A DNA stretch of 64,000 nt from Owenia fusiformis (Eukaryota > Annelida > Polychaeta > Sabellida > Oweniidae), in contig CAIIXF020000004.1 of the NCBI GenBank assembly GCA_903813345.2, positions 19,440,477 through 19,504,476 on the forward strand. Direction: 5' to 3'. Positions 1 through 64,000 of the stretch are shown here, in pieces. The position numbers and the translations under genes are program-made. The notes under the pieces were generated by a model, which saw only the letters and a list, made by a program, of their open reading frames with translations, was not told the DNA's origin and searched no databases. The number at the start of each line of letters is the position of its first letter. The first letter of the stretch is position 1.

Positions 1-3000
1 CTACGCTAGCTACACTAGCTACGCAGCTAAACAGGGTCTGGATGTAAGCCTAGGAGCATGCATTCAGTGGCTAGCTACACTGACTACGCTGCTACACAGG
101 GTCTGGATGTAAGCCTAGGAGCATGCATTCAGTGGCTACGCTAGCTACACTGACTACGCTGCTAAACAGTGTCTGGATGTAAGCTTAGGAGCAGGTATTC
201 AGTTGCTACGGTAGCTACTCTGACTACGCTGCTACACAGGGTCCGGATGTAAGCCTATGAGCAGGCATTCAGTTGCTACGGTAGCTTCTCTGACTACGCT
301 GCTACACAGGGTCTGGATATAAGCCTAGGAGTATGCATTCAGTAGCTACGCTAGCTATACTGGCTACGCCACTACGGGGGGTATACAGGTAAACTAAGAG
401 CATGCATGCGGTGTCTACGCTAGCTGTGTCAGTTGCTACGGTAGGTACTCTGACTACGCTGCTACACAGGGTCTTGATATAAGCCCAGGAGCATGCATTC
501 GGTGGCAACGCTAGCTACACTGACTACGCTGCTACACAGGGTCTGGATGTAAGCCTAGGAGCATGCATTCAGTAGCTACGCTAGGTACACTGGCTACACC
601 ACTACAGAGGGTATAGAGGTAACCTAAGGAGCATGCATGCGATGGCTACGCTAGCTACACTCGCTACGTGCATACACAGGGTCTGGATGTAAGCCTAGGA
701 GCATGCATTCGGTGGTTACGCTAGCTAAACTGACTACGCTGCTACACAGGGTCTGGATGTAAGCCTAGGAGCATGCATTCAGTGGCTACACTAGCTACAT
801 TGGATATACCACGACGGAGGGTATAGAGGTAACCTAAGGACCATGCATGCGGTGGCTACGCTAACTACACTAGCTACGCAGCTAATCAGGGTCTGGATGT
901 AAGCCTAGGAGCATGCATTCAATGGCTAGCTACACTGACTACGCTGCTACACAGGGTCTGGATGTAAGCCTAGGAGCATGCATTCAGTGGCTACGCTAGC
1001 TACACTGACTACGCTGCTAAACAGGGTCTGGATGTAAGCCTAGGAGCATGCATTAAGTGGCTACGCTAGCTATACTGGCTACGCCACTACGGGGGGTATA
1101 CGGTTAAACTAAGGAGCATGCATGCACTGTCTACACTAGCTATACCCGCTACGAGGCTACATAGGTTCTGGATGTAAGCCTAGGAGCATGCATTCAGTGG
1201 CTACGCTAGCTACACTGACTACGCTGCTATGGTGGTACACAGGGTCTGGATGTAAGCCTAGGTTCATGCATTCAGTGGCTACGCTAGCTACACTGACTAC
1301 GCTGCTATGGTGGTACACAGGGTCTGGATGTAAGCCTAGGTTCATGCATTCAGTGGCTACGCTAGCTACACTTGCTATGCGGCTATAGAGGGTATAGAGG
1401 TAACCTTAGGAGAATGCAAGCGGTGGCTACGCTAGCTACACTCGCTACGCAGCTACATAGGTTCTGGAGGTAAGTCTAGGAGCATGCATGCGGTGGCTAC
1501 GCTAGCTTCACTCGCTTAGCGGCTACAGGGGTTCTATAGGTAAGCCTAGGAGCAGGCATTCGGTGGCTACTCTAGCTACAATGACTACGCTGCTACACAG
1601 GATCTGTGCTACACAGGGTCTGGATGTACGCCTAGGAGCATACATTCAGTGGCTACGCTAGCTACATTGACTATACCACTACAGAGGGTATAGAGGTAAC
1701 CTTAGGAGAATGCATGCGGTGGCTACGCTAGCTTCACTCGCTAAGCGGCTACAGAGGTTCTGTAGGTAAGCCTAGGAGCAGGCATTCGGTGGCTACTCTA
1801 ACTACACTGACTTTGATGTTACACAGGGTCTGGATGTAAGCTTACGAGTATGCATTCAGTGGCTACGCTAGCTTCACTGGCTCAGCGGGTACAGAGGGTA
1901 TAAAGGTAGCCTTAGGAGCATGCATGCGGTGGTTACGCTAGCTACATTCGCTACGCGCATACACAGGGTCTGGATGTAAGCCTAGGAACATGCATTCAGT
2001 GGCTACGCTAGCTACACTTACAACGCTGCTACATAGGTACTGGAGGTAAGCCTAGGAGCAGGAATGCAGTGGCGACTACATGCAAGTATACACTGGATAT
2101 GCAGAGGGTCTTGATGTAAGCCTAAGAGCATGCATTTTAGTGGCTACGCCACTACAAAGGGTATAGAGGTAACCTAAGAGCATGCATGCGGTGGCTACGC
2201 TATTTACACTAGCAACGCGGCTACAGAGGTTCTTGAGGTAAGCCTAGGAGCATGCATTCAGTGGCTACGCTAGCTACAATGGCCACACGACTACAGAGGG
2301 TATAGAAGTAACCTTAGGTGAATGCATGCTGTGCCTACGCTAGCTACACTCACTACGCGATTACGGAGGGTATAGAACCTTTCGAGGCAGCATGTGGTGG
2401 CTACGCTAGCTAAACTGGCTACGCAACTAAAGAGTGTATAGAGGTAACATAATGAGTATGCATGCGGTGGCTACGCTAGCTACACTCGCTACGCGACTAC
2501 TGAGGGTATAAAAGTAACCTTTGGAGGATGCATGCAGTGGCTACGCTAGCTACACTGTCTACGCCGCTTCAAAGGGTCTGGAAGTAAACTTAGGAGCATG
2601 CATTCATTGGCTTCGCTAGCTACACTCCCTACGCGGTTACAGAGGTTCTTAAGGTAAGCCTAGGAGCAGGCATACACAGGGTCTGGATGTAAGTTAGGAG
2701 CATGCATTCAGTGGCTACGCTAGCTACACTGGCTACGCCACTACAGAGGGTATACAGGTAAATAAGGAGCATGCATGCGGTTACTACGCTAGCTACACTG
2801 GCTACGCGGCTACAGAGGTTCTTGAGGTAAGCCTAGGAGCAGGCGTTGGAGGCTACTCTAGCTACTAGATTACGCTGCTACACAGGGTCTAGATGTAAGC
2901 CTAGGAGCATGAATTCAGTTGCTATGGTAGCTACTCTGACTACGCTGCTACACAGGGTCTGGATGTAAGCCTAGGAGCATTCATTCACTAGCTACGCTAG

Positions 3001-6000
3001 CTACACTGGCTACGCCACTACAGAGGGTATACAGGTAAACTAAGAGCATGCATGCGGTGACTACGCTAGCTACACTCGCTACGCGGTTACAGAGGTTCTT
3101 GAGGTCGTTTGGAGGCTACTCTAGCTACTAGATTTCGCTGCTACACAGGGTCTAGATGTAAGCCTAGGTGCATGCATTCGGTGGCTACTCTAGCTACACT
3201 GACTACGATGCCACACAGGGTCTGGATGTAAGCTTATGAGCATTCATTCAGTGGCTACGCTAGCTTCACTGGCTACGCGGGTACAGAGGGTAAAGAGGTA
3301 ACCTAAGGAGCATGCATGAGGTGGCTACGCTAGGTACACTCGCTACGCGGCTACAGAGGTTCTTGAGGTAAACCTAGGAGCAGGCGTTCGGAGGCTACAC
3401 TAGCTACTAGACTACGCTGCTACACAGGGTCTATATGTAAGCCTAGGATGGTAACCTAATGAGTATGCTCTGACTACGCTACTACACAGGGTCTGGATGT
3501 AAGCCTAGGAGCATGCATTCAGTGGCTACGCTAGCTACATTGGCTATACCACTACGGAGGGTATAGAGGTAACCTAAGGAGCATGCATGCGGTGGCTACG
3601 CTAGCTACACTGACTACGCTGCTAAACAGGGTCTGGATGTAAGCTTATAAGCATGCATTCAGTGGCCACGCTAGCTTCACTGACTACGCAGCTACACAGG
3701 GTCTGGATGTAAGCCTAGGAGCATGCATTCAGTTGCTACGCTAGCTACACTAGCTACGCGGCTTAAAAGGGTCTGGATGTAAGCCTAGGAGCATGCATTA
3801 AGTGGCTACGCTAGCTACACTGACTACGCTGCTATGGTGGTACACAGGGTCTGGATGTAAGCCTAGGAGCATGCATTCAGTGGCTACACTAGCTACACTT
3901 GCTATGCGGCTATAGAGGGTATAGAGGTAACCTTAAGCGAATGCATGCTGTGCCTACGCTAGCTACACTCGCTACGCGACTACAGAGGGTATAGAACCTT
4001 TGGAGGCAGCATATGGTGGCTACGCTAGCTACACTGGCTACGCCACTACAGAATGTATAGAGGTAACCTAATGAGTATGCATGCGTTAGCGACGCTAGCT
4101 AAACTGGCTACGCGGCTACAGAAGTTCAGTGGCTAGCTACACTGACTACGCTGCTACACAGGGTCTGGTTGTAAGCCTAGGAGCATGCATTAAGTGGCTC
4201 AGCTACTACTTGGGTATAGAGGTAACCTAAGGAGCATGAATGCGGTGGCTACGCTAGCTTCACACGCTTAGCGGCTACAGAGGTTCTGTAGGTAAGCCTA
4301 GGAGCAGGCATTCGGTTGCTACTCTAGCTACACCGACTACGATGCTACACAGGGTCTGGATGTTAGCTTATAAGCATGCATTCAGTGGCCACGCTAGCTT
4401 CACTGACTACGCAGCTACACAGGGTCTGGATGTAAGCCTAGGAGCATGCATTCAGTTGCTACGGTAGCTACTCTGACTACGCTGCTACACAGGGTCTGGA
4501 TGTAAGCCTAGGAGCATGCATTAAGTGGCTACGCTAGCTATACTGGCTACGCCACTACGGGGGTCATACGGATAAACTAAGGAGCATGCATGCGGTGTCT
4601 ACGCTAGCTATACTCCCTACCCGGCTACATAGGTTCTGGAGGTAAGCCTAGGAGCATGCATTTAGTGGCTTAGCAACTACTTGGGTATAGAGGTAACCTA
4701 AGGAGCATGCATGCGGTGGCTACGCTAGCTACACTAGCTACGCAGCTAAACAGGGTCTGGATGTAAGCCTAGGAGCATGCATTCAGTGGCTAGCTAGCTA
4801 AACTGGCTACGCGACTACAGAGGGTATAGAACCTTTGGAGGCAGCATGTGGTGGCTACGCTAGCTACACTGGCTACGCCACTACAGAATGTATAGAGGTA
4901 ACCTAATGAGTATGCATGCGGTGGCTACGCTAGCTACACTCGCTACGCGACTACTGAGGGTATAGAAGTAACCTTTGGAGCATGCATGCAGTGGCTACGC
5001 TAGCTACAGTGTCTACGCCGCTACAAAGGGTTTGGAAGTAAGCTTAGGAGCATGCATTCATTGGCTACGCAAGCTACACTGGCTACGCCACTACAGAATG
5101 TATAAAGGTGGCGGTGGCTACGCTAGCTAAACTCGCTACGCTGTTACAGGGGTTCTTAAGGTAAGCCTAGGAGCAGGCATTCGGAGGCTACTCTAGCTAC
5201 TCTGACTACGCTACTACACAGGGTCTGGATGTAACTTAAGAGCATGCATTCAGTGGCTACGCTAGCTACACTGGCTACGCCACTACAGAGGGTATACAGG
5301 TAAACTAAGGAGCATGCATGCGCTGACTACGCTAGCTAAACTACACTCGCTACGCTGCTACAGAGGTTCTTGAGGTAAGCCTAGGAGCAGGCGTTCGGAG
5401 GCTACTCTAGCAACTAGACCACGCTGCTACACAGGGTCTAGATGTAAGCCTAGGAGCATGCATTCAGTTGCTACGGTAGCTACTCTGACTACGCTGCCAC
5501 AAAGGGTCTGGAAGTAAGCTTAGAAGCATGCATTCGGTGGCTACGCTAGCTACACTGACTACGCTGCTACACAGGGTCTTGATGAAAGCCCAGGAGCATG
5601 CATTCGGTGGCTACGCTAGCTACACTGACTACGCTGCTACACAGGGTCTGGATGTAAGCCTAGGAGCAGGCATTCAGTAGCTACGCTAGGTACACTAGCT
5701 ACACCACCACTACAGAGGGTATAGAGGTAACCTAAGGAGCATGCATGCGATGGCTACGCTAGCTACACTCGCTACGCGCATACACAGGGTCTGGATGTAA
5801 GCCTAGGAGCATGCATTCGGTGGTTACGCTAGCTACACTGACTACGCTGCTACACAGGGTCTGGAGCATGGGAGCATGCATGCATTCGGTGGCTACACTA
5901 GCTACATTGGCTAAACCACGACGGAGGGTATAGAGGTAACCTAAGGAGCATGCATGCGGTGGCTACGCTAGCTACACTAGCTACGCGGCTTAAAAGTGTC

Positions 6001-9000
6001 TGGATGTAAGCCTAGGAGCATGCATTCAGTGGCTACGCTAGCTACACTGACTAAGCTGCTATGGTGGTACACAGGGTCTGGATGTAAGCCTAGGTTCATG
6101 CATTCAGTGGCTACGCTAACTACACTTGCCATGCGGCTATAGAGGGTATAGAGGTAACCTTAGGTGAATGCATGCTGTGCATACGCTAGCTACACTCGCT
6201 ACGCAACTATAGAGGGTATAGAACCTTTGGAGGCAGCATGTGGTGGCTACGCTAGCTACACCGGCTACGCCACTTTAGAGTGTATAGAGGTAACCTAATG
6301 AGTATGCATGCGGTGGCTACGCTAGCTACACTCGCTACGCGACTACTGAGGGTATAGAAGTAACCTTTGGAGCATGCATGCAGTGGCTACGCTAGCTACA
6401 CTGTCTACGCCGCTACAAAGGGTCTGGAAGTAAGCTTAGGAGCATGCATTCATTGGCTACGCAAGCTACACTGGCTTACGCCACTAAAGAGGGTATACAG
6501 GTAAACTAAGGAGCATGCATGCGCTGACTACGCTAGCTAAACTGGCTACGTGACTACAGAAGTTCTTGACGCAAGCCTAGGAGCAGGCGTTCGGGGGCTA
6601 CTCTAGCTACTAGACTACGCTGCTACACAGGGTCTAGATGTAAGCCTAGGAGCATGCATTCAGTGGCTACACTAGCTACATTGGATATACCACGACGGAG
6701 GGTATAGAGGTAACCTAAGGACCATGCATGCGGTGGCTACGCTAGCTACACTAGCTACGCAGCTAAACAGGGTCTGGATGTAAGCCTAGGAGCATGCATT
6801 CAGTGGCTAGCTACACTGACTATGCTGCTACACAGGGTCTGGATGTAAGCCTAGGAGCATGCATTCAGTGGCTACGCTAGCTACACTGACTACGCTGCTA
6901 TGGTGGTACACAGGGTCTGGATGTAAGCCTAGGTTCATGCATTCAGTGGCTACGCTAGCTACACCGACTACGCTGCTATGGTGGTACACAGGGTCTGGAT
7001 GTAAGCCTAGGTTCATGCATTCAGTGGCTACGCTAGCTACACTTGCTATGCGGCTATAGAGGGTATAGAGGTAACCTTAGGAGAATGCATGCGGTGGCTA
7101 CGCTAGCTACACTCGCTACGCAGCTACATAGGTTCTGGAGGTAAGTCTAGGAGCATGCATGCGGTGGCTACGCTAGCTTCACTCGCTTAGCGGCTACAGG
7201 GGTTCTATAGGTAAGCCTAGGAGCAGGCATTCGGTGGCTACTCTAGCTACAATGACTACGCTGCTACACAGGATCTGTGCTACACAGGGTCTGGATGTAC
7301 GCCTAGGAGCATACATTCAGTGGCTACGCTAGCTACATTGACTATACCACTACAGAGGGTATAGAGGTAACCTTAGGAGAATGCATGCGGTGGCTACGCT
7401 AGCTTCACTCGCTAAGCGGCTACAGAGGTTCTGTAGGTAAGCCTAGGAGCAGGCATTCGGTGGCTACTCTAACTACACTGACTACGATGTTACACAGGGT
7501 CTGGATGTAAGCTTACGAGCATGCATTCAGTGGCTACGCTAGCTTCACTGGCTCAGCGGGTACAGAGGGTATAAAGGTAGCCTTAGGAGCATGCATGCGG
7601 TGGTTACGCTAGCTACATTCGCTACGCGCATACACAGGGTCTGGATGTAAGCCTAGGAACATGCATTCAGTGGCTACGCTAGCTACACTGACAACGCTGC
7701 TACATAGGTACTGGAGGTAAGCCTAGGAGCAGGAATGCAGTGGCGACTACATGCAAGTATACACTGGATATGCAGAGGGTCTTGATGTAAGCCTAAGAGC
7801 ATGCATTTTAGTGGCTACGCCACTACAAAGGGTATAGAGGTAACCTAAGAGCATGCATGCGGTGGCTACGCTATTTACACTAGCAACGCGGCTACAGAGG
7901 TTCTTGAGGTAAGCCTAGGAGCATGCATTCAGTGGCTACGCTAGCTACAATGGCCACACGACTACAGAGGGTATAGAAGTAACCTTAGGTGAATGCATGC
8001 TGTGCCTACGCTAGCTACACTCACTACGCGATTACGGAGGGTATAGAACCTTTGGAGGCAGCATGTGGTGGCTACGCTAGCTAAACTGGCTACGCAACTA
8101 CAGAGTGTATAGAGGTAACATAATGAGTATGCATGCGGTGGCTACGCTAGCTACACTCGCTACGCGACTACTGAGGGTATAAAAGTAACCTTTGGGGGAT
8201 GCATGCAGTGGCTACGCTAGCTACACTGTCTACGCCGCTTCAAAGGGTCTGGAAGTAAACTTAGGAGCATGCATTCATTGGCTTCGCTAGCTACACTCGC
8301 TACGCGGTTACAGAGGTTCTTAAGGTAAGCCTAGGAGCAGGCATACACAGGGTCTGGATGTAAGTTAGGAGCATGCATTCAGTGGCTACGCTAGCTACAC
8401 TGGCTACGCCACTACAGAGGGTATACAGGTAACTAAGGAGCATGCATGCGGTTACTACGCTAGCTACACTGGCTACGCGGCTACAGAGGTTCTTGAGGTA
8501 AGCCTAGGAGCAGGCGTTCGGAGGCTACTCTAGCTACTAGATTACGCTGCTACACAGGGTCTAGATGTAAGCCTAGGAGCATGAATTCAGTTGCTATGGT
8601 AGCTACTCTGACTAGGCTGCTACACAGGGTCTGGATGTAAGCCTAGGAGCATTCATTCACTAGCTACGCTAGCTACACTGGCTACGCCACTACAGAGGGT
8701 ATACAGGTAAACTAAGAGCATGCATGCGGTGACTACGCTAGCTACACTCGCTACGCGGTTACAGAGGTTCTTGAGGTCGTTTGGAGGCTACTCTAGCTAC
8801 TAGATTTCGCTGCTACACAGGGTCTAGATGTAAGCCTAGGTGCATGCATTCGGTGGCTACTCTAGCTACATTGACTACGATGCCACACAGGGTCTGGATG
8901 TAAGCTTATGAGCATTCATTCAGTGGCTACGCTAGCTTCACTGGCTACGCGGGTACAGAGGGTAAAGAGGTAACCTAAGGAGCATGCATGAGGTGGCTAC

Positions 9001-12000
9001 GCTAGGTACACTCGCTACGCGGCTACAGAGGTTCTTGAGGTAAACCTAGGAGCAGGCGTTCGGAGGCTACACTAGCTACTAGACTACGCTGCTACACAGG
9101 GTCTAGATGTAAGCCTAGGATGGTAACCTAATGAGTATGCTCTGACTACGCTACTACACAGGGTCTGGATGTAAGCCTAGGAGCATGCATTCAGTGGCTA
9201 CGCTAGCTACATTGGCTATACCACTACGGAGGGTATAGAGGTAACCTAAGGAGCATGCATGCAGTGGCTACGCTAGCTACACTGACTACGCTGCTAAACA
9301 GGGTCTGGATGTAAGCTTATAAGCATGCATTCAGTGGCCACGCTAGCTTCACTGACTACGCAGCTACACATTGTCTGGATGTAAGCCTAGGAGCATGCAT
9401 TCAGTTGCTACGCTAGCTACACTAGCTACGCGGCTTAAAAGGGTCTGGATGTAAGCCTAGGAGCATGCATTAAGTGGATACGCTAGCTACACTGACTACG
9501 CTGCTACGGTGGTACACAGGGTCTGGATGTAAGCCTAGGTTCATGCATTCAGTGGCTACGCTAGCTACACTTGCTATGCGGCTATAGAGGGTATAAAGGT
9601 AACCTTAAGTGAATGCATGCTGTGCCTACGCTAGCTACACTCGCTACGCGACTACAGAGGGTATAGAACCTTTGGAGGCAGCATATGGTGGCTACGCTAG
9701 CTACACTGGCTACGCCACTACAGAATGTATAGAGGTAACCTAATGAGTATGCATGCGTTGGCGACGCTAGCTAAACTGGCTACGCGGCTACAGAAGTTCA
9801 GTGGCTAGCTACACTGACTACGCTGCTACACAGGGTCTGGTTGTAAGCCTAGGAGCCTGCATTAAGTGGCTCAGCAACTACTTGGGTATAGAGGTAACCT
9901 AAGGAGCATGAATGCGGTGGCTACGCTAGCTTCACACGCTTAGCGGCTACAGAGGTTCTGTAGGTAAGCCTAGGAGCAGGCATTCGGTGGCTACCCAGCT
10001 ACACCGACTACGATACTACACAGGGTCTGGATGTTAGCTTATAAGCATGCATTCAGTGGCCACGCTAGCTTCACTGACTACGCAGCTACACAGGGTCTGG
10101 ATGTAAGCCTAGGAGCATGCATTCAGTTGCTACGGTAGCTACTCTGACTACGCTGCTACACAGGGTCTGGATGTAAGCCTAGGAGCATGCATTAAGTGGC
10201 TACGCTAGCTATACTGGCTACGCCACTACGGGGGGTATACGGATAAACTAAGGAGCATGCATGCGGTGTCTACGCTAGCTATACTCCCTACGCGGCTACA
10301 TAGGTTCTGGAGGTAAGCCTAGGAGCATGCATTTAGTGGCTAAGCAACTACTTGGGTATAGAGGTAACCTAAGGAGCATGCATGCGGTGGCTACGCTAGC
10401 TACACTAGCTACGCAGCTAAACAGGGTCTGGATGTAAGCCTAGGAGCATGCATTCAGTGGCTAGCTAGCTAAACTGGCTACGCGACTACAGAGGGTATAG
10501 AACCTTTGGAGGCAGCATGTGGTGGCTACGCTAGCTACACTGGCTACGCCACTACAGAATGTATAGAGGTAACCTAATGAGTATGCATGCGGTGGCTACG
10601 CTAGCTACTGTCGCTACGCGACTACTGAGGGTATAGAAGTAACCTTTGGAGCATGCATGCAGTGGCTACGCTAGCTACAGTGTCTACGCCGTCTTACTTC
10701 CAAACAAAGGGTTTGGAAGTAAGCTTAGGAGCATGCATTCATTGGCTACGCAAGCTACACTGGCTACGCCACTACAGAGGGTATAAAGGTGGCGGTGGCT
10801 ACGCTAGCTAAACTCGCTACGCGGTTACAGAGGTTCTTAAGGTAAGGCTAGGAGCAGGCATTCGGAGGCTACTCTAGCTACTCTGACTACGCTACTACGC
10901 AGGGTCTGGATGTAACTTTAGAGCATGCATTCAGTGGCTACGCTAGCTACACTGGCTACGCCACTACAGAGGGTATACAGGTAAACTAAGGAGCATGCAT
11001 GCGCTGACTACGCTAGCTAAACTACACTCGCTACGCTGCTACAGAGGTTCTTGAGGTAAGCCTAGGAGTAGGCGTTCGGAGGCTACTCTAGCAACTAGAC
11101 CACGCTACTACACAGGGTCTAGATGTAAGCCTAGGAGCATGCATTCAGTTGCTACGGTAGCTACTCTGACTACGCTGCCACAAAGGGTCTGGAAGTAAGC
11201 TTAGAAGCATGCATTCGGTGGCTACGCTAGCTACACTGACTACGCTGCTACACAGGGTCTTGATGAAAGCCCAGGAGCATGCATTCGGTGGCTACGCTAA
11301 CTACACTGACTACGCTGCTACACAGGGTCTGGATGTAAGCCTAGGAGCAGGCATTCAGTAGCTACGCTAGGTACACTGGCTACACCACTACAGAGGGTAT
11401 AGAGGTAACCTAAGTAGCATGCATGCGATGGCTACGCTAGCTACACTCGCTACGCGCATACACAGGGTCTGGATGTAAGCCTAGGAGCATGCATTCGGTG
11501 GTTACGCTAGCTACACTGACTACGCTGCTACACAGGGTCTGGAGCATGGGAGCATGCATGCATTCGGTGGCTACACTAGCTACATTGGCTATACCACGAC
11601 GGAGGGTATAGAGGTAACCTAAGGAGCATGCATGCGGTGGCTACGCTAGCTACACTAGCTACGCGGCTTAAAAGGGTCTGGATGTAAGCCTAGGAGCATG
11701 CATTCAGTGGCTACGCTAGCTACACTGACTAAGCTGCTATGGTGGTACACAGGGTCTGGATGTAAGCCTAGGTTCATGCATTCAGTGGCTACGCTAGCTA
11801 CACTTGCTATGCGGCTATAGAGGGTATAGAGGTAACCTTAGGTGAATGCATGCTGTGCCTACGCTAGCTACACTCGCTACGCAACTATAGAGGGTATAGA
11901 ACCTAATGAGTATGCATGCGGTGGCTACGCTAGCTACACTCGCTACGCGACTACTGAGGGTATAGAAGAAACCTTTGGAGCATGCATGCAGTGGCTACGC

Positions 12001-15000
12001 TAGTTACACTGTCTACGCCGCTACAAAGGGTCTGGAAGTAAGCTTAGGAGCATGCATTCATTGGCTACGCAAGCTACACTGGCTTACGCCACTAAAGAGG
12101 GTATACAGGTAAACTAAGGAGCATGCATGCGCTGACTACGCTAGCTAAACTGGCTACGTGACTACAGAGGTTCTTGAGGCAAGCCTAGGAGCAGGCGTTC
12201 GGAGGCTACTCTAGCTACTAGACTACGCTGCTACACAGGGTCTAGATGTAAGCCTAGGAGCATGCATTCAGTGGCTACACTAGCTACATTGGATATACCA
12301 CGACGGAGGGTATAGAGGTAACCTAAGGACCATGCATGCGGTGGCTACGCTGGCTACACTAGCTACGCAGCTAATCAGGGTCTGGATGTAAGCCTAGGAG
12401 CATGCATTCAATGGCTAGCTACACTGACTACGCTGCTACACAGGGTCTGGATGTAAGCCTAGGAGCATGCATTCAGTGGCTACGCTAGCTACACTGACTA
12501 CGCTGCTAAACAGGGTCTGGATGTAAGCCTAGGAGCATGCATTAAGTGGCTACGCTAGCTATACTGGCTACGCCACTACGGGGGGTATACGGTTAAACTA
12601 AGGAGCATGCATGCACTGTCTACACTAGCTATACCCGCTACGAGGATACATAGGGTCTGGAAGTAAGCTTAGGAGCATGCATTCATTGGCTACGCAAGCT
12701 ACACTGGCTTACGCCACTAAAGAGGGTATACAGGTAAACTAAGGAGCATGCATGCGCTGACTACGCTAGCTAAACTGGCTACGTGACTACAGAGGTTCTT
12801 GAGGCAAGCCTAGGAGCAGGCGTTCGGAGGCTACTCTAGCTACTAGACTACGCTGCTACACAGGGTCTAGATGTAAGCCTAGGAGCATGCATTCAGTGGC
12901 TACGCTAGCTACAATGGCCACACGACTACAGAGGGTATAGAAGTAACCTTAGGTGAATGCATGCTGTGCCTACGCTAGCTACACTCACTACGCGATTACG
13001 GAGGGTATAGAACCTTTCGAGGCAGCATGTGGTGGCTACGCTAGCTAAACTGGCTACGCAACTACAGAGTGTATAGAGGTAACATAATGAGTATGCATGC
13101 GGTGGCTACGCTAGCTACACTCGCTACGCGACTACTGAGGGTATAAAAGTAACCTTTGGAGGATGCATGCAGTGGCTACGCTAGCTACACTGTCTACGCC
13201 GCTTCAAAGGGTCTGGAAGTAAACTTAGGAGCATGCATTCATTGGCTTCGCTAGCTACACTCGCTACGCGGTTACAGAGGTTCTTAAGGTAAGCCTAGGA
13301 GCAGGCATACACAGGGTCTGGATGTAAGTTAGGAGCATGCATTCAGTGGCTACGCTAGCTACACTGGCTACGCCACTACAGAGGGTATACAGGTAACTAA
13401 GGAGCATGCATGCGGTTACTACGCTAGCTACACTGGCTACGCGGCTACAGAGGTTCTTTAGGTAAGCCTAGGAGCAGGCGTTCGGAGGCTATTCTAGCTA
13501 CTAGATTACGCTGCTACACAGGGTCTAGATGTAAGCCTAGGAGCATGAATTCAGTTGCTATGGTAGCTACTCTGACTACGCTGCTACACAGGGTCTGGAT
13601 GTAAGCCTAGGAGCATTCATTCACTAGCTACGCTAGCTACACTGGCTACGCCACTACAGAGGGTATACAGGTAAACTAAGAGCATGCATGCGGTGACTAC
13701 GCTAGCTACACTCGCTACGCGGTTACAGAGGTTCTTGAGGTCGTTTGGAGGCTACTCTAGCTACTAGATTTCGCTGCTACACAGGGTCTAGATGTAAGCC
13801 TAGGTGCATGCATTCGGTGGCTACTCTAGCTACACTGACTACGATGCCACACAGGGTCTGGATGTAAGCTTATGAGCATTCATTCAGTGGCTACGCTAGC
13901 TTCACTGGCTACGCGGGTACAGAGGGTAAAGAGGTAACCTAAGGAGCATGCATGAGGTGGCTACGCTAGGTACACTCGCTACGCGGCTATAGAGGTTCTT
14001 GAGGTAAACCTAGGAGCAGGCGTTCGGAGGCTACACTAGCTACTAGACTACGCTGCTACACAGGGTCTATATGTAAGCCTAGGATGGTAACCTAATGAGT
14101 ATGCTCTGACTACGCTACTACACAGGGTCTGGATGTAAGCCTAGGAGCATGCATTCAGTGGCTACGCTAGCTACACTGACTAAGCTGCTATGGTGGTACA
14201 CAGGGTCTGGATGTAAGCCTAGGTTCATGCATTCAGTGGCTACGCTAACTACACTTGCTATGCGGCTATAGAGTGTATAGAGGTAACCTAATGAGTATGC
14301 ATGCGGTGGCTACGCTAGCTACACTCGCTACGCGACTACTGAGGGTATAGAAGTAACCTTTGGAGCATGCATGCAGTGGCTACGCTAGCTACACTGTCTA
14401 CGCCGCTACAAAGGGTCTGGAAGTAAGCTTAGGAGCATGCATTCATTGGCTACGCAAGCTACACTGGCTTACGCCACTAAAGAGGGTATACAGGTAAACT
14501 AAGGAGCATGCATGCGCTGACTACGCTAGCTAAACTGGCTACGTGACTACAGAGGTTCTTGAGGCAAGCCTAGGAGCAGGCGTTCGGAGGCTACTCTAGC
14601 TACTAGACTACGCTGCTACACAGTGTCTAGATGTAAGCCTAGGAGCATGCATTCAGTGGCTACACTAGCTACATTGGATATACCACGACGGAGGTTATAG
14701 AGGTAACCTAAGGACCATGCATGCGGTGGCTACGCTAGCTACACTAGCTACGCAGCTAAACAGGGTCTGGATGTAAGCCTAGGAGCATGCATTCAGTGGC
14801 TAGCTACACTGACTACGCTGCTACACAGGGTCTGGATGTAAGCCTAGGAGCATGCATTCAGTGGCTACGCTAGCTACACTGACTACGCTGCTATGGTGGT
14901 ACACAGGGTCTGGATGTAAGCCTAGGTTCATGCATTCAGTGGCTACGCTAGCTACACTGACTACGCTGCTATGGTGGTACACAGGGTCTGGATGTAAGCC

Positions 15001-18000
15001 TAGGTTCATGCATTCAGTGGCTACGCTAGCTACACTTGCTATGCGGCTATAGAGGGTATAGAGGTAACCTTAGGAGAATGCATGCGGTGGCTACGCTAGC
15101 TACACTTGCTACGCAGCTACATAGGTTCTGGAGGTAAGTCTAGGAGCATGCATGCGGTGGCTACGCTAGCTTCACTCGCTTAGCGGCTACAGGGGTTCTA
15201 TAGGTAAGCCTAGGAGCAGGCATTCGGTGGCTACTCTAGCTACAATGACTACGCTGCTACACAGGATCTGTGCTACACAGGGTCTGGATGTACGCCTAGG
15301 AGCATACATTCAGTGGCTACGCTAGCTACATTGACTATACCACTACAGAGGGTATAGAGGTAACCTTAGGAGAATGCATGCGGTGGCTACGCTAGCTTCA
15401 CTCGCTAAGCGGCTACAGAGGTTCTGTAGGTAAGCCTAGGAGCAGGCATTCGGTGGCTACTCTAACTACACTGACTACGATGTTACACAGGGTCTGGATG
15501 TAAACTTACGAGCATGCATTCAGTGGCTACGCTAGCTTCACTGGCTCAGCGGGTACAGAGGGTATAAAGGTAGCCTTAGGAGCATGCATGCGGTGGTTAC
15601 GCTAGCTACATTCGCTACGCGCATACACAGGGTCTGGATGTAAGCCTAGGAACATGCATTCAGTGGCTACGCTAGCTACACTTACAACGCTGCTACATAG
15701 GTACTGGAGGTAAGCCTAGGAGCAGGAATGCAGTGGCGACTACATGCAAGTATACACTGGATATGCAGAGGGTCTTGATGTAAGCCTAAGAGCATGCATT
15801 TTAGTGGCTACGCCACTACAAAGGGTATAGAGGTAACCTAAGAGCATGCATGCGGTGGCTACGCTATTTACACTAGCAACGCGGCTACAGAGGTTCTTGA
15901 GGTAAGCCTAGGAGCATGCATTCAGTGGCTACGCTAGCTACAATGGCCACACGACTACAGAGGGTATAGAAGTAACCTTAGGTGAATGCATGCTGTGCTT
16001 ACGCTAGCTACACTCACTACGCGATTACGGAGGGTATAGAACCTTTCGAGGCAGCATGTGGTGGCTATGCTAGCTAAACTGGCTACGCAACTACAGAGTG
16101 TATAGAGGTAACATAATGAGTATGCATGCGGTGGCTACGCTAGCTACACTCGCTACGCGACTACTGAGGGTATAAAAGTAACCTTTGGAGGATGCATGCA
16201 GTGGCTACGCTAGCTACACTGTCTACGCCGCTTCAAAGGGTCTGGAAGTAAACTTAGGAGCATGCATTCATTGGCTTCGCTAGCTACACTCGCTACGCGG
16301 TTACAGAGGTTCTTAAGGTAAGCCTAGGAGCAGGCATACACAGGGTCTGGATGTAAGTTAGGAGCATGCATTCAGTGGCTACGCTAGCTACACTGGCTAC
16401 GCCACTACAGAGGGTATACAGGTAACTAAGGAGCATGCATGCGGTTACTACGCTAGCTACACTGGCTACGCGGCTACAGAGGTTCTTGAGGTAAGCCTAG
16501 GAGCAGGCGTTCGGAGGCTACTCTAGCTACTAGATTACGCTGCTACACAGGGTCTAGATGTAAGCCTAGGAGCATGAATTCAGTTGCTATGGTAGCTACT
16601 CTGACTACGCTGCTACACAGGGTCTGGATGTAAGCCTAGGAGCATTCATTCACTAGCTACGCTAGCTACACTGGCTACGCCACTACAGAGGGTATACAGG
16701 TAAACTAAGAGCATGCATGCGGTGACTACGCTAGCTACACTCGCTACGCGGTTACAGAGGTTCTTGAGGTCGTTTGGAGGCTACTCTAGCTACTAGATTT
16801 CGCTGCTACACAGGGTCTAGATGTAAGCCTAGGTGCATGCATTCGGTGGCTACTCTAGCTACACTGACTACGATGCCACACAGGGTCTGGATGTAAGCTT
16901 ATGAGCATTCATTCAGTGGCTACGCTAGCTTCACTGGCTACGCGGGTACAGAGGGTAAAGACGTAACCTAAGGAGCATGCATGAGGTGGCTACGCTAGGT
17001 ACACTCGCTACGCGGCTACAGAGGTTCTTGAGGTAAACCTAGGAGCAGGCGTTCGGAGGCTACACTAGCTACTAGACTACGCTGCTACACAGGGTCTATA
17101 TGTAAGCCTAGGATGGTAACCTAATGAGTATGCTCTGACTACGCTACTACACAGGGTCTGAATGTAAGCCTAGGAGCATGCATTCAGTGGCTACGCTAGC
17201 TACATTGGCTATACCACTACGGAGGGTATAGAGGTAACCTAAGGAGCATGCATGCGGTGGCTACGCTAGCTACACTGACTACGCTGCTAAACAGGGTCTG
17301 GATGTAAGCTTATGAGCATGCATTCAGTGGCCACGCTAGCTTCACTGACTACGCAGCTACACAGGGTCTGGATGTAAGCCTAGGAGCATGCATTCAGTTG
17401 CTACGCTAGCTACACTAGCTACGCGGCTTAAAAGGGTCTGGATGTAAGCCTAGGAGCATGCATTAAGTGGCTACGCTAGCTACACTGACTACGCTGCTAT
17501 GGTGGTACACAGGGTCTGGATGTAAGCCTAGGAGCATGCATTCAGTGGCTACGCTAGCTACACTTGCTATGCGGCTATAGAGGGTATAGAGGTAACATTA
17601 AGCGAATGCATGCTGTGCCTACGCTAGCTACACTCGCTACGCGACTACAGAGGGTATAGAACCTTTGGAGGCAGCATATGGTGGCTACGCTAGCTACACT
17701 GGCTACGCCACTACAGAATGTATAGAGGTAACCTAATGAGTATGCATGCGTTAGCGACGCTAGCTAAACTGGCTACGCGGCTACAGAAGTTCAGTGGCTA
17801 GCTACACTGACTACGCTGCTACACAGGGTCTGGTTGTAAGCCTAGGAGCATGCATTAAGTGGCTCAGCTACTACTTGGGTATAGAGGTAACCTAAGGAGC
17901 ATGAATGCGGTGGCTACGCTAGCTTCACACGCTTAGCGGCTACAGAGGTTCTGTAGGTAAGCCTAGGAGCAGGCATTCGGTTGCTACTCTAGCTACACCG

Positions 18001-21000
18001 ACTACGATGCTACACAGGGTCTGGATGTTAGCTTATAAGCATGCATTCAGTGGCCACGCTAGCTTCACTGACTACGCAGCTACACAGGGTCTGGATGTAA
18101 GCCTAGGAGCATGCATTCAGTTGCTACGGTAGCTACTCTGACTACGCTGCTACACAGGGTCTGGATGTAAGCCTAGGAGCATGCATTAAGTGGCTACGCT
18201 AGCTATACTGGCTACGCCACTACGGGAGTCATACGGATAAACTAAGGAGCATGCATGCGGTGTCTACGCTAGCTATACTCCCTACGCGGCTACATAGGTT
18301 CTGGAGGTAAGCCTAGGAGCATGCATTTAGTGGCTAAGCAACTACTTGGGTATAGAGGTAACCTAAGGAGCATGCATGCGGTGGCTACGCTAGCTACACT
18401 AGCTACGCAGCTAAACAGGGTCTGGATGTAAGCCTAGGAGCATGCATTCAGTGGCTAGCTAGCTAAACTGGCTACGCGACTACAGAGGGTATAGAACCTT
18501 TGGAGGCAGCATGTGGTGGCTACGCTAGCTACACTGGCTACGCTACTACAGAATGTATAGAGGTAACCTAATGAGTATGCATGCGGTGGCTACGCTAGCT
18601 ACACTCGCTACGCGACTACTGAGGGTATAGAAGTAACCTTTGGAGCATGCATGCAGTGGCTACGCTAGCTACAGTGTCTACGCCGCTACAAAGGGTTTGG
18701 AAGTAAGCTTAGGAGCATGCATTCATTGGCTACGCAAGCTACACTGGCTACGCCACTACAGAATGTATAAAGGTGGCGGTGGCTACGCTAGCTAAACTCG
18801 CTACGCTGTTACAGAGGTTCTTAAGGTAAGCCTAGGAGCAGGCATTCGGAGGCTACTCTAGCTACTCTGACTACGCTACTACACAGGGTCTGGATGTAAC
18901 TTAAGAGCATGCATTCAGTGGCTACGCTAGCTACACTGGCTACGCCACTACAGAGGGTATACAGGTAAACTAAGGAGCATGCATGCGCTGACTACGCTAG
19001 CTAAACTACACTCGCTACGCTGCTACAGAGGTTCTTGAGGTAAGCCTAGGAGCAGGCGTTCGAAGGCTACTCTAGCAACTAGACCACGCTGCTACACAGG
19101 GTCTAGATGTAAGCCTAGGAGCATGCATTCAGTTGCTACGGTAGCTACTCTGACTACGCTGCCACAAAGGGTCTGGAAGTAAGCTTAGAAGCATGCATTC
19201 GGTGGCTACGCTAGCTACACTGACTACGCTGCTACACAGGGTCTTGATGAAAGCCCAGGAGCATACATTCGGTGGCTACGCTAGCTACACTGACTACGCT
19301 GCTACACAGGGTCTGGATGTAAGCCTAGGAGCAGGCATTCAGTAGCTACGCTAGGTACACTGGCTACACCACTACAGAGGGTATAGAGGTAACCTAAGGA
19401 GCATGCATGCGATGGCTACGCTAGCTACACTCGCTACGCGCATACACAGGGTCTGGATGTAAGCCTAGGAGCATGCATTCGGTGGTTACGCTAGCTACAC
19501 TGACTACGCTGCTATACAGGGTCTGGAGCATGGGAGCATGCATGCATTCGGTGGCTACACTAGCTACATTGGCTATACCACGACGGAGGGTATAGAGGTA
19601 ACCTAAGGAGCATGCATGCGGTGGCTACGCTAGCTACACTAGCTACGCGGCTTAAAAGGGTCTGGATGTAAGCCTAGGAGCATGCATTCAGTGGCTACGC
19701 TAGCTACACTGACTAAGCTGCTATGGTGGTACACAGGGTCTGGATGTAAGCCTAGGTTCATGCATTCAGTGGCTACGCTAACTACACTTGCTATGCGGCT
19801 ATAGAGGGTATAGAGGTAACCTTAGGTGAATGCATGCTGTGCCTACGCTAGCTACACTCGCTACGCAACTATAGAGGGTATAGAACCTTTGGAGGCAGCA
19901 TGTGGTGGCTACGCTAGCTACACCGGCTACGCCACTTTAGAGTGTATAGAGGTAACCTAATGAGTATGCATGCGGTGGCTACGCTAGCTACACTCGCTAC
20001 GCGACTACTGAGGGTATAGAAGTAACCTTTGGAGCATGCATGCAGTGGCTACGCTAGCTACACTGTCTACGCCGCTACAAAGGGTCTGGAAGTAAGCTTA
20101 GGAGCATGCATTCATTGGCTACGCAAGCTACACTGGCTTACGCCACTAGAGAGGGTATACAGGTAAACTAAGGAGCATGCATGCGCTGACTACGCTAGCT
20201 AAACTGGCTACGTGACTACAGAGGTTCTTGAGGCAAGCCTAGGAGCAGGCGTTCGGAGGCTACTCTAGCTACTAGACTACGCTGCTACACAGGGTCTAGA
20301 TGTAAGCCTAGGAGCATGCATTCAGTGGCTACACTAGCTACATTGGATATACCACGACGGAGGGTATAGAGGTAACCTAAGGACCATGCATGCGGTGGCT
20401 ACGCTAGCTACACTAGCTACGCAGCTAAACAGGGTCTGGATGTAAGCCTAGGAGCATGCATTCAGTGGCTAGCTACACTGACTACGCTGCTACACAGGGT
20501 CTGGATGTAAGCCTAGGAGCATGCATTCAGTGGCTACGCTAGCTACACTGACTACGCTGCTATGGTGGTACACAGGGTCTGGATGTAAGCCTAGGTTCAT
20601 GCATTCAGTGGCTACGCTAGCTACACTGACTACGCTGCTATGGTGGTACACAGGGTCTGGATGTAAGCCTAGGTTCATGCATTCAGTGGCTACGCTAGCT
20701 ACACTTGCTATGCGGCTATAGAGGGTATAGAGGTAACCTTAGGAGAATGCATGCGGTGGCTACGCTAGCTACACTCGCTACGCAGCTACATAGGTTCTGG
20801 AGGTAAGTCTAGGAGCATGCATGCGGTGGCTACGCTAGCTTCACTCGCTTAGCGGCTACAGGGGTTCTATAGGTAAGCCTAGGAGCAGGCATTCGGTGGC
20901 TACTCTAGCTACAATGACTACGCTGCTACACAGGATCTGTGCTACACAGGGTCTGGATGTACGCCTAGGAGCATACATTCAGTGGCTACGCTAGCTACAT

Positions 21001-22902
21001 TGACTATACCACTACAGAGGGTATAGAGGTAACCTTAGGAGAATGCATGCGGTGGCTACGCTAGCTTCACTCGCTAAGCGGCTACAGAGGTTCTGTAGGT
21101 AAGCCTAGGAGCAGGCATTCGGTGGCTACTCTAACTACACTGACTACGATGTTACACAGGGTCTGGATGTAAGCTTACGAGCATGCATTCAGTGGCTACG
21201 CTAGCTTCACTGGCTCAGCGGGTACAGAGGGTATAAAGGTAGCCTTAGGAGCATGCATGCGGTGGTTACGCTAGCTACATTCGCTACGCGCATACACAGG
21301 GTCTGGATGTAAGCCTAGGAACATGCATTCAGTGGCTACGCTAGCTACACTTACAACGCTGCTACATAGGTACTGGAGGTAAGCCTAGGAGCAGGAATGC
21401 AGTGGCGAATACATGCAAGTATACACTGGATATGCAGAGGGTCTTGATGTAAGCCTAAGAGCATGCATTTTAGTGGTTACGCCACTACAAAGGGTATAGA
21501 GGTAACCTAAGAGCATGCATGCGGTGGCTACGCTATTTACACTAGCAACGCGGCTACAGAGGTTCTTGAGGTAAGCCTAGGAGCATGCATTCAGTGGCTA
21601 CGCTAGCTACAATGGCCACACGACTACAGAGGGTATAGAAGTAACCTTAGGTTAATGCATGCTGTGCCTACGCTAGCTACACTCACTACGCGATTACGGA
21701 GGGTATAGAACCTTTCGAGGCAGCATGTGGTGGCTACGCTAGCTAAACTGGCTACGCAACTACAGAGTGTATAGAGGTAACATAATGAGTATGCATGCGG
21801 TGGCTACGCTAGCTACACTCGCTACGCGACTACTGAGGGTATAAAAGTAACCTTTGGAGGATGCATGCAGTGGCTACGCTAGCTACACTGTCTACGCCGC
21901 TTCAAAGGGTCTGGAAGTAAACTTAGGAGCATGCATTCATTGGCTTCGCTAGCTACACTCGCTACGCGGTTACAGAGGTTCTTAAGGTAAGCCTAGGAGC
22001 AGGCATACACAGGGTCTGGATGTAAGTTAGGAGCATGCATTCAGTGGCTACGCTAGCTACACTGGCTACGCCACTACAGAGGGTATACAGGTAACTAAGG
22101 AGCATGCATGCGGTTACTACGCTAGCTACACTGGCTACGCGGCTACAGAGGTTCTTAAGGTAAGCCTAGGAGCAGGCGTTCGGAGGCTACTCTAGCTACT
22201 AGATTACGCTGCTACACAGGGTCTAGATGTAAGCCTATGAGCATGAATTCAGTTGCTATGGTAGCTACTCTGACTACGCTGCTACACAGGGTCTGGATGT
22301 AAGCCTAGGAGCATTCATTCACTAGCTACGCTAGCTACACTGGCTACGCCACTACAGAGGGTATACAGGTAAACTAAGAGCATGCATGCGGTGACTACGC
22401 TAGCTACACTCGCTACGCGGTTACAGAGGTTCTTGAGGTCGTTTGGAGGCTACTCTAGCTACTAGATTTCGCTGCTACACAGGGTCTAGATGTAAGCCTA
22501 GGTGCATGCATTCGGTGGCTACTCTAGCTACACTGACTACGATGCCACACAGGGTCTGGATGTAAGCTTATGAGCATTCATTCAGTGGCTACGCTAGCTT
22601 CACTGGCTACGCGGGTACAGAGGGTAAAGAGGTAACCTAAGGAGCATGCATGAGGTGGCTACGCTAGGTACACTCGCTACGCGGCTACAGAGGTTCTTGA
22701 GGTAAACCTAGGAGCAGGCGTTCGGAGGCTACACTAGCTACTAGACTACGCTGCTACACAGGGTCTATATGTAAGCCTAGGATGGTAACCTAATGAGTAT
22801 GCTCTGACTACGCTACTACACAGGGTCTGGATGTAAGCCTAGGAGCATGCATTCAGTGGCTACGCTAGCTACATTGGCTATACCACTACGGAGGGTATAG
22901 AG
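1..22902. repeat. 70-bp satellite with 5.67-kb higher-order repeat, left part
   Basis: Head-to-tail monomers of about 70 bp, with some 78-bp variants carrying an extra TGGTGGTA-like insertion. Each monomer carries palindromic hexamers such as GCTAGC, CCTAGG and GCATGC. Neighbouring monomers diverge clearly, but monomers about 5,670 bp apart are nearly identical, so the homogenised unit is a higher-order repeat of about 81 monomers. A pair of 78-bp variants recurs at 1188, 6859, 14852 and 20521; the spacings are 5671, 7993 and 5669. The short open frames here are repeat artefacts: the same peptide recurs in every copy, on both strands. No gene is present. Whether this is centromeric, subtelomeric or interstitial cannot be told from sequence. 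Confidence 0.95.
12360..14851. repeat. Rearranged segment in HOR copy 2
   Basis: This copy is about 2,322 bp (about 33 monomers) longer than the others. Reading along it, 12,360-12,645 matches the type seen at 890-1175. It then jumps near 12,650 to the type at 6,411-6,660, near 12,900 to the type at 2,270-3,480, and near 14,160 to the type at 6,020 onward. A further join is near 14,275. All junctions fall inside monomers in register. This fits unequal exchange or gene conversion between array copies; an assembly chimera is the alternative. Confidence 0.75.
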
Positions 22903-23801
22903 TAGAGGTGTCAAGTATTAACCGGTTAACCGGTTAACCGCCGATAATGCCTTGACCGGTCTGTGTTTTTATGGGTGGTTAGTTGACCGTGTATAATACT
23001 GTTATTTCCCGCGCTTATATTGCATGCTAATCTGTTTTGTTTTAAAGTGTCAGTTTCACGTAACCTACTCACACATGTCATAAGTCCTATAACTCCTAAC
23101 ACATCCAATCAGCAACTTTAATCCCTGTCACATTGCTTTCTCGCGCTAACTTTTTATGTTAATCTGTTTGTTTTTCAAGCGTCAGTTTCATGTGAGCTAC
23201 TCATACATGTGATAGGTTCGATAACTCCTTACAAACATTCAATCAGCAACTTTAAATCCCTGCCACATTGCTTTCCAACGCTTTCTTTGCATGTTAATCT
23301 GTTTGTTTTTCAAGTGTCAGCCATGTGTAATCAACTCATAGGCCAGATAATTCCTTTAATTTTACATCTTGCAAAACAATTTATTAATAAATAAATGCAT
23401 TTTTTAATTCGTCAGTTTTGTGATTATTGTTGTCTATCAACGTCGCCAAAATGTCAAAGGTCAAAGCCTCGCTTTGGTAGTGAGAAAATTAAAATTAAAA
23501 TAAACACTAATCAGCTGCAATTCTCGTTGTTACGATGCGTTCGTGGAGATTCCAAGGGTAAACCAGTGTGGTAAGTAATTTAGAGGTAGTCAGGTAGTGT
23601 ATGAAGAGAATAGAGTAAAGCTTGACGAACGTAAAAAATAAACGCCGATATATCATTTTTGCAATTTGTTCAACTTTCAAGATCGAAGATGAAGATTTCA
23701 TCTGAAATTATCAGTTCAAATTTCCCGCCGGTTAACCGACTTTAACCGGTAAAAACACCCGGTTAACCGGTTAATGCTCAAGCAGTTAATTGACACCACT
23801 A
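22903..23801 (-). mobile_element. Non-autonomous hAT-type DNA transposon, complete copy
   Basis: An 899-bp insertion in the satellite. The ends read TAGAGGTGTCAA and, reversed, TAGTGGTGTCAA. Both are flanked by the 8-bp duplication GTATAGAG (22895-22902 and 23802-23809). An 8-bp duplication with TAG-G termini fits the hAT superfamily. Subterminal regions are packed with the palindromic motif TTAACCGG, possible transposase sites. The interior has about 2.4 tandem copies of a 134-bp block starting near 23,023, 23,156 and 23,291. No transposase is visible; the short open frames look fortuitous. Empty sites survive at the matching place in other satellite copies (3561, 9233, 17226, 29689). Strand is set arbitrarily, taking the TAGTGG end as 5'. 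Confidence 0.88.
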
Positions 23802-26800
23802 GTATAGAGGTAACCTAAGGAGCATGCATGCGGTGGCTACGCTAGCTACACTGACTACGCTGCTAAACAGGGTCTGGATGTAAGCTTATAAGCATGCATT
23901 CAGTGGCCACGCTAGCTTCACTGACTACGCAGCTACACAGGGTCTGGATGTAAGCCTAGGAGCATGCATTCAGTTGCTACGCTAGCTACACTAGCTACGC
24001 GGCTTAAAAGGGTCTGGATGTAAGCCTAGGAGCATGCATTAAGTGGCTACGCTAGCTACACTGACTACGCTGCTATGGTGGTAAACAGGGTCTGGATGTA
24101 AGCTTATAAGCATGCATTCAGTGGCCACGCTAGCTTCACTGACTACGCAGCTACACAGGGTCTGGATGTAAGCCTAGGAGCATGCATTCAGTTGCTACGC
24201 TAGCTACACTAGCTACGCGGCTTAAAAGGGTCTGGATGTAAGCCTAGGAGCATGCATTAAGTGGCTACGCTAGCTACACTGACTACGCTGCTATGGTGGT
24301 ACACAGGGTCTGGATGTAAGCCTAGGAGCATGCATTCAGTGGCTACGCTAGCTACACTTGCTATGCGGCTATAGAGGGTATAGAGGTAACCTTAAGCGAA
24401 TGCATGCTGTGCCTACGCTAGCTACACTCGCTACGCGACTACAGAGGGTATAGAACCTTTGGAGGCAGCATATGGTGGCTACGCTAGCTACACTGGCTAC
24501 GCCACTACAGAATGTATAGAGGTAACCTAATGAGTATGCATGCGTTAGCGACGCTAGCTAAACTGGCTACGCGGCTACAGAAGTTCAGTGGCTAGCTACA
24601 CTGACTACGCTGCTACACAGGGTCTGGTTGTAAGCCTAGGAGCATGCATTAAGTGGCTCAGCTACTACTTGGGTATAGAGGTAACCTAAGGAGCATGAAT
24701 GCGGTGGCTACGCTAGCTTCACACGCTTAGCGGCTACAGAGGTTCTGTAGGTAAGCCTAGGAGCAGGCATTCGGTTGCTATTCTAGCTACACCGACTACG
24801 ATGCTACACAGGGTCTGGATGTTAGCTTATAAGCATGCATTCAGTGGCCACGCTAGCTTCACTGACTACGCAGCTACACAGGGTCTGGATGTAAGCCTAG
24901 GAGCATGCATTCAGTTGCTACGGTAGCTACTCTGACTACGCTGCTACACAGGGTCTGGATGTAAGCCTAGGAGCATGCATTAAGTGGCTACGCTAGCTAT
25001 ACTGGCTACGCCACTACGGGGGGTATACGGATAAACTAAGGAGCATGCATGCGGTGTCTACGCTAGCTATACTCCCTACGCGGCTACATAGGTTCTGGAG
25101 GTAAGCCTAGGAGCATGCATTTAGTGGCTAAGTAACTACTTGGGTATAGAGGTAACCTAAGGAGCATGCATGCGGTGGCTACGCTAGCTACACTAGCTAC
25201 GCAGCTAAACAGGGTCTGGATGTAAGCCTAGGAGCATGCATTCAGTGGCTAGCTAGCTAAACCGGCTACGCGACTACAGAGGGTATAGAACCTTTGGAGG
25301 CAGCATGTGGTGGCTACGCTAGCTACACTGGCTACGCCACTACAGAATGTATAGAGGTAACCTAATGAGTATGCATGCGGTGGCTACGCTAGCTACACTC
25401 GCTACGCGACTACTGAGGGTATAGAAGTAACCTTTGGAGCATGCATGCAGTGGCTACGCTAGCTACAGTGTCTACGCCGCTACAAAGGGTTTGGAAGTAA
25501 GCTTAGGAGCATGCATTCATTGGCTACGCAAGCTACACTGGCTACGCCACTACAGAATGTATAAAGGTGGCGGTGGCTACGCTAGCTAAACTCGCTACGC
25601 TGTTACAGAGGTTCTTAAGGTAAGCCTAGGAGCAGGCATTCGGAGGCTACTCTAGCTACTCTGACTACGCTACTACACAGGGTCTGGATGTAACTTAAGA
25701 GCATGCATTCAGTGGCTACGCTAGCTACACTGGCTACGCCACTACAGAGGGTATACAGGTAAACTAAGGAGCATGCATGCGCTGACTACGCTAGCTAAAC
25801 TACACTCGCTACGCTGCTACAGAGGTTCTTGAGGTAAGCCTAGGAGCAGGCGTTCGGAGGCTACTCTAGCAACTAGACCACGCTGCTACACAGGGTCTAG
25901 ATGTAAGCCTAGGAGCATGCATTCAGTTGCTACGGTAGCTACTCTGACTACGCTGCCACAAAGGGTCTGGAAGTAAGCTTAGAAGCATGCATTCGGTGGC
26001 TACGCTAGCTACACTGACTACGCTGCTACACAGGGTCTTGATGAAAGCCCAGGAGCATGCATTCGGTGGCTACGCTAGCTACACTGACTACGCTGCTACA
26101 CAGGGTCTGGATGTAAGCCTAGGAGCAGGCATTCAGTAGCTACGCTAGGTACACTGGCTACACCACTACAGAGGGTATAGAGGTAACCTAAGGAGCATGC
26201 ATGCGATGGCTACGCTAGCTACACTCGCTACGCGCATACACAGGGTCTGGATGTAAGCCTAGGAGCATGCATTCGGTGGTTACGCTAGCTACACTGACTA
26301 CGCTGCTACACAGGGTCTGGAGCATGGGAGCATGCATGCATTCGGTGGCTACACTAGCTACATTGGCTATACCACGACGGAGGGTATAGAGGTAACCTAA
26401 GGAGCATGCATGCGGTGGCTACGCTAGCTACACTAGCTACGCGGCTTAAAAAGGTCTGGATGTAAGCCTAGGAGCATGCATTCAGTGGCTACGCTAGCTA
26501 CACTGACTAAGCTGCTATGGTGGTACACAGGGTCTGGATGTAAGCCTAGGTTCATGCATTCAGTGGCTACGCTAACTACACTTGCTATGCGGCTATAGAG
26601 GGTATAGAGGTAACCTTAGGTGAATGCATGCTGTGCCTACGCTAGCTACACTCGCTACGCAACTATAGAGGGTATAGAACCTTTGGAGGCAGCATGTGGT
26701 GGCTACGCTAGCTACACCGGCTACGCCACTTTAGAGTGTATAGAGGTAACCTAATGAGTATGCATGCGGTGGCTACGCTAGCTACACTCGCTACGCGACT

Positions 26801-29800
26801 ACTGAGGGTATAGAAGTAACCTTTGGAGCATGCATGCAGTGGCTACGCTAGCTACACTGTCTACGCCGCTACAAAGGGTCTGGAAGTAAGCTTAGGAGCA
26901 TGCATTCATTGGCTACGCAAGCTACACTGGCTTACGCCACTAAAGAGGGTATACAGGTAAACTAAGGAGCATGCATGCGCTGACTACGCTAGCTAAACTG
27001 GCTACGTGACTACAGAGGTTCTTGAGGCAAGCCTAGGAGCAGGCGTTCGGAGGCTACTCTAGCTACTAGACTACGCTGCTACACAGGGTCTAGATGTAAG
27101 CCTAGGAGCATGCATTCAGTGGCTACACTAGCTACATTGGATATACCACGACGGAGGGTATAGAGGTAACCTAAGGACCATGCATGCGGTGGCTACGCTA
27201 GCTACACTAGCTACGCAGCTAAACAGGGTCTGGATGTAAGCCTAGGAGCATGCATTCAGTGGCTAGCTACACTGACTACGCTGCTACACAGGGTCTGGAT
27301 GTAAGCCTAGGAGCATGCATTCAGTGGCTACGCTAACTACACTGACTACGCTGCTATGGTGGTACACAGGGTCTGGATGTAAGCCTAGGTTCATGCATTC
27401 AGTGGCTACGCTAGCTACACTGACTACGCTGCTATGGTGGTACACAGGGTCTGGATGTAAGCCTAGGTTCATGCATTCAGTGGCTACGCTAGCTACACTT
27501 GCTATGCGGCTATAGAGGGTATAGAGGTAACCTTAGGAGAATGCATGCGGTGGCTACGCTAGCTACACTCGCTACGCAGCTACATAGGTTCTGGAGGTAA
27601 GTCTAGGAGCATGCATGCGGTGGCTACGCTAGCTTCACTCGCTTAGCGGCTACAGGGGTTCTATAGGTAAGCCTAGGAGCAGGCATTCGGTGGCTACTCT
27701 AGCTACAATGACTACGCTGCTACACAGGATCTGTGCTACACAGGGTCTGGATGTACGCCTAGGAGCATACATTCAGTGGCTACGCTAGCTACATTGACTA
27801 TACCACTACAGAGGGTATAGAGGTAACCTTAGGAGAATGCATGCGGTGGCTACGCTAGCTTCACTCGCTAAGCGGCTACAGAGGTTCTGTAGGTAAGCCT
27901 AGGAGCAGGCATTCGGTGGCTACTCTAACTACACTGACTACGATGTTACACAGGGTCTGGATGTAAGCTTACGAGCATGCATTCAGTGGCTACGCTAGCT
28001 TCACTGGCTCAGCGGGTACAGAGGGTATAAAGGTAGCCTTAGGAGCATGCATGCGGTGGTTACGCTAGCTACATTCGCTACGCGCATACACAGGGTCTGG
28101 ATGTAAGCCTAGGAACATGCATTCAGTGGCTACGCTAGCTACACTTACAACGCTGCTACATAGGTACTGGAGGTAAGCCTAGGAGCAGGAATGCAGTGGC
28201 GACTACATGCAAGTATACACTGGATATGCAGATGGTCTTGATGTAAGCCTAAGAGCATGCATTTTAGTGGCTACGCCACTACAAAGGGTATAGAGGTAAC
28301 CTAAGAGCATGCATGCGGTGGCTACGCTATTTACACTAGCAACGCGGCTACAGAGGTTCTTGAGGTAAGCCTAGGAGCATGCATTCAGTGGCTACGCTAG
28401 CTACAATGGCCACACGACTACAGAGGGTATAGAAGTAACCTTAGGTGAATGCATGCTGTGCCTACGCTAGCTACACTCACTACGCGATTACGGAGGGTAT
28501 AGAACCTTTCGAGGCAGCATGTGGTGGCTACGCTAGCTAAACTGGCTACGCAACTACAGAGTGTATAGAGGTAACATAATGAGTATGCATGCGGTGGCTA
28601 CGCTAGCTACACTCGCTACGCGACTACTGAGGGTATAAAAGTAACCTTTGGAGGATGCATGCAGTGGCTACGCTAGCTACACTGTCTACGCCGCTTCAAA
28701 GGGTCTGGAAGTAAACTTAGGAGCATGCATTCATTGGCTTCGCTAGGTACACTCGCTACGCGGTTACAGAGGTTCTTAAGGTAAGCCTAGGAGCAGGCAT
28801 ACACAGGGTCTGGATGTAAGTTAGGAGCATGCATTCAGTGGCTACGCTAGCTACACTGGCTACGCCACTACAGAGGGTATACAGGTAACTAAGGAGCATG
28901 CATGCGGTTACTACGCTAGCTACACTGGCTACGCGGCTACAGAGGTTCTTGTGGTAAGCCTAGGAGCAGGCGTTCGGAGGCTACTCTAGCTACTAGATTA
29001 CGCTGCTACACAGGGTCTAGATGTAAGCCTAGGAGCATGAATTCAGTTGCTATGGTAGCTACTCTGACTACGCTGCTACACAGGGTCTGGATGTAAGCCT
29101 AGGAGCATTCATTCACTAGCTACGCTAGCTACACTGGCTACGCCACTACAGAGGGTATACAGGTAAACTAAGAGCATGCATGCGGTGACTACGCTAGCTA
29201 CACTCGCTACGCGGTTACAGAGGTTCTTGAGGTCGTTTGGAGGCTACTCTAGCTACTAGATTTCGCTGCTACACAGGGTCTAGATGTAAGCCTAGGTGCA
29301 TGCATTCGGTGGCTACTCTAGCTACACTGACTACGATGCCACACAGGGTCTGGATGTAAGCTTATGTGCATTCATTCAGTGGCTACGCTAGCTTCACTGG
29401 CTACGCGGGTACAGAGGGTAAAGAGGTAACCTAAGGAGCATGCATGAGGTGGCTACGCTAGGTACCCTCGCTACGCGGCTACAGAGGTTCTTGAGGTAAA
29501 CCTAGGAGCAGGCGTTCGGAGGCTACACTAGCTACTAGACTACGCTGCTACACAGGGTCTATATGTAAGCCTAGGATGGTAACCTAATGAGTATGCTCTG
29601 ACTACGCTACTACACAGGGTCTGGATGTAAGCCTAGGAGCATGCATTCAGTGGCTACTCTAGCTACATTGGCTATACCACTACGGAGGGTATAGAGGTAA
29701 CCTAAGGAGCATGCATGCGGTGGCTACGCTAGCTACACTGACTACGCTGCTAAACAGGGTCTGGATGTAAGCTTATAAGCATGCATTCAGTGGCCACGCT

Positions 29801-30616
29801 AGCTTCACTGACTACGCAGCTACACAGGGTCTGGATGTAAGCCTAGGAGCATGCATTCAGTTGCTACGCTAGCTACACTAGCTACGCGGCTTAAAAGGGT
29901 CTGGATGTAAGCCTAGGAGCATGCATTAAGTGGCTACGCTAGCTACACTGACTACGCTGCTATGGTGGTACACAGGGTCTGGATGTAAGCCTAGGAGCAT
30001 GCATTCAGTGGCTACGCTAGCTACACTTGCTATGCGGCTATAGAGGGTATAGAGGTAACCTTAAGCGAATGCATGCTGTGCCTACGCTAGCTACACTCGC
30101 TACGCGACTACAGAGGGTATAGAACCTTTGGAGGCAGCATATGGTGGCTACGCTAGCTACACTGGCTACGCCACTACAGAATGTATAGAGGTAACCTAAT
30201 GAGTATGCATGCGTTAGCGACGCTAGCTAAACTGGCTACGCGGCTACAGAAGTTCAGTGGCTAGCTACACTGACTACGCTGCTACACAGGGTCTGGTTGT
30301 AAGCCTAGGAGCATGCATTAAGTGGCTCAGCTACTACTTGGGTATAGAGGTAACCTAAGGAGCATGAATGCGGTGGCTACGCTAGCTTCAGACGCTTAAC
30401 GGCTACAGAGGTTCTGTAGGTAAGCCTAGGAGCAGGCATTCGGTTGCTACTCTAGCTACACCGACTACGATGCTACACAGGGTCTGGATGTTAGCTTATA
30501 AGCATGCATTCAGTGGCCACGCTAGCTTCACTGACTACGCAGCTACACAGGGTCTGGATGTAAGCCTAGGAGCATGCATTCAGTTGCTACGGTAGCTACT
30601 CTGACTACGCTGCTAC
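23802..30616. repeat. 70-bp satellite with 5.67-kb higher-order repeat, right part
   Basis: Continuation of the same satellite after the transposon. The anchor pair recurs at 27315, 6,794 bp after the previous one. Subtracting the 907-bp insertion with its duplicated target, and a 218-bp local duplication, returns about 5,670. The duplication repeats 23,865-24,082 at 24,083-24,300, three monomers (70+70+78 bp). The array ends where a second transposon copy abuts the assembly gap, so its true length is unknown. Confidence 0.95.
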
Positions 30617-31000
30617 TAGTGGTGTCAATTAACTGCTTGAGCATTAACCGGTTAACCGGGTGTTTTTACCGGTTAAAGTCGGTTAACCGGCGGGAAATTT
30701 GAACTGATAATTTCAAATGAAATCTTCATCTTCGATCTGGAAAGTTGAAAAACATTGGAAAAATGATATATCGGCGTTTATTTTTTACGTTCGTCAAGCT
30801 TTACTTTATTCTATTCATACACTATCTGACTACCGGTACCTCTTAATTATTTACCACGATGGTTTACCCTTGGAATCTCCACGAACGCACCATTACAACG
30901 AGAATTGCAGCTGATAAGTGTTTATTTTAATTTTAATTTTCTCACTACCAATGCAAGGCTTTGACCTTTGACATTTTGGCGACGTTGATAGATAACAATA
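30617..31000 (+). mobile_element. hAT-type element, second copy, inverted and cut by gap
   Basis: Begins TAGTGGTGTCAA directly after satellite sequence ending GCTGCTAC. It matches the reverse complement of the right portion of the 22,903-23,801 element closely over about 384 bp, up to the run of Ns. It is therefore in the opposite orientation to the first copy. The far end and its target duplication are hidden by the gap. The 65-residue open frame here is an element artefact. Confidence 0.85.
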
Positions 31001-31500
31001 NNNNNNNNNNNNNNNNNNNNNNNNNNNNNNNNNNNNNNNNNNNNNNNNNNNNNNNNNNNNNNNNNNNNNNNNNNNNNNNNNNNNNNNNNNNNNNNNNNNN
31101 NNNNNNNNNNNNNNNNNNNNNNNNNNNNNNNNNNNNNNNNNNNNNNNNNNNNNNNNNNNNNNNNNNNNNNNNNNNNNNNNNNNNNNNNNNNNNNNNNNNN
31201 NNNNNNNNNNNNNNNNNNNNNNNNNNNNNNNNNNNNNNNNNNNNNNNNNNNNNNNNNNNNNNNNNNNNNNNNNNNNNNNNNNNNNNNNNNNNNNNNNNNN
31301 NNNNNNNNNNNNNNNNNNNNNNNNNNNNNNNNNNNNNNNNNNNNNNNNNNNNNNNNNNNNNNNNNNNNNNNNNNNNNNNNNNNNNNNNNNNNNNNNNNNN
31401 NNNNNNNNNNNNNNNNNNNNNNNNNNNNNNNNNNNNNNNNNNNNNNNNNNNNNNNNNNNNNNNNNNNNNNNNNNNNNNNNNNNNNNNNNNNNNNNNNNNN
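31001..31500. other. Assembly gap of 500 N
   Basis: Exactly 500 undetermined bases, probably a default scaffold gap size. It joins the hAT copy in the 70-bp satellite to a different tandem array, so adjacency of the two sides rests only on scaffolding. A 191-residue open frame spanning it is spurious. Confidence 0.98.
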
Positions 31501-32509
31501 AAATTTTTCTTCCGAAAATTGAAATTAATGGTATAAAATGATGTTATAGTTCAAGTTGAACAGAGTCGTGATGTCTGGTGTCATCTCGGGATGACACGTC
31601 TACGGACGAGACACATTTAGGATGACACCCTCCTCGGATGAGTGTTACGAAAGAAATTTTTCTTCCGAAAATTGAAATTAATGGTATAAAATGATGTTAT
31701 AGTTCAAGTTGAACAGAGTCGTGATGTCTGGTGTCATCTCGGGATGACACGTCTCCGGACGAGACACATTTAGGATGACACCCTCCTCGGATGAGTGTTA
31801 CGAAAGAAATTTTTCTTCCGAAAATTGAAATTAATGGTATAAAATGATGTTATAGTTCAAGTTGAACAGAGTCGTGATGTCTGGTGTCATCTCGGGATGA
31901 CACGTCTACGGACGAGACACATTTAGGATGACACCCTCCTCGGATGAGTGTTACGAAAGAAATTTTTCTTCCGAAAATTGAAATTAATGGTATAAAATGA
32001 TGTTATAGTTCAAGTTGAACAGAGTCGTGATGTCTGGTGTCATCTCGGGATGACACGTCTCCGGACGAGACACATTTAGGATGACACCCTCCTCGGATGA
32101 GTGTTACGAAAGAAATTTTTCTTCCGAAAATTGAAATTAATGGTATAAAATGATGTTATAGTTCAAGTTGAACAGAGTCGTGATGTCTGGTGTCATCTCG
32201 GGATGACACGTCTACGGACGAGACACATTTAGGATGACACCCTCCTCGGATGAGTGTTACGAAAGAAATTTTTCTTCCGAAAATTGAAATTAATGGTATA
32301 AAATGATGTTATAGTTCAAGTTGAACAGAGTCGTGATGTCTGGTGTCATCTCGGGATGACACGTCTCCGGACGAGACACATTTAGGATGACACCCTCCTC
32401 GGATGAGTGTTACGAAAGAAATTTTTCTTCCGAAAATTGAAATTAATGGTATAAAATGATGTTATAGTTCAAGTTGAACAGAGTCGTGATGTCTGGTGTC
32501 ATCTCGGGA
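31501..32509. repeat. 153-bp tandem array with 306-bp dimeric alternation
   Basis: About 6.6 near-identical units of 153 bp, with starts at 31501, 31654, 31807 and so on. One position alternates strictly between units (CTACGG, then CTCCGG), so the homogenised unit is a 306-bp dimer. Each unit contains the inverted repeat GTGTCAT-CTCGGG-ATGACAC, plus a further GGATGACACC. The array stops inside this hairpin at 32509, where the 66-bp array starts. Its left end is hidden by the gap. Confidence 0.95.
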
Positions 32510-34143
32510 ATCAATACCCCATTGTCTATTACAGGAGTACATGGACTACACAAGTAATACCAATAGTGTAGCATAATCAATACCCCATTGTCTATTACAG
32601 GAGTACATGGACTACACAAGTAGTACCAATATTGTAGCATAATCAATACCCCATTGTCTATTACAGGAGTACATGGACTACACAAGTAATACTAATAGTG
32701 TAGCATAATCAATACCCCATTGTCTATTACAGGAGTACATGGACTACACAAGTAGTACCAATATTGTAGCATAATAAATACCCCATTGTCTATTACAGGA
32801 GTACATGGACTACACAATTAGTACCAATATTGTAGCATAATCAATACCCCATTGTCTATTACAGGAGTACATGGACTACACAAGTAATACCAATAGTGTA
32901 GCATAATCAATACCCCATTGTCTATTACAGGAGTACATGGACTACACAAGTAGTACCAATATTGTAGGATAATCAATACCCCATTGTCTATTACAGGAGT
33001 ACATGGACTACACAAGTAATACCAATAGTGTAGCATAATCAATACCCCATTGTCTATTACAGGAGTACATGGACTACACAAGTAGTACCAATATTGTAGG
33101 ATAATCAATACCCCATTGTCTATTACAGGAGTACATGGACTACACAAGTAATACCAATAGTGTAGCATAATCAATACCCCATTGTCTATTACAGGAGTAC
33201 ATGGACTACACAAGTAATACCAATAGTGTAGCATAATCAATACCCCATTGTCTATTACAGGAGTACATGGACTATACAGGTAATACCAATAGTGTAGCAT
33301 AATCATAAACCCATTGTCTATTACAGGAGTACATGGACTACACAAGTAGTACCAATATTGTAGGATAATCAATACCCCATTGTCTATTACAGGAGTACAT
33401 GGACTACACAAGTAATACCAATAGTGTAGCATAATCAATACCCCATTGTCTATTACAGGAGTCCATGGACTACACAAGTAATACCAATAGTGTAGCATAA
33501 TCAATACCCCATTGTCTATTACAGGAGTACATGGGCTATACAGGTAATACCAATAGTGTAGCATAATCAATACCCCATTGTCTATTACAGGAGTACATGG
33601 ACTACACAAGTAATACCAATAGTGTAGCATAATCAATACCCCATTGTCTATTACAGGAGTACATGGACTACACAAGTAATACCAATAGTGTAGCATAATC
33701 AATACCCCATTGTCTATTACAGGAGTACATGGACTACACAAGTAGTACCAATATTGTAGCATAATCAATACCCCATTGTCTATTACAGGAATACATGGAC
33801 TACACAAGTAGTACCAATATTGTAGCATAATCAATACCCCATTGTCTATTACAGGAGTACATGGACTACACAAGTAATACCAATAGTGTAGCATAATCAA
33901 TACCCCATTGTCTATTACAGGAGTACATGGACTACACAAGTAGTACCAATATTGTAGGATAATCAATACCCCATTGTCTATTACAGGAGTACATGGACTA
34001 CACAAGTTATACCAATAGTGTAGCATAATCAATACCCCATTGTCTATTACAGGAGTACATGGACTACACAAGTAATACCAATAGTGTAGCATAATCAATA
34101 CCCATTGTCTATTACAGGAGTACATGGACTATACAGGTAATAC
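32510..34143 (+). repeat. 66-bp tandem array carrying 3' splice site copies, left block
   Basis: About 25 units of 66 bp. Each holds a pyrimidine-rich tract ending TCTATTACAG, then GAGTACATGGACTACACAA, then GTAATACC or GTAGTACC. The tract and the following 19 bases match the acceptor and first bases of the real exon at 36,411. The array is thus an expansion of an intron/exon boundary. Two unit types differ at AATAGTG/AATATTG and interleave. The long minus-strand open frames exist only because 66 is a multiple of three. Confidence 0.93.
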
Positions 34144-34643
34144 CAGGGCTGTCAACTTGGGACCACCTAATATGAGTGACTTCAAAATGTTGGACACCTA
34201 AGTCCAAATCTGAACACTTTTGTCCAAATTTTGAACACCTTTGGCCAACTTTTAAACACCTTTGGCCAAAGTTTGAGCACATTTGCCAAACTTTGAACAC
34301 CTCAAATTTTTCGCGCACGCTACGCTCGCGATATCGTCAACGGGGGGGGGGGGGGGGGGGGGGGGTAGGTACGAAAAATTTCCAATGAACATGCGTGACA
34401 CATACGGGATTCGCGTGACAAATCCGAACAAATTGCGTTCGGTTTTTTCCGGCGTTCGTATTTTTACCGTATCGTAAACATATTTCGAAAAAATTTCTAC
34501 AGAAATATTTTTGCTTGACAATTACCAGGTAAAATGCGTATTTTGCGTGACATTATCTGTCACGCAAAAAAAACTGGCGTGACTTCAAATTCTTCAGCAA
34601 ATGCGTGACAAATACGCAAATTGCGGGACAGTTGACAGGCCTG
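34144..34643. mobile_element. Non-autonomous DNA element, CAGG-CTGTCAA termini, copy 1
   Basis: A 500-bp insertion in the 66-bp array. The ends are CAGGGCTGTCAAC and, reversed, CAGGCCTGTCAAC, flanked by the 6-bp duplication TAATAC (34138-34143 and 34644-34649). Left inner sequence has about four copies of a 25-bp motif built on GAACACCTTTGGCCAA. A homopolymer of about 24 G lies at 34342-34365. No transposase is seen. A second copy is at 61,737-62,160, also with a 6-bp duplication. The termini resemble hAT ends, but the duplication length is unusual for that superfamily, so the class is left open. Confidence 0.85.
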
Positions 34644-34649
34644 TAATAC

Positions 34650-36410
34650 CAATAGTGTAGCATAATCAATACCCCATTGTCTATTACAGGAGTACATGGA
34701 CTACACAAGTAGTACCAATATTGTAGGATAATCAATACCCCATTGTCTATTACAGGAGTACATGGACTACACAAGTAATACCAATAGTGTAGCATAATCA
34801 ATACCCCATTGTCTATTACAGGAGTACATGGACTACACAAGTAATACCAATAGTGTAGCATAATCAATACCCCATTGTCTATTACAGGAGTACATGGACT
34901 ACACAAGTAGTACCAATATTGTAGGATAATCAATACCCCATTGTCTATTACAGGAGTACATGGACTACACAAGTAATACCAATAGTGTAGCATAATCAAT
35001 ACCCCATTGTCTATTACAGGAGTACATGGACTACACAAGTAATACCAATAGTGTAGCATAATCAATACCCATTGTCTATTACAGGAGTACATGGACTATA
35101 CAGGTAATACCAATAGTGTAGCATAATCAATACCCCATTGTCTATTACAGGAGTACATGGACTACACAAGTAGTACCAATATTGTAGGATAATCAATACC
35201 CCATTGTCTATTACAGGAGTACATGGACTACACAAGTAATACCAATAGTGTAGCATAATCAATACCCCATTGTCTATTACAGGAGTACATGGACTACACA
35301 AGTAGTACCAATATTGTAGCATAATCAATACCCCATTGTCTATTACAGGAGTACATGGACTATACAGGTAATACCAATAGTGTAGCATAATCAATACCCC
35401 ATTGTCTATTACAGGAGTACATGGACTACATAAGTAATACCAATAGTGTAGCATAATCAATACCCCATTGTCTATTACAGGAGTACATGGACTATACAAG
35501 TAATACCAATAGTGTAGCATAATCAATACCCCATTGTCTATTACAGGAGTACATGGACTACACAAGTAGTACCAATATTGTAGCATAATCAATACCCCAT
35601 TGTCTATTACAGGAATACATGGACTACACAAGTAGTACCAATATTGTAGCATAATCAATACCCCATTGTCTATTACAGGAGTACATGGACTACACAAGTA
35701 ATACCAATAGTGTAGCATAATCAATACCCCATTGTCTATTACAGGAGTACATGGACTACACAAGTAGTACCAATATTGTAGCATAATCAATACCCCATTG
35801 TCTATTACAGGAATACATGGACTACACAAGTAGTACCAATATTGTAGCATAATCAATACCCCATTGTCTATTACAGGAGTACATGGACTACACAAGTAAT
35901 ACCAATAGTGTAGCATAATCAATACCCCATTGTCTATTACAGGAGTACATGGACTACACAAGTACATGTAGTACCAATATTGTAGGATAATCAATACCCC
36001 ATTGTCTATTACAGGAGTACATGGACTACACAAGTAATACCAATAGTGTAGCATAATCAATACCCCATTGTCTATTACAGGAGTACATGGACTACACAAG
36101 TAATACCAATAGTGTAGCATAATCAATACCCCATTGTCTATTACAGGAGTACATGGACTACACAAGTAATACCAATAGTGTAGCATAATCAATACCCCAT
36201 TATCTATTACAGGAGTACATGGACTATACAAGTAATACCAATAGTGTAGCATAATCAATACCCCATTGTCTATTACAGGAGTACATGGACTACACAAGTA
36301 GTACGAATAGTGTAGCATAATTAATACCCCATTGTCTATTACAGGAGTACATGGACTACACAAATAGTACCAATAGTGTAGCATAATTAATACCCCATTG
36401 TCTATTACAG
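34650..36410 (+). repeat. 66-bp tandem array carrying 3' splice site copies, right block
   Basis: About 26 more units of the same 66-bp repeat, continuing up to the functional acceptor. One unit near 35,960 has a short ACATGTAGT insertion. Units with ACTATACAG followed by GTAATACC are closest to the genuine exon start, and the last unit passes straight into the exon. It lies in the intron upstream of the 36,411 exon. Confidence 0.93.
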
Positions 36411-36516
36411 GAGTACATGGACTATACAGGTTATGCCAAGTTGTACCCAAGAGCAGCAGCCTACATTACCAGACCTTGTAACCTCTCTTTGTCATCAAGG
36501 AAAAATAATATAGATG
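36411..36516 (+). CDS. Internal exon of an unidentified plus-strand gene (exon a)
   Basis: A 106-nt exon with acceptor TCTATTACAG/GAG and donor GATG/GTAAGT. It is open in one frame and encodes a peptide beginning EYMDYTGYAKLYPRAAAYIT and ending SSRKNNID. It starts in phase 0 and carries one base to the next exon, which completes a glycine codon. I do not recognise the protein family. No signal peptide or membrane segment is visible in this stretch. The 66-bp array directly upstream repeats this exon's first 19 bases and its acceptor. Upstream exons lie outside the window or in the gap. Confidence 0.75.
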
Positions 36517-38669
36517 GTAAGTGACTTTTACTTCTCATCAAAACATGATATTTCTAATTCTGTATGTATATTTAGATAGGTACATTTTAAAAGTAAATCA
36601 AGGCCAGATCTCCTTGATGGGGTTCAAGTATAAAGGATTGGTCTAGATGACCACTGTACTACTACTACTGCCTGAGCATATTTGATTTATAATGAACTTG
36701 CAATGAAAAATGAGTTACCTACCACACATTACAAGTGACAATTTCCATAGCACTTGTTTTGTTTACATTGTTGTATTCGTCTTTATTTCAGGACTACTTA
36801 GTTTGGCGATTTTTGGGATGCAGGATGTCAGCTGTTGTTTCAGTGTTGAAAATGTTTTCAATGCAGAAAATTATATAAGATATTGAAAGTATTGAGTTAA
36901 AAATCCATTATTAGCCCACATGGGTGAGCTATTGTTATCACCCACTTGTCTGTCTGTCCATTCGTCCATCTGTCTGTCTGTCAACACATTGGTAGCAAAT
37001 TCAAAATCCTCCACGACAATTGGAACAATTTTACTTTTAAAATGTGTATATAAAGGTATAAAATGTGTATATATAAGGTTGTCAATTGTTCCATAAGTGG
37101 TGTCTTCTCAAAAGCTCACCTTGTTTTTATGGCGTCCATTTTTATTGCGATAACATCAGATTTTTTTCGGGTTTTAACTCAACAGGTTTTTGACCAATTT
37201 ACTTCAAATTGTACAGGTACCTTAATTTATACATTATCAATAATGCTTACAAGTTTTGTCAAAACAAGTCGCAAACATTCAAAATGGCAGCCACTTTTAT
37301 TGTGGAAAATTAAGTTTCAGCTCATTTTTGGTCATAACTCCACAAGTGTTCCCTCAATTTGCCTTGCCAAAACATGTTTTGTTTAGTGGGATCTACTACA
37401 CCATGGAGTTGCTGTTTTCTAGTTTCTATCAAAAAATTATGATCCAAAATGGGGAGGCAGGGGTTTCATTTACAGGCAGCAGGCACCGTCACTTTCTAGT
37501 GTAGGAATCAAGGTTTCCATTAATTTTGCCCGTTGTTTTTATGTCACCATCAAGAAGTGGTGACATATTGTTATGGTCACCATTTTTTGGGCGGCGGCCG
37601 ATGGTTGGCAATCGGTGGGTGGTGGGTGGCCGTCAGCGGGCAGCAATTGTCGTCTGTAACAAATTCTTATAATTTCCAATAACTTAACAAATACTGTTTA
37701 GACTGACTTCATTTTTTTCTAAATCATCTTCAAGTTTTCAGAAGTTCAAATCTGACTTTACATGTAAAATTTGACCTTCAATGACCTTTTCAAGGTCAAA
37801 AAAGGTAAAAAAGGTCAAAAAGGTATTTTGTCAACTTGCTTCAAATTGACCAAATATTTTTTTCAAAATCATCTACAAGTTATTAGAAGTTCTAATCTGA
37901 CTTTAAGATCTGATGTTTAATGACATTCTCAAGGTCAAAAAAGATTTGACCTTCAATGACCTTTTCAACTCTCAAATTGACCAATTTTTTTTCAAAACCA
38001 TCTACAAGTTCTCAGAAGTTCAAATCTGATTTTAGATTAGTGATTTCAGCTTCAATGACCTTCTCGGGGTCAAAAACTTGCTTCAAATTGACCATTTTTT
38101 CTTTAAAAATCATCTACAGAGTTCTCAGCCTTGTGCAACTCTGTGCAAGATTTGCCACTGGATTTGTTTGTGAAAAGTGTACTTGTCTTGACCGTGTATA
38201 ATAATGAGCTAGCGCTGCAGGGCCGTCGTTGATTGATCAGATTTACCAACATAAACATTGAGTCAGTTAAGCATGTGGCTTTCTCATTGGTACAAGGCAG
38301 TCATAATACAGAGTTCTCAGAAATTCAAATCTGACTTACGATTGAACTAATAATATTGTGAGCAACTAGGTTGTGACATTTTGTCATGTTAATGCCTTGT
38401 TATTTATTTAGCCTGTTGTGAGAAAATCTAGTGAAACCCCTGGGAGGGGTTATTTATTAAAATCTATTTTGTTTTTTAGGATTTGCTACATTGTGCCTTA
38501 GGTCAAAATCATTTCACTCATCTTTAGTTGGAATTATTATCTGGGCAATCTCAGAACTATAGCTTGTGTCCTTTTTGATGCATTATAAGTCTGCATAATT
38601 GTAGCCAAAAGCCTCATTTAATTTTTATTTAATGCTTTCTTTTTTATTAATAGTATGTTTATGTCTCAG
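36517..38669. other. Intron with dispersed and degenerate repeats
   Basis: Intron between exons a and b. Near 36,907-37,010 it has a GTCTGTCTGTC-rich stretch typical of dispersed repeats. A segment at 37,370-37,425 recurs near 39,185-39,235 (GTGGGATCTAC / ATGGGATTTGC, then CCATGGAGTTGCT). At 37,700-38,110 about four degenerate units of about 110-130 bp recur, with GACCTTCAATGACC and TCTCAGAAGTTCAAATCTGA motifs. No coding exon was recognised. Confidence 0.6.
38129..38306. mobile_element. 178-bp insert with 14-bp target duplication
   Basis: The 14-bp sequence TACAGAGTTCTCAG occurs at 38115-38128 and again at 38307-38320. It splits one of the degenerate units whose other copies read continuously. 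A 13-15 bp direct duplication is typical of target-primed reverse transcription, so this is probably a SINE-like or other retroposed insert. The 178-bp body has no poly(A) and no recognised RNA-gene boxes, so its source is unknown. Confidence 0.55.
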
Positions 38670-38734
38670 GGTACTTTCCAAGGATGCAAGCACTCAACCA
38701 AGTAGTAACACTGGCCCATCAGTTGAACTCTGAT
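38670..38734 (+). CDS. Internal exon of an unidentified plus-strand gene (exon b)
   Basis: A 65-nt exon with acceptor ATGTCTCAG/GG and donor TGAT/GTATGT. Two bases complete the codon left by exon a. The exon then reads YFPRMQALNQVV followed by TLAHQLNSD, and ends in phase 0. The match of phase to both neighbours is good support. Family not recognised. Confidence 0.72.
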
Positions 38735-38839
38735 GTATGTAATCTCTACAATCACAAATATGTAGCGTACCAGATAGCTTTACTTTATGTGAGTATAACT
38801 TTACTAAATGTGAGTTTAAACTTACTCTAGTCTTGCATC

Positions 38840-39240
38840 AAGATCAGCTTTACTAGAGATAATGGAGGTCTGCTCAAGAAGATATTCATCAAAAGGGCCA
38901 CCAACTGTGTTAAAAATGTAATTGTTGATAACTCAAATACCAGTTGACAGATATTGCTCAAATTTAATATGCTGCTACCTACATGTAGGGACAAAGGAGC
39001 CCTGCTCAGGAAGAAATTTTCAAGATGCCAGCTGAATTTCAAAATTGCCACCATTTTTCGGAAAAAAAACATGATCTTTGATATACTCAAATACCAGTGC
39101 ATGGATTTGGTTTCAATTTTATATGCTGATATGCTCTAGCTGTTTAGGAAGAAATTTTAAAGATGGCCACTAATTATTAAAATATGTTTTGTTCAATGGG
39201 ATTTGCTTCTCCATGGAGTTGCTCCATGCTGTTTTTCTAG
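38840..39240. repeat. Degenerate tandem and dispersed repeat in intron b
   Basis: Roughly three diverged units of about 130 bp share AAGAAATTTT(C/A)AAGATG and AACTCAAATACCAGT motifs. The tail (39,185-39,235) matches the repeat at 37,370-37,425 in the previous intron. The open frames here are not conserved between units and look non-coding. Confidence 0.5.
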
Positions 39241-39433
39241 TGTAACTATATCTTTACTTTGTGAGAGTAATGGCCATTTTGAATTTCAGTCCTAAAATAT
39301 TGTTTAGTCTTACCTTGTTCTTGCTGTAATGTTGTTAAACATGAATTGTAGAGAAGTCAATGAATCAATTGTATTCACTAGATCATAGATCAACTTTATG
39401 TTGTTTTAATCTTTTCAACTATTATATTTTCAG

Positions 39434-39582
39434 CAATCTATGAATGCTTTGGGAAGTAGTATACCATCCCTTCTGGAGTTCAAATCAGATATAGAACGTA
39501 ATTTTAAGTTCATCAAAGAAGAACTCAACTCTTTAATAGATGAAGATCTCACACCACAATTATCACAAGATAGGTCTCAATG
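39434..39582 (+). CDS. Internal exon of an unidentified plus-strand gene (exon c)
   Basis: A 149-nt exon with acceptor TATATTTTCAG/CAA and donor AATG/GTAGGT. It starts in phase 0, in agreement with exon b, and gives QSMNALGSSIPSLLEFKSDI followed by ERNFKFIKEELNSLIDEDLT. The second stretch looks like a charged amphipathic helix. It carries two bases forward. The proposed terminal exon at 42,486 needs one, so at least one exon between them is probably missed. Confidence 0.72.
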
Positions 39583-40420
39583 GTAGGTGTTCCACAATTA
39601 CCAAGGTGTTAGTAGGACACTTTTAGTTTCTCCCTCAGGTGTCTAATTCTGGTCAAATACTTTAGCTGAACAGCCGACATAGATAAGAATCCCCTAAACC
39701 TCAATAAAGCTCAATAATAAATAGATTTATTGCATCAATTTTCATTTAACCTTTTTGAGATTTATAAATGAACTATTTAAAATATGTTCAGTGAAATAAA
39801 TTATTATCTGTTCAATCAAAGAAAAGATATTTCAATTTTTATGATTTTATAACAATGGCTCTATTGGGAAACTACCCAACCTAGAAATCTTGTATCCAAA
39901 GAAAATCACAATTCAGGTTGATCAACAATTTTTAAATCTTCATTTCTAGATACAACTTTGTACATGTACAGGGTGTCCAAAAAACAGGACCGTAAGAAAG
40001 TTGAATAATTCGGTCAATTTTCGCTTGAAATTTAAGAATTATTTAATCCATTCAATGAGAATTTTGTTGTGAAAGTTTCATGATAATCTGTTGATTGTGT
40101 CAAAAACTACAGTACCTTACAAAACATGCTCAAAATGGGCACTTCTTCTCTCTATGCGCAAATGAATCCTGCCAAGTCTAACAATAAAGCTAGGAATCTA
40201 ATATTACAAATACCTGACAATCATGTTACCACCTCATGTTGTATAAAATAAATTTGGCAATGGAGCTATACTTTTTGAATTATTGAAGCACAAAGAGAGC
40301 AGCCTGTTCATTTTCACTCAAAATGTAGTCACAAATGCTGTTTTGTGCACCACTGGGCTTAGGGGCAGCTCATTCTGATAGACTTAGTAAATTATGAAAC
40401 AGCCTAAGTTACACACTATT
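39583..40420. other. Intron sequence, no gene recognised
   Basis: AT-rich intron. At 39,968 there is an ACAGGGTGTCC-type start, like the short motif at 45,196, probably the edge of an old dispersed element. No confident exon is seen, although phase reasoning predicts one somewhere between 39,583 and 42,485. Confidence 0.5.
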
Positions 40421-41270
40421 TTACAATTTTTGCTGTATGTGGATGGCTTCTTTAACTTTTCTATAGAAATCCTTACTCTCCTTATCAACTATACTATACT
40501 CATTCCAATTAATTGATCCTATGACCTGTGACGTATGAATGTTCAGTTTCTTTTCCTAATCTTAATGCTGTCTGATGTTCTTTTATCCTAACACCTATTG
40601 GTCTCTTAGTTTCACCTATGTACGAGCTATCACAGTCCTGACAATTAATTTTGTAAATAACTCCAGAGATTTCTGACTTAGGGCTTGGATCCTTTGGTGA
40701 GACTAACTCCTGTTTGATCGTTCTAGCAGCTTTAAAATAAGTTTTCACTCCTACATTATTAAACACCCTCTCTAACCATTGTGACGTACCTTGTATATAT
40801 GGTAGAGTTACACTTAATGGTGGAGTCTCAGACTCACTGCCATTTGGGTCAACTACTCTAGGTTTTTCCTTGTTAGCTTGTTCTATACTCCAAAGTGGAT
40901 AACCACACCTACTTAATGTTTGTTTGATATGACCTTGTTCATTCTCTAAATCTGTGCTATCTTGAATAACTTCCTTCGCTCTGCGAGTTAAAGTCTTAAC
41001 TACTCCTAGTTTGGTCCTATATAAATGATGAGAATTGAAGTTTAGGTACAAGTCTGTATGTGTTGGTTTTCTATACACCCTACACCCTTACGATCTATCT
41101 TCCTTTATATATGTAAGAACATCCAGAAAGGCTAACTCTTTGTTTACTGCTACTTCTCTAGTGAACTTAATATCTTGATGAAACCTGTTAATGAAGTCTG
41201 TGAAACTATCTACTGACTCTGACTTTATAACACACCATGTGTCATCCACATAGAGTTTCCAGATCCACCT
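40421..41270 (-). pseudogene. Penelope-like retroelement, 5'-truncated RT plus GIY-YIG
   Basis: On the minus strand, reading starts just before the reverse-transcriptase motif YVDD (about 41,245). It continues through the thumb region with VYRKPTHTDLYLNF and SHH. It ends in a GIY-YIG-type endonuclease domain with IYKINCQDCDSSYIGETKR and IKEH. This order (RT, then C-terminal GIY-YIG) defines Penelope-like elements. Lesions are an in-frame TAA at 41088-41090 and a frameshift near 40,510-40,520, after which coding resumes to a stop at 40421-40423. The upstream RT palm and fingers are missing. The copy sits inside an intron of the plus-strand gene in antisense orientation and cannot be autonomous. 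Confidence 0.88.
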
Positions 41271-41308
41271 AGAATCTGGAAACGCTATGTGGATGACACA
41301 TGGTGTGC
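41231..41308. repeat. Inverted repeat at the truncated end of the Penelope-like element
   Basis: Arms of about 36 bp (41231-41266 and 41273-41308) separated by about 6 bp, nearly perfect. Both encode the RT YVDD neighbourhood, once on each strand. Head-to-head partial inverted copies are a known feature of Penelope-like element insertions. Confidence 0.8.
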
Positions 41309-41317
41309 TAAAAAGAC

Positions 41318-41995
41318 CATGTGCAGTATGGCAAGTGGTTTTTTAGACGGTTGTATCTTTCACCATGAGTACTTTTTGGCCATAAATACAGTGGTTTTTA
41401 TTAAAACAATATGCTTTCTTTCAAGTAAAGTACCATGATGATATAAATATCAATCGAACAATTTGAAAAATTATGAATAGGGACATCATGTCAACATTTT
41501 TTAAAAATATTGAACCTATTTACTCAAAAGAGGATCTTCTTTTTCTGATTTTTAGTGCATGAAAAGATTATTCAACGAGGGGTCTAAAACATCTTCAAAA
41601 ATTGAATGGTATTGAAAGTCTAGTTTTGAAGATATCAATTTTCGATGACCAAAATTATGCTGAAAACAATGGATAGCACAAGTTTTCCCTATGGGATAAT
41701 TACATGGGACATGTGGTTTTTAACTTTAATGCATTTCAATACCCATTCCCTTTTCAGAAATTGTTAAAATAGTGGAGATTTTCGATATGTTTATTTAAAA
41801 AAAATTCAAAAAGTGCCAAGGTGCCCTAATCTATAATTTTCAGAGAGTTGGATTGATATTTTACTATCACAGGGATTTCACTTGAAAGAAAACATATTGT
41901 TTTAATATAAACCACTGTATTTATGGCCAAAAAGTACTCATGGTGAAAGATATGACTGTCTAGAATCACTTGCCATACTTCACATGAGGGGGTTC
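41318..41995. repeat. Foldback element, about 115-bp imperfect arms
   Basis: The left arm (41,318-41,440) and right arm (41,856-41,995) are imperfect inverted copies. Shared motifs include GTATGGCAAGTG, TCTTTCACCATGAGTAC and TTTTTGGCCATAAATACAGT. The spacer of about 415 bp has no coding signal. No target duplication was found, so the class is undetermined. Confidence 0.65.
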
Positions 41996-42059
41996 TAACT
42001 GCCAATTTTGCAAACTGAAAACTGAAAACTTTTTGAAATTGCACATCTCAAGAAAAAAG

Positions 42060-42375
42060 GTTTACCTACAACTTGCAATCGGTTTTAAAAGTAAATGGAA
42101 GAATGAGTTTTTTGGAAAAAGTATAAGTGGACCACTAGTCTGTTAAATGGACCTCTTCTTTTCACTAAATAAGCTAAACACTAAGCATGCAGAAAGTCAA
42201 ACTGCTCAATTTTCTACTCAGAAGTTGTAATAAATCAATAATAATTATTTTTACTAAATATATATTCAAAAATCTGATTTGCCCCTAGCCCACCATTTCC
42301 CATTGGTTTACATGGGTTCTACCTTTTTTAAATTTATCAAATTTGACATAAATTTTTGACCTATTATAAAGGATA
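42060..42375. repeat. Dispersed repeat, uninterrupted copy
   Basis: Shares with 47,000-47,097 plus 47,851-47,950 the motifs GCATGC..AAAGT, TCTACTCAGAA, CAAAAATCTGATTTGC and CCACCATTTCCCATTGGTT. This copy lacks the 753-bp insertion present in the other, and so serves as its empty site. Confidence 0.7.
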
Positions 42376-42485
42376 GTCACATTCTTGTAATGTACAACCA
42401 TCCCATGTAGTCACACAATATGATGGTTTGGATAATACATTGAATATGAACATTACTCTACTTCCAGGGTTGTAATACTTACCAG

Positions 42486-42583
42486 TGGCAGTCTCAGCAA
42501 TAACTGCATTTCCTAACGATCTCACAAGAGAAATGGACCAACTTATAAAAACTATGGTTGCCAACCCAGAAATGACAAACTGA
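42486..42583 (+). CDS. Probable terminal exon of the unidentified plus-strand gene
   Basis: After acceptor ATACTTACCAG the sequence reads AVSAITAFPNDLTREMDQLI, then KTMVANPEMTN and a TGA at 42581-42583. The peptide looks like real coding sequence. A canonical AATAAA follows 34 bases after the stop. The exon needs one base carried from the preceding exon, while exon c supplies two, so an intermediate exon is probably missing. The opposite strand is open over the same bases but looks like a shadow. Confidence 0.5.
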
Positions 42584-42616
42584 CCATGAACATTCATATA
42601 TTTGAGTTAGCCCAAA

Positions 42617-42622
42617 AATAAA
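42617..42622 (+). promoter_or_regulatory. Candidate poly(A) signal of the plus-strand gene
   Basis: AATAAA lies 34 nt after the proposed stop codon. Its placement after a terminal exon is the main support; the motif is common by chance in AT-rich DNA. Confidence 0.4.
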
Positions 42623-43850
42623 AATGAAATGATCTCATATATATAGAGGAGGAGTATTGACTGAACAAGGCCCTTAATAGATTAATCACATGTAGCTGCA
42701 CAGTCATGCAAAGATATGAAAACAACAGCCTCAAGAGGAATGATTCAGTTCAAATATTTTGCAATGTGTGAAAAGAATTAAACCCGAAAACTCAATGCAT
42801 TTTGGCTGCAGATTCATTCCAATCACGTGTTGTTTCCTAACCTTAGCACTCATGCTACACATCTTGTGCAAAGTTTGAAACCACAACTTGCATTAGTAAT
42901 TCAGTCCACAATGCACTGAGGCTTAAATCCTTAATTCTACATTGTATTGTGTGTTATTTTTGAGTATATTTATGTGCTTATTGTATTCATATAAATAAGT
43001 GATAATCAGTTTATGTCACAGAGATGGGTATAACTCTCATAGACTATCACAGTCTATTCCTTAAACTCACATTAAGTTATTGCACACAGTTTGAGATTAA
43101 GTGTCCAAGACAAATACTGACACCATAAGGCATATAAAAGTAGTAGACATGAGTATAAAAGGTATATTAAGTATTTCCATTTACTAGCATTGTACAGTGC
43201 ACGTATCAAACATGCATGCATGTATGTATGCTGTGATTTTTTGTATATAACTTTATAGAATGAAATAATGTATGAATTGATGGATATGCATATTTCAAAA
43301 TACTAGAGGAGAATTTGTTGATCAGTAGATAGGTAAGAGGTCAGATTTCAGGCCTTTGGCCAGGATTTTTCAAGTGAGGTTCGACTTTTTAAAAATGTTC
43401 GTGTAATTTTTGCCCGTGCTCCCTATGCCCACTTCCCTTTTCACTTCAAATCTATCATGCTTTGATTTTGCCGCTAAAATGTATGAAGTTACATGTACAT
43501 AAATAGCTTAAACTCTAGTTTATTATAGATTTTATTCCACCTTATACTTAAGTTTAAATATAAACTTACTGTTTGTAGAAATATGTACTAAAGGAGAAAC
43601 GTTAACGCGTACAGCGCGAACCGCGTCACCGAGGGAAGCATTGGCCCCGCAGAAATCTTTTGGAATTAAGAATCTCTCTGGTGCAATTTGAGCATTATAT
43701 TACACCATTGAATTCCTAGTAAAAACAAGTTTACTCATCTGAAAATCTAATGAAGATCAAACATACATGTAGCTTAATAATTACAATAATCGCCGATGTA
43801 GCGCCCATCCCCTTCATAAAGTTCCTGGTACACATAAAAACTTTTTTTTT
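42623..43850. other. Intergenic stretch, nothing recognised
   Basis: AT-rich sequence with a short CATGCATGCATG stretch near 43,210. No exon, RNA gene or complete element was recognised. Confidence 0.5.
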
Positions 43851-45170
43851 CAAATTGCGTCTAGTCCAAATTGCGATTCACCTCGTCTAACTCTTTTGTA
43901 TAAATATAACATTTATGGCAAGGGTAAGCCTATTTGGTAACATATTATTCTCATTAACTTGCCTTCCAAAAACCGTGTCAAGGGCATTAAAATCAAAATC
44001 AACTTTAAATAAACGCTTTAAATTCCCCTTGATTGCTTTCAGAAAGGTTTGAGTCTTTTTGCACTCCCAGAATTTGTGTTTTAACGTATCTCAAAGGGCA
44101 CAATAGTTACATTTGGAGACATCTTAATGCCTTACTGCGCTAAGAAGGAATTTGTTGTGCAGATACCGTGAAGTATTTTGAATTGAAGTTGTCGCGTTTT
44201 ATTCCGTTTCGTACACATATAAGGCAATTTAAAATAATCGGTTCTCTTTAATTCACGATTGTGTTTGTCTTTATATAACGGTTCCAAGATTTTTTCCATT
44301 TAATATTAATTTAACCGTTATAGTAGAGATTGTCACCGGTTTTTCACCAAGTTTCAAATACACGATTTCTTCCTGTATGCTGGGTTTAAAAGCCGAATTT
44401 AAATCTGATTTCAATAAAAGTTTTCAATCACTTGGTATAGCCGATATGATTGAAAAATACCTAAGAAAGTTGCTATTGGTATTATATTTAGTCTTAAACT
44501 CATTGTGCTTTAAAAAACCATTCTCGTTAAGAAGGTCATTAATATAAATGACTCCCTCCTGCCCTTTCCATGACATGTTTGTACATTACCTCCTTATCAT
44601 TAATTAGGATTGATTTGTTGTTCCAAATTATTTCACCTTTAACCTCTGAACTGGTTCTAGGCGTTGACATATTTCCTAATTCTGAATAGTTTCGAAGCAA
44701 ATTCATATAAAAGGTAGGAACGCTGTGTGCCAGTGTTTTAATATCATAATTACATTGCAACAAAAAAACAGTCCTCCAAGAAGCTTGAAATAAACTTGAC
44801 GAATAAACTTCCAGTGACAAGTTCGCGTGTCAAGTAAACGTTTTAACCACATTATTTCAGGACTTTCTCCATTGTGAACATATTAATCAGTCTTGGTATT
44901 TCGCTTAATGTTTTCACCTTTTCCTCCCCATAAAATAGAATAGACTAGTCGTTGAGCCTTCGTCAAGATATCATCAGGCGTATTGGTCATTGTCATCGAG
45001 TATTGGAAACTGCCTGGGACTTAATTATACGTACCTTTCCATGAAAAGTAAGATCTCGTTTTGACCACAATATAAGAACCTTTTCAAAATTATCTGTGTT
45101 ATTTGCATTTGTGTCAAATGATATTCTTATCCCTAAAAGTTAGTTTTTAGTTTTAAAATAGTTTATTTAA
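43850..45170 (-). pseudogene. Decayed non-LTR retrotransposon, C-terminal RT region
   Basis: Minus-strand fragments, broken by frameshifts and stops, follow the order seen in non-LTR reverse transcriptases. Near 45,150-45,030 there is a GIRISFD-type block, then NFEKVLILWSKRDLTFHGKV. Next comes a WGGKGENIKR-type block near 44,930, then EIIWNNKSILIND near 44,620. A C-x2-C/H/C zinc-like end (CNYCALE..HKFWEC) lies near 44,050-44,120. The last motif is typical of L1/Tx1-like C-termini. No single frame is intact. The N-terminal RT and endonuclease are absent from the window. Confidence 0.7.
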
Positions 45171-45303
45171 GTGTCACTGATCTAACAAATATATACAGGG
45201 TGATCATTAAGTTCTGGGAATTGGTCTGCCATTTCAAGATTTCTCAACCATTTGAGTTGAAATTTTCAGCAGGTGTACATTATATAATTCTGAACATGCA
45301 TAT

Positions 45304-45620
45304 TCATCTAGGGATCACAGCCATCACTAGCCTATCAATATTAAGAGATCTCTTGTTGCACATGTTATAGACTAGAGCCCCTGATGGTCTTTGGAGTGAG
45401 GTACAATTCATGGTTGAAACAAAAATAAATGTGGAATTTGCTAATGTTAAATCTAAATAGGGCAATTTCTGTTTAACAACTTCAGAAAATCTATATCGAA
45501 GATCATCATAATGACTACGTTTCAATAAAAAATGTTTTTCATCTTCTACACAGTCCATGTCACATAACAAACATTTCCTAAAACATTTCCATTAAATTGA
45601 CAATGTGTAAAATTTTCAGA
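45304..45620 (-). pseudogene. Second non-LTR retrotransposon C-terminal remnant
   Basis: The minus frame reads CFRKCLLCDMDCVEDEKHFL, then YDDLRYRF. This matches the C-x2-C...EDE-HFLL...Y-LR zinc-like block at the C-terminus of many non-LTR retrotransposon polyproteins. It is a different subtype from the neighbour at 43,850-45,170. Upstream sequence to about 45,780 is degenerate. It is a fragment only. Confidence 0.55.
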
Positions 45621-46990
45621 ATTTTTTGATGTCTTGTTTAAGAGAAACGTGTGTTTAAAAAGTTCGCCATTATCGATACCCATCCTTGATGAGAATAGCC
45701 TCAATCAGTCATGCATAATTGGCTCAACATAAGAGTGAATAACTAGTTTTTGAAAGCCAGTGTTCAATTTTTATCTACAAAATCGTATTTAGCGGTAAAT
45801 TGTTTCAACCACACACATCATGTCACGTGACTTAAAATATCTGCTCTGAAAATGGAATCAGTTTTGCCGCGAATTCAGACACGTGGTGCTGACTTTATAT
45901 CCCAAATATCATGATAAAATGAACTTTTGGAATTGTTGATGGTTCACCATCGTTAATTGTGGCCTTCATACGGTAAGATAGCATAATCATAATATACCTA
46001 AATCGCGTAAAATGGTTTGAGTACAACGTAGTTACACTTAGCCTTTAAATATACCAGGTTGGCATAAAATTGTGCCGTACTTTGTCAATCCTTGTTACAC
46101 TTGACAAATTGATCAATTGGTCCTCCATCTTCTCTGAAGATGGTGCGCAAATTTTTATAGAAAGCACATGTTCAAAAAATAAATGTAATCCAATGGGAAA
46201 TGGTTGGGTTGCCAAAAGTCACATGACAAAATATCCATCAACTCAATTGCTCTCAAAAATGGAATGTAAATAGACAATACTCCAATACGCGATAACGTTT
46301 GGTTAAGTTCAGTTTAGTTACCTCCCGTTTGAAGAGCTCTCATTTATGGTAACTTACAACTTCGTCTACATCCGGGTTCTTTCCCATTGGATTACATGGT
46401 GGTGCTATTTCCAATGCCGCACTGCGACTCTATTAAACATTTATGTAGAGTTGCATTTGCACAAATGATAGGTATGTATGTAATTATGTGTTTTGAACTA
46501 TAATCCCCAAATCCGAAGAAATCTGTAGTTGAAAATACCATCCAATTCCAGTGACGTCGACTTCACTGATTTCCCAGAAATTGCTCAGACGTCATCGAAG
46601 ATCGAAAAATATAAATCCTGTTACCTTCGACTCATCTTTCTGATTATTGAATAGATTGGATCATACATGTCATATAACTATGCTTGGGGACTGATGGAAG
46701 ATCAGAAGCTGAGAAACGTTCAGAGTATTCGACTCGTCCGGCAGGCCAATGAAAATTTGTCCCTTCCAAAGCGATGCATCATGGGCGATATTTATGTAAA
46801 TTACCACCTGAACTCTTATCGCGAATAGGAGTATTGAATTTGCTAAAGTGTGTACAACAAAAAATTGATTTGTTTCTCCAGGTTTTACAAAGTTATGAGT
46901 CTCAAAAGTTAAAATCATTTCTCATAGAACTTCTCATTGAAATAACACAGGGGGTCAAAATGAGTTGTCGGAAATACGTTGATGCTCTAT
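45621..46990. other. Intergenic stretch, no gene supported
   Basis: Short open frames occur on both strands at 46,070-46,273 and 46,670-46,998. They overlap each other, lack splice or family support and are not called. A possible element edge (CCAGGTTGGCATAAAATTG) is near 46,057. Confidence 0.45.
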
Positions 46991-47097
46991 ATCGGTAATT
47001 CTCACAAAATAAGCTTAACAAAAACTTAAAGCATGCACAAAGTAAAACAATTCAATTGTCTACTCAGAAATTATTTTGATAAATGTTTTACCGAATA

Positions 47098-47850
47098 CAC
47101 CCTATACAGACAGAGCCTGTGGGAAATATTGGGTGCGGCGCAAATGAGCGGAGGGTGCGGAGCTAACGGTCATTTTTGAATTTAAAATTGGGATATTTCT
47201 GAAACTAAGCCGTTTTGGGACTTCAAATATACCAAGATATGTGTATTTGACACCAAATATCAATAAAATTGTGAAAATAGTAGTGCAATTCATTTTATAG
47301 CGACGCAGTATGCCTTAAACATTTCCCAGACCTATATATTTTGAGACTATCCTTTTAAAAATGCGTCCCCAGCATTCATAAAAAATGGTGTTCAAGATAC
47401 ACTACCCATGCAAATTATTTTTGCATCTTGGAAGCCAGGCAGTATCTGTGTGATTTTATAAAAATTCGGAAATGTTCTTCAGATATGAGCCCCCTCTAAA
47501 TATTGGGTGCGGAGGTACGTTTATGGAAAATAATTTGTATAGATAGTGTACCTTGAACACCATTTTTTATGAATGCTGGGGACTCAGTATTAAAAGGATA
47601 ATTTCAAAATATACTAGGTCTGGAAAGGTTTAAGGCACACTGCGTCGCTATAGAATGAATTGCGCTACTATTTTCACAATTGTATTGATATTTGGTGTCA
47701 AATACACATATCTTGGTATATTTGAAGTCCCAAAACGGCTTAGTTTCAGAAATATCCCAAATTTAAATTCAAAAATGACCGTTAGCTCCGCACCCTCCGC
47801 TCATTTGCTCCGCACCCAATATTTCCCACAGGCTCTGTCTGCATAGGGTG
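47098..47850. mobile_element. Foldback DNA element, about 305-bp arms, 5-bp target duplication
   Basis: A 753-bp element starting CACCCTATACAGACAGAG, with a matching inverted right end. It is flanked by GAATA (47093-47097 and 47851-47855). Arms span about 47,098-47,402 and 47,546-47,850 at high identity, with a 143-bp spacer. The open frames in the two arms are mirror images of the same sequence. Removing it with one GAATA restores alignment, base for base, with the related repeat at 42,241-42,280. A 5-bp duplication and a CAC start suggest a Transib-like origin, but no transposase is present, so this is tentative. Confidence 0.85.
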
Positions 47851-48210
47851 GAATACATATCCAAAAATCTGATTTGCACCTAACCCACCATTTCCCATTG
47901 GTTAACAATTTAAAATTCCTCAACTTTGACATCAATTTTTGACCTATTGTAATAGAGAGATTAAATTGAAAATTTCCTGAAATATAGAGAATAGAGTCAA
48001 GGTACATATCCATTTACATTATAAGTTTTCTTTCGTTTCGGGCTTAGAAAATAAAGTTTAAAGATACATAAGGTTTAACATGTGAACCTATGAGGAAAAA
48101 TACTGATCCTTAACTCTTTGAGGAGTATACATAACAAACTATAGACAAAACTCAGGATGTTTACAAAAAGTTGAAAGAAAACTGAAGATCGCTCACATTT
48201 ATAAGTTATT

Positions 48211-48216
48211 TTTATT
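48211..48216 (-). promoter_or_regulatory. Candidate poly(A) signal of the plakin-repeat gene
   Basis: AATAAA on the minus strand, about 262 nt beyond the stop at 48,478. It is the nearest clear hexamer noticed downstream and gives a 3' UTR of ordinary size. Confidence 0.4.
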
Positions 48217-48477
48217 TTTCATATAATACGGTGTCCCCTGTACCATTTTTTATCTTTAAGTTTTATAAATGTATTAAATATAGCTGACTACTGGACTATG
48301 AGATCAATTATACTGTAAACAAAATCTAACTGTGAATAAATATAGAAAAAAATATTTGTATGTCTCAAGTTGGTCTCGCATCATTTTCAGCACTCTCCTG
48401 GGTTTTCAAGATGACCAAATTTTCTCCCTATTGTATGGGGGCTTGCTGATGTAATATCATCTGTCTTAATAGACAGG

Positions 48478-49073
48478 TCAGTTGAAGAGAGTTGGACTTT
48501 CATTGGATTCAAGCATTCCATATGTACTTGTATTAATTGTGGAGATGTCATTGTTTGCTACAATGTTATTGACTATGGGATCATTTGGTCGATAAATCAT
48601 AGTCTTTGCAGGGAGAACAGTATCCCTCGCGTTCGATTCCTTTAATGTTTTGGTAGGAATAACATCATGTTTAGCAAGTTTCTGGTGATCTTGAGATGAT
48701 GTCTCGAGGCTCATACTACGGGATACAACTGTTGTTTGAGCTATATCTTCGTCAGCATTGTCAAAAGCAACATCATGTGTCGCATTACCGCCACTGATCA
48801 TAATAACCTTTCCAGTATTAAAAACTGCAATCCCTGGGTCACTATTAGTCGTGCGGATAAGTGTTCTCTTGTAATTATCTGCCTCTGCAATCTCCCTAGC
48901 AACAGTGTCAAGAACTGTCGTTGTGGAAGTGCCTGGCGTTTTGCTGGCTGTTTTAGTATTTTTATGTAGGTGAATGTCAATTTCATCATCTGAGCTGGAT
49001 GAGACACGACTGTGCTTGCCATCTGATGTTTGATGAGCATCTTCCATTAAACGCTGTCTTGCTGTTGGGCAAT
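48478..49073 (-). CDS. Plakin-repeat gene, terminal exon
   Basis: A 596-nt exon after acceptor TCTTTTTCAG, ending in TGA at 48478-48480. It begins with the last two bases of a codon, which the penultimate exon completes as aspartate. It then encodes 197 residues starting CPTARQRLMEDAHQTSDG. The tail is hydrophilic and Ser/Thr/Asp rich (VSSSSDDEIDIHLH) with no recognised domain and no membrane segment. It follows the repeat region and looks like a disordered C-terminus. The upstream acceptor and phase show that the internal ATG at 49,047 is not the protein start. Confidence 0.8.
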
Positions 49074-49209
49074 CTGAAAAAGACCAATCATTAAAGCAAC
49101 TTTAGGTATTGAACACAAAGACATTGATAAAAGCATTTCAACCTATCAGATTTATATATATTGACCAGTCATCCTTCAAGAGTTTACATTAGTAGAGACT
49201 ATATCTCAC

Positions 49210-49680
49210 CATCTACAGGCTCAGCTAATCCAAGCAGTTTCTCACCATCTACATCCTTAGTCGAACCAAGCAGCTTATCAATATCTACAGCTTTAGTTGA
49301 ACCAATCAGTTTCTCACCATCTACAGCCTTAGTTGAACCAAGTTGTTTCTCAACATCTACAACATCAGTTGGACCAAGCAGTTCCTCATCATCTACAGTC
49401 TCAGTTGAACCAAGCAGTTTCTCAACATTTACATTCTTAGTTGGACCAAGCAGTTTCTCACCATTTTCAGCCTCAGTTGACCTAAGCAGTTTCCCACCAT
49501 CTACATCTTTAGTTGAACCAAGCATTTTCGCAATATCTGCAGTCTTAGTTGAACTAAGCAGTTTCTCACTATCTACATCTTTCGTTGAACCAAGTAGTTT
49601 CTCAACATTTACAGTCTCAGTTGAACTAAGCAGTTTCTCACTATCTACATATTTAGTTGAACCAAGTTGTTTCTCACTAT
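49210..49680 (-). repeat. 36-bp coding tandem repeat
   Basis: Thirteen 36-bp units within the penultimate exon, listed here because the tandem structure is itself a feature. Units alternate loosely between types ending VDG/VDS and types ending VNV/ADI, suggesting growth by unequal exchange. Coordinates run high to low because the units read on the minus strand. Confidence 0.85.
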
Positions 49681-49855
49681 CTTCAACCTCAGTTGAACTA
49701 TGGTTTTCACATGGTGGCAAGTCGTTAATGTACCTCTTGAAGGCATTTACTGCACTCATCCTCCATATTTTATTCTTGATTTTTCCAAAGTTCTTCTCAA
49801 TATTCTCATTCTGAGGATTGAGCTCTATCTCATTTGGGTTTTCCACAATGGTTGC
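49210..49855 (-). CDS. Plakin-repeat gene, penultimate exon with 12-residue repeats
   Basis: A 646-nt exon with acceptor TTTGTTCAAG/GCA and donor GATG/GTGAGA. The first third (ATIVENPNEIELNPQ..., then FGKIKNKIWRMSAVNAFKRY) follows the last plakin-type segment. The rest is 13 tandem 12-residue units of the type EKLLGSTKDVDG (36 bp each, 49,210 to about 49,680). These are acidic, Lys- and Ser/Thr-bearing and probably extended. The upstream codons before position 49,855 are intron read-through. The donor lies in the last repeat. Other units ending in VDG have the same GATGGTGAGA motif at 49,246 and 49,318, in phase. The opposite-strand open frame is a shadow. Confidence 0.85.
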
Positions 49856-50153
49856 CTTGAACAAATAGGATAAAACAAATAAAACCATAGAGAACAATAT
49901 TGCACCCCTATCATTATCAATGCCCCCTATATATTTTGAAATGAAGTCACTCATGCTCCAGTATATCCATATTCTAGTAATAATACTTCAAAATTCGAAA
50001 AATACAATAGAGAGGTTAATCTACACGTCCAAATCCAAACCGTTAACATGAACGCGTAAGTTCACGCTCAAGTATATCAGTGGACGTGAAGCAAAGAATT
50101 ATGAGAGCTGCTCACTTCTGTACGCGATCAAATATTTTACCTTACGCCTTTAC
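49856..50153. other. Intron between penultimate exon and plakin exon 5
   Basis: An unremarkable 298-bp intron with consensus ends on the minus strand (GTAAAG at 50,153, CAAG at 49,856). No inserted element was seen. Confidence 0.6.
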
Positions 50154-50273
50154 CTTAATGAATCCTCTGTCTATTGCATCTGCAACATACATCCTCTCAT
50201 CAGTAGCTTTGTTCACATAATCTGCAGTATTCTTATCTAGTAGACCCATGCGCACTGCTTCTAAGAAGGTTAC
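50154..50273 (-). CDS. Plakin-repeat gene, exon 5 in window
   Basis: A 120-nt exon, exactly 40 codons, phase 0 at both ends (acceptor TTTAACAG/GTA, donor TTAAG/GTAAAG). It reads VTFLEAVRMGLLDKNTADYV, then NKATDERMYVADAIDRGFIK. The pattern EAVRMGLLD...ADAIDRGFIK is the plectin-repeat consensus (EAv--GLiD), twice in tandem. Plectin-type repeats form compact domains that bind intermediate filaments or junction partners in plakins. The preceding exon ends DPLQKKT, so the junction DPLQKKT/VTFLEAV reconstitutes a standard repeat. Confidence 0.88.
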
Positions 50274-50559
50274 CTGTTAAATGAAGAAATTTAGGTATAT
50301 TTAATCGCAAAAGAATTTCGTAGACATAAAAAAGTAAAATTTGGAGTCAAAGGTCAAGGTCATCAAAGTAAGTCACAGACGGTGTTATCTAAGTTAATTC
50401 GAGACTGCAAATCAATATTTTTGGTTGAAAGTCAGGATATATATTCCTCTAAAAGGTTCTACATCTATTCGACTTTGAATACATTTGAAAACTCTGACGA
50501 TTGCTTGCAATCTTGATGTCAAGTTATTGGTACAAATTCCCATTTTCATAAATGCTTAA

Positions 50560-51145
50560 AGGAATATTCCTTGCCAAACCATCTCTCTCCTCATATGGTA
50601 GCTATATGCTTGCCATGTTTAGCAAAACACGCAAAAATGTTTTGATAAAGTTGATCACTTAGAAATGTGATGCTCAATTCCAGTAAGCTGCCATCTTTTG
50701 AAATTTCACACAGGAAGTGATGTCATCGACTCTCAACTTTGCATATAGCATTAGGTGATGAGCTATAACGAATTACAAAACCAGCTAAATATTCTTTTTC
50801 AACTTTGTATCTTATTTTATCCTTCTGAAAATCTCTTCTTTTATTCTAAGTTGACAAGCCCTGAAAATATTTTTGCACAGAAAGTAATGATCACTTGTCT
50901 AGAAGTGATTTTGTGCTACTTTCCTATACTGTTATGGGCAAGGTTATAGAAGTTGAGAGTTGATGACATCACTTCCTGCAAGAAATCTTAAAAGATGGCA
51001 GCTCACTAGAAATAAGCACTAGATTTTCAAATGATCAATATTGACCATATTAAAACATTTTCCCATGTTTTGCTAAATATGGAAACTATATATATGATTA
51101 TAGCTACCATATCAAGAGAGAAAGGGTCTGGCAAGGAATATTCCT
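50560..51145. mobile_element. TTAA-flanked foldback MITE 1
   Basis: A 586-bp element with ends AGGAATATTCCTTGCC, inverted at the other side, flanked by TTAA (50556-50559 and 51146-51149). Arms of about 190 bp share motifs such as TGATGACATCACTTCCTG. The 200-bp centre is AT rich and carries only spurious open frames. A TTAA duplication is typical of piggyBac and Kolobok superfamilies; no transposase is seen. It lies in a plakin-gene intron. Confidence 0.8.
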
Positions 51146-51308
51146 TTAAATCTCTGGTAGAGAATGTCAACTGGTCAGCAATTTTGAAAGTCGTGGTAAA
51201 ATTCTTCAAAAAGAAGAGACACCACTTCGCCTACGTCAACTGATCAAAACGTGTTGTATCCTGCACTGAGTCTAGTTATAAACAACGAAGCTCTCTTTTA
51301 CCCCCCTA

Positions 51309-51872
51309 TCACACCAAGCTAGTTCTTACCCGTTCTTGCCAGTCCTACCAAAATGTCGTGAAACGGGCTCAATCTGGCTGCGGTCGGAATATATGTCTAA
51401 AATAATTAGCTACTTCGTTCATAAACAGTCTTCAATACGTCCATCTCATTCGCAGTTCGTTCAGGTCGCACCACGTCGGTGTGCAACGTAGTATAAACCG
51501 TCCCTTAGTATAGAAGGTCAGCATGACCTGATAACAGAACGGTATGGTCGCCATCGAATTTTGAATCGATTCAAAATTCTAAATTACATACCCCGTCCGG
51601 GAAAGTCCATGAAGTTCGTAAACAGACCGTAGAACGTTGTAGCTACGTTCATTCAGTTCGTACACAGTTTAAAACCGATTCGGCAACGTTTTGACGATCA
51701 CCAGAAAATTTTGAGCATGCTCTAAGTGCTGGAGGACCTACTCGTTCTAGTAGTTTCATGAAGTTTGTAAACAGATCCCAAACGGTTCTTAGTGGGTTCT
51801 TAGTACGTCAAATCCGTTCGTGCAAAGTTTAAGCCCGTTTTCGAGAACGTAGTGAGAACTAGTTTGGTGTGA
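51309..51872. mobile_element. TIR element flanked by TA
   Basis: Inverted ends of about 22 bp (TCACACCAAGCTAGTTCT at the left and a near-identical right end) are flanked by TA (51307-51308 and 51873-51874). The interior has degenerate repeats of GTTCGTACACAGTTTAA-like sequence and no coding potential. A TA duplication would fit a Tc1/mariner-type MITE, but two bases alone are weak evidence. Confidence 0.55.
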
Positions 51873-51976
51873 TAGTAGAGTTTAGAAGTGAAGTCGAACG
51901 AATGCAAATGGTAAACCGTTTGCGGCAGGACACCACAAAAAGCGGTGATGCAATAGTACAAGAAGTTGACGAAAAC

Positions 51977-52476
51977 GGCTTTGTATAAAAAAAACTCCTA
52001 CCTCATACCCACCTACCCACCTACGTGGAACATGATACATTCATTGAAGGGTTCAATTTTAAAGATTATTAAATCTCAAAATAGCTCAAATTATTAACAT
52101 TTCTACAATTCCGGTTTTATTTTATGACTAGACAGATGACGGGTACATAAATAAAGGCATATGGATGCATTTTAATGTGTAATGACCCGAGGGAGCCCCA
52201 GTGGAATAAATAAGTAACGACCGCGAGCATAGGTTCAACAAGCCAGATAAAGAAATTGAAAGAAAGTGTGCTAAAGTCGATGCCCCGAGTGGGAATCGAA
52301 CCCAGCTGGGATGTAGTAGCAACTTGCTTTCAATGGTCGTTATAAATGCATCTATAATTCATCATAAACTAAGATAAATAAACTAAGATCTTTAAAATTG
52401 AACCCTTCAAAGACTGTATCATGTCCCACGTACGTGGGTAGGTGGGTATGAGGGAGGAGGTTTTTTATACAAAGCC
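51977..52476. mobile_element. Foldback element with 9-bp target duplication (MULE-like)
   Basis: A 500-bp element with ends GGCTTTGTATAAAAA and its inverse, flanked by the 9-bp duplication GACGAAAAC (51968-51976 and 52477-52485). Arms of about 100 bp (51,977-52,075 and 52,380-52,476) include CCCACCTACCCACCTACGT. A 9-bp duplication is typical of Mutator-like elements. The centre holds a tRNA-like B box. No transposase is present. It lies in a plakin-gene intron. Confidence 0.82.
52265..52330 (-). other. tRNA-like B box, probable SINE or tRNA fragment
   Basis: The minus strand reads GGTTCGATTCC (52292-52302), a perfect pol III B box, followed by CACTCGGGGCA like a tRNA T-arm and acceptor end. 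No matching A box or 5' acceptor half was found upstream, so this is a fragment inside the MULE-like element and not a tRNA gene. Confidence 0.4.
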
Positions 52477-52982
52477 GACGAAAACTAATGCCAACTATTA
52501 ACATTCGAAAACAAACAGTATTGCAGAACAAAACGTCGCCTGATCTTAAATAATAGTACCAAGATCTAGCTGGAGAACACAAGGCCAGAGGTTGGCACAT
52601 TGTCCAATACCCCATAGAAGTAGGCTGTAGAGGTTTTCCAGCTTCTCTTCGCTTTTCCCTATCTCAAATAGGATTGCCACCAATGCAGCTTAAGTCAGCA
52701 ATCAAAGCAGTTAGTATGGTAGCAAAGTCCAGCTCAATGTGGACTTGGCCCAAAAAGAGACAGATGGTGTCCTTCAGCGAGTGATGGTTAAGGTCAGCCA
52801 TTACTGCCCCACTCAGTGAAACCCTCACAGGTTAAAGGGCGAAATACTATTGATACTGAGATACCTGCTGATGACGCAGTGAAGGACTCCCACTTGTTTT
52901 CCTTAGACACTAACCATTTTATGTATCCCTGTTAAAATTGTAGCGATGCATCGAAGATGTTTTTAAGAAAAATCATTCTTAC

Positions 52983-53123
52983 GGTTTTCTTTTGTAAGGG
53001 GTCCACGATGTGATGTATCGCATAACATGTCGTTTTCACCTGTCTGTTAGCTGAGTCCAAGTCATCGTATTCCACAACTAACAAACCTAAACTGATAGCC
53101 TTGTCAAATGTGTATTGCTCCTT
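52983..53123 (-). CDS. Plakin-repeat gene, exon 4 in window
   Basis: A 141-nt exon, exactly 47 codons, phase 0 at both ends (acceptor CTTTTTCAG/AAG, donor AAACC/GTAAGA). It reads KEQYTFDKAISLGLLVVEYD, then VKTTCYAIHHIVDPLQKKT. It holds the second half of one plectin-type repeat (TFDKAISLGLL) and the start of the next (HHIVDPLQKKT). The spacer DDLDSANRQ is longer than in vertebrate repeats. An internal GTGAAA could be read as a donor, but splicing there would break the DPLQKKT-VTFLEAV repeat. Confidence 0.85.
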
Positions 53124-54017
53124 CTGAAAAAGAATCAATGTCAAATGCTAAACTAGAGCAGTCAAACTACAGGTCACGTAGACCATTGTTGCCTGAATTA
53201 TAGCAGAAACATTGACTTTTGCACGTCGGTGATCATATCTTAGAAGCGTATCAGTTCCAAAAATATACTAGAAGATCTAACATATTTTGCCAAGCACTGC
53301 GCCTATTCATTTGAGAATTCAGTTGTAAATTTTCTCTTGAAAAAATAAATCTTCCTTTTTTTCGGAGTTTTTTTCTCTCACCTGAAAATTGCCCCCCCCC
53401 CCCTTGTTGGTTCCCAGATCCGCCCCTGCACCGGGCGTGTATATTATAGCCAGGGGTATGTCCTAGGATGTTATTTAAAAAGAATATTATCTATTCAGTA
53501 TTTTAGGTCCTGGGCTGTGATTTGTCTCCAATCCCCCCATTTTTCGATATTCCATTTTGACAAATTTTGGCTCATATTACCTATTTCTGGATGTAGGATT
53601 TACCCACGTTTTTTTTCTAAAAAGGTAGAAACTATATTCATCTATCACATTTAGTACCCTTTTCTTGCTAAAAAAACATTATATGTTGTTTTTGACTGAA
53701 AAAGTTAAAAAAATACGCGACAAAAGTTGACCTACTTTTGACCCCATTTGACCTACATTTTGAGATTTTAATACACCTCCCTCCAGAGTTTTGAATGACT
53801 TACAAGATGGAACCAAATTTTTTCTGTACCTCTTCAACTTTTGAAACGCCAAGGGGGTCATTTGTTTGGGGGTCGTATTTGTTTTCAAAACAACTTTTAG
53901 CGTTCTCTATAAGTACTGTTCATGGTGTAATCATATTTTGCTACCAGAATCCTACCTTTTACACCGGTACTACTTGAACTTTGGTGGAAAATATATTCTT
54001 CCCAGTTGTTGGCTTAC
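53124..54017. other. Intron between plakin exons 3 and 4
   Basis: AT-rich intron. A poly(C) run lies near 53,393-53,404. On the minus strand a CAGGGGCGGATCTGGG end (about 53,413-53,428) resembles the TIR of common hAT-type MITEs, but no partner end was found. The open frames at 53,679-53,977 are not supported. Confidence 0.45.
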
Positions 54018-54118
54018 CTTAAGTGGGTGAACATAGAAGCCGCTTATCTCATCTATCAGTCCACATTGAACAGCTTCATCCACATCAAGAGTGTTGCCAG
54101 TGAGTGCATCCACTGCTC
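54018..54118 (-). CDS. Plakin-repeat gene, exon 3 in window
   Basis: A 101-nt exon with acceptor CTGTTTTAAG/GA and donor CTTAAG/GTAAGC. Its first two bases complete a glycine codon from the previous exon; 33 codons follow: AVDALTGNTLDVDEAVQCGL, then IDEISGFYVHPLK. This is the textbook plectin repeat pattern (DxxTG...VdEAvxxGLID...Y). It is too short to stand out as a single open frame and was found by splice and motif reading. Confidence 0.88.
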
Positions 54119-54653
54119 CTTAAAACAGAACTCTTTCTTAGTTACAATCTTCATGAATTTATGTTTTTCGAAGTAAAGAGAAAAGTTATTATTTAAAGTG
54201 TGCGGCAAAGTTTAAAACTGCGCAGGTGCGGCGCTCTCGCTGACCTATATAAAGAGATTCCAAGGTACAGGCTTCAGAGGTAAGCCAGGAAGGTGAACAA
54301 TCTTCATCCCATGTTGATTTCCCGAATAATCGTAACCAGGCAAGTTTCACCATTGAAATTGAAAATTACTATTAGATATACTTTGTACAGTTGTTATTTA
54401 TGAAGCTAGTTAAGTGCATCAATCAAATGGCTCATTTTGAACATATAAAAAAGTATTTGTGTTTTGTTTCCCAAGGAATTGGAATCCCATGTAGTACACA
54501 CATAAATAGTGTACATTATGTAGTACTTGAATCATCTCCAACATCATCTCCAATCAAATTGCAGGATGTGATCACGTGAACAATCATGAGCACGTGCTCT
54601 CTCAGTGCTGCGCATGCGCAAAGTTAAATTTGAAATCGTGCGAATGGTGTTAA

Positions 54654-55658
54654 GGTAGCGGTAAAGTTAATCAAAAGTACAAAAAAGGCAGCCATATTTT
54701 TTTGATAAAGTCACAAGATTTTGTATCTGTTTTTCCTTATATGTGAATGCATTTCCGGACTAAAGAGACATGTCAAAGAAAACTTCACATTTAAACGCAT
54801 TTATCATAACTATGAATTGGAGGTGCATGGGTCCCCAAAGCTAGCATGAAGACCGTGAAGTGACGATAACTTTTTAAAATTTCAAGGAGTAGGATTGCAA
54901 CAGAGACCCATTTGTAAGAATCTAAAATTTCCACAAATCATCCTACCTTACCAAGCAACATCAAAGGAGCGCGTAAATGTGTACATCTTGCATTGTTAGA
55001 GTATAATAAAGCTCAAACCATTGTCAATTCTAAATATTTCATGTCCACCATTTTGTTTGCTGGGACTATTTTCTAATCCAAAGTAATCCTCACTCATGTA
55101 TCCATTATTTATCATTTGTAAAGCCTCAATCATGTATCTATCATGTATAATTATACTGTTATAGATAAAATATACTAGTGATAATCCATGCCACTTGGTG
55201 AAGTCACAAAACTTGTATGAGGATTAATCAGGAAGTCTAGAAGTAGTTCCGGCAAACAAAATGGTGGACATGAAATATTTATAAGTAACTATGGTTTGAG
55301 CTTTATCATACTCTAACTATGCAAGAAGTGCACATTTTCACGCTCCTTCGATGTTCCTTGGTAAGGTAAGATGATTTGTGGAAATTATGGATTCTTGCAA
55401 ATGTGTGACTGTTGCAAGGCTACTACTTGAAACGTTCAAAAATTAGCCTCATTTCACGGTCTTCATGCTAGCTTTGGGGACCCATGCACCTCCAATTCGT
55501 AGTTATGAAAAATGCGTTTAAATGTGATTTTTTTCTTTGACATATCTCTTTAGTCAGGAAATGCATTCACATATAAGGAAAAGCGATACAAAATTGTGTG
55601 ACTTTACCAAAAAATATGGCTGCCTTTTTTTGTACTTTTGATTAACTTTACCTTTACC
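54654..55658. mobile_element. TTAA-flanked foldback MITE 2, about 400-bp arms
   Basis: A 1,005-bp element with left end GGTAGCGGTAAAGTTAATC and right end, reversed, GGTAAAGGTAAAGTTAATC. It is flanked by TTAA (54650-54653 and 55659-55662). Arms of about 400 bp are long and well conserved (TGGAGGTGCATGGGTCCCC, GAGCTTTAT(C/T)ATACTCTAAC). The spacer is about 200 bp. The TTAA duplication suggests piggyBac or Kolobok origin. It lies in a plakin-gene intron and could form a long RNA hairpin in the pre-mRNA. Confidence 0.82.
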
Positions 55659-55884
55659 TTAACATCAGCTCAACATCACCATTTCAAACCTACGGTAATA
55701 CTATTGAAGTTACTCGATTCATACTTGTAGAGAATACTCATGAAACTACAGCGAACATTTGGAGATCCATTTCAATGGCAAATGAGGCCTGTTTATAAAA
55801 TTTGTTTTCGAACGTTCCAATTTGAAAGGTCATCTTTGGGAAATCTCCCCCCCCCCCGGCGGTATACGTAGCCCGATTTATCGG

Positions 55885-57930
55885 AGACTTTAAATATCAC
55901 GCCTAACCATCGACAAGGTACAGTCACGCGACCGTGACAAAATATGCCGTAGTACTCTTTTGATGTACAATGTCACTATTAACTGATTTTAAGCAAAGAC
56001 TATGATGTAGGTTTGATGCAGGTTTTCAAAAATAAATTTGAGGAATACAAAAAGGATTTCCTGTTTGATTTCGCGTGTATTCGATTTCAAAGACATTTAT
56101 TTTTCTAATTACGTTAAAAGATCTTCGAGCAGTGCTCGATTTTTTTCGTTGTACGTCTACCCATACAATTGTTCGGTTGGAAAAATGTTGTTTTTTACAC
56201 ATTTCCTTTGATAATTTTCTCCCCTGACGTCTCGGAGTGTCGAATATTTTAATGAGAATGTGTTTCTCTAAACGGTTAAGATTTAATAAATATTCATGCA
56301 TTTGGTATAATTTAAAAAATCAGAAATGTACGTTGTCAACTCACAGTGTATGTTGTCCCTGTAATTGAAATTCATGAGTTATAATATTAAACATTGCAAT
56401 GATTTAATTTCAAAATGCATTAACACTGCTACCCACCTAATTACACAGACGTATCGTCGGTGTATCATGGCGGAACTCCCTCCGGGACTAGGTTTCGGTA
56501 AGATTTTTTTATTTCCCGATTTACACCTACTTATAAGTCACGTTGTGGATAATAATTTGGCTCAAAGTTAAGGAAGATAGTCTAGTTTGAGAATGTGTCG
56601 ATGGTTTTAGGTTTTATATGTTAACAAAGACACAATTCACGTATTTAGTCCCTCGCTTTTCTTACACTGACGATCGGCATTAATATTGCCAATATTACAC
56701 TGATATTGGTCGTTCGTCAGTGTAAGAAAAGCGAGGGACTAAATACATCATATACTCATCTAAATACTCATCCAAAAGTATATTAATTTGCCGAGTATCA
56801 TGGTTCAACTCACAAATGGAAAAAGTTACAGGAATACAAAAGTTAGTGTTCGGCCAAAATTAAAGTCAGTTTTACACCAAAACAATAGTCGGTGTGTCTC
56901 CTTAGCCGCCATGTTAACAGCAGCAATACTTTCCATATATGACCTTAAACAGGCTTCAAATAGGGATATTTTCTGTCACAGGGTCAGGGCTGTTTCCAGG
57001 ATACTGAAATGAACTATCTTTTTGACAAAACGCTAATTTTTGAAATGCCTGTTACTTTTTACCATTTGAACCATCATATTTGGCAAATCAATGTAACTTT
57101 GGATAAGCTTAAAAATGATATATGACACATACTATGGAGACATTGGTATATGTCTGCCTAGGGAGGGGGGCATACTTTGGGACACTGTATATCTGGAAAG
57201 TGCAGAAGTTCAAAAGCCAGGTATGGAACACAAAAAAAGAATTAGTAACATTGACATTTAATCATATCAATGACAATTTTATGGATTAACGGAAAAAATT
57301 AGGGTAAATATATCTGATATGCCTATTAAATATTATTACTTTATTATCAAATATGTTCCTTCTATTACACGTACATTATAGCATTTCATTCACTGTAAAA
57401 TTAACTGTGAATTGAGATCTGTAAGGCCAATGTGACAACATACATTCAAGTTGACAACATACATTATCTATTTTTCGTAGTAGCATCCAAAGTAAAAAGC
57501 GGTTTTGCATTAACTCTGAATGTATATTTGTATACTTATCTCCCGGACTTATCTTAAGTTGTGTTAGTCGTAGTTTGGCTGTTATTTGCATAGCAAAACA
57601 AAAATTAGAGAGAACTTTGAGAAATTCAGTCAAGATTTAGAGATCCCTGACATGCTGGGTAGATCTATAACAAGATATTGAAGTTGCTGAGGATCATTTA
57701 AAGTAGATATGCATATTTGCAACTTAATTACAAATCGAATGCAACAACTACCTGATGATGAACTGACACAATATTGATCAAATCAATGCTAGTTCTTTCC
57801 TCGCTTCCTCATTCTAGAAAATGGCGATCTAAAATGGCGGAAATGACATAGTACATCAAAAGTGTACTACGGTATATTTTGTCAATGTCACGTGACTGTA
57901 CCTTGTCGATGGTCAGGCGTGAATATGTAA
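55885..57930. mobile_element. Long-TIR foldback element, family A/B, copy A
   Basis: Left end near 55,887 (CACGCCTAACCATCGACAAGG) and an inverted right end near 57,925 (CCTTGTCGATGGTCAGGCGTG). The left arm runs to about 56,350. The right half is less complete, with parts recognisable near 57,430-57,480 and 57,855-57,920. Much of the left arm recurs in copy B. A 106-bp perfect-arm palindrome is nested in the middle. No target duplication was resolved. Spacer open frames have no family match. Confidence 0.65.
56641..56746. repeat. Perfect 32-bp inverted repeat, small nested MITE
   Basis: Arms 56641-56672 and 56715-56746 are perfect complements over 32 bp, starting GTATTTAGTCCCTCGC, with a 42-bp AT-rich loop. 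Perfect arms imply a young insertion or strong hairpin. A TA duplication is possible (second and third bases of each end) but unproven. Confidence 0.75.
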
Positions 57931-58042
57931 AATGAAAATGCCGTCATTCAATTTTGGAGGTAATACATTCTCTTAGTCCCTACACTCCTATTCCCAAAAT
58001 GGGGGTTATAGTATCATAGAAATAAAAAAAGACCTCACAAAC

Positions 58043-58189
58043 CTATAATTGAATATGGTCTATTCTCAACAACTGTACGTATGGTCATGATTCCAAATGA
58101 TTCATTCTTGCCTCCAAGGTCATGCTCTGTTACCTCCTCCACTTGAATCAGGCCATTTGCCATCGCCTCGTTGATCGTCATATACTCAT
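58043..58189 (-). CDS. Plakin-repeat gene, exon 2 in window
   Basis: A 147-nt exon with acceptor CTTGTTTCAG/AT and donor TTATAG/GTTTGT. Two leading bases complete an asparagine codon, followed by 48 codons: EYMTINEAMANGLIQVEEVT, then a linker, then RTVVENRPYSII. One base is carried on to make glycine with exon 3. The first part is the second half of a plectin repeat (MTINEAMANGLI). The linker EHDLGGKNESFG is not repeat-like. The donor GTTTGT is slightly weak, but phase agrees on both sides. Confidence 0.85.
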
Positions 58190-58527
58190 CTGAAACAAGA
58201 ACAGCATGAACTTCATGTAAACAAATAATGGACATTCCTTCGAGTGTTTGAATAAAGCGGGGAGAACTGTCTCCCTTATGTCACATTTGCTCCGATTCAT
58301 CGACCGGCACTACCGGTGCCGGTGTAACAGAAATAATGATCCCTAAGCATGTAGGTCCAGGGGGACAATTGTTGAAACACAGTGATAGGACCTTTAACCC
58401 TAGTATTCATTGATCTAGGTTATAGTGCCCGTGGGACAATCAACCCTGATTGGACAACCATTTCTGTCACAACAGAAGCGAGGTTAATAGTTTCCTGTGT
58501 TCCAATAATGTTTAGTATCTAGTTTAA

Positions 58528-58916
58528 GGTTCAGCTGGAAAGTAACATTTTGGTAAAAAAATTCTATACCTGCACATGTTATTTTCTGGTACAAAATTAA
58601 GTGTGAAGGCATGTGTGTATTTCCTTGCTTTTTCGGGAAAGTATCATTACACTGTCTACTTTTAGTAAACCTGGAAACAGGTCAATTGTAGCTCCTGTGT
58701 TGTCTGGGAACTTTGAAAGAAAATTTGGAAAAATAAAAATGTGAAATATCGGAATTTCCTGGAGTTCCCATTAAATTCTAAAAGAAGACAATGTAATGAT
58801 ACTTTCCTGAAAAAAGCAAGGAAATTGACACATGCCTTCATACTTTATTTTGAACCAGAAAATAACATGTGCAGGTATTGCAATTTTTTACCAAAATGTT
58901 ACTTTCCAGCTGTACC
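58528..58916. mobile_element. TTAA-flanked foldback MITE 3
   Basis: A 389-bp element with ends GGTTCAGCTGGAAAGTAAC and, reversed, GGTACAGCTGGAAAGTAAC. It is flanked by TTAA (58524-58527 and 58917-58920). Arms of about 150 bp share TACCTGCACATGTTATTTTC and GGAAAGTATCATTACA; the spacer is about 90 bp. It is a different family from the other two TTAA elements but has the same architecture. Confidence 0.82.
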
Positions 58917-58957
58917 TTAAAAGGTTTAGCAGAAGTTAAATTCGGTGTCTGCATCCC

Positions 58958-59051
58958 AAGTGCTGTGGCTGAATGGATATAGGAGCTGGTAATGATCGAT
59001 TTATTATATATTCTTAATTTGCTTTAGGTCCGAATCCCCTACCAGGTACTT
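58958..59051 (+). tRNA. tRNA-like sequence, probably a class II tRNA pseudogene
   Basis: A box TGGCTGAATGG at 58966-58976 and B box GGTCCGAATCC at 59027-59037 (one mismatch to the usual GGTTCGAATCC). The ends AAGTGCT and AGGTACTT can pair over 7 bases with two wobbles. The 94-nt length and the A-to-B spacing fit a Leu or Ser type with a long variable arm. The putative anticodon stem (GCTGG with CGATT) does not pair, so a pseudogene or SINE head is more likely than a working tRNA. Confidence 0.4.
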
Positions 59052-59104
59052 ATATTTATAATTATAATATTTATTTAATTATGTGTTTTCGTTTGGAAAA
59101 CGTA

Positions 59105-60475
59105 CTAACCATTTTTTATAAACATCGACAACGTACAGTGACAAAATGCTGTCGTACACTTTAGATGTACGGTGACACTATTTAACTGATTTGAAGCGAA
59201 AACTATGATGTAGGTTTGATGTAGGTTTTAAAAATTTAATCTGAGGAATACACAAAGGATTACACGTTTAATTTCATGTGTTTACGTTTGGGAAGACTTT
59301 TAGCTTTCTGATTATGTTAAAAGATTTTTTTCGGAGTAAATCTACCCACAAAATTTATCGGTCAGAAAATGTTGTTTTTTCACATTTCCTTTGATCATTT
59401 TTCCCCTGTCGCCTAAGAGTGCCGATTATTTTTATGAAAATATGTTTCACTAAGTTACACAATTTAGGTCGGTTGAAGATTTAATCAATATTTACGTTTT
59501 GGCTACATTTAAAAAAATCATAAGTGTACGTTGTCAACTCGATGTACGTTGTCCAATTGAACTTAAATATTTCAATTCAAGGTTAATCCTAATGTAGACA
59601 ATGTATTTTTTATAACACTAACGGGTAGGGGGTCAGATGCATTTAAAACTGAAACTGAATAATTACAGTATTACTTCAACTTGAGTGAACTATTGAACCT
59701 TTGCACTTGTCACATAAACGGTGTTTTAAAAAGTCGTCTTTGACAAGCTAGTAAGGTATAGAACTTCTTCAGATTATCAAATTTCATAAAACTGTACAGA
59801 CGTACAAACGTCAAATGATCAAGAGGTTGGAAGCTAACATGGTCACATATTGATCACCACATCAACACTTTCATAAAATAAAATAGCATTATGTTTAGCA
59901 ACATCTGTATTATGGATACTTGAACATGTTCGTTGAACATAACTTGTTACTCATTAAAAACCTGAATGAATTTTTAAATAGAATTATTGCATTGTTTAAT
60001 ATTAAATCTCGTGCATTTCAATTACACTGACACCGTACAGTGGACAACGTAGATTTCTGATTTTTTTAAATTATGCCCAATACATAATATTTATCAAATT
60101 TTCACTCATCCTAAATTGTGTATAAGTTTAGAGAAACATATTCTCATAAAAATAATCGACACTCTTAGGCGACAGGGGAAAAAATGACCAAACCTTTTCC
60201 AACCAATCAATTTTTGTGGGTAGATTTACTACGAAAAAATCGAACGCTGCTCGAAACTCTTTTAACATAATCAGAAAGCTAAAACTCTTTCCAAGCGAAT
60301 ACACACGAAATCAAACATGAAATCTTCTTGTTATGTATTCCTCAAATTAATTTTTTAAAACCTACATCAAACCTACATCACAGTTTTCGCTTCAAATCAG
60401 TTAATAGTACATCTAAAGTGTACGACGGTATATTTTGTCATTGTACGTTGTCGATGGTTGGGCGTGAATACACCC
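59105..60475. mobile_element. Long-TIR foldback element, family A/B, copy B
   Basis: Left arm about 59,126-59,560 and right arm about 60,040-60,475 are imperfect inverted copies. Landmarks are CATCGACAACGTACA, ATGATGTAGGTTTGATG, TTTCCCCTGTCGCC and GTACGTTGTCAACTC. The right end matches the outer end of copy A (TGGGCGTGAATAC); the left outer end has diverged or is truncated. The spacer of about 480 bp has no coding signal. Confidence 0.65.
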
Positions 60476-60562
60476 TCAAAATTTTATATACAGATATTCA
60501 ACTCCACATCATTCAACATGTTAAATATTTGTATTTCAATAGGTAGTGGTTAAATGGCTTAC

Positions 60563-60702
60563 TTGTTTCAGGGTTCATATACTGTCCCTTCTTTTGACTG
60601 ATGATGGAGTGAAGCTCTGCATCTTTCAGCGAAAGTTCTCTACCTGTTCTCGGGTCCACAACAGCAGATATGACAAAACGTGTATGGGTGGCATTTTTGG
60701 AC
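60563..60702 (-). CDS. Plakin-repeat gene, exon 1 in window
   Basis: A 140-nt exon with acceptor GGTTTTGCAG/G and donor AACAA/GTAAGC. One base ends a codon from an upstream exon; 46 codons follow: SKNATHTRFVISAVVDPRTG, then RELSLKDAELHSIISQKKGQ. It ends YMNPET with one base carried to exon 2. DPRTGRELSLKDAELHSII is a plectin-type repeat, with HSII where GLID is usual. The short opposite-strand frames are shadows. The gene must extend upstream, since the N-terminal plakin and spectrin regions are not in the window. Confidence 0.85.
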
Positions 60703-61312
60703 CTGCAAAACCAAAATTTGTGCGACATATGTACGACTTTTTGGTCACAATTTATAAGGAATTTCGCTCAAAGTGCAATAAGTTGTGTGTGTGTAAAAGT
60801 TCTATCAAATATGATAAACATTCTCCATGGTTACAGTACCGTTTGGTATATTTCGGAGTTTCCATAAAGATTCGTCTCACACTCTTTCCTTATGATCCGT
60901 ATAATTTGATAAAGTATTTATTAAATTTAACAAGCCTAGATTTATCTCTGAAGGTTTGTTTTCGCAATTTTCAAAAATATTTCAGATTTCTGATCGAATT
61001 TCTGCCAAAACCAAAAAACTAAACTACTCGACAACAAATTTTCAAGATGTATACCGTTTATATCTTCACTTTGTCAAAGAATGATGCAAATATATTCATG
61101 AACTATCGAGAAATCGGTTAAAACACGAGGAAAATCCCACTTCAACACTAAACTGTAAACTCGCGAATTGCATCCTCCATAAATGGGCAAAAGGTGGAGT
61201 TTATAGTTAACAATCAAGGAATTGACATTTCCTGTACAAATGCATTTAGTTTTCTCACATAAATAATTGTTCGGTTACAGTGTTTACTTAGTCCGTTACT
61301 TAGGCCTCCTTG

Positions 61313-62308
61313 ACTTCCAACAACGCGAACATCAGTTCTGACCTCGCGAATTGCGTTCCTTGCACTCGAACCACACACCCGATCGAAAAACGCATAACTA
61401 AAATTCCAACGAAGTGTTTTTATTTGGAAATCGTAATAAATACTTTCCGTGCATGTTAATGAATATCCACAAATTGAAGATAACAGCATCTTCAAGCTCC
61501 AGGAAACACAAAACATTTGGACTACTTTGCGATCCCACGCATTGACATTTCAGTGAAGGGGCTAGGCAATAAAAGCTTTTCATTGGCTGCGGAGAGTTTA
61601 TGACTCTATTGAAATATATGTGTACATGTATAAGTGTCAATGTAAACTGCAACCAGACTCCTGTTGTTGCTTGCAATTGGAATCCCAAATACCCGGAGGC
61701 ACTATGTACAAATTGTTCGCGAGCACGGATCTATTTCAGGCCTGTCAACTTGGGAACACCTAACATGAGTGACTTGGAAATGTTGAACACCTCCCCTCAA
61801 AATGTGGACACCTTGGTCCAAATCTGAACACCTTAATCCAAATTTTGAAAACCTTGGTTTAAATTTTATTACATCTTGCCAAATTTTGAACACCTCAAAT
61901 TTTTCGCGCTCGCTACGCTCGCGTTTCAAACATCCATCAAGGGGGGGGGAGGGGGTGGTACGAAATATTTCGAACGGAATGCGTGACATATCCGTAATTC
62001 GCGTGAAAAGTCCGAACGAAATGCGTACGTTTTTTTCCCGTCGTTCGTATTTTTGCTGTGTAGACGATCTTTTCTGTCACGCAAAAATAACTGGCGTGAC
62101 TTCAAATTCTTCAGCAAATGCGTGACAAATACGCAAATTGCGGGACAGTTGACAGGCCTGCTATTTTCGCGAGTGGAGAAATATGTTCGGGAGTGTGGAA
62201 ATGGTGGTGCGCGACTAAAGATGTCACCTTTCGACGTGAGAATCGTGGTTCGAGCGCAAGGAATGTAGTTCGCGAGCTCAGAACTAATGTTCGCGTTGTT
62301 GGAAGTCT
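61313..62308. repeat. Inverted repeat pair surrounding MITE copy 2
   Basis: Arms 61,313-61,380 and 62,243-62,308, about 68 bp and highly similar in inverse orientation (ACTTCCAACAACGCGAACAT is shared). The spacer contains the 424-bp element at 61,737. Probably the arms of an older foldback; its outer ends were not resolved. The similar peptides read from the arms are a consequence of the duplication. Confidence 0.55.
61737..62160. mobile_element. Non-autonomous DNA element, CAGG-CTGTCAA termini, copy 2
   Basis: A 424-bp relative of the element at 34,144. Ends are CAGGCCTGTCAACTTGGGA and, reversed, CAGGCCTGTCAACTGTCCCG, flanked by CTATTT (61731-61736 and 62161-62166). Here the 6-bp duplication cannot be extended, which settles the termini as CAGG. 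It shares the TTTTGAACACCT motifs, the TTTTTCGCGC(T/A)CGCTACGCTCGCG block and a shorter G run. No transposase. Confidence 0.85.
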
Positions 62309-62319
62309 AGATATTTTCA

Positions 62320-63751
62320 AGAGGTCCAAACAGTCTTCTCAGAGGCCATTGAAAAGCTGAAGAACAATTCTCATGCATGCCATGGATGGGTTAAGAGGCA
62401 TGTGACTGGGAAAGACATTAAAACCGTGGCAGTATGACCCTATAGATGCACGGGTTAAAGGAACAATGGCCAAAAAACGTTAAGTCCTGCGACCTTACCA
62501 GTATACAATGTACGATCCTTTTTTAAGTACCGTAAGTAAGCTTTATACACATTACTTGACTTTGCGTTCACGGTTACGTTGTGAAAAACATTGCAAGATT
62601 AACTAAGTCTCCAATCTTTGAGCACGCGAATTGAGGCCATTGCTCGGATATATCCGGGCAACTCGCGAGACTTCGCCTCCAAACCCAATCGAGGATTGGC
62701 AGCAATTATTCAAATTTGATTCTTCGTTCTCTGCAGTGGAACAATTTAGTAAAAATATTTCTATAAGCTTCTCTTTGAACCAAGTATTTCGTTGAAAGAT
62801 GGTCATTACGTACGAATATTTTGGTAGGCTAGTAGTCAAGCTTCCTCGGCAGTTCTACTCTACAAGATATGAGTAGTACTGTTACCAAATTGGTCTACGC
62901 CGGGCAACGGAGTATCGAGTTTGAATAGTGGCTTCCAATCCTCCTTGAACCCAATCAGAAGTTTCAATTTTAATGCAAATTCTCAAGTCTCGGAAGTTAT
63001 TTTTATGTAGACGTTAAATAGAGGCCATTTTATTTTTGTTATGGCTGTTTAGGTCTTATATATGTCTATACAAGATCAAAATATGTGATACTGGAGACTT
63101 TAAGCAAGCGATGTTTTTGATAACGCAAACGTGAACGCAGTCAATGAATCAATACAGTTACTGTGTATAGCGCGCATATAAAACAAGCGCAATCCAATTC
63201 AGATACCCGATAAGCTTCAATTTCGTGTTTAGAACGGGAGATTTTCAATTTCACGTTGGTGTCAACGGGAATCATTATACTCATGTCTATTGAATACTAT
63301 GCTGGCAATTTTGATTTCGATGCACGGTATAATTCTTTCTGAAGAAAATGATGTACAGTATGTCATACCATGATCTTGCCACGTTTTCAGCCATTCGGCT
63401 TATTCCCTTTACAATCCTGATGTGTCTCCCTCGACCGTAGAATTAACGTTCTCAAATACGCAGTCGTGGAAACGTTTAAACTTATTGATACAATTTGTCT
63501 CAAGATCAATATCCTTCTGTAGCATTTCCAGTGTCTATCCTACCAATGAACACTGGCACTTTCAATTTTTATGATTGTAATGATGCGAATCTGACCATTG
63601 TACTTGTGTGTCTTGGGCATGCTGAAGCAACTGTATGCTATCATATGAAGCAGCTGTCACGTTAATAGTGTTCCAGCGACGTCAGTTGTGAGTTGTGACG
63701 GTATGACGCATAAATGGAAATAAATACGATTCTAGCAAAAAGCAGCATCAC
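62320..63751. other. Presumed intron, nothing recognised
   Basis: No element termini, RNA genes or convincing exons were found. The minus frame at 62,603-62,839 lacks any plakin pattern and is not called. Confidence 0.4.
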
Positions 63752-63836
63752 CTGCAAACTAAGCTTCAGTGGTCTATCTTTACGAAGTTGACTCTCATTG
63801 GCCAACAATTCCGGATTGCCAATTGGTACTCGCCTC
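63752..63836 (-). CDS. Weak candidate exon upstream of the plakin exons
   Basis: The minus strand has acceptor TTGACCACAG/G and donor TTGCAG/GTGATG around 85 nt reading RRVPIGNPELLANESQLRKD, then RPLKLSLQ. It looks like coding sequence but not a plectin repeat. It ends in phase 0, whereas exon 1 at 60,563-60,702 needs two carried bases. It therefore cannot join it directly: either an exon is missing between them, or this is not an exon. Confidence 0.25.
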
Positions 63837-64000
63837 CTGTGGTCAATTATATATAATGTTTGAGCATTCCTTTCATGAATGTTATATGTAATTAGGCCAA
63901 CAAGGCGGATGTTTTGATGCTGAATTATTCGCCGCATACCATGATTCTCATCACATAGTTAATAAAATAGAATAATTTGTAACTGGAGAATCATGTAACA

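Follow-up and report, generated by a model that had tools for sequence, protein, structure and literature searches.

The window analysed here is a 64,000-nucleotide stretch of the genome of the annelid Owenia fusiformis. It carries a large minisatellite in which a 3' splice site is repeated in tandem up to a predicted coding exon. The features at this locus are as follows, in order of position.

31,001-31,500, strand not given: exactly 500 N in a row, a probable scaffold gap (sequence reading)

31,501-32,509, strand not given: 153-bp satellite, 6.6 copies, adjoining the array and cut within a unit (repeat scan)

32,510-36,410, plus strand: 66-bp minisatellite of 51 decoy units, in each of which the acceptor TCTATTACAG precedes an exon-like head of 19 nt; not found elsewhere (sequence scan)

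34,145-34,642, strand not given: candidate hAT-like MITE of 498 bp inside the array (inverted ends and target duplication)

36,401-36,410, plus strand: last acceptor, belonging to the exon (sequence scan)

36,411-36,516, plus strand: predicted coding exon of 106 nt, entered by the last unit, donor GTAAGT (shares an open frame with the two exons that follow, with matching phases)

38,670-38,788, plus strand: second predicted exon, donor GTGAGT (open phase-consistent chain)

39,434-39,582, plus strand: third predicted exon, donor GTAGGT (open phase-consistent chain)

42,468-42,516, plus strand: possible last coding segment, after the acceptor TTCCAG and ending in TAA (by eye)

The acceptor TCTATTACAG has 52 unchanged copies between 32,525 and 36,401, which comprise 51 decoys and the acceptor of the exon at 36,411-36,516. 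A first-pass annotation of this DNA had reported about 51 decoy acceptors before one exon, and its count and coordinates are right. The query joined the acceptor to the exon head (29 bases, with up to five mismatches allowed), and the ten acceptor bases proved exact in 52 of 52 matches. In a scan of the window, each of these 52 places continues into a head resembling GAGTACATGGACTA. A 21-mer from the head, GAGTACATGGACTAYACARGT, scanned with up to three mismatches, gives 52 matches in the window compared with a mean of 0 in 100 shuffles. The 52-copy array is thus confirmed as real and not a product of chance.

With the 498-bp inserted element removed, the step from one unit to the next is 66 bp in 48 of 51 cases, 65 bp in two and 72 bp in one. 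The 51 units fall into 19 types, the commonest of which has 17 copies, and variation involves 17 of the 66 unit positions plus one 6-bp insertion. Each decoy consists of a 19-nt micro-exon followed by a would-be intron of 47 nt, wherein the AG is present in all 51 units and a GT directly follows the head in 49. In a comparison of 49 positions spanning the splice point, the true site differs from 45 of the 51 decoys at two to four positions, from two at one, and from four at six to ten. Of these last four, one is at an array edge, two are shifted by one base and one is a variant unit.

The inserted element, which was missed by the first-pass annotation, is flanked by a perfect 8-bp target duplication, GTAATACC, at 34,137-34,144 and 34,643-34,650. 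Its inverted ends are similar (AGGGCTGTCAACT and AGGCCTGTCAACT). On the basis of the duplication length and the inverted ends, the insert is probably a hAT-like MITE. A relative lies at 61,738-62,159, with 357 of 412 aligned columns identical and a decayed duplication.

On its left, the array adjoins the 153-bp satellite and not unique intron sequence, and the junction cuts both repeats within a unit. The 500-N run 1 kb to the left of the array was likewise overlooked in the first pass. A second run of 500 N lies further left (stretch L018), suggesting that both runs are scaffold gaps. The satellite also occurs on the unplaced contigs C322 and C492 in many more copies, mostly at 97-100% identity, and gives weaker matches of 92-96% identity on C493 and C7. 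C322 looks like satellite throughout, judging from the parts read and the matches between them. C492 ends in the satellite in the same orientation as at the array. Thus, the sequence contig that holds the array seems to begin in satellite, and the DNA left of the gap may not be its true neighbour. That DNA (positions 1-30,620) consists of a 70-bp satellite over about 30 kb; it has higher-order periods of 140 and 210, its blocks recur thousands of bases apart, and the 500-N gaps lie nearby. The start of C492 (L025, C492:1-10,000) resembles a Gypsy-type retroelement on the minus strand, as judged by its open frames, and is followed by 16-bp and 147-bp tandem repeats and then by the 153-bp satellite. 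C492 is possibly where the satellite originated.

This setting raises the question of whether the array, or its junction with the satellite, was misassembled. The gap only 1 kb away, the presence of the satellite on unplaced contigs and a junction that falls mid-unit in both repeats are all compatible with such an artefact. However, 19 types with private variants among 51 units, and a MITE with a clean target duplication inside one unit, are features that a simple copying error would not make. We consider misassembly very improbable.

The first-pass annotation proposed that the intron-exon boundary was amplified in place, and searches of the genome bear this out. A query comprising the last head, the exon and its flank has 51 matches, all at the array locus. 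A 29-mer across the acceptor has 46 exact matches, all on the plus strand and all at the same locus, and a reversed control has none. The searches covered the readable sequence of the 498.3-Mb genome, whose gaps could conceal other copies; in the readable sequence of this one assembly, no second copy of the locus was found. The array is therefore a local expansion and not a dispersed satellite, and its restriction to this locus indicates growth in place. At one position, a T found in the last two decoy units and in no other unit also occurs in the exon's own upstream flank.

The order of unit types suggests that growth proceeded partly in blocks of units. There are 20 repeated pairs of neighbouring types, a number that none of 2,000 shuffles reached (mean 11.2), and eight repeated triples, a number reached in 1 of 2,000 shuffles (mean 2.2). 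Quadruple repeats do not attain significance in this comparison (134 of 2,000 shuffles), and no quintuple is repeated. The array could thus have spread by unequal exchange or slippage, in part through the copying of several units together.

We considered whether the acceptors are maintained by selection. None of the variable columns falls among the ten acceptor positions (P 0.039), and at most one falls among the last 17 positions (P 0.025). Both tests are post hoc, and homogenisation of the units explains the conservation equally well, so we did not adopt this explanation. Minus-strand open frames of 436, 180 and 467 amino acids that run through the array were also set aside as trivial, because a 66-bp unit without a stop in a given frame stays open however often it is repeated.

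The identity between unit and exon is certain over about 19-21 nt of the exon. An extension to about 35 nt is only suggestive, given that a score as good is reached at 111 of 8,967 random positions and at 105 of 1,582 positions starting with GT, and that free local alignments are not significant (892 and 655 of 5,000 shuffles as good). The short extent of secure identity is compatible with events having run in the opposite direction, with an intronic minisatellite arising first and the acceptor and first exon bases being recruited from its last unit. Gain of introns and exons from comparable arrays has been proposed for lancelet globins in the accessible passages of one report (PMC3087553). 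The units themselves say little on this point: the exon-like state TATACAG is a minority form, found in 5 of 51, which either direction allows. We regard this reversed order of events as unlikely. Whichever came first, the DNA immediately before the exon contains 51 additional tandem copies of a 66-bp segment that comprises the acceptor and at least the first 19-21 nt of the exon.

The exon itself is probably real, and the statement in the first pass that the last unit runs into a genuine exon stands to that extent. It forms an open, phase-consistent chain with the predicted exons at 38,670 and 39,434. All three have GT-AG ends, and the spliced product has one frame open for 124 codons and many stops in the other two. 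We scanned for trios of open exons within 3.4 kb that agree in phase and have strong donors. Two chains emerge at the locus, differing in the acceptor of the second exon. None appears in 28 half-overlapping control windows, taken on both strands from the right part of the window, and 1 of 100 Markov shuffles has one or more. The thresholds were set after the exons had been seen, and the minus-strand exons of the neighbouring gene yield no chain in the same scan, so the zero controls are partly due to its strictness. A second exon at 36,792-36,886 had at first been read by eye, but the exon at 38,670 extends the chain further and replaced it.

Neither Pfam nor PDB contains a recognised relative of the predicted protein. 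The best Pfam match is no better than E 0.12. The three-exon version has no match in PDB, and an earlier version had none better than E 0.39. When the genome is searched with the conceptual protein, its own exons are recovered along with seven matches at E 0.015 or weaker, and a scan for a dysbindin-like motif found nothing.

Several other features lie to the right of the array. A minus-strand open frame at 40,509-41,087 has a weak match to GIY-YIG (E 0.0051, below the cut-off) and may be a Penelope-like element, which would lie in the final intron of the gene of the array. The region 47,105-47,850 has two inverted matching stretches around the repeated phrase gctccgcaccctccgctcattt, seen by eye, and looks like a long hairpin element. 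At 49,199-49,987 there is a 36-bp minisatellite of 13.8 copies within a minus-strand open frame of 262 amino acids, with repeats like LLGSTKDVDGEK, and this is probably a coding repeat. Open stretches with plectin repeats (Pfam PF00681) occupy the minus strand at 50,145-54,119. The repeat at 53,973-54,119 passes the cut-off (E 0.00027), and that at 50,145-50,276 falls just below it (E 0.0007). This region probably represents a spectraplakin-like gene that faces the gene of the array.

A homeodomain query of the genome gave 48 matches, of which 11 lie within 0.5 Mb of contig C1. One of the ten loci cut out reads ...KWKKDNNIEKLTGPP, which we take to be the Lox5 signature of lophotrochozoans. The Hox genes point to a spiralian, and a lancelet origin, brought into consideration by the mirages described below, was set aside on account of the Lox5-like gene. 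No COX1 was found in the assembly. The accessible part of the genome report gives O. fusiformis a genome of 505.8 Mb on 12 chromosomes, with 11 Hox genes and the cluster on chromosome 1 (PMC9977687), which the compact Hox cluster seen here resembles.

The array is most likely intronic and normally ignored, judging from the features of the sequence; the upstream exon was not found, and an assembly gap lies between. With an in-frame ATG at 36,417, two codons in, and no exon found further upstream, the 106-nt exon could instead be the first coding exon. The array would then lie in a 5' UTR, a 5' UTR intron or promoter DNA, and its acceptors may matter little for splicing. The satellite and gap on the left fit this arrangement. 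No exon was recognised by eye on C492. Yet there has been little sequence in which to see an upstream exon: of the 40 kb left of the window, the nearest 10 kb reads N, about 22 kb of the remaining 30 kb (three readable stretches of 10 kb) is 70-bp satellite or gap, and only about 8 kb (the end of L018 and the first 7 kb of L017) is anything else. In addition, the open frame starts directly after the last acceptor, and some 26 bases before that acceptor the array unit has an in-frame stop (by eye), as expected of the end of an intron. A first coding exon at 36,411 therefore strikes us as an improbable interpretation.

The first-pass annotation suggested that the GT after each head could serve as a donor. 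This holds for the presence of GT and for a few strong sites, but not for the majority. The sequence CAAGTAATACC is found in 23 of 52 heads and CAAGTAGTACC in 16, and these 39 heads pair with the 5' end of U1 at only -3.0 kcal/mol, a value reached by 28.8% of the 1,586 GT sites in the right part of the window. Five heads carry CAGGTAATACC, which reads CAG|GTAATA and pairs at -8.1 kcal/mol (1.0% of the GT sites). The exon's own donor, GTAAGT, pairs at -9.9 kcal/mol (0.3%).

Read straight on from any of the 51 decoy acceptors, all three frames meet a stop within 28 codons. When micro-exons with the consensus head are spliced through their GT, one or two of them shift the frame, as the first pass had noted of 19-nt exons, and run into stops, whereas three together keep the frame open. 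With five strong donors and triples that preserve the frame, some decoys may be used.

One interpretation takes this further and holds that splicing enters the decoys to an appreciable extent. The upstream exon would be joined to any of the 51 acceptors, stop-bearing transcripts would be degraded, the length of the array would tune the output of the gene, and in-frame triples of micro-exons would appear now and then. The intact state of all 52 acceptors, which include ten positions free of variable columns, is compatible with this proposal, as are the strong donors in five units and the open frame of three micro-exons. However, most decoy donors are weak, the lancelet precedents described below are reported, in the passages accessible, as normally spliced, and homogenisation accounts for acceptor conservation just as well, which makes appreciable decoy use doubtful. 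Highly unlikely, in our judgement, is a still more elaborate version in which the array is a device for splice-site competition. Its length would set the rate of commitment to decoys, so that repeat number serves as a rheostat for the gene, and 57-nt triples of 19-nt micro-exons, which restore the frame, would sometimes be included to yield protein variants.

We instead favour a model, to which we give a probability of roughly 0.6, in which the array is a mirage-type minisatellite and the spliceosome normally passes it to use the last acceptor. Since the acceptor is the same in all 52 copies and its surroundings are nearly so, the acceptor can scarcely be what determines the choice. Efficient splicing sets lower limits on the sizes of exons and introns, and a 19-nt exon and a 47-nt intron likely fall below them. 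Exon definition would be the simplest basis for the distinction, because only the last acceptor faces a full-sized exon of 106 nt with a strong GTAAGT donor. Each decoy would offer a micro-exon, mostly with a weak donor, and a would-be intron that are probably too short for exon or intron definition. Transcripts that did use a decoy would for the most part be degraded by nonsense-mediated decay, given the stops that follow every decoy acceptor.

Lancelet "mirages" are minisatellites located at splice boundaries that reportedly leave splicing intact (PMC3087553, PMC3902484). In the accessible passages of these reports, RT-PCR suggested that splicing was undisturbed (PMC3087553), somatic instability is cited for the Adh3 mirage, whose units are 10-72 bp (PMC3087553), and TnC and PGBD5 are also named as mirage genes (PMC3902484). 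As far as those passages go, the Owenia array is similar in its tandem units across an intron-exon boundary (here 52 copies of acceptor and head), in a last unit that enters the authentic exon (here predicted from the open chain), and in units that keep the AG and GT (here 51 and 49 of 51, with mostly weak donors). Its 66-bp unit also falls within the Adh3 range. Mirages are further characterised by homogenisation of units inside the cluster, which omits those at the boundary, and by haplotypes of different length. Thus, the first-pass annotation overstated the matter in calling the behaviour of the spliceosome an open question, since lancelet mirages have the same arrangement and are, in those passages, reported without disturbance of splicing. 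The arrays also differ in several respects. The two haplotypes of BflGb6 have six and three copies according to the accessible text, compared with 51 extra copies here, and the Owenia array has a MITE inside it, a satellite on its far side and a spiralian host.

In human segmental duplications, internal tandem repeats located at exon-intron boundaries can generate new introns, according to the accessible part of one study (PMC2812944). These are also boundary minisatellites, so the general idea is not confined to lancelets. However, as described there, they have units averaging about 30 bp in four copies, with introns altered or created as judged from transcripts. Intron gain by duplication of an exonic AGGT is another relevant precedent. 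The duplicated segment in both cases has AG and GT, and the unit here reads as an exon piece, GT...AG and an exon piece. The exon reads CAGGTTATG, and its CAGGT (AG|GT) is kept in only five of the 51 decoy units. In contrast to such intron gain, an existing acceptor seems to have been duplicated here, and the sequence has no sign of new intron use. In an earthworm, minisatellites have been reported inside a first intron, and the passages accessible say nothing of whether they cover a splice site (PMC12783039).

A literature search found no array called a mirage outside lancelets, a weak negative given that subscription papers were mostly beyond its reach. The Owenia array therefore appears to be a large member of a known but rare kind, apparently outside lancelets and in another branch of animals. 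With 52 identical acceptors in nearly identical surroundings before one exon, it provides a natural experiment in 3' splice-site choice, one in which the sequence of the site gives the splicing machinery no guidance. It also suggests that mirage minisatellites, described in lancelets, arise elsewhere and can grow much larger, presumably without killing the gene. Large mirages outside lancelets would bear on how introns and exons are gained.
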